Position numbers and translations under genes: made by a program. Below the pieces are notes generated by a model, which made no database searches, had not been told where the DNA came from, and was given only the letters and a program-made list of their open reading frames with translations. A stretch of DNA of 64,000 nucleotides, taken from Streptomyces yatensis. Its GTDB lineage: Bacteria; Actinomycetota; Actinomycetes; Streptomycetales; Streptomycetaceae. The stretch spans positions 5,394,001 to 5,458,000 of the forward strand of contig NZ_CP072941.1 of assembly GCF_018069625.1 (NCBI RefSeq), in the 5' to 3' direction. Positions 1-64,000 of the stretch are shown here, piece after piece (the stretch's first letter is position 1; each line of letters starts with the position of its first letter).

Positions 1-1198
1 CGACGTAGGCCGGGTCCTGGAGTGCGGTGGGGCTGGCGTCGGGCCAGTTGCGGATGTCCTCCCCGAGCGCGACCACGGCCGCTTCGGCGGTCTTCTGGGC
101 GAAGGACAGGCCCACCGGGCACACGTCCCGGATGAAGGTGGGGATGGCGTCCCCGGTTGCCTTCTGTGTCGCGATGATCACCAGGATGCCGACGTTGCGG
201 CCCTTCTTCACCAGGTCCTCCACCAGCCGCGCGTTCTCGGCGGCCAGCGCGGCGAGCTTCTTCGTCCGCGTGTCCGATCCCTTGTAGTCGCGGAAGTAGG
301 TGTGCGCTTCGTCCACGATGAGCACGGTCAACGGCCAGGCGGCTGAGGGCCCGAGGTGCCACATGTTCTTCACGCCCAGCAGGGCACGGATGGACGCCGA
401 CCGGTCCCGCCGCAGCTTCACCAGCCGCGTGAACAGCGCGTTCGCCTCTTCCAGATCGTCACCGACGAACGCGAAGATCCGGTCCGTCAAGTCGGCGTAG
501 TCGCCCTCATGGGATGAGGTCACCTTCCCATCGGCCACCGCGTACTGCACCGCATCGGACGGCGCCGTATCGCAGATGAACCGGTTGACCAGGGACGTCT
601 TGCCGAAGCCGGGCAGCCCGGCCACGGTGACACCGGGCACGTTGGCCAGGCTGACGCTTACCGGCTGCGCGTACTCGTCCAGGCCCAGATCCCACACCGC
701 CAGATCCTCCGGCACAGCCCCAGACGGGGTGTGCTCGGTGGGAACGATCAGCGGATCAACCCGCACCCCACGGATCACCAGCGTCCCCGGCTGGTCCGGT
801 AGGACCGAAACCCGCGTGCACCGCCATGCATCGGCCAGATACGGGGCCGCCCGCTGGAACTCCGCCAGGCCCACCTTGGGCAGGCAGACCGCGTGCACCA
901 GCACCCCGTACCGGTCGGCCGCGACCCGGATCTTCGGGATGAGGACCCGTGGCTTGGGGACCTTGCCGTCCGGGGCCACGATCACGGCCGGAGGAGTCTT
1001 GTCGGTCACCGACAGCCCGACCATCGGGGCCAGCCGACGCCAGCGCCGCCGTACGCCGATGGCCTGCCGCATGCTCGCCCGCGTCATTTTGTCGGCACGC
1101 ACATAGCGCACCAGCCACCACAGGGCCCATATGCCGATCAGGGCCAGGGCCGCCCCGGCAACAGCCGGGGCAGACCCGAACACCTCCTGCACAGTCAC
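1..1198 (-). CDS. FtsK/SpoIIIE-like conjugal transfer ATPase (partial)
   Basis: Translation of the minus strand stays open from a GTG at 1198 to the left edge, so the C-terminus is missing. An N-terminal hydrophobic stretch (about residues 8-25) is followed by a P-loop, GLPGFGKTS, and a Walker B segment reading LIVDEAH. This is the architecture of TraSA/TraB double-stranded DNA translocases of Streptomyces integrative elements, which move DNA between mycelia from the membrane. The GTG overlaps the stop of the upstream gene (GTGA at 1195-1198), so it is translationally coupled. Chromosomal FtsK is much longer and lies elsewhere, and the Pra/KorSA-like neighbours point to the conjugation protein. 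Family call is firm; the specific role rests on context. Confidence 0.85.
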   Translation of the reverse strand, partial: MTVQEVFGSAPAVAGAALALIGIWALWWLVRYVRADKMTRASMRQAIGVRRRWRRLAPMVGLSVTDKTPPAVIVAPDGKVPKPRVLIPKIRVAADRYGVLVHAVCLPKVGLAEFQRAAPYLADAWRCTRVSVLPDQPGTLVIRGVRVDPLIVPTEHTPSGAVPEDLAVWDLGLDEYAQPVSVSLANVPGVTVAGLPGFGKTSLVNRFICDTAPSDAVQYAVADGKVTSSHEGDYADLTDRIFAFVGDDLEEANALFTRLVKLRRDRSASIRALLGVKNMWHLGPSAAWPLTVLIVDEAHTYFRDYKGSDTRTKKLAALAAENARLVEDLVKKGRNVGILVIIATQKATGDAIPTFIRDVCPVGLSFAQKTAEAAVVALGEDIRNWPDASPTALQDPAYV

Positions 1199-1398
1199 AG
1201 CACGTCCTTGTTCGTGTAGAGGAATCGGTAGAGGGATATCCGCAGTTCCAGCAGGTCACGGCCGGATGCGAGCTTGGGGTAGCCGTGCGACTCGATCACC
1301 TTGGCCACGTCGAAGAGCAGGCCGTTGGTGAACCGCGAGTCGTCATCCCCGCTCTCCGGCTCAACCGGATAGACCGGCTCAGGGGCAGCGGCCGTCAC
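1195..1398 (-). CDS. Small protein of the transfer cassette, unknown function
   Basis: A 67-residue frame between the Pra-like gene and the transfer ATPase, joined to both by 4-base GTGA overlaps (1395-1398 and 1195-1198). That makes a GTG start at 1398 far more likely than the ATG further upstream, which lies inside the Pra-like gene. The product is acidic in its first third, ends in a Leu/Tyr-rich segment, and has no membrane segment or motif I can name. Coupling to both neighbours suggests it is produced with the transfer machinery. I do not recognise the family, so the function is unassigned. Confidence 0.7.
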   Translation of the reverse strand: MTAAAPEPVYPVEPESGDDDSRFTNGLLFDVAKVIESHGYPKLASGRDLLELRISLYRFLYTNKDVL

Positions 1399-1733
1399 TT
1401 GACCAACTCCAGCGCCGCCGCCCGGTAAGCCACGCCATCGGACAACTGGCCGTTGAAGAGCCGCGCCCACGGAGTGGCGAACAGCTCCGCCACCCGCACC
1501 GGCATCCCCGGCTGGAGACCACCCGGCAGACCGCTCTCCGGCACGGTGATCTTCATCTGCTCGGCGCGGCCCTCTTCCATGAGGAACACGGTCAGGGTGT
1601 GCAGGGTCTCCCCGGTGTCACGGTCGGTGGCGACCTCACCCGTCTCGGGGTTCTTGACCTTCGGCACCGGGAGGGTGCCAGCGATGAACTGAGTGGAGGG
1701 CAGCAGCCCCACGCGAATACGGGTCATAGCCAT
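1395..1733 (-). CDS. Pra-like activator of element replication, integration and excision
   Basis: A 112-residue protein starting at ATG 1733, behind a GGGAG ribosome site; a longer frame to 1778 lacks one. The sequence (MAMTRIRVGLLPS at the start, a basic/acidic centre, an FNGQLSDGVAYRA segment near the end) matches my memory of the small Pra activators of pSAM2-type elements. In pSAM2, Pra switches on replication, integration and excision functions and is repressed by KorSA. Here it heads a coupled three-gene minus-strand operon and diverges from a GntR gene that fits KorSA, with palindromes between the two. Assignment is from family resemblance plus context, not a database search. Confidence 0.7.
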   Translation of the reverse strand: MAMTRIRVGLLPSTQFIAGTLPVPKVKNPETGEVATDRDTGETLHTLTVFLMEEGRAEQMKITVPESGLPGGLQPGMPVRVAELFATPWARLFNGQLSDGVAYRAAALELVK

Positions 1734-1787
1734 GCTCGAACTCCCTTTTGTGGCCGACCGCTTGTGCGATCGGGGCACAACTATGAT

Positions 1788-1861
1788 CTAGCCAGGCTAG
1801 CTAGGTCAAGTGAGCTAGCTACGAGAGTTCAAGGGCCTGGGTGTGTTAGGTGAGCTAACAC
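1788..1861. promoter_or_regulatory. Cluster of palindromic operator candidates between pra-like and GntR genes
   Basis: Three inverted repeats lie in the 143-base divergent gap: CTAGCCAGGCTAG at 1788-1800, TAGCTAG/CTAGCTA arms at 1798-1804 and 1815-1821, and GTGTTAGGTGAGCTAACAC at 1843-1861, which ends 15 bases before the GntR start. The last two share a core of the form TAG-GT...GAGCTA. They are probable binding sites for the adjacent GntR protein, giving autoregulation and repression of the pra-like operon, as KorSA does in pSAM2. Confidence 0.65.
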
Positions 1862-1876
1862 GGCTACCCTGGGACC

Positions 1877-2311
1877 ATGACGCCGTCGACGCACGACGCC
1901 CGCCCGCCGTATCAGCAGGCAGCCGAGGCCATCCGGGCCGAGATCAAGGCGGGCAAGCTCAAGCCGGGGGAACAGCTCCCCTCGCATCGCGAGCTGCAAG
2001 AGCGGTTCGGCATCGCCAACATGACCGCCCGCAGCGCTCTTCGCGTACTCCGGGAAGAGGGCTTGATCTACACGGTGCAGGGGCGTGGCAGCTATGTCGC
2101 AGACGTCGTCGGACCCAGCAACGAGGTCATGGGGGTTGTGTCAGGTCTGGTGGTGCAGGCAGGAAAGGTTCCGGACCCCGACAGCGCTGAGGCAGACGGG
2201 GCCGTGATCGAAACCCTTCAGGCTGTCCGTGACCAGCTCCGAGCCTTGAACGCGGAGGTCCAGACCCTCAAGCGGGAAGTCGCCGAACTGAAGGCGCGGC
2301 AGGACTCGTAG
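1877..2311 (+). CDS. GntR-family repressor (KorSA-like)
   Basis: A 144-residue protein with an N-terminal GntR winged helix-turn-helix (about residues 10-75, including PGEQLPSHRELQERFGI and EEGLIYTVQGRGSYV). It has no ligand-binding domain; the C-terminus (about 105-144) is a heptad-rich probable coiled coil that could serve for dimerisation. This short form, divergent from a Pra-like gene, matches KorSA of pSAM2, which represses pra and its own gene. The perfect 7-base-arm palindrome directly upstream fits autoregulation. The 3' end overlaps the convergent small gene by 44 bases. Confidence 0.85.
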   Translation: MTPSTHDARPPYQQAAEAIRAEIKAGKLKPGEQLPSHRELQERFGIANMTARSALRVLREEGLIYTVQGRGSYVADVVGPSNEVMGVVSGLVVQAGKVPDPDSAEADGAVIETLQAVRDQLRALNAEVQTLKREVAELKARQDS

Positions 2312-2471
2312 CCCGCTCCTCCTGGATCTCCGCCACCTCCGCACGAATCTCCTCCAGCTCACCGTGCAGGCGCTCAGCCATCGACGCGATCTCTGCCAGC
2401 AGCGCCCGCTCCTGCTCGGTCAGCACCAGTTCCCCCTTGTCGTCTGCGCGTTGGTCGCGCGCATCCTGCAT
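2268..2471 (-). CDS. Small coiled-coil protein, unknown function
   Basis: A 67-residue frame starting at ATG 2471 behind GGAGG, 6 bases upstream, which is the main reason to accept it. The middle (about residues 15-52) is a dense run of Glu, Leu, Ala and Arg in heptad-like spacing, so a coiled coil is likely; the tail is Pro/Arg-rich. It converges on the GntR gene and overlaps its 3' end, which itself encodes a coiled coil. An interaction between the two is conceivable but is only inference. I know no characterised homologue. Confidence 0.55.
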   Translation of the reverse strand: MQDARDQRADDKGELVLTEQERALLAEIASMAERLHGELEEIRAEVAEIQEERATSPAAPSVRRLPA

Positions 2472-2529
2472 TGCGATCCTCCGGCGATCTTCTGGTGCGA
2501 GCTGTTCAGAGTTTCCTTACTGGATCAAG

Positions 2530-2551
2530 GCGGCCCGCTTGCGCGGGCCGC
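2530..2551. terminator. GC-rich hairpin
   Basis: Perfect 9-base arms GCGGCCCGC (2530-2538) and GCGGGCCGC (2543-2551) with a TTGC loop. It lies just upstream of the small minus-strand coiled-coil gene, so it could stop leftward read-through toward that gene. No U-tract follows, as is usual in Streptomyces. Confidence 0.4.
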
Positions 2552-3213
2552 GCGCGCTGGCGGCCCGTGGCCGCCGCCCGCTCCTGTCTGCCGCCCCGCT
2601 CAGCGGCGTCCCCGTGCCACTCAGCGCGCCACCCCGCACCAGTAGCCCACCAAGCGCAGTCAGTACCCGGAACAGCTCCCACGGAGCGCCTGGTGATCAC
2701 CGCGAACATGCCGACGCAGCGGCACGGCCAGGACCAAGGGCCCGAGCTGCCAGCCGTCGAGGGGCGGCTACGCAGAGCGGTTTACATGGCGGACCGTCCG
2801 CCGACTGCGGCCATCGTCGTTGTGCGCGTAGCAACGGCCAGCGGGGAGGGGAGGGGTGCCTGGCCGGGGGTATGTCGGCCGTCGGCCCCGGCCCGATGTG
2901 GCCGGCCGTCGTACTGTCGCCGTCACGGATGCGGGCGCGTGAGCAGACCGAACTGCCCGGTCCTGGTGGGCGGGGAGCAGCAGCTGCCGCGCGGTGGCTC
3001 AGGCCGTCGCGGTCGCTCCGCGTCGGTTTCCGTATCACCGTGGCTGACCACCGTGTCGTAAACGCTCTGGAGACTGCCACCACCTCGCATCTGCCTCGCA
3101 CTCGTCACCATCCCTTTCCTGCGTCTGAACTCATCTGGGGACAGGCAGAGTCGAAGCGAGCACGACAACCGCCCCGGTACCATCGGCACCGGGGTCCTGA
3201 TCATGGACTCTCC

Positions 3214-3257
3214 GCCGGACCACCCCGCGCCTGCCAGGGTTTGAGGGGTGGTCCGGC
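3214..3257. terminator. Terminator hairpin after the DUF7848-like operon
   Basis: Perfect 13-base arms GCCGGACCACCCC (3214-3226) and GGGGTGGTCCGGC (3245-3257), with an 18-base spacer. It sits about 75 bases past the stop of the minus-strand gene ending at 3332 and is the likely end of the HATPase/DUF7848-like transcript. Confidence 0.6.
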
Positions 3258-3331
3258 TTCAGGTCTGAAGTTGTTGAGGGCGGGGGCCGCCGGTCCCTCC
3301 ACGACTGCGACCCCCGCCCAGCCTTGAGGGG

Positions 3332-3625
3332 CTACGCGTCAGGCGTCGCCGTTCGGCCTCGCACAGCCGTCGCGGAAGAGCCCACGTTCGCCGTGGACGC
3401 GCGGAAGAAGCTCGTGATGATCAGGCGGAATCCCGTGTGGCCCGTCTGGTTCGCGTGACGCAGGCACCACACCTCCGGCTGCTTGGCCTCTTCAGTCGCC
3501 CCGGATGAGTCGTCACACGTCGTGCATTCGGCCTCCAAGATCGGAGGACTTCCGGTGACGTCTGTGCTCAGGGTCCACAGGGTCCAATCGCCCTGCCGTA
3601 TCACGGAGTTTCCGGCGGTCGTCAC
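3332..3625 (-). CDS. DUF7848-like small protein
   Basis: A 97-residue protein with a CTTC pair near residue 35 and the segment WCLRHANQTGHTGFR around 53-67, a pattern I associate with the Streptomyces DUF7848 family. These often lie next to XRE regulators and anti-sigma-type ATPases, as here. Cys and His spacing hints at metal binding, but no function is established. The GTG start overlaps the stop of the ATPase gene (GTGA, 3622-3625), so the two are coupled. Confidence 0.75.
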   Translation of the reverse strand: MTTAGNSVIRQGDWTLWTLSTDVTGSPPILEAECTTCDDSSGATEEAKQPEVWCLRHANQTGHTGFRLIITSFFRASTANVGSSATAVRGRTATPDA

Positions 3626-4083
3626 GACTGCCCCTCTCTACGCTCTCCACTGGCCAGTGAGGCCCGTTCGTCGGCAGGAAGTGCGAGGACCGCCCAGACC
3701 GCCTTGCCCACCGCTGGCCGTGGGGTGACGCCCCACTGATCGGCGAGCGTTTCCACCAGGACCAGCCCTCGGCCGCGTACCGATTCGGGGGTCGGAGTCC
3801 TCAGCTTGGGCAACTGGTCGGCCGCGTCGTGAACCTCGATCCGCACCTTGTCGCCCTGGTGCAGATAGCGCGTCTCGATCTGGCGCCCCGGCACCCGCGC
3901 ATGACGCACGGCGTTCGTTATCAATTCGGACAGCACCAACAGCGCGGCCTCTTCGACCGCGATCAGCCCCCAACCAGCCAGAGCCTTCCGCAAGTCGGCT
4001 CGGGCCAGGGCGACACAGCGGGGGTGGCGGGTCCAACGCCTCACCACCACGCGTCCATCCGGGCCTGTCAGCTCTGGCTTCAT
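3622..4083 (-). CDS. Anti-sigma-type ATP-binding protein (HATPase_c_2)
   Basis: A 153-residue GHKL-fold protein of the RsbW/SpoIIAB-like type. The N-box reads ELITNAVRHA and the glycine box reads GRGLVLVETLADQWG. There is no histidine phosphoacceptor domain, so it is not a sensor kinase. Streptomyces encode many such proteins beside XRE regulators (AbaA/WhiJ-type loci), where they are thought to bind or phosphorylate partner regulators. It diverges from an XRE-TPR gene across two GGGGTACCCC sites and is coupled to the DUF7848-like gene. The start could also be a GTG six bases upstream; neither has a strong ribosome site. Confidence 0.85.
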   Translation of the reverse strand: MKPELTGPDGRVVVRRWTRHPRCVALARADLRKALAGWGLIAVEEAALLVLSELITNAVRHARVPGRQIETRYLHQGDKVRIEVHDAADQLPKLRTPTPESVRGRGLVLVETLADQWGVTPRPAVGKAVWAVLALPADERASLASGERREGQS

Positions 4084-4125
4084 GGCCACAAGCGTGCAGG
4101 TGAGACGCCCTCATCGGGACAGCCA

Positions 4126-4160
4126 ACGGGGTACCCCAGGCGGTGAAACGGGGTACCCCA
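4126..4160. promoter_or_regulatory. Twin GGGGTACCCC operator candidates
   Basis: Two identical 13-base copies of ACGGGGTACCCCA begin at 4126 and 4148, 22 bases apart (about two helical turns), between the divergent ATPase and XRE-TPR genes. Each contains a perfect 10-base palindrome. A further GGGTACCCC occurs inside the XRE gene near 4525. They are likely sites for the XRE protein. Confidence 0.6.
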
Positions 4161-4218
4161 ATCCATGGCGCGATCTACGCTGGACTGGACGCACGTCCCT
4201 ACACCTCGTGAGCGGCCC

Positions 4219-5766
4219 ATGAGTGAACGTGAAGCCAGGCGCAGCGGATACCCCCTCACCATCCCGGACCGCTTGCTCCTGAGCGAGGACATGAAACGGG
4301 CATGCAGGCGAAGGGACTTCGGCGAGATCTTCCGTCTCGTCAACAGACGAGCCCCAGCGAGCTACGCGGCGATCGCCGCCGCCGTCACCAAGATGACCAG
4401 CGCGCGTGTCGGCGACGTCATCCGAGGCGATCGGGGCATTCGCAGCGTCGCCGTCATGGAACGCATCGCTGATGGTCTGGGCATTCCCGGCCACATGCTC
4501 GACCTGCCCGAACGGCCCTGGGAGGGTACCCCGCCACCGGCCGCCGCTGCCCAGAACCAGGCTTACGCTCGCAGTAGCCCAGACGGCTCGAACGAACCCC
4601 CGTCCCTACCCGCAACGGGGGCGATTCCTGGTCTGCCGATTGTGCACGTGGACCCATCGAAGTCGGCGGACGCGGATGCGCTACCCGAAATCGTTCTGGT
4701 TTCGGTGTACGTCGATGGAAGGGAGCAGATCGTGCCGATAAATCGCCGAGCCCTTCTCGGGCACGCAATTGGTGTCGCCCTGCAAGGAAGCGGAGCCCTC
4801 CGTGCCGTCAACGCTTCCGCCGAGATCGTCAGTCCCCAGCCCACCAGACCACACCGACTCCCCGCCGGACGAGGCGAAGCAGCCATCGAGCACTTCCGCG
4901 ACATGTGGCACACCCTGGTCAGGGCCGACAACCTCTTCGGCCCGCGTCACGCTCTCGCGGGAGTCCATCAGCAGCTCGACATGCTGCAAGGTCTTCTGGA
5001 GGACAGCAGGGGCGAGCACCGGCAAGAGCTGCTGAAGCTCTCGGCCCAATACGCCGAGTCCGCCGCGTGGCTCCACGAGGACTCCATGGACGTGTCCAGC
5101 GCGGAGACATGGACGAGCCGGGCCATGGAATGGGCCATGGAGGCCGGAGACGAAGCCATGCTCTCGTGGACGCTGTTCCGCCGCAGCCAGCTTGCGGCAA
5201 GGAAGAAGAACGCAGGCCAGGCGATCGGCCTTGCCCAGGCCGTGCAGCGCCACGAACGAGCGCTCTCCCGGCCGATGAAGGCAGCCGCCATCCAGCAGGA
5301 GGCGCAGGGACTTGCGCTCGACGGGGACGAGATCGCCTGTCAGCGGAAGCTGGACGAGGCGCACGAGTTCGCCGCCATCGCCGAATCCTCCGGTGACGCC
5401 CGATCCGGCCATGGGGACTTCTGCACTCCCAGCTATATCGAAATCCAGCGCGCGAATTGCTGGCTCAACCTCTCCCGGCCGGATCGAGCGGTCTCTACCT
5501 TCCAGACCGCATTGACCGAACTCCCGGACGTCTATCAGCGCGACCGGGGATTCGCCCAGGCGCGGCTCGCGATGGCCTACGTGGGAATCCAGGAGTACGA
5601 GCAGGCCGCTGCCGAGGCCGCAGCCGTTCTCGACATGGCCCGGGGCTCCGGTTCCGGCCGCACTCTGCAAGAGGCCGTCACGGCAGTCAACGCTCTCGCG
5701 GCGGCGAGTAATGTTCCCGCTGTGCGGGATCTACTCGACGCAGTCAAGGAGAATGCGGGGTTCTGA
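4219..5766 (+). CDS. XRE-type regulator with TPR-like sensor region
   Basis: A 515-residue protein. Residues about 10-95 form a lambda-repressor-like DNA-binding domain of the kind found in Streptomyces (DFGEIFRLVNRRAP, VGDVIRGDRG, IADGLGIP). A Pro/Ala-rich linker follows, and the C-terminal half (about 220-515) is helical with tetratricopeptide-like repeats. Such repeats often sense peptides or partner proteins. The ATG at 4219 gives the usual N-terminus; an in-frame ATG at 4165 would place translation directly after the operator pair. Its TGA shares one base with the ATG of the RibD-like gene, so the two form an operon. Confidence 0.8.
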   Translation: MSEREARRSGYPLTIPDRLLLSEDMKRACRRRDFGEIFRLVNRRAPASYAAIAAAVTKMTSARVGDVIRGDRGIRSVAVMERIADGLGIPGHMLDLPERPWEGTPPPAAAAQNQAYARSSPDGSNEPPSLPATGAIPGLPIVHVDPSKSADADALPEIVLVSVYVDGREQIVPINRRALLGHAIGVALQGSGALRAVNASAEIVSPQPTRPHRLPAGRGEAAIEHFRDMWHTLVRADNLFGPRHALAGVHQQLDMLQGLLEDSRGEHRQELLKLSAQYAESAAWLHEDSMDVSSAETWTSRAMEWAMEAGDEAMLSWTLFRRSQLAARKKNAGQAIGLAQAVQRHERALSRPMKAAAIQQEAQGLALDGDEIACQRKLDEAHEFAAIAESSGDARSGHGDFCTPSYIEIQRANCWLNLSRPDRAVSTFQTALTELPDVYQRDRGFAQARLAMAYVGIQEYEQAAAEAAAVLDMARGSGSGRTLQEAVTAVNALAAASNVPAVRDLLDAVKENAGF

Positions 5767-6650
5767 TGGCCACGCCGAACGAACTGACGGCCATGCGGCG
5801 AGCAATCGCCATCTCTGCCCAGGGCCTCGGGACGACGAGCCCCAACCCGCCCGTCGGGTGCGTGATCCTCGACCGCGACGGCGTACCGGTCGGCGAGGGG
5901 TACCACCTCCGCAAGGGCGACCACCACGCCGAGGTGAACGCGCTCACCGCAGCGGGGGAGCGGGCCGAGGGCGGCACGGCGGTCGTGACCCTGGAGCCCT
6001 GCAACCACCACGGCCGGACCCCGCCCTGCCGACAGGCACTGATCGACGCAAAGGTGTCCCGCGTCCTGATAGCCGTCATGGACCCGACCTCACGAGGAGA
6101 GGGCGGCGCGGCGGTGCTGGAGCAGGCCGGCATTGAGGTAGAGCGCGGCGTCCTGGAGCAGGAAGCGCTACTCGTCCTCGGCCCGTGGCTCCACTCACTG
6201 CGTACCGGAAGGCCGCACATCACCTGGGCGTACAGCGTTGGCATCAACGAGGGCCACAGCGACCAGGTCTTGACCGAGCTCCGCCGCACGCACGATCTGG
6301 TGATACGGCGGTACGGGGCGATTGAGGAAGGCGTGCTAGGCGGCCACGGCGAAGACGCGTTCCGTGTGCCAACTGGACCGCTTGGTGACGAGCCAGCCAA
6401 GGTCGTACGCGACTTCACCGAGTCCGGCGCACGCTCGGTGCTCATCGAGGGCAGCGATAACGAGGTAGCACGTTTGCTTGCTGACCTGGTGGACCGCATA
6501 GTCATCGATGTGCCCAGCACTCCTCCGTCCTCAGTACCAACACCAGCAAGCAAGTTGGTCCCGAGCGAATTCCGGCTGGTAGATGCAGGGTGCCCTGGCC
6601 CGCAGGTGCGTCTGATAGCGATACGAGAGTCAGCCGGAACCATTAGCTGA
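5766..6650 (+). CDS. Short RibD-like deaminase
   Basis: A 294-residue protein. Residues about 8-130 are a cytidine-deaminase-fold domain with TSPNPPVGCVI, the zinc motif HAEV, and PCNHHGRTPPC, all diagnostic of the RibD pyrimidine deaminase of riboflavin synthesis. The rest (about 165-294) resembles the RibD reductase half but is shorter than usual (complete RibD is about 360 residues) and degenerate, with GARSVLIEGSDNEVARLLA recognisable. It is coupled to an XRE-TPR regulator rather than to rib genes, so a specialised role is likelier than housekeeping riboflavin synthesis. A hairpin at 6722-6742 probably ends the transcript. Confidence 0.8.
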   Translation: MATPNELTAMRRAIAISAQGLGTTSPNPPVGCVILDRDGVPVGEGYHLRKGDHHAEVNALTAAGERAEGGTAVVTLEPCNHHGRTPPCRQALIDAKVSRVLIAVMDPTSRGEGGAAVLEQAGIEVERGVLEQEALLVLGPWLHSLRTGRPHITWAYSVGINEGHSDQVLTELRRTHDLVIRRYGAIEEGVLGGHGEDAFRVPTGPLGDEPAKVVRDFTESGARSVLIEGSDNEVARLLADLVDRIVIDVPSTPPSSVPTPASKLVPSEFRLVDAGCPGPQVRLIAIRESAGTIS

Positions 6651-6721
6651 TGGCTGATGTTGGTGGGAACGTGCCCGCTGACGCGCGAGAGCGGTGCTTG
6701 GCAGCAGACGTTTGGGGTGGC

Positions 6722-6742
6722 TGGGCCCTCGACGCGGGCCCA
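6722..6742. terminator. Hairpin between RibD-like gene and NACHT operon
   Basis: Perfect arms TGGGCCC (6722-6728) and GGGCCCA (6736-6742) with a 7-base loop, 72 bases after the RibD-like stop. It separates that operon from the NACHT operon, implying an independent promoter for the latter within 6743-6850. Confidence 0.5.
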
Positions 6743-6859
6743 ATGTTCTAAGCCTCCATCGCTTGGGTAGTACTGCTGCGGCGACGTTTAGACGAAGGCT
6801 AATCAGCACGACCTACGCCGAGTAGGCGGTCACAAAAATGCAGATCAGGGGGAAGACGT

Positions 6860-7213
6860 ATGGATCTGACCACGTTAGCTGATGCAGGAGCCACAGCGTA
6901 CGTATCGGGTGTGGCAAGTCATGCTGCGACTGCCACAGACTCCGCGATCCGAACTTACTTTCTGCGACTTCGTTCGTTCCTAACTTCTCGTGCTGTAAGT
7001 GAGGAAGAACTCCAGGTCATCGATGAACCTGCCCTGTCGAGTAGAATCCTGACGTTGTTGGAGGAAGATCCCAGCAGCGTTGCAGCGCTGAAGGAAATCC
7101 TTGGCGGTATTTCCAAACAAACAAATATTGAAGGTGCTGGAACGGTCTATGGCGACGTTAACCTGCGCGGCAAGTATGTGGCCGGTCGCGACATTAGGTT
7201 TGATGGGCGTTGA
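6860..7213 (+). CDS. Small partner of the NACHT NTPase, GRDI-module protein
   Basis: A 117-residue protein starting at ATG 6860 behind GGGGGAAG. Residues 1-45 are Ala/Thr-rich and helical; 47-85 look like a second helical segment rich in Glu and Leu. The C-terminus (about 96-112) reads VYGDVNLRGKYVAGRDI, nearly the same as the N-terminus of the next protein. Sharing this module suggests that the two proteins assemble through it or descend from one split or duplicated precursor. Codon use has many A/T third positions, unlike the flanking chromosome. The stop overlaps the next start (TTGA, 7210-7213). I know no characterised homologue; an adaptor or regulator of the NACHT protein is inferred. 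Confidence 0.7.
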   Translation: MDLTTLADAGATAYVSGVASHAATATDSAIRTYFLRLRSFLTSRAVSEEELQVIDEPALSSRILTLLEEDPSSVAALKEILGGISKQTNIEGAGTVYGDVNLRGKYVAGRDIRFDGR

Positions 7214-9225
7214 CACCCATAAGTTTTTTAAACAGCTTGCGACGCCGCCTGAACTCCAGGTCACCTCAGACCACATTTGGTGACGTTGATATATCTGGCT
7301 ACTTTGCGGCCGGTCGCGATATCAACGTACGCAATGTGGCCGTTGTGGATTCGCTTCTAGAGAAGCGGGATGCGCGTATTCGTAGGAAGCTCATTACTAA
7401 AGTGCTGCCCGCGTGGGTGAGAGGGGAGGAGTATTGGCGCGGCGGGGAAAGTATGGATCTTCCTGCATCGATGGAGTTTGGGATCTCCTATGTGGCTCGA
7501 CAGCAGCTGCATCGGGATCCGATGAACCAACTTTTCGCGGCTGAAAGATGGGAGTCCATGGATGTCAATCAGGCGCTAGAAGTATCGTCTGGCAAGCTGC
7601 TCATACTGGGTAACTCTGGCACCGGTAAGACCCGTGCCTTACATAAAATTATGCACACGGCGATTAATCAGGCTACGTTGGGCGATCACAGCCCTGTACC
7701 CTTCTACCTGCATTTGTCCGAGTGGTCTGGACCTCGCAAGGAGATGTGGCGCTGGTTCGTTCAGTCCATTCACGAAACATATGGAGTTCCCCAGAGAATT
7801 TTAGTTCAATGGCTCACGGACTCCGAGTTAATGCTGATCCTTGACGGTCTCGATGAACTGAGGTTCCGAGAGCGGCGCGAGTGTATATCTGCTCTAAATA
7901 AATTCGTGTCCAGTAACCCCGGTACGCAAGTTGTGGTTGCTAGTCGACTGAATGAATACCGTGACACGGGGAGGAAGCTTAATCTTAAAGCCTCTTTGGT
8001 GATCAATGAAATCGACGAGCGTCAAGTATCCGATTTTGTCGGTAGCTTCGGGGATTCTCTTTCTAACCTCAATCACGCTCTGGGTCGGGATGGCCAACTC
8101 AGGCAACTCCTGTGCAACCCGCTGATGCTCCGCTTAGCGATTTCTGTGTACTCAGCAGGCGATTCGCCGGATTTTGCTGCATCTGGTGACAGGCGAAGGA
8201 GTATCCTGGCGGCCTATGTTAATTCCGCCGAGCGTAGCATGAAGAGGGGGGCTGACGCGGGAATGTGGCTCGCTTTCACGGCCCTTGGGTTGAGAGAGCA
8301 GCGTAGGTCGCTCTTTTGCCCGGATCGCGCCCCGGTGGAATTTCTCCCCAATAAGTTTAAGAAATTGGCGGAGACGCGTACGCTGCTGATGGCGTTTCTG
8401 TTTGTTGCGGTCCCCTCGTTTATTCTGCGGCTTGTGATGGCTCTATTCGCCCCGGAATCGCCGTCTAAAAGCGTTCATCTCAGTTTGGCTTTTGCTGTGC
8501 CGATTACTTATGGATCCCTTGCTTGGATGGTAGCTAGAGGTGACATATGGGCGCCTGCGGTTGCTAGAAGGACATCGGTGGCGCGCAGCCTGTTTAAATT
8601 CGCCAAGCGGCTTCTCGGGGTGCTCCTTGTGGAGGGAGTGATGGGGATTTCGCTTGTTCTGTCTGGCGCGGCAGATGATTTTCTGGGCGGTATATGTTTG
8701 GCTTTTCTAACCGTGCTTGCAATCTTTCCTGCGCTTAAGATGGCTCGTGAATCTCAGACGTTAGACCCGAGCGAGATGCCTGATCGTGTAGGTGGAGAGA
8801 TTTCTAATCTGGTTCGCTCCACTGTGACAGTCGCCATCCTCGTATCTGCGGCAACTTATGTAACCTTGTCTGCGGCATTCTATTTTTTTCGTTCCGCCTC
8901 TGTCGTCAGTCAAGGAATGCTCTACTCTCCGCTTCTTAATTCCTTCTTCTACGTAGTTCCGACCGCCTTCATTGCCGCTCTAAGGAATGGGGGATTGGAT
9001 TTGATCCGGAGAGGCCAATGTAGGCGAATAATGACAAAGGCGGGTTATTTTCCTCGGCGTCATAAGACTTCGCTTGAGGAAGCCAGGCGGGTTTCGCTAC
9101 TGGTTCCGCGCCGAGGGGCTTTGGAGTTTAGGCACCCACTGATCAGAGATTATCTTTCTGAGTGTATTTCCGGGGATGGCTTGCACCCATTCGTGTCCCT
9201 TCGGAGCACGCAAAAAGCCGAATGA
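7210..9225 (+). CDS. NACHT-type STAND NTPase with membrane segments, probable defence protein
   Basis: A 671-residue protein from a TTG start; a stop just upstream in frame leaves no earlier start, and the TTGA overlap couples it to the previous gene. Residues 23-38 are FGDVDISGYFAAGRDI, shared with the partner. The NTPase core has Walker A GNSGTGKT (134-141), Walker B LILDGLDEL (209-217) and a sensor-like VVVASR (241-246). About six hydrophobic segments follow (392-412, 423-441, 468-486, 490-508, 537-558, 573-591), then a C-terminal FRHPLIRDYLS (640-650), a motif recurrent in actinobacterial NACHT proteins. Many bacterial NACHT/STAND proteins abort phage infection; membrane disruption on activation is a plausible output here but is unproven. 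GC is close to half, far below the neighbours. Confidence 0.85.
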   Translation: MTPISFLNSLRRRLNSRSPQTTFGDVDISGYFAAGRDINVRNVAVVDSLLEKRDARIRRKLITKVLPAWVRGEEYWRGGESMDLPASMEFGISYVARQQLHRDPMNQLFAAERWESMDVNQALEVSSGKLLILGNSGTGKTRALHKIMHTAINQATLGDHSPVPFYLHLSEWSGPRKEMWRWFVQSIHETYGVPQRILVQWLTDSELMLILDGLDELRFRERRECISALNKFVSSNPGTQVVVASRLNEYRDTGRKLNLKASLVINEIDERQVSDFVGSFGDSLSNLNHALGRDGQLRQLLCNPLMLRLAISVYSAGDSPDFAASGDRRRSILAAYVNSAERSMKRGADAGMWLAFTALGLREQRRSLFCPDRAPVEFLPNKFKKLAETRTLLMAFLFVAVPSFILRLVMALFAPESPSKSVHLSLAFAVPITYGSLAWMVARGDIWAPAVARRTSVARSLFKFAKRLLGVLLVEGVMGISLVLSGAADDFLGGICLAFLTVLAIFPALKMARESQTLDPSEMPDRVGGEISNLVRSTVTVAILVSAATYVTLSAAFYFFRSASVVSQGMLYSPLLNSFFYVVPTAFIAALRNGGLDLIRRGQCRRIMTKAGYFPRRHKTSLEEARRVSLLVPRRGALEFRHPLIRDYLSECISGDGLHPFVSLRSTQKAE

Positions 9226-9432
9226 TCGTGGCCGAAGGTTGCTAGAGCGGGTTCGGGCAGTGGTGTACCTAGTCTGACTACCCTCTCTTTAAAGCTGTTG
9301 CGACTGTGCACCATGTGCGGGGCTGCTGACATCAGTGTTGACATCAACGACGGCACACGACGTCCGCCATCGGCCCGCTATGGACACCAGGCCGGACCAC
9401 CACCGAGACCCGAACCAGCACCCCGCCCGAAC

Positions 9433-9474
9433 CTACGGATCAAGAGGTTGCAGGTTCGAATCCTGCCGAGCGCG
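9433..9474 (+). other. Right attachment site: 3' part of a tRNA-Arg(ACG) gene
   Basis: The sequence contains an anticodon loop CTACGGA (anticodon ACG, 9435-9437), the 3' anticodon-stem strand TCAAG, a 5-base variable loop, a perfect T-arm (GCAGG/CCTGC around TTCGAAT, 9450-9466) and an acceptor strand CGAGCGC (9467-9473). The matching D-arm, 5' acceptor and 5' anticodon strand are absent upstream, so it is not an intact tRNA. A tRNA 3' end left at the edge of an integrative element is the standard product of tyrosine-recombinase integration. The intact tRNA should lie left of the window. Confidence 0.75.
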
Positions 9475-9483
9475 CACCAGCTC

Positions 9484-9515
9484 AGAGGCCCCTTCCAGTG
9501 ATGGAAGGGGCCTCT
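9484..9515 (+). terminator. Terminator of the original tRNA locus
   Basis: Perfect 14-base arms AGAGGCCCCTTCCA (9484-9497) and its complement (9502-9515) with a GTGA loop, 10 bases past the tRNA fragment. It is probably the host tRNA terminator displaced by integration. A near copy lies at 10695-10728. Confidence 0.75.
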
Positions 9516-10055
9516 TGCGTATGCGGTGACGGCGGGCGGTGACAGCAACCGCCGCGCGGCTCTCTCAGGCCGTTGCCGGGACTCCGCCCCATCCCTCACG
9601 CACCACCCGCCGGGCCGATCGCTGAGTCTTCGGCAGCGATCAGCAGTTCCCCGTCAACGCGCTGGATCTTCTGTCGGGTGGCGGCCGTGCCGTCCGACAG
9701 ACCCACGTCCTTCCAGGGGAGGCTCAGAACCTCACCGCGCCGCAGACCGGATCCGACGGACTGCTGGGCGGGGGTGGCGGGTCACAGTCGGGCCGCCAGG
9801 CGTTCCCGAAGGCGTAGTCGTGGGCGGGGGAGTGGTGTTGACGGCAACGTCGGCACGCGACACCTGCCGACGGCGTTCGGACTCCGTCCGGGGCGGACGT
9901 TTTCCCAGGTCAGTGGGTGTGGCGCGCATCGGCGTAAGCGTGGTGTTAAGCGTTGCTGGGTTCCATTAGGCATCCGTTAGTCGAACGCCAACGCGGTCTT
10001 CGAAGCTGATTGTCGTCCGGGAGCGAGACAAGACAACGCAGTAATGGGAGACACG

Positions 10056-10631
10056 ATGAGCACCATCACCAACCGCTTCCGCGGCCGCGCCGGCCGCCGC
10101 ATCGCCGCCACGATCGTCGCCGCCGCGGCGCTGGGACTGGGGGCCACGGCCTGCGGGCCTGACTCCGATGCTGCGGACTCCAGCGGCTCCTCGGCCTCTT
10201 CGACCGCGTCCCCCTCGCAGGAAGCATCGAGCCAGCCCACCGGCGGCTCCTCCTCGGGCAACTCTGGGTCGCAGGGTCAGAACGGAGGCGAGTCCGCCGC
10301 CCCCGGGGGCGGTGTCGCCAACGCGGGTAACCACCGCACGATCGTCGGCACGATGGAGTACCTCGCGCCCGGCAAGCTGATCGTCAAGCCCAAGAGCGGA
10401 GGCATGGACCAGGCGTTCCTGGTCGCCAACGCCACGAAGATCCTCGGCGCGGCCGCGATCTGCACCGCCCCCGACGGCAGCGTGGCCATCGGCGACGACG
10501 GCTACGGCACCGCGAAGTGCACCGTGGACGAGCTGGAGAAGGCCGCCAAGACCAACAGCGTGACCGTCCGCGTCACCATGGACCGTAAGTCCGGCGGTGC
10601 CGAGGTCGTCGAGGAGAAGTACCACCCGTAA
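10056..10631 (+). CDS. Probable secreted lipoprotein
   Basis: A 191-residue protein. ATG 10056 follows GGGAG by 5 bases and is preferred over an ATG at 10044. The N-terminus is Arg-rich, then a hydrophobic core and an ATAC lipobox with Cys at about residue 34. A Ser/Gly/Gln-rich linker (about 40-90) leads to a compact domain with a Cys pair (in AAICTAP and TAKCTVD). It has the look of a cell-surface lipoprotein conserved in Streptomyces; function unknown. It is monocistronic, with a terminator about 65 bases downstream. Confidence 0.75.
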   Translation: MSTITNRFRGRAGRRIAATIVAAAALGLGATACGPDSDAADSSGSSASSTASPSQEASSQPTGGSSSGNSGSQGQNGGESAAPGGGVANAGNHRTIVGTMEYLAPGKLIVKPKSGGMDQAFLVANATKILGAAAICTAPDGSVAIGDDGYGTAKCTVDELEKAAKTNSVTVRVTMDRKSGGAEVVEEKYHP

Positions 10632-10694
10632 GTCGTCGTCTTGGGCGTGAAACGCCCTTGCCGCGCCCCGGTGTGGCTCTGCGGCGAAACAGCT

Positions 10695-10728
10695 AAGAGG
10701 CCCCTTCCAGAGATGGATGGGGCCTCTT
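10695..10728. terminator. Terminator, near copy of the one at 9484
   Basis: 15-base arms (10695-10709 and 10714-10728) starting AAGAGGCCCC, with one T-T mismatch and a GAGA loop. The sequence and the flanking TTGCGT match the terminator beyond the attachment site, suggesting duplication or a shared repeat family. Confidence 0.65.
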
Positions 10729-10772
10729 GCGTTGTCCAGTGACGGTGGTCGTTGCCTGCGGAGCATGTCGGG

Positions 10773-11084
10773 TTAATTCTTGCGGCGGCGCCGCTGTCCA
10801 TAGGGGCCGTGGCGATCGTGTGCGCGCCACTCCTCCTCATGGATGTCGCGGTCTTCGTTGCCCGCGGTGCTTCCAGGAGTCGGGATCTTCTCTCCGGCAT
10901 CGATTCTGGCCTGTGTCGAGGCGAGTTGGCGGTCGATGCGCTCGTCGTCCGAATGCTTGCGCTCAGACAGCGGTCCCGGGGACGGCGGCGTGTGCGCTAT
11001 CTGCCTGACGTTGTGACGCTGTGGTTCAGGGGTGGTGTTCCCTGCCTCCGCGCCGTTCTGATGCGACCGTGACGTACTGCTCAT
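10773..11084 (-). CDS. Hydrophilic hypothetical protein
   Basis: A 103-residue frame, highly charged and rich in Arg, His, Glu and Asp, ending in an RRRRK run. There is no membrane segment or known motif. Codon use is reasonable for the genome, and the opposite strand gives a less credible mixture. The ribosome site is weak, so this is a tentative call. It may be an intrinsically disordered protein. Confidence 0.4.
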   Translation of the reverse strand: MSSTSRSHQNGAEAGNTTPEPQRHNVRQIAHTPPSPGPLSERKHSDDERIDRQLASTQARIDAGEKIPTPGSTAGNEDRDIHEEEWRAHDRHGPYGQRRRRKN

Positions 11085-11318
11085 GAACAGGCCCCCGCCT
11101 CACTGAAATTCCCTGACAGTGTCTGGCGCATGTTCATTGTTGGCCTTACCCGTTACTCGCTCCCGGGTATGCAGGGGGGCTGATGATGGAGCAAAAGAAA
11201 TGCCCTCAAGAGCTGAGGAACGCTCTTTCGGGCATGGTGAAGAGATGTCGCTCATGAGGTCGGGACGCGGACCTGGGCGACGTTGCTGGGAGACCTACGG
11301 ATCAGAAGTGTTCGTGCC

Positions 11319-11867
11319 TTAGCCGGACCGCCGTTGCATCTCGGCAGTGATGGCCCAGCGCTCGTGGTCCCTCCACTCGCCGTTGATGAGCTGGAAGGCT
11401 GTCGAGTAGCCCTCGCGCTGGAAGCCCAGGCGCTTGATGAGGTTCAGCGAGGAGGTGTTGTCAGGCTGGATGTTCGCCTCCAGCCTGTGCAGTGCCAGCT
11501 GACCGAAGGCGAGCTGAAGCACGAGCCTCAGTCCTTCGGTCATATAGCCGCGGCCGGTGGTGGAGGCGTAGGCGGAATAGCCCACGGTCCCGCTCTGGAA
11601 GGTGCCCCTGACGATGTTGTTGATGTTGATGCCACCCACGATCGCTCCAGTGCCGTTCAGACAGATCACGAAGCCTTCGTGGGTGGGCCGCTCGATCCGC
11701 TCAAGGTAGCTCTCGAAAGCTTCCGGCGTGTGATCGCGGGCGCCGAGCCAGGGGCGGAGCATCTCGGCGCTTTCTTGGGCCAGCGCTGTGAGTTCGTCGT
11801 AGTCCTGACGGCGGACGTGGCGTAAGGCCACTCGCGGCCCGTGTAGAAGGTAGCTGGTGGTTGCCAT
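11319..11867 (-). CDS. GNAT-family N-acetyltransferase, RimJ/RimL type
   Basis: A 182-residue acetyl-CoA-dependent acetyltransferase. The fold is recognisable from RVALRHVRRQDYDELTAL near the start, GTVGYSAYASTTGRGYMTEG for the acetyl-CoA-binding region (about 93-112), and HRLEANIQPDNTSSLNLIKR with GFQREG near the end. This arrangement is typical of RimJ/RimL proteins that acetylate ribosomal-protein N-termini, and of many relatives acting on small molecules. The substrate cannot be told from sequence. It stands alone, convergent with nothing nearby. Confidence 0.9.
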   Translation of the reverse strand: MATTSYLLHGPRVALRHVRRQDYDELTALAQESAEMLRPWLGARDHTPEAFESYLERIERPTHEGFVICLNGTGAIVGGININNIVRGTFQSGTVGYSAYASTTGRGYMTEGLRLVLQLAFGQLALHRLEANIQPDNTSSLNLIKRLGFQREGYSTAFQLINGEWRDHERWAITAEMQRRSG

Positions 11868-11924
11868 CCGGGGATCCTATGCAGCCTGCTCGTGGACCCC
11901 GGAGGCGGGAATTACTGCGAGAAC

Positions 11925-12266
11925 TCACTGGTGCTGGACCGGCGGGCAGTAGCCGGTGTCGGAGCCGATGCTGTTGATCGTGGCGTTGTCCCGGGGGTCG
12001 TCGCCGTAGTCGATCTGGTTGGTGCAGCGCATGCCGGGCTTCCTGGGGATGCCCGACGGGGTGCTCTTGGCGGAGTCCTGGTCCGAGCCCTGGCTGGGCT
12101 TGGCCGCGGAGGTGGGGGACTGCGTGGCGCTCGCGGAGGGGGACGAGGAGGAGGAGTTGGTGTCGCCGTCCTGGCAGGCGGTGAGCCCGAAGGCGGCGAT
12201 GGCGATCAGCATGGCGGCGGCGGTCTTGCGGGCGTGGCGGACTGTGGTGCGGTGCAACATCTTCAT
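11925..12266 (-). CDS. Small lipoprotein
   Basis: A 113-residue protein with a basic N-terminus, a hydrophobic core and the lipobox LTAC (Cys at about residue 31), then a Ser/Pro/Ala/Gln linker and a short domain with two more Cys (GMRCTNQIDY and DTGYCPP), which could form a disulfide outside the membrane. The start is ATG 12266 or the in-frame ATG 12260, which is better spaced from GGGAA. Its layout resembles the lipoprotein at 10056. Function unknown. Confidence 0.75.
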   Translation of the reverse strand: MKMLHRTTVRHARKTAAAMLIAIAAFGLTACQDGDTNSSSSSPSASATQSPTSAAKPSQGSDQDSAKSTPSGIPRKPGMRCTNQIDYGDDPRDNATINSIGSDTGYCPPVQHQ

Positions 12267-12596
12267 TCCCGTTCGCTCGACGTGGAGTTTCGGCTTCGTG
12301 AGAACAAGACTGTCGGGCACCGCTGGTGATCCATCGCCGTACGGCTAACGCCCGGCTAACGTCCTGGGCCGGCGGTTGGTAGTTCGGTCGCGAGCGGCGG
12401 GAACAACGGGCTCCCGGCCGCATCGTTCGCAGTGCGTGCCGTGGATGCCGTGCGTGCCGTGGATGCCGTGCGTGCCGTGCGTGCCGTGAACGCTGTCGAT
12501 GCTGTCGATCGCGGTTGTGTTGGGACATGCTGGTGGTGCTGGTGACCCGCGCCGGCCTGAAGGTCTTCTGTCCCGCCGGTGAACGAAGGATCCGTT
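12267..12596. repeat. Intergenic region with a 9-bp tandem repeat (12432-12512)
   Basis: Six 9-base units alternating GTGCGTGCC and GTGGATGCC run from 12432 to 12485, followed by three diverged units (GTGAACGCT, GTCGATGCT, GTCGATCGC) to 12512. The unit length is a multiple of three, but no credible gene uses it. The remainder carries divergent promoter space and the ribosome site GAAGGA for the next gene. Confidence 0.65.
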
Positions 12597-13277
12597 ATGC
12601 CTGAGCGACCGATCCTGGTCTTCGACGTCAACGAAACCCTGCTCGACCTGGAGGCGCTCCGCCCCGCCTTTGACAGGATTTTCGACGACCCCGGCGCCAT
12701 GCGCCTGTGGTTCGCCAACCTGGTCACCTACTCCGAGGCGCTCACGCTCAGCGGAGCGTACGTTCCGTTCGCCGACATCGGCGGTGCCGTGCTCCGGATG
12801 CTCGCCGCCACACGCGACATCACGATCAGTGACGCCGACGGCGCCGAGCTCACGGAGCGGTTTGGCAGTATGCCGCCCCATCCCGAAGTCCCGGCGGCCC
12901 TGCGCCGGCTGCGCGACCACGGCTTCCGGCTGTTCACGCTCACCAACAACACGCTGGAGGTTTCTGAACGGCAGCTGGAGCGGGCGGGTGTGATCGATCT
13001 TTTCGAGCGCCGCTTCAGCGTGGAGACCGTACGGCGCCATAAGCCGGCGCCGGAGGTGTACCAGGGAGTGGCCGCCGCGCTCGAGGCCGATCCTGGGGGC
13101 ATCTGCATGATCGCGTGCCACGTCTGGGACACGATCGGCGCTGCGGCGGCCGGTTGGCAGTCCGCGCTCATCCTCCGCGAGGGCAACGCGCCCCTCGACG
13201 TCGGCCCGCAGCCCGACTACATCGGGCAGGACCTCGATGCGGTTGCCGACCGGCTGGTCGAGCGGTATGGCGGTTGA
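12597..13277 (+). CDS. HAD hydrolase, haloacid dehalogenase type II-like
   Basis: A 226-residue enzyme starting at ATG 12597 behind GAAGGA. Motif I is VFDVNETLLDL with nucleophile Asp near residue 10; motif II is LTNNT; motif III is the Lys in RRHKPAPEVY; motif IV is ACHVWDTIGAAAAG. This set defines type II haloacid dehalogenase-like HAD proteins, which hydrolyse C-halogen or phosphate bonds. The helical cap is about 90 residues. Real substrates are often phosphorylated metabolites, so dehalogenation is only one possibility. It is monocistronic. Confidence 0.9.
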   Translation: MPERPILVFDVNETLLDLEALRPAFDRIFDDPGAMRLWFANLVTYSEALTLSGAYVPFADIGGAVLRMLAATRDITISDADGAELTERFGSMPPHPEVPAALRRLRDHGFRLFTLTNNTLEVSERQLERAGVIDLFERRFSVETVRRHKPAPEVYQGVAAALEADPGGICMIACHVWDTIGAAAAGWQSALILREGNAPLDVGPQPDYIGQDLDAVADRLVERYGG

Positions 13278-13466
13278 CGCTGTGCCGAGGGCTCGGTGGT
13301 GGGGCAGTGGCAGTGGAGGAGTGGCGTGTGTGTCGTCGCTCGCCGTCGTCACTCCAGCTGTCCTGCGCCGTCGCGCGCCCAGGGAGTGACGACTACCTGA
13401 ATCAGCCGTGTGATGGACGGCTGGTTGGCGCGGCTGGTGTGCGGCTGGGAACGGGTCGCTCCGGTC

Positions 13467-14249
13467 TCACGGGCGCATCTGCTGGGGCAGGGTGAGGATT
13501 TCGGCTCCGTCGTCGGTGATGGCGATCGTGTGCTCGCTGTGCGCCGTGCGGCAGCCTGTCGCGCTGCGGAGGGTCCAGCCGTCGGCGTCGGTGACGAGCT
13601 CGGCGGTGTCCGCCATGATCCACGGCTCCAGTGCCAGCAGCAGCCCAGGGCGCAGTTTGTAGCCGCGGCCGGGCCGTCCGGTGTTCGACACATGCGGGTC
13701 CTGGTGCATCGTCGATCCGATGCCATGACCGCCGAACTCGGTGTTGATCGGGTACCCCGCCTCGCTGAGGACCGTGCCGATGGCATGGGAGATGTCGCCG
13801 ATGCGAGCCCCGGGCCCGGCGGCGGCGATCCCCGCGGCCAGTGCGCGTTCGGTCGCGTCGATCATCGCGACGCTCTCCGGGGGCTTCGCGTCGCCCACGA
13901 TGAAGCTGATGGCGGCGTCTGCGGCGACTCCGGCTTTGGAGACGGCGAGGTCGAGTGTCAGCAGGTCGCCGTCGGCAAGGGTGTAGTCGTACGGCCGTCC
14001 GTGGAGCACGGCGTCGTTGACGGCCGTGCAGATGTAGTGGCCGAACGGGCCGCGTCCGAAGGACGGCGCGTAGTCGACGTAGCAGGACAGCGCCCCCGCC
14101 TCGACGATCATGGCCTTGGCCCACCGATCGATGTCCAGAAGGTTCGTGCCGACCGCGCTACGGCTCTTCAGCGTGTGCAGGATGTCGGCGACCAGAGCGC
14201 CTGTGTCCTTTGCGCGGGTCAGTTCGGTGGGGCTCAGGATCTCGATCAT
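13467..14249 (-). CDS. map: Methionine aminopeptidase, type I
   Basis: A 260-residue metallopeptidase that removes N-terminal Met from new proteins. All five metal ligands are placed correctly: Asp in TLDLAV, Asp in AADAAISF, His in GGHGIGSTMHQDP, Glu in LALEPW and Glu in SEHTI; the substrate His lies in FGHYICTAVND. ATG 14249 follows GAAGG; a longer frame to 14273 lacks a ribosome site. It is not beside the ribosomal-protein operon and lacks an N-terminal zinc finger, so it is an accessory paralogue. It diverges from a small XRE gene that may regulate it. Confidence 0.92.
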   Translation of the reverse strand: MIEILSPTELTRAKDTGALVADILHTLKSRSAVGTNLLDIDRWAKAMIVEAGALSCYVDYAPSFGRGPFGHYICTAVNDAVLHGRPYDYTLADGDLLTLDLAVSKAGVAADAAISFIVGDAKPPESVAMIDATERALAAGIAAAGPGARIGDISHAIGTVLSEAGYPINTEFGGHGIGSTMHQDPHVSNTGRPGRGYKLRPGLLLALEPWIMADTAELVTDADGWTLRSATGCRTAHSEHTIAITDDGAEILTLPQQMRP

Positions 14250-14292
14250 GCGGCGTCCTTCTGACGTACTCATGTACTCACGGAACCAATAA

Positions 14293-14318
14293 CTATACCG
14301 GGCTTACTATACCGGTAT
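14293..14318. promoter_or_regulatory. Operator candidate between map and XRE genes
   Basis: CTATACCGG occurs at 14293-14301 and again at 14307-14315, and the second copy runs into a 10-base palindrome ATACCGGTAT (14309-14318). The gap is only about 80 bases, so one protein bound here could control both divergent genes. The XRE protein starting at 14332 is the natural candidate. Confidence 0.55.
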
Positions 14319-14331
14319 TAGAATCGGCGCC

Positions 14332-14634
14332 ATGGTCAGGTTGCCGCTCACTCCCGCCGAGGTCGAGCGCGGTCAGCGCCTCGGCGCCCTCCTCCGTCGG
14401 GCCAGGGGGGAGCGCTCGATGCTCGATACCGCGCTGGACGCAGGTGTCTCACCGGAGACCCTCCGGAAGATCGAGTCCGGTCGCGTAGCCACCCCTGCCT
14501 TCCCGACCATCGCGGCGATCGCCGATGTCCTCGGCCTTTCGCTCGATGAGGTGTGGGCCGAGATCAACCAGTCCGACGGGGAGGCCGAACCCGCAGGGGT
14601 CGGTCGCACCGCGCGCGAGCGGTTGGCCTCCTGA
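14332..14634 (+). CDS. Small XRE-family DNA-binding protein
   Basis: A 100-residue single-domain helix-turn-helix protein. Residues about 14-75 form the lambda-repressor fold, with DTALDAGVSPETLRKIESGR as the HTH core and FPTIAAIADVLGLSLDEVW following. No sensor domain is present. It starts 82 bases from the divergent methionine aminopeptidase, across repeated CTATACCGG elements. Likely an autoregulator that also controls the peptidase gene; this is inference from layout. Confidence 0.85.
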   Translation: MVRLPLTPAEVERGQRLGALLRRARGERSMLDTALDAGVSPETLRKIESGRVATPAFPTIAAIADVLGLSLDEVWAEINQSDGEAEPAGVGRTARERLAS

Positions 14635-14647
14635 GGCTTGGGGCCCC

Positions 14648-14712
14648 GCGGTCCCGCAGCTCCGCAGCTCCGCGGTCCCGCAGCTCCGCAGCTCCGCGGT
14701 CCCGCAGCTCCG
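14648..14712. repeat. 24-bp tandem repeat, 2.7 copies
   Basis: The unit begins GCGGTCCCGCAGCTCC and starts at 14648, 14672 and 14696, the last copy breaking off near 14712. It lies immediately after the XRE stop and could fold into GC-rich hairpins, perhaps acting as a terminator. Confidence 0.75.
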
Positions 14713-14776
14713 TTGCACCTTGTGCCGACTTGCGGCGGAACTCGACTTTCAGGGTCGGTGAGGCCAGGCGGGGCGA

Positions 14777-14795
14777 TGAGGTTAGGCAAGCCTAA
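14777..14795 (+). promoter_or_regulatory. Iron box (DmdR/IdeR/DtxR-type operator)
   Basis: TGAGGTTAGGCAAGCCTAA matches the 19-base consensus TTAGGTTAGGCTAACCTAA at 16 positions. It sits just upstream of a TATGCT element (14806-14811) whose predicted start of transcription is at or next to the ATG at 14820. Iron-bound DmdR would block this promoter, so the downstream gene should rise under iron limitation. Confidence 0.7.
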
Positions 14796-14819
14796 GTTTC
14801 TGCTCTATGCTGCGGTGTC

Positions 14820-15353
14820 ATGAGCTGGTGGCAGCTGGTCGCGGTGAGCCTTTCCTACGCTCTCGTGCTGGTGGTGCTGTTCGCCGCCGTGATCGGCGGC
14901 GGGCTGCTGGTCGCCAGGGACGCGCTGGTCGATGACTATCCGCCCGCGATCCGCGAGCGCTACGGCCCGCAGGGCGCGCGGGGAAAGCGGGCGGCCGGGG
15001 TCATGGGCGCGTTGAACGCGGTGATCTTCGTCGCTGTGCCGATCGTCGGCATGATCGATCTGCACGGCCGGGCCGATGGCGGGCCCGGCTTCTGGCGCGC
15101 GTTCGTCTTCGGGGCGCTGGTCTGGCTTGTGCTCACCCTCTTCGACTTGGTGATTCTGGACTGGTGGCTGTTCTGCACGGTCCAGCCCCGGTTCATGGTG
15201 CTGCCCGGGACGGAGGGCATGGCCGAGTACCGGGACTACGGCTTCCACTGGCGGGTGCTCGTTCCCCGGCCCGTGCCCTGGCCGCTGCTGACGATCTTCG
15301 GGTACGGCGCGGTCGTCGGTGCCGTCTCGGTCGTGGTCGAGGTGCTTCGGTGA
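14820..15353 (+). CDS. Integral membrane protein behind an iron box
   Basis: A 177-residue protein with four predicted membrane segments: about 8-30, 61-79, 93-120 (rich in Leu, Trp and Phe) and 155-175. A basic cytoplasmic loop with RERYGPQGARGKR lies between the first two. No transporter signature is evident. The ATG at 14820 has no ribosome site and lies 8 bases past a TATGCT element, so the mRNA may be leaderless. The iron box suggests a role in iron limitation, but I do not recognise the family. Confidence 0.8.
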   Translation: MSWWQLVAVSLSYALVLVVLFAAVIGGGLLVARDALVDDYPPAIRERYGPQGARGKRAAGVMGALNAVIFVAVPIVGMIDLHGRADGGPGFWRAFVFGALVWLVLTLFDLVILDWWLFCTVQPRFMVLPGTEGMAEYRDYGFHWRVLVPRPVPWPLLTIFGYGAVVGAVSVVVEVLR

Positions 15354-15415
15354 GTCGGTGTGGGGAGGGTGGATTTCCCTTAGCGGGGAGAACGACGTAG
15401 AGTTACGTTCACCGA

Positions 15416-15489
15416 CGCGGGGTGGAGCAGCTCGGTAGCTCGCTGGGCTCATAACCCAGAGGTCGCAGGTTCAAATCCTGTCCCCGCTA
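15416..15489 (+). tRNA. Initiator tRNA-fMet (CAT)
   Basis: A full cloverleaf: acceptor CGCGGGG/CCCCGCT, T-arm GCAGG/CCTGT, anticodon loop with CAT at 15450-15452. Three G-C pairs close the anticodon stem (CTGGG/CCCAG) and the 1-72 position is unpaired, both hallmarks of initiator tRNA. CCA is not encoded. Confidence 0.96.
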
Positions 15490-15499
15490 CTCAGGTATC

Positions 15500-15532
15500 G
15501 AGGGCCCGGCACTATTCCAGTGCCGGGCCCTC
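15500..15532 (+). terminator. Terminator of initiator tRNA
   Basis: Perfect 14-base arms GAGGGCCCGGCACT (15500-15513) and AGTGCCGGGCCCTC (15519-15532), 10 bases after the tRNA. Confidence 0.85.
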
Positions 15533-15604
15533 GGTCGTTCGGTCATCCCGTGGTTCCGGCGGCCGGAACCACAGCGTCCCGCCGCCTCCACCCCGTCGCC
15601 GCCG

Positions 15605-16243
15605 TCAGCGCCCGACCTTCCAGCTCACCGGCCGCTTGGTGGCATCGCCTGTGCTGTACGTCACCACCGACGGCCGTATGCCGTTCGGCACCAGGAACAC
15701 CTTGCACAAGGACACCTTCGCCCCCACCGCGAAGTCGTCCGGGTCCTTGCCCGGGCATGCCGCCACCTCGGTGTCGCCGGTGATGAGCGGCTGGTCGTCC
15801 ACACCGTTGGCGTCCTCGAGCCCGGTGGGGGTGTTGAGGAAGGGGTAGTGGAGGGAGTTCGCGCCGACGTTCTCGAAGGTCATGGTGACGTAGTACGGCT
15901 GGGTCGTCCGTACGTCGGACGGTTCCGTGCCCGCCTTCTTCAGCTCCGCATGGGTGCCCTTGCGCGCGCTCACCGCCGTGACCCGCAGGGCGCCCCGCAT
16001 ATGGTCCGAGCCGCGCTTGTAGGTGATCGACGTGGGCTCGCCGAGCCGGAGCGTCTTGCCGCCATCGCCGTCGCCGTCGCCGTCGGTCGCCAGGTCGGCG
16101 CGGGTCGCGGACTGCCGTCCGCCGGAGCCGGATGCGGCGGTGTCGTCCTCGCAGCCGGCGGTGGCGAGGCCGAGGAGGGTGACACCGAGGGCGCAGACGA
16201 GAGCGGTCCGGAATCGGGTGGTGCGAGGTGGGCGGTTGGGCAT
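15605..16243 (-). CDS. Lipoprotein with DUF4352-like domain
   Basis: A 212-residue protein from ATG 16243, behind GGGGGACC. A signal peptide with lipobox ATAGC (Cys at about 31) is followed by an Asp/Gly-rich linker and a beta-rich domain: YYVTMTFENVGANSLHYPF is typical of the immunoglobulin-like DUF4352/telomeric-repeat-factor-like lipoproteins of Gram-positives. Two Cys (AACPGKD and SLCKVF) may pair. Role unknown, probably surface exposed. Confidence 0.78.
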   Translation of the reverse strand: MPNRPPRTTRFRTALVCALGVTLLGLATAGCEDDTAASGSGGRQSATRADLATDGDGDGDGGKTLRLGEPTSITYKRGSDHMRGALRVTAVSARKGTHAELKKAGTEPSDVRTTQPYYVTMTFENVGANSLHYPFLNTPTGLEDANGVDDQPLITGDTEVAACPGKDPDDFAVGAKVSLCKVFLVPNGIRPSVVTYSTGDATKRPVSWKVGR

Positions 16244-16514
16244 GGATGGTCCCCCGTGGCTGGTCATGGTCGGTGACGACGTCGGGCGGGCGGCGTCGGC
16301 CTCAGGTGGTGGCCTCATGGTGGCCTCAGGCCGGTCCCAGATGGATACGCCGGTGCCGGAGCGTCAGTTCACCGTGTCGGTTCCCCTTGTGGTGATCTTG
16401 TCATCGCAGATCATCATGGGCGTGACAAAACCACTGGTTGGGGCTGTGATCAACTCGCAGCGCCCCTGAGACGAGGCTGTAGCGCGGACGCCCGGGGCAA
16501 CTACCGTGACCCGC

Positions 16515-17381
16515 ATGGACGATCTCGCCGTGGTGTCGGTGCAGCGGTTCTGGCAGGAACTCGGGCTGCCCGGACTCATCGATGTGCACACCCACTTCAT
16601 GCCGCAGCGTGTACTGGACAAGGTCTGGGCCTACTTCGACGCCGTCGAACCCCGCTGGCACATCACCTACCGCGAGGAGGAGGACAAACGCCTCGCGGTG
16701 CTGAGGGCGTTCGGGGTGCGGGCCTTCACCTCGATGCTCTATCCCCACAAACCGGACATGGCGCGCTGGCTGAACGACTGGTCGGCCGGGTTCGCCGCCC
16801 GTACGCCCGACTGTCTGCACACCGCGACCTTCTTCCCCGAGCCCGGTGTGGAGGGGTACGTACGCGCGGCGCTCGAGGGCGGGGCGCGGGTGTTCAAAGC
16901 CCATGTGCAGGTGGGGGCGTACGACCCGGGCGACGCGCTGCTCGACCCGGTGTGGGGCACGCTCGCCGAGAGCGGGACGCCCATCGTCATCCACTGCGGA
17001 TCGGGGCCCGATCCGGGCAAGTACACCGGACCGGAGCCGGTGGGGCGGGTGCTGGCCCGTCATCCTCGGCTGCGCCTGATCATCGCGCATATGGGTCTGC
17101 CGGAGTACGCGGACTTCCTGGCGCTGGCGGAGCGGTACGAGGGGGTGCATCTGGACACGACGATGGCCTTCACCGACTTCACCGAGAGCCGGTGGCCTTT
17201 TCCGCGGGCGGAGTGGGGAAGGCTGGCCGCGCTGGGGGACCGGGTGCTGTTCGGGAGTGACTTCCCCAACATCCCGTACGGGTACCCGCATGCGCTGGAC
17301 GTGCTGACGCGGATCGGCCAGGACGAGGAGTGGCTGCGGGCGGTGTGCTACGGGAACGCGGCGCGGCTGTTCGGGATATGA
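16515..17381 (+). CDS. Amidohydrolase family protein (ACMSD-like)
   Basis: A 288-residue TIM-barrel metal hydrolase of the Amidohydro_2 group. Metal ligands are visible in order: DVHTHF (HxH, about residues 22-27), His in IVIHCGSG, His in IIAHMG, and Asp in LFGSDFPN. The lysine in FKAHVQVG lies where a metal-bridging Lys may occur. The family includes aminocarboxymuconate-semialdehyde decarboxylase and other decarboxylases and lactonases; the substrate is not readable. ATG 16515 is favoured over GTG 16506. Confidence 0.87.
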   Translation: MDDLAVVSVQRFWQELGLPGLIDVHTHFMPQRVLDKVWAYFDAVEPRWHITYREEEDKRLAVLRAFGVRAFTSMLYPHKPDMARWLNDWSAGFAARTPDCLHTATFFPEPGVEGYVRAALEGGARVFKAHVQVGAYDPGDALLDPVWGTLAESGTPIVIHCGSGPDPGKYTGPEPVGRVLARHPRLRLIIAHMGLPEYADFLALAERYEGVHLDTTMAFTDFTESRWPFPRAEWGRLAALGDRVLFGSDFPNIPYGYPHALDVLTRIGQDEEWLRAVCYGNAARLFGI

Positions 17382-17391
17382 GGCGCGGGTA

Positions 17392-17476
17392 TTCGGGGTG
17401 TGACGTCGGGCCTGTTCGGGGTGTGACGTCGGGCCTGTTCGGGGTGTGACGTCGCGCCTGTTCGGGGTGTGACGCG
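17392..17476. repeat. 23-bp tandem repeat, 3.7 copies
   Basis: Units start at 17392, 17415, 17438 and 17461 and read TTCGGGGTGTGACGTC plus seven bases. They lie directly after the amidohydrolase stop, and the first unit resembles the gene's own last codons (CTGTTCGGGATATGA), as if the repeat grew from the gene end. Nearly perfect copies imply recent expansion. Confidence 0.85.
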
Positions 17477-17478
17477 GG

Positions 17479-17507
17479 CCGCCCGGCGCCAGCTCGGCGC
17501 CGGGCGG
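17479..17507. terminator. Bidirectional terminator
   Basis: Perfect 12-base arms CCGCCCGGCGCC (17479-17490) and GGCGCCGGGCGG (17496-17507), located between the convergent amidohydrolase and F420-oxidoreductase genes. Confidence 0.8.
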
Positions 17508-17553
17508 GGGAGTGAAGGGCTGAGAGGGCTGAGAGGGCTGAGGGGTTAGGAGG

Positions 17554-18432
17554 TCAGCCCTTGTCCAGCGGGAGTGCCTCGGCCAGCGTGCGCCACTCCG
17601 CGCGCGGGACGTCGGCCAACGGGCTGTCCGTCACCGCCTGGATCGCGACGTGGTCCGCGCCCGCGGCCAGGAACTCGTCGACGCGCGCCCGGATCACCTC
17701 CGCGTCGCCGAGGGCGAACATGGCGGAGATGAGACGGTCGCTGCCGCCGTCCGCGAAGTCCGCGTCCTCGAAGCCCAGCCGCAGGAAGTTGTTGGTGTAG
17801 TTGGGCAGCGCCAGATAGCGGGCGAGGTAGCCGCGGGCCGTGGCGCGGGCGCGCTCCAGGTCCGTGTCGAGGACGACCTTCAGCTCCGGCGCGAGCACGG
17901 AATCCTTGCCCAGGATGTCGCGGGCCTCGGCGGTGTGCTCAGGAGTGACGAGATAGGGGTGCGCGCCGGCCGCGCGGTCGCGGGACAGCTTCAGCATCTT
18001 GGGGCCCAGGGCGGCCAGGACCCGCTGGGAGGCGGGGACCGGGGTCGGCGCGGAGTCCAGCGCGGTCAGGTACTCCTTCATCGCCGTGTACGGACGCCGA
18101 TAGCGCTCACCGGCGAGCGCGCTGTGACTCACGCCGAGGCCGAGGAGGAAGCGGCCGTCGTGGGCCGCGTTGAGCGCGGCGTGCCGCTCGGCCACGTGGG
18201 CCGCCTCGTGGTCCCAGATGCTCAGGATTCCGGTGGCGATGGTGATCCGGGAGGTGGCCTCCAGCAGGACACCGGCCTGATCCGGGCTGGGGCTGCCACC
18301 GAGCCAGATGGCGCCGTACCCCAGCTCGTCCAGTTCGGCCGCCACCTCGCTGACCTGCTCTGATGGTAGGGAATCCGTCTTCAGGGCCGCGGTCCAGACG
18401 CCGATCTTGCCAAGTGCGGGACGAGAACTCAT
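17554..18432 (-). CDS. LLM-class F420-dependent oxidoreductase
   Basis: A 292-residue luciferase-like monooxygenase-fold protein. Recognisable are ELDELGYGAIWLGGSPSPD, RITIATGILSIWDHEA, and GRFLLGLGVSHS in the cofactor-binding region, all typical of actinobacterial TIGR03620-like F420 oxidoreductases. These transfer hydride between F420 and an unknown substrate. It is monocistronic, starting at ATG 18432; the upstream space to the next gene is filled with short repeats. Confidence 0.88.
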   Translation of the reverse strand: MSSRPALGKIGVWTAALKTDSLPSEQVSEVAAELDELGYGAIWLGGSPSPDQAGVLLEATSRITIATGILSIWDHEAAHVAERHAALNAAHDGRFLLGLGVSHSALAGERYRRPYTAMKEYLTALDSAPTPVPASQRVLAALGPKMLKLSRDRAAGAHPYLVTPEHTAEARDILGKDSVLAPELKVVLDTDLERARATARGYLARYLALPNYTNNFLRLGFEDADFADGGSDRLISAMFALGDAEVIRARVDEFLAAGADHVAIQAVTDSPLADVPRAEWRTLAEALPLDKG

Positions 18433-18482
18433 ACAGGGGGAAGCCGGAGAGTCCTTCCGCTTATTCCGCGTCCTTGAGGTTG

Positions 18483-18556
18483 TTCCGGGCCCCTCAGGTC
18501 GTCGCGCGTCCCTCCGGTTGTTCCGGGCCCCTCAGGTTGTTCCGGGCCCCTCAGGT
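18483..18556. repeat. 17-bp direct repeats in intergenic space
   Basis: TTCCGGGCCCCTCAGGT occurs at 18483-18499, 18521-18537 and 18540-18556, with related GTTCCGGGTTCC sequences further on. The region spans the divergent promoters of the oxidoreductase and the response regulator, so it may carry binding sites as well as being a decayed repeat. Confidence 0.75.
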
Positions 18557-18698
18557 CGTCCTGCGTTCCGCGCGGGTGTTCCGGGTTCCCCGTCGCTGTT
18601 CCGTGTCTCCGGCGTTGTTCCGCGGCCCCACAGGATTCTCAGGTAATTCACAGGCAGCCGAAAGCGACCTCTCAGGACCCGCCCGGAGGGTAGGGCCC

Positions 18699-19436
18699 AT
18701 GATGCCGACCTCGCCCCACGGGCGTACCGAGCTGCTGCGCCCCGACGGGAGCCCCGTCCGGGTGCTGGTCGTGGACGACGAGTCGGCGCTCGCCGACCTG
18801 CTGTCGATGGCACTGCGCTACGAGGGCTGGGAGGTGCGCACCGCGGGCGACGGCGCGGAGGCGATCCGGATCACCCGTGAGCTGCGCCCGGACGCGGTGG
18901 TCCTGGACGTCATGCTGCCCGATATGGACGGGCTCACGGTGCTGGGGCGGCTGCGCCGCGAACTGCCCGATGTCCCGGTGTTGTTCCTGACCGCGCGGGA
19001 CGCGGTGGAGGACCGGATCGCGGGGCTGACGGCGGGCGGCGACGACTACGTCACCAAGCCGTTCAGCCTGGAGGAGGTCGTCGCCCGGCTGCGGGGCCTG
19101 CTGCGCAGGTCGGGGGCGGCGGCCGCGCGCAGCGAGTCGGTGCTGGCCGTCGGCGATCTGATCCTGGACGAGGACAGCCATGAGGTGTCGCGCGGCGGCC
19201 GGGAGATCCATCTCACCGCGACCGAGTTCGAGCTGCTGCGCTATCTCATGCGCAATCCGCGCCGGGTGCTCAGCAAGGCGCAGATCCTCGATCGGGTCTG
19301 GAGCTATGACTTCGGCGGCCAGGCCAACGTCGTCGAGCTCTACATCTCGTATCTGCGGCGCAAGATCGACGCGGGGCGCAGCCCGATGATCCATACCCGG
19401 CGTGGCGCCGGGTATCTGATCAAGCCCGGGGAGTAG
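18699..19436 (+). CDS. Response regulator, OmpR/PhoB family
   Basis: A 245-residue regulator. The receiver domain (about 20-135) has the acidic pair Asp26-Asp27, phosphoacceptor Asp70 in VVLDVMLPDMDG, and Lys in YVTKPFS. A winged-helix DNA-binding domain follows (about 150-243) with TATEFELLRYLMRNP, SKAQILDRVW and RGAGYLIKP. ATG 18699 (or 18702) follows GGAGGG. It is 5 bases from the kinase gene, its cognate partner. The kinase and two glycosyltransferase genes follow in the same direction, so it likely controls envelope glycan synthesis. Confidence 0.95.
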   Translation: MMPTSPHGRTELLRPDGSPVRVLVVDDESALADLLSMALRYEGWEVRTAGDGAEAIRITRELRPDAVVLDVMLPDMDGLTVLGRLRRELPDVPVLFLTARDAVEDRIAGLTAGGDDYVTKPFSLEEVVARLRGLLRRSGAAAARSESVLAVGDLILDEDSHEVSRGGREIHLTATEFELLRYLMRNPRRVLSKAQILDRVWSYDFGGQANVVELYISYLRRKIDAGRSPMIHTRRGAGYLIKPGE

Positions 19437-19441
19437 ACACC

Positions 19442-21466
19442 GTGGCGCACCCCCCGATCCGGCCGTCCGGGGTCCCTGAGGCGCCTGGTGTCCGCGAAAC
19501 GTCCGCGGTCCCCGGGCCGACCCCCGCTCCCGGACCTCCCCCCGCGCCCGGACCTCCTCCCGCCCCCGGGCCGGCCCCCGACCCCGACCTGCCCCGGAGC
19601 CCGGGAGCGGCGCAGGGCCGTGCGCACGCTCGGCGCGCTCAGCGGGGCGGGCGCCGTCCCTGGTCCCTGCGCACCCGCCTGGTCGTCTCGGCCGTCGCAC
19701 TGATCGCGGTGGTCTGCGCGGTGATCGGCACGGTCACGACCCTGGCCCTGCAGTCCTACCTCCAGGGCCAGGTGGACGACGATCTGCGCGCATCGGTCGG
19801 GCGGTTCCTGAACAAGCCGGGCCCGGCGGGCGAACTCCCCCGCGACGACGTGCTCTTCGTCGCCTCGCCCGGTCAGCCCATCGGCACGGTCGGGGCGCGC
19901 TTCGGCCAGGACGGCGAGATCTCCACGTCCGGCAAGAGCAATGACTCGCCCATGACGAACGACGTCGACGTCGACAGCCGGGTGGACTCCCTGACCGGCG
20001 GTCAGCGGAAGGCGCTCGCCGCCGTCCCCCTGGACGGACAGGTGCACACCATCGATCTGCCCGGCCTCGGCGGCTATCGGGCCGTGGCCCAGTGGGACCA
20101 CCGGGAAGGCGGCATCATCCTCGCCTTCCCGCTCGACCAGACCCAGGAGACGGTCAACACCCTCATCCTCGTCGAGTTCTGTGTGGCCGCGGCCGGGCTG
20201 GTGGCGGCCGGGATCGCCGGGGCCGCGATGGTCGGCATCTCGCTGCGCCCGCTGCGCCGGGTGGCCGCGACCGCGACCCGGGTCTCCGAACTCCCCCTGC
20301 ACAGCGGCGAGGTGGCGCTGCGCGAGCGCGTCCCGGCCTCGGAGGCCGATCCGCGCACCGAGGTCGGCCAGGTGGGCGCGGCGCTCAACCGCATGCTCGG
20401 CCATGTGGAGTCGGCGCTCGCGGCCCGCCAGGAGAGCGAGACGCGGGTGCGGCAGTTCGTCGCCGACGCCAGCCATGAGCTCCGTACGCCGCTCGCCTCG
20501 ATCCGCGGCTACGCCGAGCTGACCCGGCGCGGCCGGGAGGAGATCGGGCCCGACACCCGGCACGCCCTCGGCCGCGTCGAGTCCGAGGCCGGGCGGATGA
20601 CCGGGCTGGTCGAGGATCTGCTGCTGCTGGCCCGGCTCGACGCGGGCCGGCCCCTGGAATGTGCGGAGGTCGACCTCTCCCCGCTGGTCGTCGACGCCGT
20701 CAGCGACGCGCGGGCGGTCGGCTCGGACCACGAGTGGCGGCTCGAGCTGCCCGATGAACCCGCGGTCGTCCACGGTGACGACGCCCGGCTGCACCAGGTG
20801 CTGGTCAACCTGCTCGCCAACGCGCGTACGCACACCCCGGCCGGCACCACGGTCACGGCGCGGGTGCTGTGGGGCGGGCCGCAGGCGGCGCCGTACCCCT
20901 CGCCGTACCTGGCGCCGCACGGCCTGTCCTACGGGACGCCGTACGGCATGTCCGCAGGCATGTCCCCCGGGACCGGTGGGCCCCGTGGGCACCGTAAGGG
21001 CGGCGGCTCGCCCTACGCCCCGTCCCACGGGTCGCCCTACGCCCCGCCCCACGGCTCGCCGTACGCGGCCGCCCGCGCCGCCGCCGGGGCCTTCGGCCCG
21101 CCCCAGCAGCCGCCCTCGTACGTCTCGCTGGAGATCGAGGACGACGGTCCGGGCATCCCGCCCGAGCTGCTGCCGCATGTCTTCGAACGGTTCGCCCGCG
21201 GCGACGCCTCGCGCTCCCGCGGCGCGGGCAGTACGGGGCTCGGCCTGGCCATCGTGCACGCGGTCGTGGCCGCGCACGACGGGCGGGTGACGGTGGACAG
21301 CGTTCCCGGGCGCACCGTGTTCGGCGTCCACCTGCCGGTCCACCCGCCCGTCCACCCGCCCGTCCACCGGGGCGTTCAGCAAGCCGGTCACCAAGGCGTT
21401 CAGCAAGGCGTTCAGCAGGCCGTAACGGACTCACAGGCAGGCCACAGGCTGACCACACAGCCGTGA
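19442..21466 (+). CDS. Sensor histidine kinase with Pro/Tyr/Gly insert in the ATPase domain
   Basis: A 674-residue membrane kinase from a GTG start. A Pro-rich N-terminus (1-60) leads to two membrane segments (about 79-103 and 240-267) flanking an extracellular sensor domain, then HAMP and a HisKA domain with His345 in SHELRTP. The ATPase N-box lies at 456-468; G1 DDGPG is at 567-571 and G2 GSTGLGL at 596-602. Between N-box and G1 is an 80-residue low-complexity insert (about 479-559) of GSPYAP-type repeats, and the tail has HPPV and QQGV repeats. Such an insert in the ATP-lid side is unusual. It overlaps the next gene by GTGA. Confidence 0.93.
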   Translation: MAHPPIRPSGVPEAPGVRETSAVPGPTPAPGPPPAPGPPPAPGPAPDPDLPRSPGAAQGRAHARRAQRGGRRPWSLRTRLVVSAVALIAVVCAVIGTVTTLALQSYLQGQVDDDLRASVGRFLNKPGPAGELPRDDVLFVASPGQPIGTVGARFGQDGEISTSGKSNDSPMTNDVDVDSRVDSLTGGQRKALAAVPLDGQVHTIDLPGLGGYRAVAQWDHREGGIILAFPLDQTQETVNTLILVEFCVAAAGLVAAGIAGAAMVGISLRPLRRVAATATRVSELPLHSGEVALRERVPASEADPRTEVGQVGAALNRMLGHVESALAARQESETRVRQFVADASHELRTPLASIRGYAELTRRGREEIGPDTRHALGRVESEAGRMTGLVEDLLLLARLDAGRPLECAEVDLSPLVVDAVSDARAVGSDHEWRLELPDEPAVVHGDDARLHQVLVNLLANARTHTPAGTTVTARVLWGGPQAAPYPSPYLAPHGLSYGTPYGMSAGMSPGTGGPRGHRKGGGSPYAPSHGSPYAPPHGSPYAAARAAAGAFGPPQQPPSYVSLEIEDDGPGIPPELLPHVFERFARGDASRSRGAGSTGLGLAIVHAVVAAHDGRVTVDSVPGRTVFGVHLPVHPPVHPPVHRGVQQAGHQGVQQGVQQAVTDSQAGHRLTTQP

Positions 21467-22791
21467 CAGCGCGGCTCGCGACTGTCGACCTCATGCGAAC
21501 CGACACCCCTCTCGGGGCTCCGCCCGAGACACCCCTGCAGACCTTGCCCGTGCGCGGGCCGGTGATGGCCGATCTCGGCCGTCCGGTGCTGGACGTCGTC
21601 ATCCCCGTCTACAACGAGGAAGCGGACCTCGAGCGGTGTGTGCGACGGCTCCACGACCATCTGGCCCGCACCTTCCCGTACGGCTTCCGGATCACCATCG
21701 CCGACAACGCCAGCACGGACCGCACACCCGAACTCGCGGCCTGCTTGGACGAGTCCATCGAGGAGGTGACGGCGGTCCGGCTGGAGCAGAAGGGGCGCGG
21801 GCGGGCGCTGCGCACCGTGTGGTCGCTGTCCGAGGCGCCCGTGCTCGCCTATATGGACGTCGATCTGTCCACGGATCTCAAGGCGCTGCTGCCGCTGGTC
21901 GCCCCGCTGATCTCCGGCCACTCCGACCTGGCCATCGGATCGCGGCTGGCGCGCAGCTCACGCGTGGTGCGCGGGCCCAAGCGGGAGTTCATCTCGCGGG
22001 CGTACAACCTGATCCTGCGCGGCAGCCTGGCCGCCCGCTTCTCCGACGCCCAGTGCGGTTTCAAAGCGATCCGTAAGGACGTCGCGGAGCGGCTGCTGCC
22101 GTTGGTCGAGGACACCGGATGGTTCTTCGACACCGAGATGCTGGTGCTCGCCGAGCGGGCCGGGCTGCGCATCCACGAGGTGCCGGTGGACTGGGTCGAC
22201 GACCCCAACAGCACGGTCCACATCGTGCGGACGGCCACGGAGGACCTCAGGGGTGTGTGGCGGGTGGGGCGCGCGCTGGCCACCGGTGCGCTGCCGCTGG
22301 ACCGGGTGCGCCGTCCGTTCGGCGACGATCCGCGCGACCGCGAGCTGAGCGGGGTGCCGAAGGGGCTGGCCCGCCAGCTGGTCGGGTTCTGTGTGGTCGG
22401 CGCGCTGAGCACGCTGGTCTATCTGCTGCTGTACTCGCTCTTCCGGCTGGGCACCGGCCCGCAGGTGGCCAACGCGCTGGCGCTGCTGCTGTCGGCGCTC
22501 GGCAACACCGCGGCCAACCGGAGGCTCACCTTCGGGGTACGCGGCCGGGACCGCGCGATGCGCCACCAGGCCCAGGGGCTGGTCGTCTTCGGCATCGGCC
22601 TGGTGCTGACCAGCGGCTCCCTCGCCGCTCTGGACGCCGCCCCCGGCACCGCCGCGCACGGCACCGAACTGGCCGTGCTGATCGCGGCGAACCTCGCCGC
22701 GACCGTTCTGCGCTTCCTGCTCTTCCGGGCCTGGGTCTTCCCGTCGGACAGCGGCGCCACCACCGACGACTCGAGGAACGACAACCGATGA
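21463..22791 (+). CDS. Glycosyltransferase family 2 / GtrA fusion
   Basis: A 442-residue protein. Residues about 38-265 are a GT2 domain like polyprenol-phosphate sugar synthases (DVVIPVYNEEADL, DNASTDRTPEL, and the DxD-type YMDVDLS). Residues about 300-430 hold four membrane helices of GtrA type, with RQLVGFCVVGALSTLVYLLL. Such fusions make and flip polyprenyl-phosphate sugars for envelope glycosylation. The GTG start overlaps the kinase stop; an ATG 30 bases in is possible. It overlaps the next gene by ATGA, so substrate supply and use are coupled. Confidence 0.92.
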   Translation: MTARLATVDLMRTDTPLGAPPETPLQTLPVRGPVMADLGRPVLDVVIPVYNEEADLERCVRRLHDHLARTFPYGFRITIADNASTDRTPELAACLDESIEEVTAVRLEQKGRGRALRTVWSLSEAPVLAYMDVDLSTDLKALLPLVAPLISGHSDLAIGSRLARSSRVVRGPKREFISRAYNLILRGSLAARFSDAQCGFKAIRKDVAERLLPLVEDTGWFFDTEMLVLAERAGLRIHEVPVDWVDDPNSTVHIVRTATEDLRGVWRVGRALATGALPLDRVRRPFGDDPRDRELSGVPKGLARQLVGFCVVGALSTLVYLLLYSLFRLGTGPQVANALALLLSALGNTAANRRLTFGVRGRDRAMRHQAQGLVVFGIGLVLTSGSLAALDAAPGTAAHGTELAVLIAANLAATVLRFLLFRAWVFPSDSGATTDDSRNDNR

Positions 22792-25193
22792 CGACGTACG
22801 ACCACGGCACCCGGGACGCCGGACCGCCGCCCTCGCAGCCCCCGGGAGCCCCGCGGCCCCCGGGAGCCCCGCAGCCCCCGGCGGCCGCGCGGCCTCCACA
22901 GCCCCTGGCGGCCTCGGCGGCCACCGGCGCGATCCCGGCGGCCACCGGCGGTTCGCGTCTGACGCGGGTCTGGCGGGGACGGCCGGAGGACCCGCGCTGG
23001 GCGCGGCCCGCCCTGTGGGCCCTGCTGGCCGTGACCACCGTGCTCTATCTGTGGAGCCTGGGCGCGTCCGGCTACGCCAACCAGTTCTACTCGGCCGCCG
23101 TGCAGGCGGGCAGCGCGAGCTGGAAGGCCTTCTTCTTCGGCTCCTCCGACGCCGCGAACTCCATCACCGTCGACAAGCCCCCGGCCGCGCTGTGGCCGAT
23201 GGCCCTGTCGGTGCGGCTCTTCGGCCTCTCCTCCTGGGCGGTCCTCGTCCCCGAGGCGCTGATGGGCGTCGCGACGGTCGGGGTGCTGTACGCGGCCGTA
23301 CGGCGCAGGTTCGGCGCGGCCGCCGGGCTTATCGCGGGCGCGGCGCTCGCGGTCACCCCGGTCGCGGCGCTGATGTTCCGCTTCAACAACCCCGACGCGC
23401 TGCTCTGTCTGCTGATGGTCTCGGCCGTCTACTGCGTGCTGCGCGCGCTGGAGGACGCCCGCACCAAGTGGCTGCTGCTCGCGGGCGTCTGCTTCGGCCT
23501 CGGCTTCCTCACCAAGACCCTGCAGGCGTGGCTGATCCTGCCGCCGCTCGCGGTGGTGTACGCGGTGTGCGCCCCGGCGAAGTTCGGCCGGCGGATCGGG
23601 CAACTGCTGCTCGCGGGACTCGCGATGGTGGTCTCCGGCGGCTGGTGGGTCGCGATCGTCGAGCTGTGGCCGGCGTCCTCGCGTCCGTACATCGGCGGCT
23701 CGCAGCACAACAGCTTCCTGGAGCTGACGTTCGGCTACAACGGCCTGGGCCGGATCAACGGCAATGAGACCGGCAGCGTCGGCGGGGGCGGCCCGGGTGG
23801 CGGCGGTGGCGGTGGCGGCAGGTGGGGCGAGACCGGGATCGACCGGCTCTTCGGCTCCGACATGGGCGGTCAGATCGCCTGGCTGCTGCCCGCGGCGTTC
23901 ATCCTGCTGGCGGCCGGGGTCTGGCTGACCTGGCGGGCCGGGCGCACCGACACCCGGCGCGCGGCCTTCCTGGTGTGGGGTGGGGCGCTGCTGATGACGT
24001 TCGCCACCTTCAGCTTCATGTCCGGGATCTTCCACCAGTACTACAACATCGCCCTGGCGCCCTATATCGCGGCGGTCGTGGGCATGGGCGCGGCGCTGCT
24101 GTGGGAGCGGCGGAACGAAGGCGGCCGGGCGGGGTCGGCGGCCTCGGCGGTGCTGGCCGTGACGGTCGCGGTGACCGCCTATATGGCGTACGTGCTGCTG
24201 GGGCGGTCGGCGGACTGGCACCCCTGGCTGCGCTGGGCGGTGCTGATCGGCGGACTCGCGGCGGCGGCCGGGCTGCTGCTGACCGGGCGGCTGGTGACGG
24301 GGCGCCTGGGCCGGACGGCGGCGCTGGCCGCTGCGGGCCTGGGCCTCGCGGCGGGGCTGGCCGGGCCGGTCGCGTACACGCTCAACACGGTGGACACCCC
24401 GAAGCGCGGCTCCATCGTGACGGCCGGTCCGTCGGTGGCGGGCGGTATGGGCGGTCCCGGTGGCGGCGGCCGGATGGGCGGCCCGCCGGGGATGCGGAAC
24501 GGCGGCCAGGGCGCGGGCCAGCAGGGGCAGGGCCAGGGCCAGGGCAATCAGCAGGGCGGCCAGGGCCAGCAGGGCCAGGGGCAGGGCGGTCGGCAGGGCA
24601 TGCCGGGCGGCGGCACCGGCGGCGGTCAGCCGGGCGGTCAGAACGGCTTCCCCGGCGGCGGTTTCCCGGGCGGCGGCCAGTCTCCGCAGAACGGTAAGGG
24701 CAACGCCCAGGGCCAGGGCAACGCCCAGGGACAGGGCCAGGGCCAGGGGCAGAACGGCCGCCCGGGCATGCTGCCCGGTGGCGGCGGCGTGGGCGAGGGC
24801 GGCCGGCGCGGCGGCGGTATGGGGGGACTGCTCGACGGTCAGCAGGTCGACGCCAAGACGGAGGCGAAGCTGGAGGAGAACGCCGACGACTACACCTGGG
24901 CGGCCGCGGCGATCGGCTCCCAGAACGCCGCGAGCTATCAACTCGCCACCCAGAAGCCCGTGATGGCCATCGGTGGCTTCAACGGCAGCGACCCGTCCCC
25001 GACGCTTGCCCAGTTCAAGGAGTATGTGCAGGAGGGCAAGATCCACTACTTCATCTCCTCGGGCACCGGTATGGGCGGCGGTCCGGGTGGCGGCCAGGGG
25101 AGTTCGTCCCAGATCACCTCCTGGATCGAGGCCACCTACAAGAAGGTCACCGTGGGCAGCACCACGCTCTATGACCTGACACAGAAGGCCTAG
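22788..25193 (+). CDS. GT39-like membrane glycosyltransferase with Gly/Gln-rich loop
   Basis: An 801-residue GT-C-type protein resembling ArnT/protein O-mannosyltransferases. A Pro-rich cytoplasmic tail (1-50) precedes about ten or more membrane helices; SITVDKPPAALW and FRFNNPDALL are conserved family segments, the first containing a catalytic acidic residue. A Gly-rich loop near 325-345 and a long Gly/Gln/Asn tract (about 550-690) sit before a soluble C-terminal domain that ends YDLTQKA. It uses lipid-linked sugar, presumably from the preceding GT2/GtrA protein, to modify surface targets. Confidence 0.9.
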   Translation: MTTYDHGTRDAGPPPSQPPGAPRPPGAPQPPAAARPPQPLAASAATGAIPAATGGSRLTRVWRGRPEDPRWARPALWALLAVTTVLYLWSLGASGYANQFYSAAVQAGSASWKAFFFGSSDAANSITVDKPPAALWPMALSVRLFGLSSWAVLVPEALMGVATVGVLYAAVRRRFGAAAGLIAGAALAVTPVAALMFRFNNPDALLCLLMVSAVYCVLRALEDARTKWLLLAGVCFGLGFLTKTLQAWLILPPLAVVYAVCAPAKFGRRIGQLLLAGLAMVVSGGWWVAIVELWPASSRPYIGGSQHNSFLELTFGYNGLGRINGNETGSVGGGGPGGGGGGGGRWGETGIDRLFGSDMGGQIAWLLPAAFILLAAGVWLTWRAGRTDTRRAAFLVWGGALLMTFATFSFMSGIFHQYYNIALAPYIAAVVGMGAALLWERRNEGGRAGSAASAVLAVTVAVTAYMAYVLLGRSADWHPWLRWAVLIGGLAAAAGLLLTGRLVTGRLGRTAALAAAGLGLAAGLAGPVAYTLNTVDTPKRGSIVTAGPSVAGGMGGPGGGGRMGGPPGMRNGGQGAGQQGQGQGQGNQQGGQGQQGQGQGGRQGMPGGGTGGGQPGGQNGFPGGGFPGGGQSPQNGKGNAQGQGNAQGQGQGQGQNGRPGMLPGGGGVGEGGRRGGGMGGLLDGQQVDAKTEAKLEENADDYTWAAAAIGSQNAASYQLATQKPVMAIGGFNGSDPSPTLAQFKEYVQEGKIHYFISSGTGMGGGPGGGQGSSSQITSWIEATYKKVTVGSTTLYDLTQKA

Positions 25194-25253
25194 GCGTCCC
25201 CGAAGTCCTCGACGTCCCAGACGCTCTCCGACTGACGCCGGAGTCCCGTACTT

Positions 25254-25292
25254 ACGGGCCGGTGGCCGGGTTTCCCCCGGTCGCCGGCCCGT
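25254..25292 (+). terminator. Terminator of the two-component/glycosyltransferase operon
   Basis: Outer arms ACGGGCCGG (25254-25262) and CCGGCCCGT (25284-25292), with an inner GGCCGGG/CCCCCGG stem. It lies 60 bases past the last gene. Confidence 0.7.
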
Positions 25293-25320
25293 ACGCGCGT
25301 GCGGCGCACGGACGGTAATT

Positions 25321-25360
25321 CGCTGTACGCCGTACAGCGACGCTTGTACGGTGTACGGCG
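25321..25360 (+). promoter_or_regulatory. TetR-type operator upstream of the efflux gene
   Basis: CGCTGTACGCCGTACAGCG (25321-25339) is a perfect palindrome with 9-base arms. A second related element, TTGTACGGTGTACGG, follows at 25344-25358. They lie 45-85 bases before the efflux gene and are likely bound by the TetR protein encoded downstream of it. Confidence 0.75.
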
Positions 25361-25403
25361 ACCACATCGTCCTACACCGTAGAAGCCTCTGCCTGGAGTC
25401 CCC

Positions 25404-26927
25404 ATGACGGTTTCGACCACCGACGCCGCCTCCGCTCCGCCCGGCCCGTCCCCGGGTGGTCATCCACAGCGTTGGCTGATCCTCGCCGTGATCTGCCTCG
25501 CCCAGCTCACCGTGTTGCTGGACAACACGATCCTCAATGTCGCGGTCCCCTCCCTCGCCCGGGAGATGGACGCGAGCACCGCCGAGATCCAGTGGATGAT
25601 CAGCGCCTATTCGCTGGTCCAGTCGGGGCTGCTGCTCACCGCGGGCAATGCCGCTGACCGCTACGGCCGTAAGAAGATGCTGGTCGCGGGGCTCGCCCTG
25701 TTCGGGGTCGGTTCGCTGTTCGCGTCGCTGGCGCAGGGGGCCGGTCAGCTCATCGCCGCCCGCGCGGGCATGGGGGTCGGCGGGGCGCTGCTGATGACCA
25801 CGACGCTCGCCGTCGTGGTGCAGATCTTCGACGAGGCCGAGCGGACCAAGGCGATCGGTCTGTGGGGCGCGGTCAGCTCGCTCGGCTTCGCCGCCGGGCC
25901 ACTGATCGGCGGCTCGCTGCTGGAGCACTTCTGGTGGGGCTCGATCTTCCTGATCAACATCCCGGTCGCGCTGCTCGGGCTGATCGCCGTGATCTGGCTG
26001 GTGCCCGAGTCCAAGGACCCGGTCGGCGACCGGCCCGATCTGCTGGGCGCGGTGCTCTCCACCATCGGTATGACCGGAGTCGTCTACGCGATCATCGCCG
26101 GGCCCGACCACGGCTGGACCTCGGTCCGGGTGCTGCTGTCCGCCTTCGTCGGGGTCGTGGTGCTGACCGGTTTCGCGCTGTGGGAGCGTCATATTCCGTA
26201 TCCGATGCTGGATATGCACTTCTTCCGGGACCGCCGCTTCGTGGGCGCCGTGGCGGGCGGCATCCTCGTCGCCTTCGGGATGGGTGGTTCGCTCTTCCTG
26301 CTCACCCAGCATCTGCAGTTCGTGCTCGGCTACGACGCGCTGGACGCGGGGCTGCGCACCGCGCCGCTCGCGCTGGTGATCGTGGCGCTCAACCTCGCCG
26401 GGGTCGGCGCCCGACTGCTGCCGAAGCTCGGGACGCCGCTGACGATCGTCGGCGGCATGGGGCTGCTCGCGGCCGGCCTCGCGCTCATCGCGGTCCTCGG
26501 CGCCGACGGCTACGGCGGACTGCTGCTGGGGCTGGTCGTGATGGGGGCCGGGATCGCGCTCGCCATGCCCGCGATGGCGAACGCCATCATGTCGGCCATT
26601 CCGCCGGAGAAGGCGGGGGTGGGCGCGGGCGTCAACGGGACCCTGACCGAGTTCGGCAACGGGCTCGGCGTGGCCGTCCTCGGCGCGGTGCTCAACTCCC
26701 GCTTCGGCTCGCTGCTGCCCGCGGCCGCCGCCGGAGCCGGCTCGCTCCCGGCCGCCCTCGCCGCGGCCCGTACTCCCGGGGACCGGGCGGCCGTCACGGA
26801 CGCCTTCTCCGCTGGGCTGGAAACCAGCCAGCTCGTCGGTGCGGCGGCCGTGCTGGCGGGCGGGCTGCTGGCCGCGCTCCTGCTCAGCAGGGCCGAACGA
26901 TCTTCACAGGAGGCCCCGGCGGCATAG
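25404..26927 (+). CDS. DHA2-family MFS efflux transporter
   Basis: A 507-residue pump with about 14 membrane helices. TM1 carries LTVLLDNTILNVAVP (motif D1), the loop after TM2 carries GNAADRYGRKKM (motif A), and TM5 carries AVSSLGFAAGPLIGG (motif C, drug/H+ antiporters). It exports toxic compounds using the proton gradient; the substrate is unknown. A perfect palindrome precedes it and a TetR gene follows 77 bases after it, so it is probably drug-inducible. Confidence 0.93.
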   Translation: MTVSTTDAASAPPGPSPGGHPQRWLILAVICLAQLTVLLDNTILNVAVPSLAREMDASTAEIQWMISAYSLVQSGLLLTAGNAADRYGRKKMLVAGLALFGVGSLFASLAQGAGQLIAARAGMGVGGALLMTTTLAVVVQIFDEAERTKAIGLWGAVSSLGFAAGPLIGGSLLEHFWWGSIFLINIPVALLGLIAVIWLVPESKDPVGDRPDLLGAVLSTIGMTGVVYAIIAGPDHGWTSVRVLLSAFVGVVVLTGFALWERHIPYPMLDMHFFRDRRFVGAVAGGILVAFGMGGSLFLLTQHLQFVLGYDALDAGLRTAPLALVIVALNLAGVGARLLPKLGTPLTIVGGMGLLAAGLALIAVLGADGYGGLLLGLVVMGAGIALAMPAMANAIMSAIPPEKAGVGAGVNGTLTEFGNGLGVAVLGAVLNSRFGSLLPAAAAGAGSLPAALAAARTPGDRAAVTDAFSAGLETSQLVGAAAVLAGGLLAALLLSRAERSSQEAPAA

Positions 26928-27004
26928 CATTCGCAGGGAGTGAGGTGCCGCGTGCCGGGTCCCGGGACGTGGTGCCAGCGCATCGGAGAAAGAGAGGCGC
27001 CGCC

Positions 27005-27787
27005 ATGGCAACCGGCAGCCGTACCGTCCGCCCGCGGTCCAGCGTCTGGCTCTCCGAACGCAAGGCCCCCAAGCGCAAGGGCGACCAGCAGCCCGTCGGG
27101 CTCGACCATGTGAAGATCGTCGCGGCGACGATGCGGCTGCTGGACGCCGAGGGTCTGTCGGGCTTCTCGATGCGACGGCTCGCGGCGGAGCTCGGGGTGA
27201 CCGCCATGTCGGTCTACTGGTACGTGGAGACCAAGGACCATCTGCTCGAACTCGCCCTCGACGCCGCGATGGGCGAGATAGCACTGCCCGCGGAGGCGGT
27301 CGGGCCCGTCGAGAGCCAGGAGCACTCCCCGGCCGAGCCGCGGGACTGGCGGGAGCAGCTGCGCCAGCTCGCCGCCGAGTACCGGCAGGTGATGGTCCGC
27401 CACTCCTGGCTGCCGGCGCTGCTGGGGGAGTACCTCAACATCGGGCCCAACGCGGTGGGCTTCAGCAACGCCGCGCTGGCCGTGATGCGCAACAGCGGGC
27501 TGCCGGACGACAAGATCACCAGCGCGCTGTCCCTCGTCTACCAGTTCGTCTACGGCTTCGGCACGATCGAGGGCCGCTTCGCCGCCCGCTGCCGGGCGGC
27601 GGGACTCACCCAGGACGAGCTGTTCCACGAGACGATGAGCTCGGTCGCGGACCGTATGGAGTTCGACGAGTCGCGGAAGATCATGAAGGCGCGGGGCGGC
27701 AATACGGTCGAGGAGATGCGGGACCGCGACTTCACGTTCGCCCTGGACCTCGCGATCGCCGGTATCGAAGCCCTGCGCGACCGGTAG
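27005..27787 (+). CDS. TetR-family regulator of the efflux pump
   Basis: A 260-residue repressor-type protein from ATG 27005, behind AGAGAGG. A basic N-terminal extension (1-30) precedes the HTH (about 36-80: FSMRRLAAELGVTAMSVYWYV), and a C-terminal domain of TetR_C type follows. The YWYVETKDHLL signature is classical for TetR. Tight linkage to the efflux gene and the operator palindrome upstream of that gene suggest it represses the pump until its ligand binds. Confidence 0.92.
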   Translation: MATGSRTVRPRSSVWLSERKAPKRKGDQQPVGLDHVKIVAATMRLLDAEGLSGFSMRRLAAELGVTAMSVYWYVETKDHLLELALDAAMGEIALPAEAVGPVESQEHSPAEPRDWREQLRQLAAEYRQVMVRHSWLPALLGEYLNIGPNAVGFSNAALAVMRNSGLPDDKITSALSLVYQFVYGFGTIEGRFAARCRAAGLTQDELFHETMSSVADRMEFDESRKIMKARGGNTVEEMRDRDFTFALDLAIAGIEALRDR

Positions 27788-28308
27788 CGCGCCCCCGGCG
27801 GGACCGGTAGCGCGCGCCCGGCGGACCGGGGCGCCGCCCCGGGGCATCCGCCGCGGGAGGGCGGGCCGCCGGATGGTCGGGCGGCCGGACGGCCAGGGCG
27901 CCGGTGGGTCGGGCTGTGGGGCGGTCGGGCCGCCGGAGGTCGGGCCGCCGGATGGCCAGGGCGCCGGGCTATCGGACGGCCAGGGTGTCGGAGGGTCTGG
28001 GCTGTGGGGCGGTCAGGGCGCTGGACGGTCCGGCTGCCGGGCGGCCAGGGCGCCGGCGGGTCCGGGCCACCGGACGGCCAAGGCGCCGGTGGGTCGGGCT
28101 GCGGAGCGGTCAGGGCGCCGGACGGTCAGGCTGCCGGAGGGCCGGGCTGCCGGATGGCCAGGGTGCCGGTGGGTCGGGCTGCGGGGCTCGGCCCGCTGGA
28201 CGACCAGGCCGCCGGGGGACCGGGCTTGCCGGACGGCCAGGGCACCGGATGGTCCGGCTGCCGGGCGGTCGGGGCCCGGGCCCGACCCATCAGCCTGCCG
28301 TCGGGCCG
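27788..28308. repeat. Degenerate GC-rich tandem repeat tract
   Basis: About 420 bases (27870-28290) consist of imperfect copies of a unit like GGACGGCCAGGGCGCCG, GGGTCGGGCTGCGG and relatives, with spacing drifting around 20-40 bases. Open frames on both strands run through it only because stop codons are rare; they give Gly/Arg/Ala-rich nonsense. No gene, RNA or IS is evident. It separates the convergent TetR and YceI genes. Confidence 0.7.
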
Positions 28309-29160
28309 TCAGGCCGTGGGGAGCTCCTCGCCCTGCACCGCCTGTATGTCCAGCTCCACCCGCAGGGTCGTGCCGATCGCCGCGATGCCCGCCGCGACCA
28401 CCTGGTTGTAGTTCATCGCGAAGTCCTCGCGACGCAGCTCGGCGACGGCCCGGAAGGCCGCCCGCACCCCGCCCCAGGGGTCGGGGCCCGTGCCCAGGTA
28501 TGTCAGGTCCAGGTCCACGTCCCGGACGACGCCGTGCATCGACAGCTCGCCGTGGACCGTCCAGCGGTCGGCCCCGGCCGCGCTCAGATGCGTGCTCCGG
28601 TACGTCAGCTGCGGGAACTCCTCCACATTGAGGAAGTCGGGCGACTTCAGATGGCCGTCCCGCATGGCATTGCCGGTGTCGATGCTGGCGGCCTGGATGA
28701 CCGCCTCGACGCGCGACTTCTCGATGTCCTCGGCGACCTCGATCCGCCCGGCGAACTCCGTGAACCGGCCGTGCACGCTGGATATCCCCAGGTGCTGGGC
28801 GACCGCGCCCACCGTCGAATGCGCCGGGTCGAGCGTCCACGCACCGGGCGGGGGAAGCTCCACCCCGCCCTGACGCGCCAGCACCACCGTGCCCACATCG
28901 GCCCGCCCGGAGGCGGTGACGATCGCCGTGGACGCGACCGGGGCATAGCCGACGGCGGTGGCGATGATCGTGTATGGCCCCGGCGGCAGCGGCTCGTCGG
29001 TCCGCACGGCGCCGTCCCCGTCGGCCTGCGCGCGCAGCACCTGCGCGCCCGTCATATCCGTGACGGTCAGCACCGCGTGCTGGACCGCCCAGCCGTCGCG
29101 GGTGCGGATCCGGGCCCGCAGCCCCGCTCCCCCGCCTGCTCCTGCTCCTGTGGTCGTCAT
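28309..29160 (-). CDS. YceI-family protein with N-terminal carboxypeptidase-regulatory-like domain
   Basis: A 283-residue protein. The C-terminal domain (about 105-280) is YceI lipocalin-like: WTLDPAHSTVGAVAQHLGISSVHGRF, KSPDFLNVEEFPQLTYRS and ELSMHGVVRDVDLDL. The fold binds isoprenoid-type lipids. The N-terminal part (about 14-100) is a beta-sandwich of the carboxypeptidase-regulatory type, like those fused to the neighbouring transporter. No signal peptide is seen. ATG 29160 has a modest GGGAGC site; the frame extends upstream to 29319 as a Ser/Thr-rich run without a ribosome site. It follows marR and the transporter, probably beyond a terminator. Confidence 0.88.
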   Translation of the reverse strand: MTTTGAGAGGGAGLRARIRTRDGWAVQHAVLTVTDMTGAQVLRAQADGDGAVRTDEPLPPGPYTIIATAVGYAPVASTAIVTASGRADVGTVVLARQGGVELPPPGAWTLDPAHSTVGAVAQHLGISSVHGRFTEFAGRIEVAEDIEKSRVEAVIQAASIDTGNAMRDGHLKSPDFLNVEEFPQLTYRSTHLSAAGADRWTVHGELSMHGVVRDVDLDLTYLGTGPDPWGGVRAAFRAVAELRREDFAMNYNQVVAAGIAAIGTTLRVELDIQAVQGEELPTA

Positions 29161-29487
29161 GCCGCGTTTCGCTCCCGCTCGGGTGTCGCTCGTGTTGCTC
29201 GTGCTGCTGGTCGTGCTGGTGTTGCTGGTCGTGTGCGTGGTGCCCGTCGAGCTGGTCGTACTCGACGGGTCGGTCGTGCTCGTCGTGCTCGTCGTGTTCA
29301 CCGGGTACGTCGTGTGCATCGTGTTCGTGGTGTTTGTGCGCCGGATCCGGGCGGCGGTGTAAGGCCGTCCCCTGCCTTCACTACACCGCCGCCGGGATCC
29401 GGGTTCCGGGACCGGCGGAAAAATCCGTCACCCGGACCGGGCCCGGGGCGCGTCTCCGCTCTTACGCGCCCCGGGCCCGGAGTTCCG
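29161..29487. other. Intergenic region between yceI and the MFS gene
   Basis: From 29170 to 29330 the DNA is biased, made of short GTGCTCGTC/GTGCTGGTC-type runs that read as Ser/Thr-rich in one frame and Val/Leu-rich in another. I take these as low-complexity DNA, not coding. The remainder holds the strong hairpin at 29437-29480. Confidence 0.55.
29437..29480. terminator. Strong hairpin after the MFS gene
   Basis: Perfect 17-base arms, CCGGGCCCGGGGCGCGT (29437-29453) and its complement (29464-29480), starting 8 bases past the transporter stop. It should end or attenuate the marR-MFS transcript before yceI. Confidence 0.8.
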
Positions 29488-32106
29488 TCACTCGCCCGGG
29501 TGGGTGAGTTCGACGTCGTGGCCGTCGACGCCGGGCCCGGAGACCGTCAGCGCCCCCGCGACCGGCGGGTAGCCGCTCGCGATGACCGTGTAGTCGCCCG
29601 CGTCCAGGTCGGTGAAGGCGTACGCGCCGTCCTCACCGGTGGTGGAGGTGGCGACCACGTTCCCGGCCGCGTCCACGAGGGTGACCCGCGCGTCCGGCAG
29701 CGGGCGCCGGTCGGCACCGGCCCGGACTATGCCCTGCACCCGGGCGCCGGCCTGCAGGGCTATCTCCACCCGGGTCAGCCCCTGGGCGCCCACCTCGACG
29801 GGCAGGGCCGCGGGCCGGTAGCCCGGCGCGTTCACCGCGAGCGTGAAGGTCCCGGAGACCAGCTCCTCGAAGCCGAAGTCGCCCTGCTCACCGGTCTTCC
29901 CGGTGGCCAGCACCTCGCCGCGGACATCGGTGACCACGACCATCGCCGCGTCCACCGGACGGCCGTCGGCGGCGCCGCGCACGGTGCCCACCAGACCGCT
30001 GGTGCCCGACAGGACGATGTCGAAGGCGAGCGGGTCGTCCCCGACCACGATCGTGGACGCCTGCGGCTGGTGGCCGTCGGCCGCCGCGATCAGGACGTAG
30101 GAGCCGGAGCTCGGCGCGTCCAGGGCGTACGAGCCGTCGGGGTGCGCCACCGAGCGGCCCAGTTGGCGCCCGGCGAGCGAGATCAGGGTCACCGCGGCGC
30201 GGGCGACGGGGCCGCCGTCCGCGTTCCGCACGAAGCCGTGCACACCCTGCCGGGGCTGATGGTCCGCGCCGTCGCCCCCGGCGGAGGCGAAGGCCGCCAG
30301 GCGCTGCGGGGCGGTGGCCGCGAGGGCACCGCTCGAGTCCGGCTCGGGCATCGCGGCGGCCGGGGCGCCCACGAGCGCGGGCTCGAGGTCGGCGACCTGT
30401 CCGGCGGCGGCCGTGGCCGCCATCGCGTCGGCCGGGGTGGCGTCGGTGGCCGGGGCGTCCGAGGCGGTCGCGGCCTGCTGGGATCCGGAGTTGGTCTTCA
30501 GGGCGACCTCCTTGATGAACAGGGTCAGCAGAAGGCCGAGCAGCGCGGCCGGGGCGGCGAAGAGGAAGACGTCCGCGACACCGTGCCCGTAGGCGCTCTC
30601 CGTGATGGTGCGGATCGGCTCGGGCAGCGCCTTGACGTTGGGGATGCCACCGCCGCCGGTGCCGGCGTGGCCCAGCGCGGCGCCCTTGGGGCCGAGGTCG
30701 GACAGGCCGTCCTTGACGTAGTGGGTGACGCGGTTGGCGAGCACCGCACCGAGCGCCGAGACGCCCACCGCACCGCCCAGGGAGCGGAAGAAGGTGACGA
30801 CGGCACTGGCCGCGCCGAGGTCCTGCGGGGCCACCTGGTTCTGGGTGGCCAGCACCAGGTTCTGCATCATCATGCCGATGCCGAGGCCCATGAGCGCCAT
30901 GTAGATCGCCATGTGCCAGTACGGGGTGTCGTACCGGATGGTGCCCAGCAGCCCGAGGCCCGCCGTCACCAGCACACCACCGATGACCAGCCATGCCTTC
31001 CAGCGACCGGTCTTGGTGATGACCTGACCGGAAACGGTCGAGGAGACGAACAGGCCACCGATCATCGGGATGGTCATGACGCCCGACATGGTGGGCGTCT
31101 CACCGCGCGCCAGCTGGAAGTACTGGCTGAAGAAGACGGTGCCGGAGAACATCGCGATACCGACGAAGAGCGATGCCAGCGAGGCGAGGGTGATCGTCTT
31201 GTTGCGGAACAGCCGCAGCGGGATGATCGGCTCGCGCGCCTTGGACTCGATCAGGATGAAGATGAGACCGAGCGCGATCGAACCGCCGACCATCGCGTAG
31301 GTCTGCCACGAGATCCAGTCGTACTTGTCGCCCGCGAAGGTCACCCAGAGCAGCAGCAGCGAGACCGCCGCGCTGATGAAGAAGGCGCCGCTCCAGTCGA
31401 CCTTGACGTCCCGCTTGACCACGGGGAGCTTCAGGGTCTTCTGCAGCACGATCAGCGCGATGACGGCGAACGGAACGCCGACGTAGAAGCACCAGCGCCA
31501 GCCCAGCCAGGAGGTGTCGGTGATCACGCCGCCCAGCAGCGGACCGCCGACGGTCGCGACGGCGAAGGTCGCGCCGAGGTAGCCGCTGTACCGGCCGCGC
31601 TCACGCGGGGAGATCATCGCCGCCATGACGACCTGGGCCAGGGCGGACAGACCGCCGACGCCGATGCCCTGCACCACACGGCAGGCGATCAGCATGCCGG
31701 GGTTCTGCGACAGACCGGCCACCACGGAGCCCGCGACATAGATCAGCAGGGCTATCTGGACCAGCAGCTTCTTGCTGAACAGGTCGGAGAGCTTGCCCCA
31801 CAGCGGGGTGGCGGCGGTCATGGCCAGCAGGGTGGCGGTGACGACCCAGGTGTAGGCGGACTGACCGCCGTGGAGGTCGGCGATGATCTCGGGCAGCGCG
31901 TTGGAGACGATCGTCGACGACAGGATCGCGACGAACATCCCCAGCAGCAGCCCGGAGAGCGCCTCCATGATCTGCCGGTGGGTCATCGGCGCCGAGGAGT
32001 CCGCGTCGTGGCCGTGATGGCCCCGGTGCCCTCCCCCGCCGTGCTTGGCGTGGGCGGGGTGCCCCGCGGGTCCCCGCACACCGCCGTCCGGTGTGGTCGT
32101 TGCCAT
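29488..32106 (-). CDS. DHA2-type MFS transporter fused to three carboxypeptidase-regulatory-like domains
   Basis: An 872-residue protein. Residues about 35-540 are a 14-helix MFS pump (ILSSTIVSNALPEI in TM1; WGKLSDLFSKK as motif A; VATVGGPLLGG as motif C). An Ala-rich linker (about 545-625) follows, then three beta-sandwich domains of about 80 residues each, to residue 872: GVHGFVRNADGGPVARAAV, LVGTVRGAADGRPVDAAMV and VQGIVRAGADRRPLPDARV mark their starts. Ordinary DHA2 pumps are about 500 residues. The domain type recurs in the downstream YceI protein. The MarR regulator gene is 8 bases upstream. Confidence 0.92.
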   Translation of the reverse strand: MATTTPDGGVRGPAGHPAHAKHGGGGHRGHHGHDADSSAPMTHRQIMEALSGLLLGMFVAILSSTIVSNALPEIIADLHGGQSAYTWVVTATLLAMTAATPLWGKLSDLFSKKLLVQIALLIYVAGSVVAGLSQNPGMLIACRVVQGIGVGGLSALAQVVMAAMISPRERGRYSGYLGATFAVATVGGPLLGGVITDTSWLGWRWCFYVGVPFAVIALIVLQKTLKLPVVKRDVKVDWSGAFFISAAVSLLLLWVTFAGDKYDWISWQTYAMVGGSIALGLIFILIESKAREPIIPLRLFRNKTITLASLASLFVGIAMFSGTVFFSQYFQLARGETPTMSGVMTIPMIGGLFVSSTVSGQVITKTGRWKAWLVIGGVLVTAGLGLLGTIRYDTPYWHMAIYMALMGLGIGMMMQNLVLATQNQVAPQDLGAASAVVTFFRSLGGAVGVSALGAVLANRVTHYVKDGLSDLGPKGAALGHAGTGGGGIPNVKALPEPIRTITESAYGHGVADVFLFAAPAALLGLLLTLFIKEVALKTNSGSQQAATASDAPATDATPADAMAATAAAGQVADLEPALVGAPAAAMPEPDSSGALAATAPQRLAAFASAGGDGADHQPRQGVHGFVRNADGGPVARAAVTLISLAGRQLGRSVAHPDGSYALDAPSSGSYVLIAAADGHQPQASTIVVGDDPLAFDIVLSGTSGLVGTVRGAADGRPVDAAMVVVTDVRGEVLATGKTGEQGDFGFEELVSGTFTLAVNAPGYRPAALPVEVGAQGLTRVEIALQAGARVQGIVRAGADRRPLPDARVTLVDAAGNVVATSTTGEDGAYAFTDLDAGDYTVIASGYPPVAGALTVSGPGVDGHDVELTHPGE

Positions 32107-32114
32107 GAAGTTCC

Positions 32115-32603
32115 TTAACGTTGCGAAGGTGTACGGGTGATGCTGCTCTCGGCCTGTTGCGGTACGGGCCGGGAACGTGTGTCCCCGAAACTCGTCCGCA
32201 AGCGGTCGAGAAGTTCGTTGAGGTGGTCGACGTCCTCGTCCGACCAGTCGCTCAGACAGTTGGCGAGCGCGTCCGTGTAGCGCTCGGACACCTCACCGAG
32301 CAGGGTTCGTCCGCTGGCGTTGATGGTCAGCAGCCGCGACCGGCGGTCGAGCGGGTCGGGCTTGCGGTCCACCCAGCCGCGGTCCGCGACATGTGCCACA
32401 TGCCGGCTGGTCACCGACATGTCGATGTCGAGCAGCTCGGCGAGCTTGCTCATGCGCATCTCGCCGTAGCGGTCGAGGAGCATCAGGACGATGGCGGCGC
32501 CCGATGGGCAGTCGGTCGGCAGGACGCGCCCGAGCCCGCGCTTGACGGTGCCGATGGCGCTGAGCTGCCGGGCCAGCTCCTCGTAGTGGCGCTGTGTGGC
32601 CAC
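32115..32603 (-). CDS. MarR-family regulator
   Basis: A 162-residue winged-helix protein from GTG 32603. The DNA-binding core runs from MRMSKLAELLDIDMSVTSRH to the wing KPDPLDRRSRLLTINASGR, a textbook MarR signature; helices at both ends form the dimer interface. It leads an operon with a drug-type transporter, the usual layout for a repressor released by the transporter's substrate. GTTGC/GCAAC palindromes upstream are candidate operators. Confidence 0.92.
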   Translation of the reverse strand: MATQRHYEELARQLSAIGTVKRGLGRVLPTDCPSGAAIVLMLLDRYGEMRMSKLAELLDIDMSVTSRHVAHVADRGWVDRKPDPLDRRSRLLTINASGRTLLGEVSERYTDALANCLSDWSDEDVDHLNELLDRLRTSFGDTRSRPVPQQAESSITRTPSQR

Positions 32604-32627
32604 GGCACCCCCCAGAGGGATTGGTCA

Positions 32628-32664
32628 GTTGCTTAGGGCAACCATAGAAGAAGTTAGTTGCAAC
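32628..32664 (-). promoter_or_regulatory. MarR operator candidates
   Basis: GTTGC-N5-GCAAC at 32628-32642 and the contiguous palindrome GTTGCAAC at 32657-32664 lie 25-61 bases upstream of the marR start, in an AT-rich patch unlike the surrounding DNA. Likely autoregulatory sites overlapping the promoter. Confidence 0.6.
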
Positions 32665-32806
32665 AGGCAAATGAAAGGGCGGTCTGGGCGGTAAATTGCC
32701 GTTAAAGAGTCGTTCTGGAGTCGGTCAAGTGGGGTGGCTGAGGCGTGCGGTGCGGCTGAGACCCGGGGGTGTCCCGGAATCCGCTCGTTCGCTAGGGTCG
32801 GGGCCC

Positions 32807-33007
32807 ATGGCGAACAACCCCCAGAGCCCCAACGGCAACCAGGACCCGTCCGGTTCCACTCAGATGTTCCGCGCCTTCGTCGACGAGGGCACGCGGCAGC
32901 CCCAGGCGGCCACCGCGTCGAGCGGCGGTTCGCGCGTGGGCGTGATCGTCGGTGTGATCGCGGCGGTCGTGATCGTCGCCGCGGTGGCCTGGCTGGCGCT
33001 GGGCTGA
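32807..33007 (+). CDS. Small tail-anchored membrane protein
   Basis: A 66-residue protein: a hydrophilic Asn/Pro/Gln-rich N-terminus (1-40) and one C-terminal membrane helix (VGVIVGVIAAVVIVAAVAWL, 44-63). The layout is that of a tail-anchored protein with its soluble part in the cytoplasm. Its last bases and stop are tandemly duplicated downstream (32998-33043). I recall similar small proteins across Streptomyces but no function. Confidence 0.7.
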   Translation: MANNPQSPNGNQDPSGSTQMFRAFVDEGTRQPQAATASSGGSRVGVIVGVIAAVVIVAAVAWLALG

Positions 33008-33043
33008 ACCCCGAGGCCCCGCTGGGCTGAACCCCGAGGCCCC
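32998..33043. repeat. 23-bp tandem duplication of a gene end
   Basis: The 23 bases from 32998, beginning GCTGGGCTGAACCCC and including the stop codon, are repeated exactly at 33021-33043. This is a recent slip duplication without coding effect. Confidence 0.9.
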
Positions 33044-33054
33044 TGACGCTTTCA

Positions 33055-33074
33055 GCGGGAGCGTGAGCTCCCGC
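33055..33074. terminator. Short convergent terminator
   Basis: Arms GCGGGAGC (33055-33062) and GCTCCCGC (33067-33074) with a GTGA loop, between the convergent small membrane protein and lipoprotein genes. Confidence 0.6.
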
Positions 33075-33099
33075 GCCCCTTACGGCTGCCGGGCCGACC

Positions 33100-33927
33100 T
33101 TACGGCTTCCAGGCGACCGAGACGTCCTTGGTCTCGATATGCATGCCCAGCGGCACCCGCCAGTCGTCCACGCACACCGTCCAGGTCTTGTCCTTCTTCT
33201 GACCCGCGCCGATCGGCGCGGGCAGCTCTTCCTCGGATTTGAGCGTCGCCCAGTCGATGCCGAGGAGGTCGATCACATGCGTCGAGAAGGTGACGGTGCC
33301 CGAGGCGACGGCGGATCCTCCGGTGTTGCGGAACTCGACCTTCACCTTCTCGCACCAGCGCTCATCGGTCGCCGTGCGCTCCGGCTTGCCGACCTCGAGG
33401 GCGGCCGGCCCGGTGGGCGTGGGGGAGCCGGAGGGGTCCGCGGGGTCCGAGCCGGGTCCGGAGGGTGAGGGCTTCCCCGGCTCGTCGCCCTTGGGTCCGT
33501 CGTCGCCCTTGGGGGCGTCGTTCGTATGCCCCGGGGTCCCGGAGCCGCCCTTCCCGCCGCCGGGGCCGTCCGTACGGCCGGGGGCCCGTGCCGATGCCGA
33601 GGGCGCCCGCGAGGCCGGTCCGTCCGCTCTGCCGTCCCCGGTGGCGGCGGGGCCGGACGCGCCCTGATCGCGCTTCCCGCCCGTGCCGCTCTTGCCGTCG
33701 CGATCGTTCCCTGTGCCGTCCTCGTCCAGGGGCACCAGGTCGACACCGCCCTTGGGCGGTACGGCCTTCGCGCTCCGCTGGCCGTCGGGCCCGGCCGCCC
33801 CGGCGGCGACATAGCCGTCGCCGCCCGCGCCGCAGCCGCTGAGCAGGGCCCCCAGGCACAGCGCGGCCGCCGAGGAGGCGAGCGCCGTGCCTCGGCGGCC
33901 GGTTGTCCGGCTCGATGCGTATCGCAT
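33100..33927 (-). CDS. Lipoprotein with long disordered linker
   Basis: A 275-residue protein: a signal peptide with lipobox LLSGC (Cys at about 32), a Gly/Pro/Asp/Lys-rich linker from about 45 to 175, then a compact C-terminal domain (about 178-275) with two Cys (ERWCEKVKVEF and TWTVCVDDW). The beta pattern KVEFRNTGGSAVASGTVTFSTH resembles carbohydrate-binding-like or fibronectin-like sandwiches. The linker would span the peptidoglycan. Function unknown. Confidence 0.75.
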   Translation of the reverse strand: MRYASSRTTGRRGTALASSAAALCLGALLSGCGAGGDGYVAAGAAGPDGQRSAKAVPPKGGVDLVPLDEDGTGNDRDGKSGTGGKRDQGASGPAATGDGRADGPASRAPSASARAPGRTDGPGGGKGGSGTPGHTNDAPKGDDGPKGDEPGKPSPSGPGSDPADPSGSPTPTGPAALEVGKPERTATDERWCEKVKVEFRNTGGSAVASGTVTFSTHVIDLLGIDWATLKSEEELPAPIGAGQKKDKTWTVCVDDWRVPLGMHIETKDVSVAWKP

Positions 33928-33992
33928 CGGGCCAGTGTGTCTGACGGCCCGTCAGGTGTACAGGGATCCGACAGGGCGACCGGGCGGTCGGC

Positions 33993-34823
33993 TCAGTCCG
34001 AGATCAGGCCCTCGCGCAGCTGGGCCAGGGTCCGGGTGAGCAGCCGGGAGACATGCATCTGGGAGATCCCGACCTCTTCGCCGATTTGCGACTGCGTCAT
34101 ATTGGCGAAGAAGCGCAGCATGATGATCTGGCGCTCGCGCGGCGGCAGTTTGGCCAGCAGGGGCTTGAGCGACTCGCGGTACTCCACGCCCTCCAGTGCG
34201 CTGTCCTCGTACCCCAGCCGGTCGGCGAGCGACCCCTCGCCGCCGTCGTCCTCGGGGGACGGGGAGTCCAGCGAGCTGGCCGTGTAGGCATTGCCCACGG
34301 CGAGCCCGTCGACCACGTCCTCCTCCGAGACGCCCAGCGCCGCGGCGAGCTCGGGGACGGTCGGGGAGCGGTCGAGCTTCTGTGACAGCTCGTCACTGGC
34401 CTTGGTGAGCGCCAGTCGCAGCTCCTGCAGCCGCCGCGGGACCCGCACCGACCAGCTGGTGTCACGGAAGAACCGCTTGATCTCGCCGACGACCGTCGGC
34501 ATGGCGAACGTCGGGAACTCCACGCCCCGTTCGCAGTCGAAGCGGTCGATCGCCTTGATCAGGCCGATGGTGCCGACCTGGACGATGTCCTCCATCGGCT
34601 CGTTACGGCTGCGGAACCGGGCCGCCGCGTAGCGGACGAGCGGGAGGTTCAGCTCGATGAGGGTGTCACGGACGTAGCCGGCCTCCGCACCGTCCTTGTC
34701 GAGTGTGGCGAGCCGCAGGAAGAGGGAGCGGGAGAGGGTGCGGGTGTCGATGGCGTCGCAGTCGTCAGGCATGAGCGGTGCGTCGTTGTTGAGCACCTTC
34801 GAGCTGCCCAGTTCTACGGACAT
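33993..34823 (-). CDS. SigB/SigF-family RNA polymerase sigma factor (first of pair)
   Basis: A 276-residue sigma-70-type factor without region 1. Region 2 has [11 protein letters not shown] and [19 protein letters not shown]; region 3 has PRRLQELRLAL and RSPTVPELAAALGV; region 4 has [37 protein letters not shown]. This is the stress/sporulation group of Streptomyces. ATG 34823 follows GGGGGTGG; the frame extends 38 residues upstream without a site. A close paralogue lies 188 bases upstream on the same strand. Order resembles sigN-sigF of S. coelicolor, but I cannot say which is which. Confidence 0.93.
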   Translation of the reverse strand: MSVELGSSKVLNNDAPLMPDDCDAIDTRTLSRSLFLRLATLDKDGAEAGYVRDTLIELNLPLVRYAAARFRSRNEPMEDIVQVGTIGLIKAIDRFDCERGVEFPTFAMPTVVGEIKRFFRDTSWSVRVPRRLQELRLALTKASDELSQKLDRSPTVPELAAALGVSEEDVVDGLAVGNAYTASSLDSPSPEDDGGEGSLADRLGYEDSALEGVEYRESLKPLLAKLPPRERQIIMLRFFANMTQSQIGEEVGISQMHVSRLLTRTLAQLREGLISD

Positions 34824-35011
34824 GCCACCCCCTAGAGGTCGCGGACGGATCCCAGCTGCGCGGTTCGCGTCCGACGCAGCCTCCCCCTGAATACCGGAGG
34901 TCGGGCCGCCCCAAACGCGGTTCCTGCAGAATGTCACATGTCGGCAACACGCTGTAGCGCCAAGTCGACATTACAGCCTTGGGGTGCCGGGGCGCAGGTC
35001 CCTCGCAAGGA

Positions 35012-35845
35012 TCAGGACTCGATCCGATTTGCGGACCTCAGCCTGGCGAAGCTGCGGGACAGCAGCCGGGACACATGCATCTGGGAGACGCCGAGCTCCG
35101 CGCTGATCTGAGATTGCGTCAGATTGCTGTAGTAACGCAGCAAAAGGATACGCTGCTCGCGCTCGGGCAGTTGTACGAGCAGGTGGCGCACCAGATCGCG
35201 GTGCTCGACTCCGGCGAGCGCCGGATCCTCGTAGCCGAGCCGGTCGACCAGCCCGGGCAGTCCGTCGCCCTCCTGGGCGGCCTCCAGGGACGTGGCGTGA
35301 TAGGAGCGGCCCGCCTCGATGCAGGCGAGCACCTCCTCCTCGCTGAGCTTGAGCCGTTCGGCGATCTCGGCCGTCGTCGGGGAGCGGCCGTGCAGCACGG
35401 TCAGGTCCTCGGTCGCGCCGTTGACCTGCACCCACAGTTCATGCAGCCGGCGTGGCACATGGACGGTGCGGACGTTGTCGCGGAAGTAGCGCTTGATCTC
35501 GCCGACGACGGTCGGCATGGCGAAGGTCGGGAACTGCACCCCGCGGTCCGGGTCGAACCGGTCGATCGCGTTGATCAGGCCGATGGTGCCGACCTGGATC
35601 ACGTCCTCCATGGGTTCGTTGCGGCTGCGGAAGCGGGCCGCGGCGTAGCGGACCAGCGGCAGATTGGCCTCGATCAGCGCGGCGCGCACACGGGTGTGCT
35701 CGGGGGTCCCGGGAGTGAGGCCGGAGAGCTCGGCGAAGAGCACCTGGGTGAGCGCTCTGGCGTCAGCCCCGCGGCTTCTGCCGCTTTCGCTGCCGCCATC
35801 GCCCTGGGGCGGGGTTCTGGGCGCGGTACGGGCCGACACGGTCAC
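35012..35845 (-). CDS. SigB/SigF-family RNA polymerase sigma factor (second of pair)
   Basis: A 277-residue paralogue of the preceding factor, with the same order of regions 2-4 ([66 protein letters not shown]). The N-terminal 35 residues are unlike its neighbour's, as is the DNA-contacting part of region 3. Start at GTG 35845. Such factors are usually held by RsbW-type anti-sigma proteins; no anti-sigma gene adjoins the pair, so control is from elsewhere or transcriptional. Confidence 0.93.
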
Positions 35846-36006
35846 GCCACCCCTTCACGATTACTCGCCCGGCAAAAGCGGTCATAGCATCACAAGACAT
35901 GTGCACTGTGTGCAAGCACCGCTTTACCACGTGTTGGTGGAGGAATCGCCCAATAATGGGCCAATGGGGGCGGTAGTTCGAGGGGTGGGAGCGGGGTGGA
36001 ACGAGG

Positions 36007-36171
36007 CTATTTGGTCAGTTCCGTCATGAACTCGCCGACGCTCGTCGCGGCGTCCGATATGCCCTCGAAACCGACCTGGACGAGGTCGGCCGCCCTGGCC
36101 GGCGTCTTGATGATCGTGTACAGCACGAAGACGATCAGCATATAGAGCACGATTTTCTTCGCCTGGGCCAT
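36007..36171 (-). CDS. Small membrane protein
   Basis: A 54-residue protein from ATG 36171 with one helix (IVLYMLIVFVLYTIIKTP, about 6-23) and an amphipathic C-terminus (LVQVGFEGISDAATSVGEFM). The frame extends 17 residues upstream, but MAQAKK is the likely start, with GAGAGG about 10 bases before. I recall similar short proteins in Streptomyces genomes with no assigned role. Confidence 0.65.
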   Translation of the reverse strand: MAQAKKIVLYMLIVFVLYTIIKTPARAADLVQVGFEGISDAATSVGEFMTELTK

Positions 36172-36398
36172 CTGTGCTGCCTCTCCCGCTGTGCCCTTGT
36201 GCAGTCGCGAGAGTCTATCCACACCTCTGGCGCATCAGTCGTATCAGTCGGATGAACAGACTGGTGTTGTGGAAACGGTCCTTCGCCGGTGTGGGCGCCG
36301 CGCTACAAATGGGTGGATTCTGGAGAAAGAGGGGGTGACACGAGTGGCGCCAGAAGCAGCGGCGGCAGCGGCTCGCGGCGTCGGCGGAGGGAGCGGAG

Positions 36399-37424
36399 AT
36401 GCGTGTCGGTGTGCTGACCGGCGGCGGTGACTGCCCCGGGCTCAACGCCGCGATCCGCGGCATCGTCCGAAAGGGCGTGGAGGTCCACGGCTTCGAGTTC
36501 GTCGGAATGCGGGACGGCTGGCGCGGCGTGCTCGAAGGAGCCGTGGTGCCGCTGGACGTCCCGGCCGTGCGCGGCATCCTGCCGCGCGGCGGCACCATCC
36601 TCGGCTCCTCCCGGACCAACCCCCTGGCCAGTGAGGACGGGGTCGGCCGGGTGCGGGAGACCCTCGCCGAGTACGAGGTGGACGCGCTCATCGCGATCGG
36701 CGGCGAGGACACGCTCGGCGTCGCCGCGGCCCTGGGCGGCGAGGGCGTCCAGGTGGTCGGAGTGCCCAAGACGATCGACAACGACGTGGCCGGCACCGAC
36801 TACACCTTCGGCTTCGACACCGCGGTCAATATCGCCACCGAGGCGATCGACCGGCTGCACACCACCGCCGAATCCCACACCCGCGCCCTGGTGGTCGAGG
36901 TGATGGGGCGGCACGCCGGCTGGATCGCGCTGCACTCGGGCATCGCGGGCGGGGCCAATGTCATCCTCATCCCCGAGCAGCCCTTCGACATCGGCCAGGT
37001 CTGCGCCTGGGTGGAGAACCGCTTCAAGATCAGATACGCGCCGATCGTGGTGGTGGCGGAGGGGGCCGTGCCGAAGGAGGGCCAGATGGTGGTCAAGGAC
37101 TCCAGCCGGGACGAGTTCGGCCATGTCCGGCTGTCCGGTATCGGCGAGTGGCTGGCCCATGAGATCGCCGACCGCACCGGCAAGGAGGCGCGCACCACGG
37201 TCCTGGGCCATATCCAGCGCGGTGGGACGCCCAGCGCCTTCGACCGCTGGCTGGCCACCCGCTTCGGGCTGCGCGCGATCGACACCGTCAGGGACCAGGA
37301 CTTCGGCACGATGGTCGCCCTGCGCGGCACGGACATCGTGCGCATACCGCTGGCCGAGGCCACGGCGGGCACCAAGACCGTCGATCCCGCGCTCTACTCC
37401 GAATTCGGGGTGTTCTTCGGCTGA
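36399..37424 (+). CDS. pfkA: 6-phosphofructokinase with pyrophosphate-type active-site residues
   Basis: A 341-residue enzyme of glycolysis that phosphorylates fructose 6-phosphate. The N-terminal phosphate loop is TGGGDCPGLN, the catalytic Asp127 lies in KTIDND, and substrate loops VMGRHAGW and HIQRGG are intact. Numbering matches E. coli PfkA without gaps here: residue 104 is Asp (GGEDT, 101-105) and residue 124 is Lys. In the family, Gly104 favours ATP, while Asp104 with Lys124 marks pyrophosphate-dependent enzymes. Actinomycete enzymes of both kinds are close relatives, so the donor needs a test. Convergent with the stress-protein gene. Confidence 0.93.
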   Translation: MRVGVLTGGGDCPGLNAAIRGIVRKGVEVHGFEFVGMRDGWRGVLEGAVVPLDVPAVRGILPRGGTILGSSRTNPLASEDGVGRVRETLAEYEVDALIAIGGEDTLGVAAALGGEGVQVVGVPKTIDNDVAGTDYTFGFDTAVNIATEAIDRLHTTAESHTRALVVEVMGRHAGWIALHSGIAGGANVILIPEQPFDIGQVCAWVENRFKIRYAPIVVVAEGAVPKEGQMVVKDSSRDEFGHVRLSGIGEWLAHEIADRTGKEARTTVLGHIQRGGTPSAFDRWLATRFGLRAIDTVRDQDFGTMVALRGTDIVRIPLAEATAGTKTVDPALYSEFGVFFG

Positions 37425-37428
37425 GCGC

Positions 37429-38313
37429 TCAGAGCGCGGGATGCGGCACGACCGCCACCGGGCAGTGGGCGTGGTGCAGGACGGGATGGGCGACCGGCCC
37501 CAGCCGCAGCTCGGTCGGCCGGGTGGCCGCACGGCGCCCGATCACCAGCAGTCCGGCCCGCTCCGAGGCCCTCACCAGCGCCTCCGCCGGATTGAGCAGA
37601 ATGACGTCCCGTACCACCGTGACCTCCGGATAGCTCTCCCGCCAGGGCCGCAGGGCGTCGGAGACCACCTGGCTCTCCTGGTCCTCCCACATGGCGCGGT
37701 CCTCCTCCAGCACCGTGAGCATCCAGGCCGACGGGGAGGCCGGAGGCAGCGCCCACGCATGCACGACCCGCAGTGGTACGCCCCGCTCCTGCGCGGCGCG
37801 GAACGCGAAGTCGGCCGGCGCCTGTGCCGGGGCGTGCGCGTCGAAGCCGAGCTGCACCTCGTCCGTATGCGCACCGTCCCATCCGCCGCCCGTACGCCGC
37901 GCCTCCGGGACCATGACGACCGGGCACTGCGCCATCGCCGCCACCCGCAGCGCCACGGAGCCCACCGCCAGCCCGTCGAAGCCTCCCCAGCCCCGGGCCC
38001 CGACCACCAGCAGCCCGGCGCCCGCGGCGGCCTCGAGCAGCGCTTCGGCCGGTTCGGCGGCGGTGTGCTCCCCGACGATCTCGAGGTCCGGATCGCGCGC
38101 CCGGAAGTCGGTGACCGTCTGCCCGAGCATCTGCTCGCCCACGTGCTGCCAGGCGTCCGCCCCGGGCACCGGCGAGACCCGGCGCGGCAGCGGCGGACTG
38201 GCGTGCACGAGCCGCAGGACGCGCCCGCGCCGCGCCGCCTCCCGCGCGGCCCATTCGGCCGCCGTGAGGCTGCGCCGCGATCCGTCGACCCCCGCCACGA
38301 CAGCGCCGCTCAT
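37429..38313 (-). CDS. Universal stress protein, tandem UspA domains
   Basis: A 294-residue protein with two UspA domains (about 1-140 and 150-294). The first starts VVAGVDGSRRS and ends GARGWGGFDGLAVGSVA, matching the ATP-binding G-2X-G-9X-G(S) pattern. The second ends RLGPVAHPVLHHAHCPVAVVP and has a weaker nucleotide motif (IGRRAATRP), so it may not bind ATP. Actinobacterial tandem Usps respond to hypoxia and stress; proximity to two stress-type sigma factors may be relevant. Confidence 0.9.
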   Translation of the reverse strand: MSGAVVAGVDGSRRSLTAAEWAAREAARRGRVLRLVHASPPLPRRVSPVPGADAWQHVGEQMLGQTVTDFRARDPDLEIVGEHTAAEPAEALLEAAAGAGLLVVGARGWGGFDGLAVGSVALRVAAMAQCPVVMVPEARRTGGGWDGAHTDEVQLGFDAHAPAQAPADFAFRAAQERGVPLRVVHAWALPPASPSAWMLTVLEEDRAMWEDQESQVVSDALRPWRESYPEVTVVRDVILLNPAEALVRASERAGLLVIGRRAATRPTELRLGPVAHPVLHHAHCPVAVVPHPAL

Positions 38314-38613
38314 CCGGGTCCTCCTCGGCCGCCGTCCGTTCTCCGGTCCGTTCCCCTGCCAACTGGAGCAGGTCCGTTTAGTCTAGATACGCGGCGAACA
38401 TCCGACATGGTCGGAGGGGGCGCCGCACACAGACCGCGAGGGGCAGCGACCGCCCCCGGTCCGGGCCACCGGACCGGGGGCGGTTCTGCGAGCGGCGGCG
38501 GGCAAACCCGGGCCAAGTCCCCCAAAAGTGGGGTGAGATGTCAAGGATTCGGGGGAAGCGGGGGCGTGCGGGGCGAGCGCAGGATGGGGGCGAGGTAAGG
38601 GAAGGAGAGGGAA
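38314..38613. other. Divergent intergenic region with a long hairpin
   Basis: No gene. It contains TCCGACATGGTCGGA (38401-38415, arms of 6) and a perfect hairpin at 38449-38484, plus a GAAGGAG ribosome site for the next gene. Promoters for the two divergent genes must lie on either side of the hairpin. Confidence 0.55.
38449..38484. terminator. Terminator-like hairpin between divergent genes
   Basis: Perfect 16-base arms, ACCGCCCCCGGTCCGG (38449-38464) and its complement (38469-38484), with a GCCA loop. A terminator here is odd because neither neighbour ends at it; it may insulate the two promoters or belong to an unseen small transcript. Confidence 0.6.
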
Positions 38614-40010
38614 ATGCGCTCGATCTCATGGCACCTCACCTCACGTCGCTCAGCACTCTTCGTCGGTTTCGTCGTCGTGGTGGCCGTCGTGGTGGTCCTT
38701 GGGATGGTCTCCTCCTCCGAAAAGGCCTCCGGGAAGGCTTCCAGAGAGGCTTCCGGGGAAGCCCCCCGATACGCCTCGACGGTCGAATACCGGCGCGAAC
38801 CCGTCGGAAGGACCTCGGTCCCCGCGTTCACCTCCTCCGTCGGCCATGACCGCAAGAACGTGGTCTCACCGTCCAACGGAGGCCGGGCCTTCCGCGGCGA
38901 CACCCCCGGTCTCTACGCCGGCGTCCGGAACCGGCAGCCCTGCGACCGGCAGGGACTGACCCATGACCTCGACGCCGACAAGAAGAAGGGGGCCGCCTGG
39001 AGCCGGGTCCAGCACATCGGCCAGGACGACATCCCCGGCTTCGTCCAGCGGCTCACGAGCGTCACGCTGCGCTCCGACACCTATGCGAAGACCTACGGCT
39101 ACCGCGGCGGGGTGAAGCCGGTGTCCGCCGTCCTCCAGGCCGGCACGGCGGTCTTCGTCGATGAGCACGGCGCGCCCGTCGTGAAGTGCGACTCCGGAAA
39201 TCCCGTAAGGGTCTCGGCCCCGCCGCGCAACGCCAAGCCGACCTTCACCGGGCCCCAGTGGAACGGTTTCTCCCGGACCACGGTGACCGTCATCCGGCCG
39301 GCCACGAAGGACATCAAGCACCTCGTCCTGGTGGGGACCGGCAAGACCGAGCTCCTGAAGCGCCCGCTCGGCGACGGTGACGGCAGCGGGGACCCCCGCG
39401 ACACCGTGCTGGCACGGGCCGACTACCCGTCCACCCTGGCGATGCCGGGCGAGCAGCACGCCCCGCGGCTGCGGGAGGCGCCGAAGGTCAGCCTGAAGCC
39501 GTCCGACCGGTTCACCCCGCTGGAGACCGACCGGCCGTCCGGGACCCCCTCGCAGCAGTCGCAGCCCTCCGACCAGTCCTCCGACCAGCCCACGGACCCG
39601 GGTCAGCAGCCGCAGGACCAGCCCACGGATCCGGGCCAGCAGCCCCAGCCGCAGGATCAGCCGTCGGATCCCGGCCAGCAGCCCCAGCCGCAGGATCAGC
39701 CCTCCGACCCGGGCCAGCAGCAGCCCCAGGACCAGCCCACGGATCCGGGCCAGCAGCAGCCGCAGCCCCCGCCGAACCAGCCCCCGCCCAATCAGCCGCC
39801 CCCGAACCAGCCGCCGCCCAACCAGCCCCCGCCGAACCAGCCTCCTCCGCCTCCGCCCCCGCCCAACCAGCCGCCCCCGAACCAGCCCCGCCCAACCAAC
39901 CTCCTCCGAACCAACCGCCCCCCAACCAGCCCCCGCAGGACCAGCCACAGCAGCAGCCCGACCCCAATCAGCAGCAACCCCCGCAGCAGCCGCCCCCGTC
40001 CGGCCCCTGA
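38614..40010 (+). CDS. DUF6777-like membrane-anchored protein, frameshifted in its Pro/Gln-rich tail
   Basis: An N-terminal membrane anchor (about 14-33) precedes a domain (about 90-235) I recognise as DUF6777-like: GDTPGLYAGVRNRQPCD, ADKKKGAAW, VLQAGTAVFVDEHG. A QQPQDQPTDPG and PPPNQ repeat tail starts near residue 310. Near 39885-39892 (codon about 425) one C appears missing. Before it the frame reads PPPNQP; after it the same repeat continues only in another frame and reaches a proper TGA at 40008-40010. Without correction the frame runs through the terminator and antisense into tRNA-Ser, to 40179. Either a sequencing error or a true 1-nt deletion. ATG follows GAAGGAG. Confidence 0.8.
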
Positions 40011-40034
40011 CGGGACGGTACGACCCCCAGACAC

Positions 40035-40069
40035 ACGTAGGGCCCGGTTCATCGAACCGGGCCCTACGT
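40035..40069. terminator. Bidirectional terminator
   Basis: Perfect 16-base arms ACGTAGGGCCCGGTTC (40035-40050) and GAACCGGGCCCTACGT (40054-40069), with a 3-base loop, between the DUF6777-like gene and the convergent tRNA-Ser. Confidence 0.88.
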
Positions 40070-40078
40070 TCTTCGCGG

Positions 40079-40165
40079 CGGTAGCGGTGGGATTTGAACC
40101 CACGGAGGAGTTGCCCCCTCACGCGCTTTCGAGGCGCGCTCCTTCGGCCGCTCGGACACGCTACC
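40079..40165 (-). tRNA. tRNA-Ser (CGA)
   Basis: An 87-nt class II tRNA with acceptor GGTAGCG/CGCTACC, anticodon loop CTCGAAA (CGA, bases 40129-40131), a long variable arm (GGAGGAGTT region on the plus strand) and a normal T-arm. The long variable arm and the anticodon identify serine. CCA is not encoded. Confidence 0.95.
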
Positions 40166-40234
40166 GAGGGAGAGCCTAGCGGACGGGTGGCCGGGAACCG
40201 AAATCGGTTACGGGGGGGGACCCGGGCGCAGGGG

Positions 40235-40735
40235 TCAGGACTTGCGGAAGAAGGTGGTCAGGGGGGCCGCGCACGCCTCCGCCAGGACGCCCGCGATGAC
40301 CTCGGGGCGGTGGTTGAGGCGGCGGTCGCGGACGACGTCCCAGAGGGAGCCGACCGCGCCCGCCTTCTCGTCCACGGCGCCGTAGACCAGCCGGTCCAGG
40401 CGGGACAGGACGATCGCGCCGGCGCACATCGTGCACGGCTCCAGGGTGACCACCAGGGTGCAGCCGGTCAGCCGCCAGCCGCCGAGGTGGCGGGCGGCGG
40501 CTCGGAGGGCGAGGACCTCGGCGTGGGCCGTGGGGTCGCCGTGGGCCTCGCGCTCGTTGCGGCCGCGGCCGAGTACCGAGCCGTCCGGGCCCAGCACGAC
40601 GGCGCCGACCGGCACATCTCCCGTCTCGGGTGCCCGTACCGCCTCCTCCAGCGCCAGGCGCATCGGGGCGCGCCAGGGATCGCGCAGAGGGTCGGGTTCG
40701 GGGCCGGGCAGGAGGCCGGTCAGCGGATCGGTCAT
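40235..40735 (-). CDS. tadA: tRNA-specific adenosine(34) deaminase
   Basis: A 166-residue zinc deaminase that makes inosine at the wobble base of tRNA-Arg(ACG). The catalytic motifs are HAEVLAL (His and proton-shuttle Glu) and PCTMCAGAI (two zinc Cys). The N-terminal 25 residues are an extension. It lies next to its usual actinobacterial companion, the deaminase-associated protein, and a tRNA-Ser gene. Essential in most bacteria. The likely substrate, tRNA-Arg(ACG), is also the tRNA used as the attachment site near 9433, though that is coincidence. Confidence 0.95.
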   Translation of the reverse strand: MTDPLTGLLPGPEPDPLRDPWRAPMRLALEEAVRAPETGDVPVGAVVLGPDGSVLGRGRNEREAHGDPTAHAEVLALRAAARHLGGWRLTGCTLVVTLEPCTMCAGAIVLSRLDRLVYGAVDEKAGAVGSLWDVVRDRRLNHRPEVIAGVLAEACAAPLTTFFRKS

Positions 40736-40836
40736 GACGTCAGTGTGGATCGGTTCGTGCGGATCGGTTGTGTCCGCGGTTCGTGTGGATCACTCGGATC
40801 AGTGCGGTGACGGGGTGGGTGGCATGGCTGCGGCGG

Positions 40837-41352
40837 TCAGCGCACCGCCTCCAGCCCCTCCATGCTGCAGCCCAGCATCTCGGCGATCGATTCGAGGGCG
40901 TCCCCGTCGAGGGACTTCAGCTCCTTCTCGTCCATGCCGTAGTCGGCCAGGATGTCGGCGTCGCCGAGCGGGCCGAGCGGGACCGGGGCGTCGTCCGCGT
41001 CCTCGTCGTCCCGGTCCGGCTCGCCGTCCTCGGTGCCGTCCAGGTCGACCAGGCTGTCCAGATCGTCGTCGGGGTCCCGGCCGAGCAGCTCGTCGGTGAG
41101 CATCGAGCCGTACGAGGTGCGGGCGGCCGCTGCCGCGTCCGATACGTAGATGTGCGGGTCGTCCTCGCCGTCCACACGGACGACGCCGAACCACGCGTCT
41201 TCGTGCTCGATGAAGGCCAAAACCGTGTCGTCGTCCTTGGAGGCCAGACGGGCCAGTTCGATCAGATCCGTCAGGGTTTCCACGTCATCGAGCTCTGTGT
41301 CGCTCGCTTCCCACCCTTCTGCGGTGCGCGCGAGCAATGCGGCGAAGTACAC
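40837..41352 (-). CDS. tRNA adenosine deaminase-associated protein
   Basis: A 171-residue acidic protein. It begins VYFAALLARTAEGWEA and has a long Asp/Glu run (about 100-135) and a C-terminal ELKSLDGDALESIAEMLGC segment. This is the conserved actinobacterial partner encoded beside tadA. GTG 41352 follows GGGAGAG by 5 bases, a far better start than the upstream ATGs. Function is not established; the acidic stretch could bind a basic partner. Confidence 0.85.
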   Translation of the reverse strand: MYFAALLARTAEGWEASDTELDDVETLTDLIELARLASKDDDTVLAFIEHEDAWFGVVRVDGEDDPHIYVSDAAAAARTSYGSMLTDELLGRDPDDDLDSLVDLDGTEDGEPDRDDEDADDAPVPLGPLGDADILADYGMDEKELKSLDGDALESIAEMLGCSMEGLEAVR

Positions 41353-41554
41353 CGTGACTCTCCCACTGGTCATAGGCGTGCCGGGGGCGGGCGGGACAGT
41401 GTCCCGCCCCAATCGGAATCGTGGCAGAAACCGTCGCGTCGCGAGAGGTCTTCCACGCTGCGTCGTGCACCAGTCCAAAGAGATGTGGCTCACGCGGACG
41501 GAATCGAAACGCGCGGAAACCCCCTCCGGCGGTTCGGTGGAAGCCCACCAGGAC

Positions 41555-41722
41555 TCACCAGGAAAAGGTCCGCATGTGTATCGCCCGGCGCATCCGGGCC
41601 GCGCGGGCCTGGCGGGGACGCACCCTGTTCCGCACCGCTCTGGCCTCGTTCAGCGCGCGCAGGAAGCGGTCGCGACGGCGGCGGCGTTCCGCGGAGGTTT
41701 CCTTCGCGGTCGCGTCGGCCAT
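41555..41722 (-). CDS. Small Arg-rich protein
   Basis: A 55-residue frame from ATG 41722 behind GAGGAG, 9 bases upstream. The product is MADATAKETSAERRRRRD at the start, then Arg/Ala-rich helices, ending FSW. Very basic, so nucleic-acid or ribosome binding is possible. It lies alone between the deaminase-associated gene and upp. The good ribosome site and full stop argue for a real gene, but there is no family support. Confidence 0.5.
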   Translation of the reverse strand: MADATAKETSAERRRRRDRFLRALNEARAVRNRVRPRQARAARMRRAIHMRTFSW

Positions 41723-41909
41723 GGTCAATCACTCCTCGGGGCCGAGGTGTCGCCCGGGGCACCCCGGGCGCTGCTGCCCACTTTCCCCCGAAACGGCGGT
41801 TTGATTCCAGTGCGGCGGCAGACGGTTGAGCGCGGGGGAGGCGCACGGAGGGGGCGGACGGGGTCACCGGCGGCAGCCGGGCTCCGGAGGCTCGGTTAGT
41901 GTCGTTGCC

Positions 41910-42545
41910 ATGCGGATCCACGTCGTCGACCACCCGCTGGTGGCGCACAAACTCACCACGCTGCGCGACAAGCGCACCGACTCCCCCACCTTCCGGCGGC
42001 TCGCCGACGAGCTGGTGACCCTGCTCGCGTACGAGGCCACGCGCGATGTGCGCACCGAGCAGGTCGACATCCAGACCCCGGTGACGGCCACGACCGGAGT
42101 ACGGCTGTCCCACCCGCGCCCCATGGTCGTGCCGATCCTGCGGGCCGGTCTCGGGATGCTGGACGGCATGGTGCGGCTGCTGCCCACCGCGGAGGTCGGC
42201 TTCCTGGGCATGATCCGTGACGAGGAGACGCTCCAGGCGTCCACGTACGCCACCCGGATGCCCGAGGACCTCTCCGGCCGTCAGGTGTACGTCCTGGACC
42301 CGATGCTCGCCACCGGCGGGACGCTGGTCGCGGCGATCAAGGAGCTGATATCCCGGGGCGCCGACGATGTGACCGCGCTGTGTCTGCTGGCGGCGCCGCA
42401 GGGCGTCGAGCTCATGGAGCGCGAGCTGGCGGGGGCGCCGGTGACGGTGGTCACCTCGTCCATCGACGAGCGGCTCAACGAGCAGGGGTACATCGTGCCC
42501 GGGCTCGGGGACGCGGGCGACCGGATGTACGGGAGCGCGGGCTGA
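41910..42545 (+). CDS. upp: Uracil phosphoribosyltransferase
   Basis: A 211-residue salvage enzyme converting uracil and PRPP to UMP. The PRPP loop reads [11 protein letters not shown] (about 127-137); family segments [13 protein letters not shown] and the C-terminal [12 protein letters not shown] (uracil binding) are intact, and the length is standard. ATG 41910 is the only start giving the conserved [15 protein letters not shown]. Monocistronic. Confidence 0.97.
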
Positions 42546-42599
42546 GCCCTGCTCGAAGCGGTGGCCCGGGGTGCTCCCACGCGCGTGGGCGGCGCCGGG

Positions 42600-43301
42600 T
42601 CAGCGGCAGGGCTTTCCGGAGGGCGCGGGCGAGGGCTTGGCCAGGGCGGCCAGCGCCTTGTCGGCGTCCTTCTGCTTGACCAGGTCCTTGAAACTGTTGC
42701 CGATGATCAGGTCGATGTCCTTGCCGTCGCGCGCGTCGTTCTTGGTCTGGGCGCCGCTGAGCTGGGTGCCGAGCACGTTGAAGGCCCCGTCGCCGGCGCC
42801 GGGGGCGCCGAGCAGCATCCCGGTGGTCTTGACCTTCTTGTCGTACTGCTCCGGGGCGTTGCCCACCTTTCCGATCTTGAAGCCGCGCTTCTCCAGCTCC
42901 TTCGCGGTGTCCTTGGCGAGGCCGGAGCGCGTGGTCGCGTTGTAGACGTTGACCGTGATCTGGGAGGGCTTCGGCAGTTTCCCGCCCGTACGGCCCTGCC
43001 GGCCGCTCTGACCGCTCTGGCCGCCGTCGGACCGGCCGGACTTCGCCTTCTCGTCGGGGCGCTTGTCGCCGCGCTCGCAGTCCCCGGTGCCGTGCGCCGC
43101 GCGGACCGTCTGGTCGTCGCTGTCGCCGGAGAAGACGTCGATGAGCTGAAGTGTTCCCCAGCCGACCAGGCCGAGCGTCAGGACCGAGCCGAATGCGGCG
43201 AACATCAGCCGCCGGCGGCTCCGGGGTCGGCTCATCCGCGGGTAGCGATCGCCCGTAATGCGGTACTTTCCGCCCATGCCGGGAGGGGTCAGCATGCTCA
43301 T
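42600..43301 (-). CDS. LytR C-terminal-domain membrane protein
   Basis: A 233-residue protein with a basic cytoplasmic N-terminus, one membrane segment (about 33-54, LMFAAFGSVLTLGLVGWG) and an extracellular part. After a Gly/Gln/Arg linker comes a LytR_C domain (about 112-215) starting ITVNVYNATTRSGLAKDTAKELEKRGFKIG. It lacks the LytR-CpsA-Psr catalytic domain, so it is not itself a wall-polymer ligase; it may regulate or scaffold one. Confidence 0.85.
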   Translation of the reverse strand: MSMLTPPGMGGKYRITGDRYPRMSRPRSRRRLMFAAFGSVLTLGLVGWGTLQLIDVFSGDSDDQTVRAAHGTGDCERGDKRPDEKAKSGRSDGGQSGQSGRQGRTGGKLPKPSQITVNVYNATTRSGLAKDTAKELEKRGFKIGKVGNAPEQYDKKVKTTGMLLGAPGAGDGAFNVLGTQLSGAQTKNDARDGKDIDLIIGNSFKDLVKQKDADKALAALAKPSPAPSGKPCR

Positions 43302-43433
43302 GAGCGCAGCGTAGTGCGGCCAGGTGGCGATGCCTACTAAATGATCAATGGTTGGTGCTCAGACCAACCCGAAAGGGTCAACAGAGATCGGAAGTCGATC
43401 AGCGACGATCGGTCACCGGGGGCGCGGGCGCGG

Positions 43434-43733
43434 TCAGCCCTCGAGCTCCAGGACCCGCGCGTGCAGCACCTGACGCTGCTGGAGGGCGGCGCGCACCGCC
43501 CGGTGCAGCCCGTCCTCCAGATAGAGGTCGCCCTGCCATTTCACGACATGGGCGAAGAGGTCCCCGTAGAAGGTCGAGTCCTCCGCGAGCAGCGTCTCCA
43601 GGTCGAGCTGCTGCTTCGTCGTGACCAACTGGTCAAGACGTACCGGGCGTGGGGCGACATCCGCCCACTGGCGGGTGCTTTCCCGTCCGTGGTCGGGATA
43701 GGGCCGACCGTTTCCGATGCGCTTGAAGATCAC
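43434..43733 (-). CDS. Conserved hypothetical protein with ParB-like HR motif
   Basis: A 99-residue protein. The stretch LYLEDGLHRAVRAALQQRQ (about 71-89) resembles the catalytic/nucleotide-binding DGxHR motif of ParB/sulfiredoxin-like folds, but the domain is short. It lies just after the LytR_C gene on the same strand with a 132-base gap. Some annotations of such proteins call them VapB antitoxins; I see no toxin gene beside it, so I do not adopt that. Confidence 0.65.
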   Translation of the reverse strand: MIFKRIGNGRPYPDHGRESTRQWADVAPRPVRLDQLVTTKQQLDLETLLAEDSTFYGDLFAHVVKWQGDLYLEDGLHRAVRAALQQRQVLHARVLELEG

Positions 43734-44083
43734 ACGGAAAGCCTACCGGGCAAGCCCCTCCCGGCGCAGCCAAGGCGCCCGAGTGCCGGGCCGGGGCCGA
43801 TCTTCGCCCGGATCGGGAAATTGGAAAAAATGCTCGAAAGGGACTAGGCGCCCAAAGGGGGTCGGAGTAACGTAAATAGCAGCCTGCGGGGCGAGCGAGG
43901 GAGCTCGACCGGAGAGACGCTCAGGACAGAGGACGTCAGTCCCCCGGAGCGTTTCCTAGATGGCCGGGCTGAGAGGCTCGAAGGTCGGGGAGACCGGAAA
44001 GCGACCTCCACTACCTGATACGGACAATGCCGCCGAAGGGAGCCCACCTCGCAGGTTTTGTCCTGCCCGCGCACCATGGCCTC
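43734..44083. other. Leader region of the SDR/DUF2867 gene
   Basis: No protein gene. It holds a possible promoter (an AT-rich patch near 43868-43880), a small CGAGC/GCTCG hairpin (43892-43907), the riboswitch-like element at 43929-44042 and a GCAGG/CCTGC hairpin just before the start codon, which could hide or expose the ribosome site. Confidence 0.5.
43929..44042 (+). ncRNA. TPP-riboswitch-like leader
   Basis: Conserved thi-box blocks occur in order: CTGAGA (43969-43974) preceded by a CCCGG/CCGGG stem, ACCTGAT (44013-44019), and CGGACAATGCCGCCGAAGGGA (44021-44041), close to the usual GGNUNAUNCCNGCGNAGGGA. A P2-like stem GAGGACGT/GCGACCTC (43929-43936, 44001-44008) encloses the first half, and a GGTC/GACC hairpin fills the P3a position. 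Two core bases deviate and P1 is not obvious. It would bind thiamine pyrophosphate and control translation of the gene at 44084. Confidence 0.5.
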
Positions 44084-45673
44084 ATGGCTGTTCCCGAGCG
44101 TCCGCCGGAGTCGCGCCGTGAGCGCGGTGCGCAGGAGCCGCGCCGCTGTCTGGTCACCGGCGCCACCGGCTACATCGGCGGCAGGCTGGTGCCCGAGCTG
44201 CTGGACGCGGGGCATCAGGTGCGATGTGTGGCCCGTTCGCCCGAGAAGCTGCGTGATCACCCCTGGGCGGGGCGGGTGGAGACCGTACGCGGCGATGTGA
44301 CCGACGAGGAGTCCATCGGCGCCGCCATGGAGGGCGTGGACGTCGCGTACTACCTGGTGCACGCGCTGGGCACCGGCCCCGGTTTCGAGGAGACCGACCG
44401 CCGGGCCGCGCGGATCTTCGGCGAACGGGCCCGGGCGGCGGGGGTGCGCCGGATCGTCTATCTCGGCGGGCTGACCCCGGGCGGGGTCCCCGAGCGCGCG
44501 CTCTCGCCCCATCTGCGCTCCCGGGCCGAGGTGGGCCGGGTGCTGCTGGACTCCGGGGTGCCGACGGCCGTTCTGCGGGCCGGGGTGATCGTCGGCTCGG
44601 GCTCGGCCTCGTTCGAGATGCTCCGCTACCTCACCGAGCGGCTGCCGGTGATGGTGACGCCCCGCTGGGTGCACACCCGCACCCAGCCGATCGCCGTCCG
44701 CGATGTGCTGCGGCTGCTGGTGGGCTGCGCCACGCTGCCCGACGACGTGCACCGGACCTTCGACATCGGCGGCCCCGACGTCCTCACCTACCTCGACATG
44801 ATGCGGCGGTACGCGGAGGTGACCGGGCTGCGGCGGCGTCTGGTCGCCCCGGTGCCGGTGCTCAGCCCCGGGCTCTCCAGTCTCTGGGTCGGCCTGGTCA
44901 CCCCCGTGCCCGGCGCCATCGCCCGCCCGCTGGTGGAGTCGCTGCGCCATGAAGTGGTGTGCGCCGAACGGGACATCGCCCGCTATGTGCCGGATCCGCC
45001 GGGCGGGCCGCTCGGCGTGGACCGGGCGCTGGAGCTGGCCCTGCGCCGGGTCCGCGACGCGAAGGTGGCCACCCGCTGGTCCTCCGCCGCCACCCCCGGC
45101 GCGGCCGGCGATCCGCTGCCCACCGACCCCGACTGGGCGGGCGGCAGCCTCTACCAGGACCGCCGCGCACGCGCGGTGGCCGCCTCGCCGGAGGACGTCT
45201 GGCGGGTGGTGGAGGGGATCGGCGGGGAGAACGGGTGGTACTCGATGCCGCTCGCCTGGGCGCTGCGCGGCTGGATCGACACCCTGGTGGGCGGCGTCGG
45301 ACTGCGCCGGGGCCGCCGGGACGCGGCGCGGCTCAGAGTGGGGGACAGCCTCGACTTCTGGCGGGTGGAGGAGGTCCTGCCGCCCCGGCTGCTGCGGCTG
45401 CGGGCCGAGATGCGGCTGCCGGGCCTGGCCTGGCTGGAGATGACGGTCGACCGGGACGCGCGGGGCGGGACGGTCTACCGGCAGCGGGCGCTGTTCCATC
45501 CGCGCGGCCTCGCCGGACATCTCTACTGGTGGTCGATCGCGCCCTTCCACGCCCTCGTCTTCGGCGGGATGGCGCGGAACATCGCCGCCCGGGCCGAGAA
45601 GGACGTGGCCGGGAGGGACACGGGTGGGACGGACGCGGCCGGGACGAGTACGTCGGCGTCCCGCTCGCGGTGA
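44084..45673 (+). CDS. SDR-type NAD(P)-binding / DUF2867 fusion protein
   Basis: A 529-residue protein. Residues about 20-330 form an extended SDR/NmrA Rossmann domain with VTGATGYIGGRL (24-35) and YLVHALG; the canonical YxxxK is not seen, as in many atypical SDRs. Residues about 345-500 form a DUF2867 (START-like) domain ending in FHPRGLAGHLYWWSIAPFH. Such fusions occur widely in actinobacteria without assigned activity. ATG 44084 is chosen to leave the riboswitch-like leader untranslated. Thiamine-linked control would be unexpected for this family. Confidence 0.88.
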   Translation: MAVPERPPESRRERGAQEPRRCLVTGATGYIGGRLVPELLDAGHQVRCVARSPEKLRDHPWAGRVETVRGDVTDEESIGAAMEGVDVAYYLVHALGTGPGFEETDRRAARIFGERARAAGVRRIVYLGGLTPGGVPERALSPHLRSRAEVGRVLLDSGVPTAVLRAGVIVGSGSASFEMLRYLTERLPVMVTPRWVHTRTQPIAVRDVLRLLVGCATLPDDVHRTFDIGGPDVLTYLDMMRRYAEVTGLRRRLVAPVPVLSPGLSSLWVGLVTPVPGAIARPLVESLRHEVVCAERDIARYVPDPPGGPLGVDRALELALRRVRDAKVATRWSSAATPGAAGDPLPTDPDWAGGSLYQDRRARAVAASPEDVWRVVEGIGGENGWYSMPLAWALRGWIDTLVGGVGLRRGRRDAARLRVGDSLDFWRVEEVLPPRLLRLRAEMRLPGLAWLEMTVDRDARGGTVYRQRALFHPRGLAGHLYWWSIAPFHALVFGGMARNIAARAEKDVAGRDTGGTDAAGTSTSASRSR

Positions 45674-45736
45674 GTGTCCCGCTCGCGGTGAGCCCCGCCG
45701 TCGGCCCGGCGGGCCCCGGGCCGCTGAGCCCCGCCG

Positions 45737-47023
45737 TCACCGGGACCCGTTCGGGGACCCGTTCGGGGAGGCGTTCGGGGAGGCGCTCGGGCGCAGTCCC
45801 TCCAGGGCGATCGGCAGGTGCCGTGGTCCGCGCAGCACCGCGTTGCGCCGGTAGGTCGGCGGGTCCTCCAGCAGCCGGGGCCCGTCCAGCCGCCGGGCCA
45901 GCTCGGTCAGCGCGATCTGCGCCTCCAGCCGGGCCAGCGGGGCGCCGAAGCAGCTGTGGATGCCGCTGCCGAAGCCGAGGTGCTGGTTGTCCCTGCGCTG
46001 CGGATCGAACCGGTCGGGGTCCAGGAAGCGCTGCGGATCGCGGTTGCCCGAGGCCAGCAGCAGCCAGACGGGCGCCCCCTTGGGGATGGTCACGCCCGCG
46101 ATGTCGATCTCCGAGAGCGGGGTGCGCTGCGGAAGCATCTGCACCGGAGGATCGAACCGCAGCAGCTCCTCCACCAGCGGGACCACCAGATGGGGATCCT
46201 TGCGCAGCCGGGCGAGCACATCGGGGTTGCGCAGCAGGGTCAGCATGCCGTTGGTGATCAGGTTGACGGTGGTCTCATGCCCCGCCACCAGCAGCAGCGC
46301 CGCGGTGCTCAGCAGCTCCACACGGCTCATCCGCCCCTCCGGGCCCTCCCCGTTGACCAGGGCGGAGAGCATGTCGTCGCGGGGTGCGCGGCGGCGCTCC
46401 TCCATCAGCTCGGACAGGTACATCGACAGCTCGGTACGGGCCTGCCGGGTGATCCGCCGCCGCTCGGCGGCGTCCGCGCCCGGGTCGGGGTCCAGACTGG
46501 CGGCGAGGGTGTCGGCCCAGGTGTGGAAGCGCGGCTCGTCCTCCCGCGGCACCCCGAGCAGCCGGCAGATCACGGTCACCGGGAAGGGGTAGGAGAAGTG
46601 GTCGACGAGATCGATCCGGTCCCGGCCCTCGAAGCCGTCGATCAGCTCGCCGACGATTCGGGTGAGTTCGCCGCGCATGGCGTGGAGCCGGCGCGGGGTG
46701 TGCGGCGGGCCGAAGGGCGCCATCGCCAGCCGGCGCAGCCGGTCGTGCTCGGGCGGGTCCAGCCGCAGAAAGCTGGGCGGCAGCCCCGGGTCGTCCTCCT
46801 CGACCAGCTCCGGGGCGGCCTCGGGGTCCAGGTTGCGCGCCTCGGAGCTGAGCCGGGGGTCGTGCAGCAGACCGTGGATCTCCCAGTAGGTGGAGACGAT
46901 GTACGGGCCCTCCTCGTCGTGCACCACGGGCGTTTTGCGCAGCTCTGCGTAGATCGGGTACGGGTCGGCGCGATGGGCGTAGTCGGTGATCTGCCGCGCG
47001 AGTGAGCCTTGCGTCTGCGTCAT
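45737..47023 (-). CDS. Cytochrome P450
   Basis: A 428-residue soluble class I P450. The I-helix reads LLVAGHETTVN, the K-helix ExxR is EELLR, and the haem-binding loop is FGSGIHSCFGAPLAR with the proximal Cys. The length is standard. The C-terminal ASPNASPNGSPNGSR is a repeat generated by a short DNA repeat (GTTCGGGGA type) at 45745-45790. No ferredoxin gene adjoins. Substrate unknown. ATG 47023 lies about 12 bases after GAAGGA; a longer frame reaches back through repeats and is unlikely. Confidence 0.93.
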   Translation of the reverse strand: MTQTQGSLARQITDYAHRADPYPIYAELRKTPVVHDEEGPYIVSTYWEIHGLLHDPRLSSEARNLDPEAAPELVEEDDPGLPPSFLRLDPPEHDRLRRLAMAPFGPPHTPRRLHAMRGELTRIVGELIDGFEGRDRIDLVDHFSYPFPVTVICRLLGVPREDEPRFHTWADTLAASLDPDPGADAAERRRITRQARTELSMYLSELMEERRRAPRDDMLSALVNGEGPEGRMSRVELLSTAALLLVAGHETTVNLITNGMLTLLRNPDVLARLRKDPHLVVPLVEELLRFDPPVQMLPQRTPLSEIDIAGVTIPKGAPVWLLLASGNRDPQRFLDPDRFDPQRRDNQHLGFGSGIHSCFGAPLARLEAQIALTELARRLDGPRLLEDPPTYRRNAVLRGPRHLPIALEGLRPSASPNASPNGSPNGSR

Positions 47024-47136
47024 GGCTGAGTGAGTTCCTTCGTCGGGGTCGTCCCCCTGCTCAGCATCGGTGAGGCGGCCCGGGGTCGCGCGTACAGCCC
47101 GGCCAAAGGGGCGAACGCACGACCGGGGCCCCGGGG

Positions 47137-47208
47137 ACACGGCCGGACCCGGGGACACGGCCGGACCCGGGGGTACGACCGGACCCGGGAGTACGACCGG
47201 GGCCCCAG
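47137..47208. repeat. 18-bp tandem repeat in divergent space
   Basis: About four units of the form ACACGGCCGGACCCGGGG, drifting to GTACGACCGGACCCGGGA, lie between the P450 and BlaI-type genes, flanked by GGGGCCCC-type palindromes. No gene. It may hold regulatory sites or be a neutral minisatellite. Confidence 0.75.
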
Positions 47209-47318
47209 GGGCGGCGACGGCCCGGTCGCGGTCCGGGGAAGGGGAGGGCGGCGGTCCGCAGCTCGCTACCATGAAGCGCCACGCGCCGGGCGCGTGCGGT
47301 GTGGAAGGAGACGGTGTG

Positions 47319-47729
47319 ATGGACCACGACCGGACCGGCGGGCCGGGCTGGCCCCGCCGCCCCCGTCGGCGTGGCCAGGGCGAGCTGGAGGCGCAGGTGC
47401 TCGCGGCGCTGCGCCGGGCGCCGGGGCCGGTGACCGCCGCATGGGTGCAGGAGCGGATCGAGGGCGAACTCGCCTACACCACGGTCATGACCATCCTGTC
47501 CCGGCTGCACGCCAAGCAGGCCGTGACCCGTGAACGCGCGGGACGCTCCTTCGTCTGGCGGGCGGCCTCGGACGAGGCGGGGCTCGCGGCGCTGCGGATG
47601 CGCCGGGTGCTGGACGGCCAGGACGACCGCGAGGCGGTTCTGGCCAGCTTTGTGACCGGGCTGACCCAGGACGACGAGCGGCTGCTGCGCGACCTGCTGA
47701 GCGATGCGGCGGAGGAGCCGGAGGACTGA
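47319..47729 (+). CDS. BlaI/MecI/CopY-family repressor
   Basis: A 136-residue winged-helix repressor. ELEAQVLAALRRAPGPVTAAWV starts the HTH, and AYTTVMTILSRLHAKQAVTRERAGRSFVW is the BlaI recognition helix and wing, followed by a dimerisation tail. AAGGAG ends 8 bases before ATG 47319; the GTG at 47316 is an alternative. It overlaps nothing but is 3 bases from the M56 peptidase gene, the classical repressor/protease pair of antibiotic or copper response. Confidence 0.92.
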   Translation: MDHDRTGGPGWPRRPRRRGQGELEAQVLAALRRAPGPVTAAWVQERIEGELAYTTVMTILSRLHAKQAVTRERAGRSFVWRAASDEAGLAALRMRRVLDGQDDREAVLASFVTGLTQDDERLLRDLLSDAAEEPED

Positions 47730-47732
47730 CCG

Positions 47733-48680
47733 ATGGGTGTCTTCGTCTTCCTCCCGCTGGTTCTGCCCTTGACGGCGCTGCCGATCGCCCGGCTCGCCGA
47801 ACAGCATCTCCACCCGCGCACCGCCACCCGGCTGCTGACGCTCGTCGGCACCGTCCTCACGGTGTGCTCCACGCTGTGCCTGGGGCTGTTGATGGTCGTC
47901 GGCACGGCACAGCTGCCGGGCAATCCGCTGCCGGACAGCTGGTCGGACCCCGAGGTACGGGCCGCGGTGCCCTGGGACGCGGTGGCCGGAAAGGCGGCGA
48001 TCGGCGCGCTGGGGGCGGTGACCGTGTCCTGTACGGCCACCTGTGTGCGCCATGTACGGGTGCGGCGGCACGCCCGGCTCGCGCTCGCCGGGCTGCCGGA
48101 GTCACCGGTCGCGGTGCTGCCCGACGCCAAGGCGTACGCGTACGCGCTGCCCGGGACCTCCGGGCGGGCGGGGCGGCCGGGCCGGATCGTGGTCTCCACC
48201 GGGATGCTGGACAGCCTCAACCCCCGCGAGCGGCGGGCCCTGATCGCGCATGAGCGCGCCCATCTGACCGCCCGCCACCACCGCTATCTGCTGGCCGCCC
48301 AGCTCGCGGCGCGGGCCAATCCGCTGCTGCGGCCGCTGCGGGCCGCGGTGGACTACTGCGCCGAGCGCTGGGCGGACGAGGAGGCGGCCCGGGAGGTCGG
48401 CGACCGCCGGGTCACGGCGCGGGCGGTCGGCAAGGCCGCCCTGGTCTCCCAGGGTGCGCCGGGACCGGCGCTCGCCGGGTTCGCCGCGCCGGGGCCGGTG
48501 CCGCGGCGGGTCGCGGCGCTGCTGGGGCCGGTGCCGCCGTCCCGGCACTGGCCGCCGACGTGGACGGCGGCGGGGCTGGCCCTGTGGATCGCGGCGGTGG
48601 GCACGGCCGCGTCCGCCCTGTCGTCGGCGAACGCGGCGGTCGCCCTGGTCCTCGTCCTGCACGCCGCGACGCCGCTGTAG
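47733..48680 (+). CDS. M56-family membrane metallopeptidase (BlaR1-like)
   Basis: A 315-residue protein with about four membrane helices (about 3-21, 35-57, 86-104, 287-312) and a cytoplasmic zinc protease motif HERAH in LIAHERAHLTARHH, with a downstream Glu (CAERWADEEA) as probable third ligand. It lacks the extracellular penicillin-binding sensor domain of BlaR1. By analogy it inactivates the adjacent BlaI-type repressor upon a signal; the signal is unknown. No beta-lactamase is nearby. Confidence 0.92.
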   Translation: MGVFVFLPLVLPLTALPIARLAEQHLHPRTATRLLTLVGTVLTVCSTLCLGLLMVVGTAQLPGNPLPDSWSDPEVRAAVPWDAVAGKAAIGALGAVTVSCTATCVRHVRVRRHARLALAGLPESPVAVLPDAKAYAYALPGTSGRAGRPGRIVVSTGMLDSLNPRERRALIAHERAHLTARHHRYLLAAQLAARANPLLRPLRAAVDYCAERWADEEAAREVGDRRVTARAVGKAALVSQGAPGPALAGFAAPGPVPRRVAALLGPVPPSRHWPPTWTAAGLALWIAAVGTAASALSSANAAVALVLVLHAATPL

Positions 48681-48743
48681 GACGCGCGCCTTACGGCTTG
48701 CGCATCGCCAACGACCGTGCGGCTCACGGCGTGCGGGGCCGCC

Positions 48744-49205
48744 TTACAGGTCGAACTCGGCCGGCGGGAGCTCCAGGGTGTAGCACGCCTCGCGGACCAT
48801 GGCCTGCTCGGTCTTGTCGAAGTTGCCGTCGGCGCCTCCGATCACGATGCCGATCTGGATCACGGCGCGCGCCTCGGCGGGCTTCTTCTTGGCCTTGGCG
48901 ACCTCCTGCATCACGCTCACCTTGCCGAAGTCGAAGTCGGTGGTGAGCTTGTTGAGGTAGTCGTTGAAGCGCCGCTGCAGGTCCTCGGCCGGGAAGTTCT
49001 GCAGCACGTCATTGGTGGCGATCAGCTGGGCGACGCGCTGCCGCTCGGACGGCTCGACCGAGCCGTCCGCCGCCGCCACCAGGGCACACATCGCCATGCT
49101 CGCGTCGCGGAACGCGCCGCTCTTCAAGTCGTTCTTCTTCTCGACGAGCTGAGTCTGCATCGTCTGGGCGGATTCCTTGATGCGGTCCCACAGGGCCATG
49201 GCCAC
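48744..49205 (-). CDS. TerB-family tellurite-resistance-like protein
   Basis: A 153-residue helical protein with two acidic metal-binding loops, AAADGSVEPSE (about 44-54) and GGADGNFDKTE (about 124-134), characteristic of TerB. It belongs to the Ter stress system linked to membrane and phage stress. Other ter genes are not adjacent. GTG 49205 lies 5 bases after GGAG; the ATG two codons later is an alternative. Confidence 0.92.
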   Translation of the reverse strand: MAMALWDRIKESAQTMQTQLVEKKNDLKSGAFRDASMAMCALVAAADGSVEPSERQRVAQLIATNDVLQNFPAEDLQRRFNDYLNKLTTDFDFGKVSVMQEVAKAKKKPAEARAVIQIGIVIGGADGNFDKTEQAMVREACYTLELPPAEFDL

Positions 49206-49513
49206 TCACACTCCATAGGGTCGTCAGCATCTACAGTTGTGTAGAAGTTAGCAGGCTGGGTCGGTCAAGGCCGGGCGGATCGGCCCTCTTCATCGCTCTG
49301 TGAACTTCCCGGAGGGGTAAAGAAGTTCCCAAGTCGAGGAGGTGAAGGATGCGCTGGGCTGGGCGTAAACCGTCGTACGCGAGAGCTGAGCCTTTTCGGG
49401 CGAGGCTCGGCGGGCGCCACTATGGTGCGTGGAATGTTCCACTCCGCAACCCCCCACCGAAACCTGGAAAGAGGCGGGATGTTCCCCGCGGGTTCCCCGG
49501 GAGGGCGTATGTG
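49206..49513. other. Divergent intergenic region
   Basis: No gene seen. It carries an AT-richer patch near 49235-49245 that could be the terB promoter and a small palindrome TGGAATGTTCCA (49430-49441) ahead of the acyltransferase gene, a possible regulator site. Confidence 0.45.
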
Positions 49514-50659
49514 ATGAACGTCTCGTCCTTACTGCCCGCGCGGCGGGCACCGGCGACCCCGCCCCCCGAGGCGGTACCGGCCTCGTCCCCCGCGCCGAAA
49601 CAACGTGACGCGTTCTTCGACAACGCCAAGTACCTGGCGATCGTGCTGGTCGCGATGGGACATGCGTGGGAGCCCCTGCGGGGCGGCAGCAGAGCGGCGG
49701 CCGCGCTCTATATGACCGTCTACACCTTCCATATGCCGGCGTTCGTGCTCATCTCCGGCTACTTCTCACGGAGTTTCGACGTCCGGCCGGACCGGCTCAG
49801 GCGCCTGATCACGGGGGTCGCCGTCCCGTACCTCCTCTTCGAGGTCGCGTACACCCTCTTCAAGCGGTGGGCGGACGACGATCCGTCCTATCCGATCACC
49901 CCGCTCGACCCGTGGTACCTGACCTGGTTCCTGATCGCGCTCTTCGTCTGGCGGCTGACCACGCCGCTGTGGCGGATCGCCCGGTGGCCGGTGGCGCTGG
50001 CGCTCACCGTCGCCGCGCTCGCCACCTGCTCCCCGAACATCGGTGACGACCTCGATCTGCAGCGGGTGCTGCAGTTCCTGCCCTTCTTCGTGCTGGGGCT
50101 GCACCTGCGGCCGGAGCACTTCCGGATGCTGCGCCGACGCGGGGTCAGACGGCTGTCCGTGCCCGTGGCCGCCGCCGCGGTGGTCTTCGCCTACTGGGCC
50201 GTGCCGCGGATGAACCCGGCGTGGCTCTACCGCCGGGACAGCGCGCAGGAGCTCGGTGCGCCGTGGTGGGCCGGGCCGGTGATGACGTTCGCGCTCTTCG
50301 GCTGCTCCATGGTGCTCACCGTGTGCTTCCTCGCCTGGGTGCCCCGGCGCCGGATGTGGTTCACGGTGCTCGGCGCGGGGACGCTGTACGGCTATCTGCT
50401 GCACGGCTTCCTCGCCAAGGGCTCCCGCTTCTGGGACTGGTACGACCACCCGTGGCTGCACCGGCCGCTGGGGGAGATCGCGGTGACGGCGGTGGCGGTG
50501 GCCGTGGTGACCGCCCTGTGCACACCGCCCGTCCAGCGGATGTTCCGGTTCGCGATGGAGCCGCGGATGGAGTGGGCCTTCCGGCCGGCCGCGCGCTCCG
50601 GCGGCGGGACCGCCGCCGACCGGGCCCGGGCCGACCGGCCCGACAGCGCATTCGTGTGA
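49514..50659 (+). CDS. Acyltransferase-3 family membrane protein
   Basis: A 381-residue protein with about ten membrane helices. KQRDAFFDNAKYLAIVLVAMGHAWEPL near residue 28 holds the family's Asp-Asn and catalytic His (GHAW), and TFHMPAFVLISGYFS is the second signature. These enzymes acylate sugars or surface polymers. ATG 49514 follows GGGAGGG. The C-terminal 35 residues are charged and disordered. Substrate unknown. Confidence 0.9.
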   Translation: MNVSSLLPARRAPATPPPEAVPASSPAPKQRDAFFDNAKYLAIVLVAMGHAWEPLRGGSRAAAALYMTVYTFHMPAFVLISGYFSRSFDVRPDRLRRLITGVAVPYLLFEVAYTLFKRWADDDPSYPITPLDPWYLTWFLIALFVWRLTTPLWRIARWPVALALTVAALATCSPNIGDDLDLQRVLQFLPFFVLGLHLRPEHFRMLRRRGVRRLSVPVAAAAVVFAYWAVPRMNPAWLYRRDSAQELGAPWWAGPVMTFALFGCSMVLTVCFLAWVPRRRMWFTVLGAGTLYGYLLHGFLAKGSRFWDWYDHPWLHRPLGEIAVTAVAVAVVTALCTPPVQRMFRFAMEPRMEWAFRPAARSGGGTAADRARADRPDSAFV

Positions 50660-53098
<2,439 letters not shown>

Positions 53099-53113
53099 GG
53101 GGCTCGGGGCCGG

Positions 53114-53149
53114 CCGCCCCGCCGTGACCGACGGGACACGGCGGGGCGG
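53114..53149 (+). terminator. Terminator of geosmin synthase
   Basis: Perfect 13-base arms CCGCCCCGCCGTG (53114-53126) and CACGGCGGGGCGG (53137-53149), 16 bases past the stop. Confidence 0.85.
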
Positions 53150-53290
53150 TCGCTTGCCGGCCTGACCGGGCCGACCGGCCTGACCCCGGCCGTCCGGACC
53201 GATGTCCCGGCCCCAGGTGCTCTTCCCTCGACCGGCCGCTTCCCGAACCATGGGTTCTGCCCCTGGGCCCCGTAAGGAAGGCGAGCGACC

Positions 53291-54715
53291 GTGACGACGA
53301 CGGATGACGACCTCTGCTTCAGGACCGCGCTGGACCTCAGCCGCCTGCTGCGCACCCGCGAGCTGTCCGCGCGCGAGCTGCTCGAGGCCCATCTGGCCCG
53401 TATCGAACGGGTCAACCCGGCCGTCAACGCGATCGTCACGCTCGTCGCGGACCGTGCCCGCGAGGCCGCCGAACGGGCCGATGAGCGGATCGCGGCGGGG
53501 GAGGAGCTCGGGCCGCTGCACGGGCTGCCCATCGCCCACAAGGACACCCACAACACCGCGGGCATCCGCACCACCCATGGCTCGCCGCTCGCCGACGGCG
53601 TGCCCGACCAGGACGATCTGCTGATCGAACGGATCCGGGCCGCCGGGGCGATCACCATCGGCAAGACCAACGTGCCCGAGTTCGGGGCCGGGTCACACAC
53701 GTTCAACCCGATCTTCGGTGCCACCCACAACCCGTACGACCTGGGCCGCAGCGCGGGCGGCAGCAGCGGGGGCGCGGCGGCCGCGCTGGCCTCCGGCATG
53801 ATCCCGATCGCGGACGGCAGCGACACCGGCGGTTCGCTGCGCAATCCGGCCTCGTTCTGCAATGTCGTCGGTCTGCGCCCGTCGCCCGGGCGCGTCCCCG
53901 GCTGGCCCGCCGCGACCGCCTGGAGCACGCTCAACGTCAGGGGCCCGCTGGCCCGTTCCGTGGCCGACGCCGCCCTGCTGCTGTCCGCCGTCGCCGGACC
54001 CGACGCACGGTCGCCGATCGCCCTGGAGGAGCCCGGCGCACGCTTCGCCCGCCCCCTGGAGCGCGATCTGACGGGGCTGCGGGTGGCCTGGTCGCCGGAT
54101 CTCGGGGGGCTGGTGCCGGTCGAGCCCGAGGTGGCCGCGGCGGTCGAGTCGGCGGTCGAGGTCTTCGGCGACCTCGGCTGCGTCGTGGAGCGGGCCTGCC
54201 CGGACCTGACCGAGGCCGAGGAGGTCTTCCGTACGCTGCGCGCCTCGATGTTCGAGGTCGCCTTCGGCGCGCTCATGGACCGCCACCCCGACGGGCTGAA
54301 GCAGACGATCCGGGAGAACACCGAGGAGGGGCGCAAGCTCAGCGGGCCGGACGTCGCCCGCGCGGAGGTGCTGCACACTCAGCTCTACCACCGCGTCCGG
54401 GAGTTCTTCGGCCGCTATGACGTGCTGCTGCTCCCGGTGAGCCAGGTGCTGCCCTTCGACGTCGGCATCGAGTACCCGACCGAGGTCGCCGGGGTGGCCA
54501 TGGACGACTATCTGGACTGGATGCGCTCGGCGTATCTGATCAGCTCGACCGGCAGCCCCGCGCTGTCCGTACCGGCCGGGTTCACACCCGGCGGGCTGCC
54601 CGTCGGGCTGCAGATCGTCGGGCCGCACCGGGCGGACTTCGCGGTCCTCCAGGTCGGCCACGCCTTCGAGCAGGCCACCGGGCACTGGCGGCGGCGCCCG
54701 GCGGGCATCGGGTGA
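53291..54715 (+). CDS. Amidase-signature family hydrolase
   Basis: A 474-residue amidase. The Ser-cisSer-Lys triad is visible: Lys in PIAHKD, the cis-Ser in SAGGSSGGAAAALASGM, and the nucleophile in DGSDTGGSLRNPASF. The family cleaves amide bonds of many substrates; the length is standard and no GatB/GatC genes adjoin, so it is not the glutamyl-tRNA amidotransferase subunit. GTG 53291 follows AAGGAAGG. The oxidoreductase follows on the same strand, suggesting a shared catabolic route. Confidence 0.92.
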   Translation: MTTTDDDLCFRTALDLSRLLRTRELSARELLEAHLARIERVNPAVNAIVTLVADRAREAAERADERIAAGEELGPLHGLPIAHKDTHNTAGIRTTHGSPLADGVPDQDDLLIERIRAAGAITIGKTNVPEFGAGSHTFNPIFGATHNPYDLGRSAGGSSGGAAAALASGMIPIADGSDTGGSLRNPASFCNVVGLRPSPGRVPGWPAATAWSTLNVRGPLARSVADAALLLSAVAGPDARSPIALEEPGARFARPLERDLTGLRVAWSPDLGGLVPVEPEVAAAVESAVEVFGDLGCVVERACPDLTEAEEVFRTLRASMFEVAFGALMDRHPDGLKQTIRENTEEGRKLSGPDVARAEVLHTQLYHRVREFFGRYDVLLLPVSQVLPFDVGIEYPTEVAGVAMDDYLDWMRSAYLISSTGSPALSVPAGFTPGGLPVGLQIVGPHRADFAVLQVGHAFEQATGHWRRRPAGIG

Positions 54716-54804
54716 CCGAGGGCGCACACCAGGGCGGCGGGGCGGTGCCGCGTCCGGCCGCCACCGCCGATGATGACGTTCCACGCATTGGAAGGAGCAC
54801 ATCC

Positions 54805-56070
54805 GTGCCCTCTGCCACCGGCCCGTCCCGCCCTCCCCGCAGCGCCATCGTCATCGGCGCCGGCATGGTCGGCCTCGCCACCGCCTGGTCGCTGCGGAAC
54901 CGCGGCGTCGAGGTCACCGTCGTGGAGCGGCGTCACCCCGCGGCCGGGGCGTCCTGGGGGAACGCCGGCTGGCTGTCCCCGGCCCTGACGCTGCCGCTGC
55001 CCGAACCGGCCGCGCTCCGCTACGGGCTGCGCAGCCTGGTCTCCCCCGAGTCGCCCGTCTACATACCGCCCCGCCCCGATCCCCGGCTCGCCCGCTTCCT
55101 GCTCTCCTTCACCCGGAACTGCACCCCGCGCCGCTGGCGGGTGCTGGCCGCCACCTTCGCCACGCTGAACCGCCGGGCGCTGGAGGCGTACGACGCCCTC
55201 GCGGCGGACGGCGTCGCCGAGCCGACCCGGCCCGCCGAACCCTGTCTGCTCGCCTTCCGCACCGCGGCCGAGCGCGCCGCGATGGCCGAGGAGCTGGAGC
55301 GGGCCCGCGCGGCCGGTTTCTCGATCGCGTACGAGCAGATCGACGGGGACCGGGCCCGCGAGCTGGAGCCGACGCTCGGCGACGGCATCGGTGCGGCCCT
55401 CGAACTCCACGGCCAGCGCTATCTGAACCCGGGGAACTTCGTCGGCGCGCTGGCCGACGCGGTGCGCGAGCGCGGCGGCGAGATCCTGGAGGGGACGGAG
55501 GTGTCCGGAATCCGGGACCTCGGGCAGGGCGTGGCCGTCGCCACTTCCCGGGGCCAACTCCGCGCGGACGTCGCCGTCGTGGCCACCGGCGCTTGGCTGG
55601 ACGGGCTGGTCCGGCCGTTCGGGGTGCGGGTGCCGGTCCAGGCCGGACGCGGCTACAGCTTCAGCGTGCCGGCCGAGGGCGCCCCCACCCGCCCCACGTA
55701 TCTGGCCGCCCAGAAGGTCGTCTGCACCCCGCTGGGCGAGGGCCGGGTGCGGGTCGCCGGGATGATGGAACTGGCGCCCGTGGAACGGCCGGTGGACCCG
55801 CGCCGCATCCAGGCGATCATCGCGGCGGCCGGTCCGCTGCTGCCCGGCATCGACTGGGAGGCCCGCAAGGACACCTGGGTCGGCGCCCGCCCCTGCACCC
55901 CCGACGGACTGCCCCTGGTCGGCCCGACCGCCTCCCCGCGCGTCTACGTCAACGGCGGCCACGGCATGTGGGGTGTGGCCCTCGGCCCGCTCAGCGGACG
56001 GCTGCTGGCCGACGCCATCGCGACCGGCACCTCCCCGGCCGAACTGGCGCCGCTGCATCCGCTGCGCTGA
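54805..56070 (+). CDS. FAD-dependent amino-acid oxidoreductase (DadA-like)
   Basis: A 421-residue DAO-superfamily flavoprotein. The dinucleotide fold reads IVIGAGMVGLATAWSL (about 12-27), followed by WGNAGWLSPA and a C-terminal NGGHGMWGVALGPLSGRLLAD, the pattern of D-amino-acid dehydrogenase subunits. It oxidises amino or imino acids, probably at the membrane. GTG 54805 is 7 bases after GGAAGGAG; a frame from 54712 overlaps the amidase stop and is less likely. Pairing with an amidase suggests amide release then deamination. Confidence 0.9.
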   Translation: MPSATGPSRPPRSAIVIGAGMVGLATAWSLRNRGVEVTVVERRHPAAGASWGNAGWLSPALTLPLPEPAALRYGLRSLVSPESPVYIPPRPDPRLARFLLSFTRNCTPRRWRVLAATFATLNRRALEAYDALAADGVAEPTRPAEPCLLAFRTAAERAAMAEELERARAAGFSIAYEQIDGDRARELEPTLGDGIGAALELHGQRYLNPGNFVGALADAVRERGGEILEGTEVSGIRDLGQGVAVATSRGQLRADVAVVATGAWLDGLVRPFGVRVPVQAGRGYSFSVPAEGAPTRPTYLAAQKVVCTPLGEGRVRVAGMMELAPVERPVDPRRIQAIIAAAGPLLPGIDWEARKDTWVGARPCTPDGLPLVGPTASPRVYVNGGHGMWGVALGPLSGRLLADAIATGTSPAELAPLHPLR

Positions 56071-56109
56071 TCCGCGGCCGTCCCCGGGCTCAGCCTCCGA
56101 TTCTCTCCC

Positions 56110-56149
56110 TGTCGTCTCCTGTCGTCCGCTGTCGTCCGCTGTCGTCGCG
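56110..56149. repeat. 10-bp tandem repeat, four copies
   Basis: Units of CTGTCGTCCG type at 56110-56149 lie after the oxidoreductase stop and before the SRPBCC gene. No coding sense. Confidence 0.7.
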
Positions 56150-56234
56150 TCGATCGTCCGAGGGCATGTTTTGGCGCAGCACTCTCGGAAACCCGCCGTG
56201 GTGAGCGACACGACCACATCGAAAGGAGTCACCG

Positions 56235-56693
56235 ATGAGCACCGTGCGGGAGTCCGTCGAGGTTGGGGTTCCGCTCCACACCGCCTACAACCAGTGGACG
56301 CAGTTCACCGAGTTCCCGAGGTTCATGGAAGGTGTGGACCAGGTCACCCAGGTGGACGAACGCCACAACCACTGGGCGACCTCCATCGCCGGTGTGCACC
56401 GGGAGTTCGACACCGAGATCGTGGATCAGCTTCCCGACGAGCGCATCGCATGGCGGACCACCTCCGGTGAGGTGCAGCAGCAGGGCCTGGTGACCTTCGA
56501 GCCCCTCGACGAGCGCCACACCCGGGTCAATCTGGCCCTGGTCTTCCAGCCGAGCGGGATGGCGGAGAAGGCCGCGGACATGACCGGGACGCTCGACCGG
56601 CGGGTGAAGGGGGACCTGCGGAGGTTCAAGGACTTCATCGAGCGGCGGGGCGAGGCGGAAGGCGCCTGGCGCGGCCGGATCTCCCCCGGCTGA
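56235..56693 (+). CDS. SRPBCC-family protein (polyketide cyclase-like/COQ10-like)
   Basis: A 152-residue START-like protein: ESVEVGVPLHTAYNQWTQFTEFPRFM begins the helix-grip fold, RIAWRTTSGEVQQQGLVTFEPLD forms the sheet, and a C-terminal helix (KGDLRRFKDFIERR) closes the cavity. It binds a hydrophobic ligand; no catalytic residue can be named. GAAAGGAG precedes ATG 56235. A strong terminator follows. Confidence 0.9.
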   Translation: MSTVRESVEVGVPLHTAYNQWTQFTEFPRFMEGVDQVTQVDERHNHWATSIAGVHREFDTEIVDQLPDERIAWRTTSGEVQQQGLVTFEPLDERHTRVNLALVFQPSGMAEKAADMTGTLDRRVKGDLRRFKDFIERRGEAEGAWRGRISPG

Positions 56694-56747
56694 CCCCATC
56701 GCGCGGTCGGCTCTCCCCCGGCCGACCGTACCGATTCCGTCCGTCCA

Positions 56748-56780
56748 TGAGGGCGCCGACCGCACCGGTCGGCGCCCTCA
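56748..56780 (+). terminator. Terminator after SRPBCC gene
   Basis: Perfect 15-base arms TGAGGGCGCCGACCG (56748-56762) and CGGTCGGCGCCCTCA (56766-56780) with a 3-base loop. Confidence 0.85.
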
Positions 56781-56838
56781 GGCGCGTCCCATCCCTCAGA
56801 TCTTGCTCATCCGGTCATACCGGGAGCAAGCTGGATGT

Positions 56839-57618
56839 ATGGGTGTTCAAACGGCGCCTACGCTGATCACATCCGTACAGCGGGCCTTCCGGCTGATGGA
56901 GGCGGTGGGCGCGCATGAGGGCGGTGCGCCGGCCAAGCGGCTCGCACGGGAGACGGGGCTGCCGCTGGCGACCACGTACCACCTGCTGCGGACGCTGGTC
57001 CACGACGGCTATGTGCGCCGGCTGGACGACGGCGGTTTCGTGATCGGCGACAAGCTGCGCACCCTCGAGTCCGGAAGCCGGGAACAGGCGCTGCTCGCCC
57101 GGGTCCGGCCCACCCTGACCGCGCTGCGCGACGAGCTCTCCGCCGCCGCCTACCTCACCTTCTACGACGAGGGCGAGATCCGGGTCGTGGACATCGTGGA
57201 CGGCCCGCAGGCACCCCGGGTCGATCTGTGGGTGGGGTGCGAGGAAGCCGGGCACGCCACCGCGCTGGGCAAATGCGTACTGCGCGAGCTGGACGACGAC
57301 GCCCGCCATGACTATCTGTCCCGCCATCCGCTCGTCGATCTCACCCCGCGCACCGTCACCCGCTCCGACGATCTGCTGCGCCGGCTGGACTCCCCGACCG
57401 GCAGTCCGCTGGTCGCGGACCTGGAGGAGTACGCCCTGGGCACGGTCTGCTTCGCGGTGCCGATCTCCTACGGGGACCGGATCGGCTCGCTCGGGATCTC
57501 GCTGCCGGCGGACCGGCTGGCCCGGCTGGCCCGGCTGGATCCGCATCGTGAGCGGTTCCGGACCCATCTGGTCCCGACGGCGAACCGGGTGAGCAGGCAC
57601 CTCTCGCTCACTATCTGA
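56839..57618 (+). CDS. IclR-family regulator
   Basis: A 259-residue regulator with an N-terminal winged HTH (about 8-70: AFRLMEAVGAHEGGAPAKRLA, TGLPLATTYHLLRTLVHDGYV) and an IclR effector domain (about 85-255: GHATALGKCVLREL, CFAVPISYGDRIGSLGISLP). ATG 56839 is the first credible start; a longer frame begins at 56803. It is separated by a terminator from the amidase operon but could still regulate it, since IclR proteins often control neighbouring catabolic genes. Confidence 0.92.
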   Translation: MGVQTAPTLITSVQRAFRLMEAVGAHEGGAPAKRLARETGLPLATTYHLLRTLVHDGYVRRLDDGGFVIGDKLRTLESGSREQALLARVRPTLTALRDELSAAAYLTFYDEGEIRVVDIVDGPQAPRVDLWVGCEEAGHATALGKCVLRELDDDARHDYLSRHPLVDLTPRTVTRSDDLLRRLDSPTGSPLVADLEEYALGTVCFAVPISYGDRIGSLGISLPADRLARLARLDPHRERFRTHLVPTANRVSRHLSLTI

Positions 57619-57720
57619 AAACGCCGCCCTTGCCGAACCTATGGAATCGCTGTTTCTCTGGATGTAACGGACATTTCCGGTATCACTTGTCCCCAGTGGA
57701 AGAGAGCAGCGAAGCAGGTC

Positions 57721-58854
57721 ATGTTCCCGGCCCGACTCCGCCCATCCGACCCTGACCACCCTGACCAGCTGATCGGCCGTCGGCACCTCGCCCCCGCGGT
57801 CCCCGTCGTCATCATTTGTGGGGTGGCCCTGCTGGCCCTCGTCACCTCGGAGGGGCTGGCCTGGCTGCCCCTGCTCGCCGTCGGCCCGGCGCTCGCCGCC
57901 GCGCAATGCGGACCGTACGGGGTGATCCGCATCGGGCTGCTCGCCGTGGCGGTGGGCGCGTTCCTGGGCACCCAGGGCGCGGAGCCGGTGCGCACCCAGG
58001 CGATCCTGCTGGCCACGCCCGCCGCCGTGGCCCTGGCGAGCTGTGGGGCCAGCGCCCTGCGCAGACGTCGTGAGCGGGTCCTCGCCGACGTCCGCTCGGT
58101 CGCCGAGGCCGCCCAGAACGCCCTGCTCCAACCGGTGCCCTCCCGGGTCGGCCAGTTCCAGGTGGCCGTCCGCTACAGCGCCGCTGCCGCGGAGGCACGG
58201 GTGGGCGGCGATCTCTACGCCCTGCTGCCCACCCCGTACGGAATCCGGCTGATCGTCGGCGATGTGCGCGGCAAGGGGCTGCCCGCGGTGAGCACCGCCG
58301 GGCTGGTGCTCGGTGTCTTCCGCGAGGCCGCCTACGACGAACCCGATCTGCTCGACGTCGTCGCCAGGATCGAGCGCAGCCTGTCCCGCAACCTGGCACC
58401 CGACGACTTCGTGACCGCCGTGGTCGCCGGATACCCCAGCGACGGCCGGATGGAGCTCGTCAACTGCGGACACGCCCCGCCGCTGCTGGTCGGCGAGTCC
58501 GGGGTCATCGCCGTCGAGCCCACCCACCCGGCCCCGCCGCTCGGTCTGGCCTCCCTGGGCGGCGATCGGCCGAGCCTCCAAGTGGTGCCGTTCGCGGGCG
58601 GGGACCAGCTGCTGCTCTACACCGACGGGGTCATCGAGGCGCGGGACCGCGGCCGGGAGTACTTCCCGCTGCTGGAGCGGGTGCCGCGGCACGTCTGCGA
58701 CGAGCCGTCCCGCACGCTCGCCTCGCTCCACGACGAACTGCTGACCCATGTGGGCGGGCGGCTCCACGACGACGCGGCGCTGCTGCTGCTCCGCAAGCCG
58801 GTGCTGGGCGCGGTGCGCGCGGCGGTCGACATGCCGTTGGCGTCGTCGGCGTGA
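57721..58854 (+). CDS. PP2C/SpoIIE-type serine phosphatase, membrane-bound
   Basis: A 377-residue protein with three to four N-terminal membrane helices (about 26-48, 50-66, 70-84, 92-110), a short linker helix and a SpoIIE/RsbU phosphatase domain (about 130-360): RVGGDLYALLPT and LIVGDVRGKGLPA carry metal-binding Asp, and LLYTDGVIEARD another. No GAF or PAS sensor is present. Such phosphatases activate anti-anti-sigma factors; the SigB-type sigma genes at 34-36 kb are possible distant targets. Confidence 0.92.
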   Translation: MFPARLRPSDPDHPDQLIGRRHLAPAVPVVIICGVALLALVTSEGLAWLPLLAVGPALAAAQCGPYGVIRIGLLAVAVGAFLGTQGAEPVRTQAILLATPAAVALASCGASALRRRRERVLADVRSVAEAAQNALLQPVPSRVGQFQVAVRYSAAAAEARVGGDLYALLPTPYGIRLIVGDVRGKGLPAVSTAGLVLGVFREAAYDEPDLLDVVARIERSLSRNLAPDDFVTAVVAGYPSDGRMELVNCGHAPPLLVGESGVIAVEPTHPAPPLGLASLGGDRPSLQVVPFAGGDQLLLYTDGVIEARDRGREYFPLLERVPRHVCDEPSRTLASLHDELLTHVGGRLHDDAALLLLRKPVLGAVRAAVDMPLASSA

Positions 58855-58897
58855 ACCGCATGCGGCTGAGCGGAGCCGTGCAGCAGGGCGCGACGGC

Positions 58898-60325
<1,428 letters not shown>

Positions 60326-60527
60326 TCACCACGGCGGCGCGCCCAGGGAGTCGCTCGCGGACCGGGAAGATCAGGCGATGGTGGAGCCTGCTCCACCCCG
60401 GGGCGGGGGCCGTACCACCTGCGGGTACGGGACTGTGCTCTCTCCCGCGCGACCGCGCCCGTTCCTAGCGTTCTCGGTGACCGGCGGACCCGTTCGATCC
60501 GCCCGGAGTCGACGGAGGGGCGGACCG

Positions 60528-61304
60528 ATGAAGAGGCAGTGGCGCGGCCGTACGACGGCCACCGCGGAGCGGACGGGGACCTGGCACCACGCCCTGACCC
60601 TGGACGGAGTCACCCGGGAGTACCGGCCGGGGGCCGTGGCGCTGCACCCCATCCATCTGACGGTGCCGCGCGGACGGTTCCTCGCGGTGATGGGCCCCTC
60701 GGGGTGCGGGAAGTCGACCTTGCTGCAGTGCGCCGCCGGGCTCGACCGGCCGACCGCGGGCACGGTGCGCATCGGCGGCACCCAACTGTCCTCGCTGAAC
60801 GAGGCGGCGCTGACCCGGCTGCGGCGGGAGCGGATCGGCTTCGTCTTCCAGGCGCACCACCTGGTGCCGTCGCTGAGCGTCGCGGAGAACGTCGCCCTGC
60901 CGCTGATGCTCGGCGGCGAGAGCCCCGGCGACCGGCACCTGCGGGCACTCGCGGCAGTCGGGCTGGCGGACCGCGGCGGCGCCGTGCCGTCGGAGCTGTC
61001 CGGCGGGCAGTGCCAGCGGGTGGCGATCGCCCGAGCGCTGGTGACCCAGCCCGACATCGTCTTCGCCGACGAGCCGACCGGGGCGCTGGACCCCGCCGCC
61101 GCGGAGGAGGTGCTGACGCTGCTGCGGCAGGCCGTCGACCGTGACGGCCATACGGTCGTCATGGTCACCCACGACCCGTTCGCCGCCGCCTGGGCCGACG
61201 AGGCGCTGTTCCTGATGCGGGGAAAGCTCGTCTGGCGGCAGGAGCGGCCGGAGGCGGCCGACATCCGCCGCGTCCTCAAGGAGCTGGGAGGGCGGACGGC
61301 ATGA
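60528..61304 (+). CDS. ABC transporter ATP-binding protein (MacB/LolD type)
   Basis: A 258-residue ATPase: Walker [11 protein letters not shown]-loop [13 protein letters not shown], signature [15 protein letters not shown], Walker [15 protein letters not shown]-loop VTHD. The [15 protein letters not shown] segment typifies the MacB/LolD subfamily, which drives FtsX-like permeases in mechanotransmission rather than transport across the membrane. ATG 60528 follows GGAGGGG. It overlaps the permease gene by ATGA. Confidence 0.95.
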
Positions 61305-63832
61305 AGGTCACCGCCCTGCTGGCCGCTCGCGCCGGCCGTGCCCACCGTAAGGCGTGGACCGCCGTCTTCGCCGCGCTCACCCTCACCTCCCTGCTGCTCG
61401 GCGCCTTCGGGCTGACCCTCGCCTCCGCCTGGAGCGCACATCCACGGGTGGAGCGGTACGCCGGGGCCGACCTCGTCGTGGCCGGCGACCAGACCACCCG
61501 CTTCAGCGCGGTGTCGCTGGGCGACCGCGAGACCGTGAGCGCCGGACTCACCGAACGGGTCCGGATCCCCCGTACGGCGCTGACCGCGGTGCGCGCGGTG
61601 CCCGGGGTGCGGGCGGCCGTCGCCGATGTGGAATTCCCGGTGGGCCGCGCGGGGCGGTCCGCCACCGGACGGCCCTGGGAGGCCGCCCGGTTGGCGCCCT
61701 ACGCGCTACGGGCGGGGCGCGCCCCGCAGCGCGCGGGCGAGGTCGTGACGGGCGGCGCGGGCCGCGTCGGGGCGCGGCTGACGCTGCGCGTGGGCGGCCG
61801 CGACAGGGCGTACACCGTCGTGGGCGTCGCCGAAGGGCCCGGCTCCGCCGTCTGGTTCACCGGCTCCGAGGCCCGCCGCCTGGCCGGCCACCCTCAGGCG
61901 CTGGACGCCGTCGGGGTCGTCGCCGAACCCGGCACGGACCCGGGGGAGCTGGCCGGGCGGGTGCGGAAGGCCCTGGAGGCGGCCGGTGTCACCGACGTCG
62001 GGCACCGCGCGGACGGCGACCCGGCGGCCGTGCGCGTCCTGACCGGGGGCGAGCGGGGAGAGGCCGAGTTCCTGGCCGCCGCGCCCGCCCGCGACGAGCT
62101 GCTGGCGGCGCTCGGCTCCGTGGCCGGTGCCGTCGTCCTGGTGGCGCTGCTCGTGGTCTCGTCGACCATCGTCCAGGCGCTGCGGCAACGCTCCCACGAA
62201 CTGGGCCTGTTGCGGGCGGTCGGCGCCACCCCGGGACAGCTGCGCGGCGCCGTGGGCCGGGAGGTGGGGCGGGTCGCGGCCTGGGCGGCGCTGGCGGGCG
62301 CGGCCGGGGCGGTCCCCGCGTACCTGGGGCTGCGGGCGCTGCTGGAGGCCCGGGGCGCGCTGCCCGCCGGACTCGAGCTGACGCTTCCCCCGCTGCTGTG
62401 GCCCGCGCCCCTGGTCACCGCCGCCGTGACCGTCCTGGTGGCCGGGATCGCGGCGCTCATCGGCTGCTCCGGGACCGCCAAGCTGCGCCCGGCGGAGGCG
62501 CTGCGCGAGCGGGCACCCGGCAGCGCGCGCCGCATCACGGGGCTGGTGCTGCTGTTCGTGGGCGCGAGTTCGGCCGGGACGGCCGCCCTCCAGCAGGGCG
62601 CGACCGCCGCGGCCGCGGCCGGTGGGGCGGCGGTGACGATGGTGATCGCCTGCGCGGTGCTCGGACCGTGGATCGCCGAGGGCGCGATGCGGCTGCTCGG
62701 CGCTCCGCTGCGGCTGTTCGGCCCCGGCGGCCGCCTCGCCGCCGCCAACTGCGCCGCGTCCGCCCACCGCCTGGGCGCGGCGATCACCCCGATCGTGCTG
62801 GTCACCGCGTTCGCCGGGGTCCAGCTCGCCGGGGGCGCGACCATGACCCACGCCGGGGACGCCCAGGCCCGCCAGGTGCTGCGCGCCGATCTCGCGGTGC
62901 GCGCGGACGGCGGGCTCCCGGCCGGTGCCGTCGAGCGGATCCGTGAGGTCCCGGGGGTACGGGCGGCGACGGAGGCCGTCCCCGGCACGGTGCTCCTCGC
63001 GGGGAGCCAACTCGGCGCGCCCGAACTGGAGCGGCTGCCGGTCTTCGGCGTCACCCCGGAGCGGCTGACCCACACTCTCGACCCGGGCGTGCGGGACGGG
63101 GACCTCGCCCGGCTGCGGCCCGGCACGGTCGCCGTCGGCGCCGACCGGGCGGACTCCCTCGGCGCACGGCCCGGCTCCACGGTGACCCTGCGGTTCGGCG
63201 ACGGCCAGGAGACCCGGCTGCGGGTCGTGGCGACCTACCGACGCTCGCTCGCGCTCGGGGACTTCCTCCTTGCCCGCGAGGATCTGCTGCGCCACACCTC
63301 CCTGCCCGCCGCGGGCCGGATCCTGGTCGCGACCGCGCCCGGTGCCGACCGTAAGGCGGTCACGAACGCCCTGACGCGTGCGGTGCCCGGGGCCCGTGTG
63401 GAGCGGGACCCGGCCCCGGTGCGGGGCGAGGCGGCGGAGCAGGCGCTGGCCGAGGTGGTATCGGTCGCGGTGGTCGGGGCGGTCGGCGGCTTCACGGTGA
63501 TCGCCGTCCTGAGCACCCTCGCCCTCATCGCCACCGGGCGCCGCCCCGAGCTGCGCCTGCTCCGGCTCGCGGGCGCGGGCCGCGGCCAACTGCGCCGCAT
63601 GCTCCGCCTGGAGGCGGCGGCCACGGTGGTGACCGGCCTGGTGGTGGGCGCGGCCGTGGCCGCCGTACCCCTGCTGGCCTTCAGCCTGGCCATGGCGGGC
63701 ACCCTGCCGTACCTGCCCCCGGTGCAGGCCGCGGTGATCGTCTCGGTGGTGGTGCTGACGGCGGCGGCGGGGTCGCTGCCGCCGGTATGGACGACGCTGC
63801 GAGGCCGGTATCCGCGGTCTTCGAGCGCCTGA
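61301..63832 (+). CDS. FtsX-like ABC permease
   Basis: An 843-residue permease with two FtsX domains. An N-terminal helix (about 18-38) is followed by a large extracellular domain (about 45-260) and three helices (about 268-395, [22 protein letters not shown] between). A second half repeats the pattern with an extracellular domain (about 510-700) and three helices near the C-terminus, including [21 protein letters not shown]. The coupled ATPase is encoded just upstream. Substrate unknown: antibiotic resistance, peptide export and lipoprotein release are known uses. Confidence 0.93.
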
Positions 63833-63886
63833 TCCGCGGTCTTCCAGCTCTTGATCCGCGCTCTTCCAGCCCCTGAGCCCCGCTCC

Positions 63887-63970
63887 TCCAGCCCCTCCGG
63901 CGTTTGAGGAGGCGCGGGCGCGGCGGGGGCGGTACACCCCAATCTTCCAGCCCCTCCGGCGTTTGAGGAG
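63887..63970. repeat. Streptomyces-type intergenic palindromic repeat, two copies
   Basis: A 25-base block starting TCCAGCCCCTCCGGCG occurs at 63887-63911 and 63946-63970, the second followed by a GGGGTCCGGGGCGGAGCCCC-type hairpin arm toward the right edge. This block is familiar to me from many Streptomyces intergenic regions. It lies after the FtsX gene; the window ends within the repeat. Confidence 0.75.
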
Positions 63971-64000
63971 CGGGGTCCGGGGCGGAGCCCCGGCGGGGGT

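What the first reader, a model, noticed from the sequence alone, without database searches (positions are those of the whole stretch)
6860..9225. Two-gene NACHT system with a shared GRDI module: candidate undescribed defence system
A 117-residue protein and a 671-residue NACHT NTPase are translationally fused (TTGA overlap). The first ends, and the second begins, with nearly the same module: YGDVNLRGKYVAGRDI and FGDVDISGYFAAGRDI. The NACHT protein has intact Walker A/B motifs (134-141, 209-217), about six membrane segments and a C-terminal FRHPLIRDYLS. Bacterial NACHT proteins are established anti-phage factors, but I know of none described with this small partner and shared motif. Inference: the module lets the two proteins dock, and the membrane part is the effector.
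Basis: partly seen in the sequence, partly recalled or inferred. Interest (0 to 1): 0.9.

Follow-up and report, generated by a model that had tools for sequence, protein, structure and literature searches.

The report
Mobile NACHT receptor–effector pair sharing motif
Two overlapping Streptomyces genes, carried on a mobile DNA element, encode a membrane-bound immune-type receptor and a small helical protein that share one short sequence tag; the layout matches the known bacterial 'amyloid signalling' pairs in which a receptor switches on a separate, probably cell-killing, partner.

Summary
In detail: ORFs at 6860-7213 (117 aa) and 7210-9225 (671 aa, NACHT, intact Walker motifs) overlap by 4 nt and share a 16-residue module (9 of 16 identical). 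The module is real: profile score 34.0 against a best of 13.5 in 60 column-permuted controls, and it is the best-conserved part of each family. The principle is not unknown: small helical effectors with a C-terminal motif, encoded beside or overlapping an NLR with the same motif at its N-terminus, were described in 2020 as bacterial amyloid signalling (BASS) pairs. The small protein is colinear with a BASS-like 'VQARDI' family, though its helical domain alone gives only marginal support. The membrane part is probably not the effector: distant relatives carry TIR, CHAT or kinase domains where this protein has the motif. New here: a membrane-spanning NACHT receptor with a GRDI motif that I could not test against the published profiles; cyanobacterial loci in which the motif type of both adjacent genes matches (14 of 14; a fifteenth has no adjacent partner); and carriage on a 13.5-kb integrated element at tRNA-Arg, with a nearly identical pair in Streptomyces antioxidans. 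I know of no phage, toxicity or amyloid experiment on this pair.

The parts
6860..7213 (+). 117-aa helical protein with C-terminal motif tail; proposed Bell-like effector
   Evidence: ORF; no Pfam/PADLOC/NCBIfam hit; AlphaFold2 six helices res 3-88, tail 89-117 unstructured, pLDDT under 50; colinear with VQARDI Bell-like family, hhalign E 1e-5, score 37.4 vs best of 60 controls 16.5
7148..7195 (+). motif copy 1, YGDVNLRGKYVAGRDI (residues 97-112 of the small protein)
   Evidence: GKYVAGRDIRFD invariant in 18 of 18 sequences
7210..7213 (+). TTGA overlap: stop of the small gene and TTG start of the NACHT gene (translational coupling likely, inferred)
7210..9225 (+). 671-aa NACHT NTPase with polytopic membrane C-terminal half; proposed receptor
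   Evidence: NACHT E 4.8e-12; Walker A 134-141, Walker B 209-217; hydropathy
7276..7323 (+). motif copy 2, FGDVDISGYFAAGRDI (residues 23-38 of the NACHT protein)
   Evidence: invariant in 7 of 7 sequences apart from V/I at residue 26 and I/V at residue 38; similarity to copy 1
8395..8982 (+). membrane-spanning region, residues 396-591 of the NACHT protein, five family-averaged hydropathy peaks
9444..9479 (+). right attachment site of the integrated element (3' end of tRNA-Arg repeated)
   Evidence: 36-bp exact repeat, 2 copies in the genome at up to 3 mismatches, the other at the 3' end of tRNA-Arg(acg); near-identity with the S. antioxidans copy ends about 20 nt past it

Best explanation
The operon is a BASS-type receptor-effector pair. 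The NACHT protein sits in the membrane through its C-terminal half and acts as the sensor. On sensing an invader or a membrane change it binds nucleotide and oligomerises, which clusters its N-terminal GRDI motifs. The clustered motifs fold together into a beta-rich (cross-beta, amyloid-like) nucleus that templates the similar C-terminal tail of the 117-aa protein, and that protein's helical domain then damages the membrane or otherwise stops the cell (abortive defence). Shown: the genes, the overlap, motif sharing and conservation, NACHT motifs, predicted helical domain plus disordered tail, cyanobacterial loci with matched motifs, mobile-element context. Inferred: docking, amyloid templating, membrane killing, defence.
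For: Layout as published: motif at the NLR N-terminus and the effector C-terminus, adjacent or overlapping genes (passages). Motif similarity far above controls. Small protein: helical bundle plus disordered motif tail, colinear with a family of small helical proteins ending in VVQARDI (426 at E up to 0.001 in a capped search, 120 listed and used); the VQARDI motif also stands near the N-terminus of NB-ARC proteins (3 checked with Pfam). A trimer 'ARD' is reported in BASS2 (PMC9815663 passage). Cyanobacteria: of 15 places encoding a relative of the Acaryochloris helical partner, 14 have a downstream gene 4-13 nt away whose N-terminus carries the same motif type, 4 VQIGGxAGRD and 10 QG[DN]xN, none mixed; that gene is a NACHT protein or a piece of one in 8 of 14. 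The VQIGG and Streptomyces motifs align above controls (19.8 and 20.3 vs at most 10.6 and 11.9). Relatives hold TIR, CHAT or kinase domains at the N-terminus. The Acaryochloris helical partner hits a PADLOC phage-defence candidate, PDC-M14B, 41.9 bits. Mobile, low-GC cargo.
Against: The helical domain alone matches the Bell-like family only marginally (19.5 vs best control 17.5). No strongly hydrophobic helix in the small protein (0 of 17 with a window of 1.6 or more in the first 70 residues; also 0 of 120 in the VQARDI family). The VQARDI and cyanobacterial VQIGG motif profiles do not align with each other (score 8.8, prob 0.2), so one common motif ancestry is not shown. The RHIM-type VQIG core is replaced by VDIS and VNLR. 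No structure of the motif: AlphaFold2 leaves the tail disordered. Published BASS profiles could not be run. No amyloid, toxicity or phage data. Two of 7 NACHT clusters and 13 of 18 small-protein clusters have no partner visible. The cyanobacterial QG[DN]xN loci carry the helical domain mostly as the end of pentapeptide-repeat proteins, not as a small protein.
Confidence: 0.66

Rival explanations
1. One reading: the motif docks the small protein as an adaptor, and the NACHT membrane half is itself the pore-forming effector.
For: The membrane half is present and conserved; the small protein has no strongly hydrophobic helix of its own.
Against: Relatives keep membrane segments while carrying different catalytic domains (TIR, CHAT, kinase) at the N-terminus; the bacterial NACHT C-terminus acts as sensor (passage).
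Confidence: 0.14
2. The small protein is a negative regulator: its tail binds the NACHT N-terminus and holds it inactive, as in an antitoxin, and loss of the complex releases NACHT activity.
For: Co-translation by overlap would give matched dosage; a homotypic tail fits a binding role.
Against: In the cyanobacterial loci the upstream helical domain is mostly fused to pentapeptide-repeat proteins and the partner is not a NACHT protein in 6 of 14, which fits a recruited module better than a dedicated inhibitor.
Confidence: 0.1
3. The pair is a signalling device of the mobile element or of Streptomyces development (for example superinfection exclusion or transfer control), not phage defence.
For: It is cargo just inside the right end of an integrative element with RepSA, integrase and FtsK-like genes.
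Against: NACHT/NLR plus separate effector is a usual plan of immune signalling; being cargo on mobile elements is equally typical of defence systems (established knowledge, not tested here).
Confidence: 0.1

Closest known systems
BASS (bacterial amyloid signalling sequence) NLR/Bell pairs (Dyrka et al. 2020, J Mol Biol; paper not held, known to me through passages of PMC7889193, PMC8086366, PMC12261475, PMC9815663)
   Same: Two adjacent or overlapping genes; short motif at the C-terminus of a small helical protein and the N-terminus of an NLR; filamentous actinobacteria and cyanobacteria.
   Different: Receptor here ends in a polytopic membrane domain (whether published BASS receptors do was not tested); motif is GDVxxxGxxxAGRDI, assignment to BASS1-10 untested; helical domain only marginally like the Bell-like family used here.
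VQARDI family (probably BASS2, inferred only from the reported ARD trimer)
   Same: Small helical protein with a C-terminal VxARDI-like tail; matching motif near the N-terminus of NLRs.
   Different: VQARDIxGPxxF instead of YVAGRDIRFD; NB-ARC receptors (3 checked) instead of membrane NACHT.
RHIM-like motifs / BASS3 (and cyanobacterial VQIGGxAGRD pairs found here)
   Same: Cyanobacterial NACHT-membrane relatives carry VQIGG followed by AGRD, aligned to the Streptomyces motif.
   Different: Streptomyces motif lacks the VQIG core (VDIS, VNLR).
Bacterial NACHT anti-phage proteins (bNACHT)
   Same: NACHT NTPase with intact Walker A and B.
   Different: No effector domain found in cis; effector proposed in trans; membrane C-terminal half.
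Effector-associated domains (EADs; Kaur et al., PMC8195603 passages)
   Same: Works alike: a non-enzymatic domain shared by receptor and effector recruits one to the other by homotypic contact.
   Different: EADs are folded domains; here the shared part is a 16-residue motif. One other locus, L040, shares a whole ~68-residue domain between adjacent genes in the EAD manner.
HET-S/NWD2 fungal amyloid signalling pair
   Same: Works alike: receptor N-terminal motif templating the C-terminal motif of a separate helical killer (PMC12881547 passage).
   Different: No sequence homology claimed; amyloid not shown here.

Membership tests
BASS pair | NLR gene next to or overlapping a small effector gene | tested here: met
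   TTGA overlap, NACHT E 4.8e-12; that the small gene is an effector is inferred
BASS pair | Same motif at NLR N-terminus and effector C-terminus | tested here: met
   hhalign E 3.7e-8, score 34.0 vs best of 60 controls 13.5; invariant core in both families
BASS pair | Effector domain is a Bell domain (homology) | tested here: inconclusive
   Full-length hhalign to 120 VQARDI proteins score 37.4 vs 16.5, but domain alone 19.5 vs 17.5; calling that family Bell is my inference; no published Bell profile at hand
[quoted passage not shown]
   Helices predicted; hydropathy window of 1.6 or more in 0 of 17, and in 0 of 120 VQARDI proteins (first 70 residues)
BASS pair | Motif matches one of BASS1-10 profiles | not testable with these tools
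   Profiles not at hand; the source paper is not held
BASS pair | Motif forms amyloid / prion | not testable with these tools
   Needs experiment
RHIM-like / BASS3 motif | (I/V)Q(I/V)G core (recalled) | tested here: not met
   VDIS and VNLR in the window; [VL]QIGG present on both sides of the 4 cyanobacterial pairs of that type
bNACHT anti-phage proteins | NACHT domain with Walker A and B | tested here: met
bNACHT anti-phage proteins | Protects against phage | not testable with these tools
   Needs experiment
bNACHT anti-phage proteins | Match to a curated anti-phage NACHT model | tested here: not met
   NCBIfam DS8 20.5 bits (cut-off 790), EruA 19.4 (1000); PADLOC PDC-S60 27.7 bits over residues 123-274 only
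Actinomycete integrative element | tRNA attachment repeat, tyrosine integrase, RepSA, FtsK-like translocase, GntR regulator | tested here: met

The most novel reading that the evidence does not exclude
A membrane-embedded NACHT receptor class, shared by actinobacteria and cyanobacteria, plugs into interchangeable effectors through a matched amyloid-type motif: the same receptor core has used GRDI, VQIGGxAGRD and QGDNN tags, or a TIR/CHAT/kinase fused in their place, and motif type changes in receptor and partner together. The GRDI tag is a motif family of its own, derived from RHIM-like or ARD-type motifs after loss of the RHIM core, and the pair travels between Streptomyces species on a tRNA-Arg integrative element.
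Probability: 0.4. Interest if true: 0.72.

Novelty: new member of a known kind. Interest (0 to 1): 0.52.

Why it matters
A 2021 review by the discoverers says that the outcome of bacterial amyloid signalling 'remains to be explored' (PMC7889193, passage), and I saw no later answer in my listings. This pair is compact (2.4 kb), intact, on a mobile element, in a genus that can be engineered, and has diverged homologues with a fixed motif; that makes receptor-to-effector templating, and whether it stops phage, directly testable. The cyanobacterial loci, where motif types match in 14 of 14 adjacent pairs, give a natural specificity test.

Tried and rejected

Other copies: no second copy of the small gene in the genome; none in plasmids, phages or viral contigs. 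A1 profile: 1 of 394 family genomes, the window's own (the loose first look scored 11 candidates in the genomes listed, so weak copies may be missed), and 0 of 70 genomes of another genus of the family (the tool notes that an empty answer there shows nothing). P0012 query: 1 of 61, own. Exact motif DNA: 2 of 392 Streptomyces, own and G1040. The partner of the 114-aa class of small proteins (such as P0009, P0011-P0017) stayed unknown.

An upstream-pair scan over 48 fetched NACHT and NB-ARC loci: besides the window's own pair, 7 loci exceeded the 95% bound of their shuffles. Six did so narrowly or in alanine-, proline- or arginine-rich stretches and I set them aside by eye; the seventh, L040, is strong (152 against 36) but shares a whole domain of about 68 residues, not a short tag. 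My first version read minus-strand loci in the wrong orientation and was discarded; for the window's own pair (L027) cut the N-terminus before the GRDI part, so it under-scores (41 against 27). A first regex for the second cyanobacterial motif type matched nothing and was redone. P0018 (181 aa, probably a wrong start) was left out and the hydropathy count, so 17 of 18 rows were used. Of 27 VQARDI pattern hits in 20 of 61 genomes (the pattern read backwards gave 5) I judged by eye 4 effector-side, 16 receptor-side or N-terminal (one cut by a contig end) and 7 spurious.

The stem-loop at 7203-7220 is no more than chance (4 terminator-like sites against 3.0 expected).

Full report
WHAT IS THERE. 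Two genes on the + strand, 6860-7213 (117 aa) and 7210-9225 (671 aa, TTG start), overlap at TTGA. The second has a NACHT domain (Pfam E 4.8e-12), Walker A 134-141 and Walker B 209-217, and a hydrophobic C-terminal half with five family-averaged hydropathy peaks between residues 396 and 591 (four strict windows in this protein alone). The first has no family match. AlphaFold2 on 18 homologues gives six helices over residues 3-88 and an unstructured tail 89-117 (mean pLDDT 72.5, tail under 50). The tail of the first (97-112) and the N-terminus of the second (23-38) share a module, 9 of 16 residues identical.

IS THE MODULE REAL? The tail profile (17 homologues) against the NACHT N-terminal profile (7 homologues) gives hhalign probability 95.0, E 3.7e-8, score 34.0; the best of 60 column-permuted controls scores 13.5. 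GKYVAGRDIRFD is invariant in 18 of 18 small proteins and FGD[VI]DISGYFAAGRD in 7 of 7 NACHT proteins, while residues around the NACHT motif drift (majority fraction 0.40 for 1-20, 0.94 for 21-40, 0.71 for 41-120). Small and NACHT clusters share longest-contig length and source name in 5 of 7 NACHT clusters: the window's own genome, S. olivochromogenes, S. buecherae, NPDC005494 and NPDC059874. For the last four that is co-location on a contig, not proof of adjacency. The remaining 2 NACHT clusters and 13 of 18 small clusters show no partner in those lists. S. antioxidans (L002) has the same two genes adjacent.

WHAT IT MATCHES. [quoted passage not shown] also PMC9815663, passages; PMC8086366 and PMC12261475, passages). 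The primary paper (Dyrka 2020) is not held. To test kinship I searched 61 related genomes for a VQARDI pattern that I recalled from Streptomyces NLR proteins: 27 hits in 20 genomes, against 5 for the pattern read backwards. By eye, four are small helical proteins ending in VVQARDIxGPxxF, sixteen stand in N-terminal stretches, and seven are spurious; the three N-terminal cases that I checked are NB-ARC proteins. The small family has 426 members at E up to 0.001 in a capped search, 120 of them listed. Our small protein aligns with those 120 over residues 29-113 (score 37.4, E 1e-5; best of 60 permuted controls 16.5; reversed 17.5). Split up, the motif gives 18.8 (controls up to 11.9) and the helical domain only 19.5 (controls up to 17.5), so kinship of the domain itself is likely but not secure. 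PMC9815663 notes an ARD trimer in BASS2, which is why I think the VQARDI family is BASS2; I could not check it.

CYANOBACTERIAL RELATIVES. The best plasmid match of the NACHT protein (residues 25-386) is an Acaryochloris protein, followed by one on an Acaryochloris 'Moss Beach' plasmid. There a 144-aa helical protein lies 13 nt upstream, and both carry [VL]QIGGxAG[RG]D. Tblastn of that helical protein hits 14 plasmid records, 15 places, all of which I read. Fourteen have a downstream gene 4-13 nt away whose N-terminus carries the same motif type: 4 VQIGGxAGRD and 10 QG[DN]xN, none mixed; one (L102) has no adjacent partner. The downstream gene is a NACHT protein or a piece of one in 8 of these 14 (four annotated NACHT in Nostoc, L012, L090 by similarity, and two shortened copies in 'Moss Beach'); in the others it is FGE-like (2), a protein next to MoxR, a pentapeptide protein, and two short or unnamed ORFs. 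In nine of the ten QG[DN]xN loci the helical domain is the end of a pentapeptide-repeat protein. The records are related, so 14 is not 14 independent events. The VQIGG profile (8 short sequences from 4 loci) aligns with the Streptomyces NACHT N-terminus (20.3; controls up to 11.9) and with the small tail (19.8; controls up to 10.6), but not with the VQARDI motif profile (8.8, probability 0.2). The Streptomyces motif lacks the VQIG core that is typical of RHIM-like motifs (core recalled).

WHICH PART IS THE EFFECTOR? Among 25 distant NACHT relatives (P0026-P0050; the search scored only the 7996 candidates sharing most words) the precomputed Pfam domains list TIR in 4, CHAT in 5 and a protein kinase in 1 (N-terminal in the three that I scanned). 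Of these 10, 9 show at least four membrane windows, as do 22 of the 25 (P0034, P0049 and P0050 do not). By eye, three carry short tag-like N-termini instead (P0037, P0038, P0042). In bacterial NACHT proteins the C-terminus is the sensing part (PMC12169576, passage). So the N-terminal slot is where the output sits, and in the window it is filled by a tag. This speaks against the membrane half as effector.

OTHER SHARED-DOMAIN LOCI. In a scan of 48 fetched NACHT and NB-ARC loci for similarity between a receptor N-terminus and the end of an upstream ORF, one other locus stood out: in L040 the two share about 68 residues (score 152, shuffle bound 36), in the manner of effector-associated domains, which are thought to recruit effectors by homotypic contact (PMC8195603, passages). 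It was not followed further.

MECHANISM PROPOSED. Sensing by the membrane-anchored C-terminal half; NACHT oligomerisation; nucleation of a beta-rich assembly by clustered N-terminal tags; templating of the tail of the 117-aa protein; release of its helical domain as membrane-damaging or otherwise lethal effector. Only the sequence facts are shown. HeLo-like domains are understood to expel an N-terminal helix to form a pore (PMC9815663); here no strongly hydrophobic helix is visible in the small protein (0 of 17), nor in the VQARDI family (0 of 120).

MOBILE CONTEXT. The 36-bp 3' end of tRNA-Arg(acg) occurs exactly twice in the genome at up to 3 mismatches, at the tRNA (C1:5389920-5389955; ARAGORN) and at window 9444-9479. 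Between them lie a tyrosine integrase, a RepSA replication protein (E 5.9e-156), a DUF2637 protein, an FtsK-like translocase, a GntR regulator, an HATPase protein, a protein with a weak HTH match and a deaminase: a 13.5-kb actinomycete integrative element with the pair just inside its right end. GC is 0.50-0.56 over the pair against 0.65-0.69 in the windows 3000-6600 and 9300-10800. In S. antioxidans there is one difference in the two genes, and near-identity ends about 20 nt past the attachment repeat. The 500-bp bins from 6000 to 9500 hold 2 differences (one of them past the repeat), against 22-36 per bin over 4000-6000, so the pair region looks like a recently exchanged block. It is rare: 1 of 394 family genomes by profile and 2 of 392 Streptomyces by exact motif DNA.

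VERDICT. Observation confirmed; interpretation partly supported; new member of a known kind, with a bolder reading (swappable tags on a membrane NACHT core) left open. In the listings of my literature searches I saw no description of this pair and no phage role of BASS pairs; the library lacks most subscription papers.

Noticed in passing
window 1-9479 and G000:C1:5389920-5403479 (L106): A 13.5-kb integrative element (integrase, RepSA, FtsK-like, GntR) bounded by a 36-bp tRNA-Arg repeat holds the pair at its right end.
   Followed up: yes
window about 6000-9500 against L002; G1040 contig C218: S. antioxidans copy is nearly identical over the pair but differs by 22-36 per 500 bp over 4000-6000; in L002 the integrase-to-translocase part has no match in place, and three attachment-like repeats lie on G1040:C218, by coordinates probably the same contig: a mosaic or tandem element.
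   Followed up: partly
L040 (positions 2-952 and 901-3369): Upstream ORF end and NACHT-type protein N-terminus share about 68 residues (score 152, shuffle bound 36): an EAD-like homotypic pair.
   Followed up: no
G000:C1:9946268-9946768 (L008): Another NACHT protein of the same genome has an N-terminal tag of a different type, NEFSGTAHTVIQAHTIYGGIHFN; no partner was seen next door in the stretch read.
   Followed up: partly
L050 and L039: NACHT-type proteins of other Streptomyces with RHIM-like N-terminal tags (NNIFQGTADIVIQFRDNFGEIHVH; STADYLIQVGVLHGDLNLTL).
   Followed up: no
L092-L101: In nine of ten loci the cyanobacterial helical domain is the C-terminal part of a pentapeptide-repeat protein, with a constant 9-nt gap to the downstream gene (L099 differs: separate 158-aa protein, 4-nt gap); the downstream gene may be NACHT, FGE-like or other.
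   Followed up: partly
P0051 (L012:2990-3424): Cyanobacterial small helical partner matches PADLOC candidate PDC-M14B at 41.9 bits.
   Followed up: no
L058, L062, L070, L077: VQARDI-type small helical genes with no receptor N-terminus visible in the roughly 700 nt downstream that I read, so the receptor may be encoded elsewhere.
   Followed up: partly
L013 and L103 (Acaryochloris 'Moss Beach' plasmid pMB05): Two copies of the small-plus-NACHT arrangement, both with shortened or split NACHT frames near transposases.
   Followed up: no
L033, first 750 bases: Regularly repeated peptide frames that look like a CRISPR array upstream of a NACHT-type gene.
   Followed up: no
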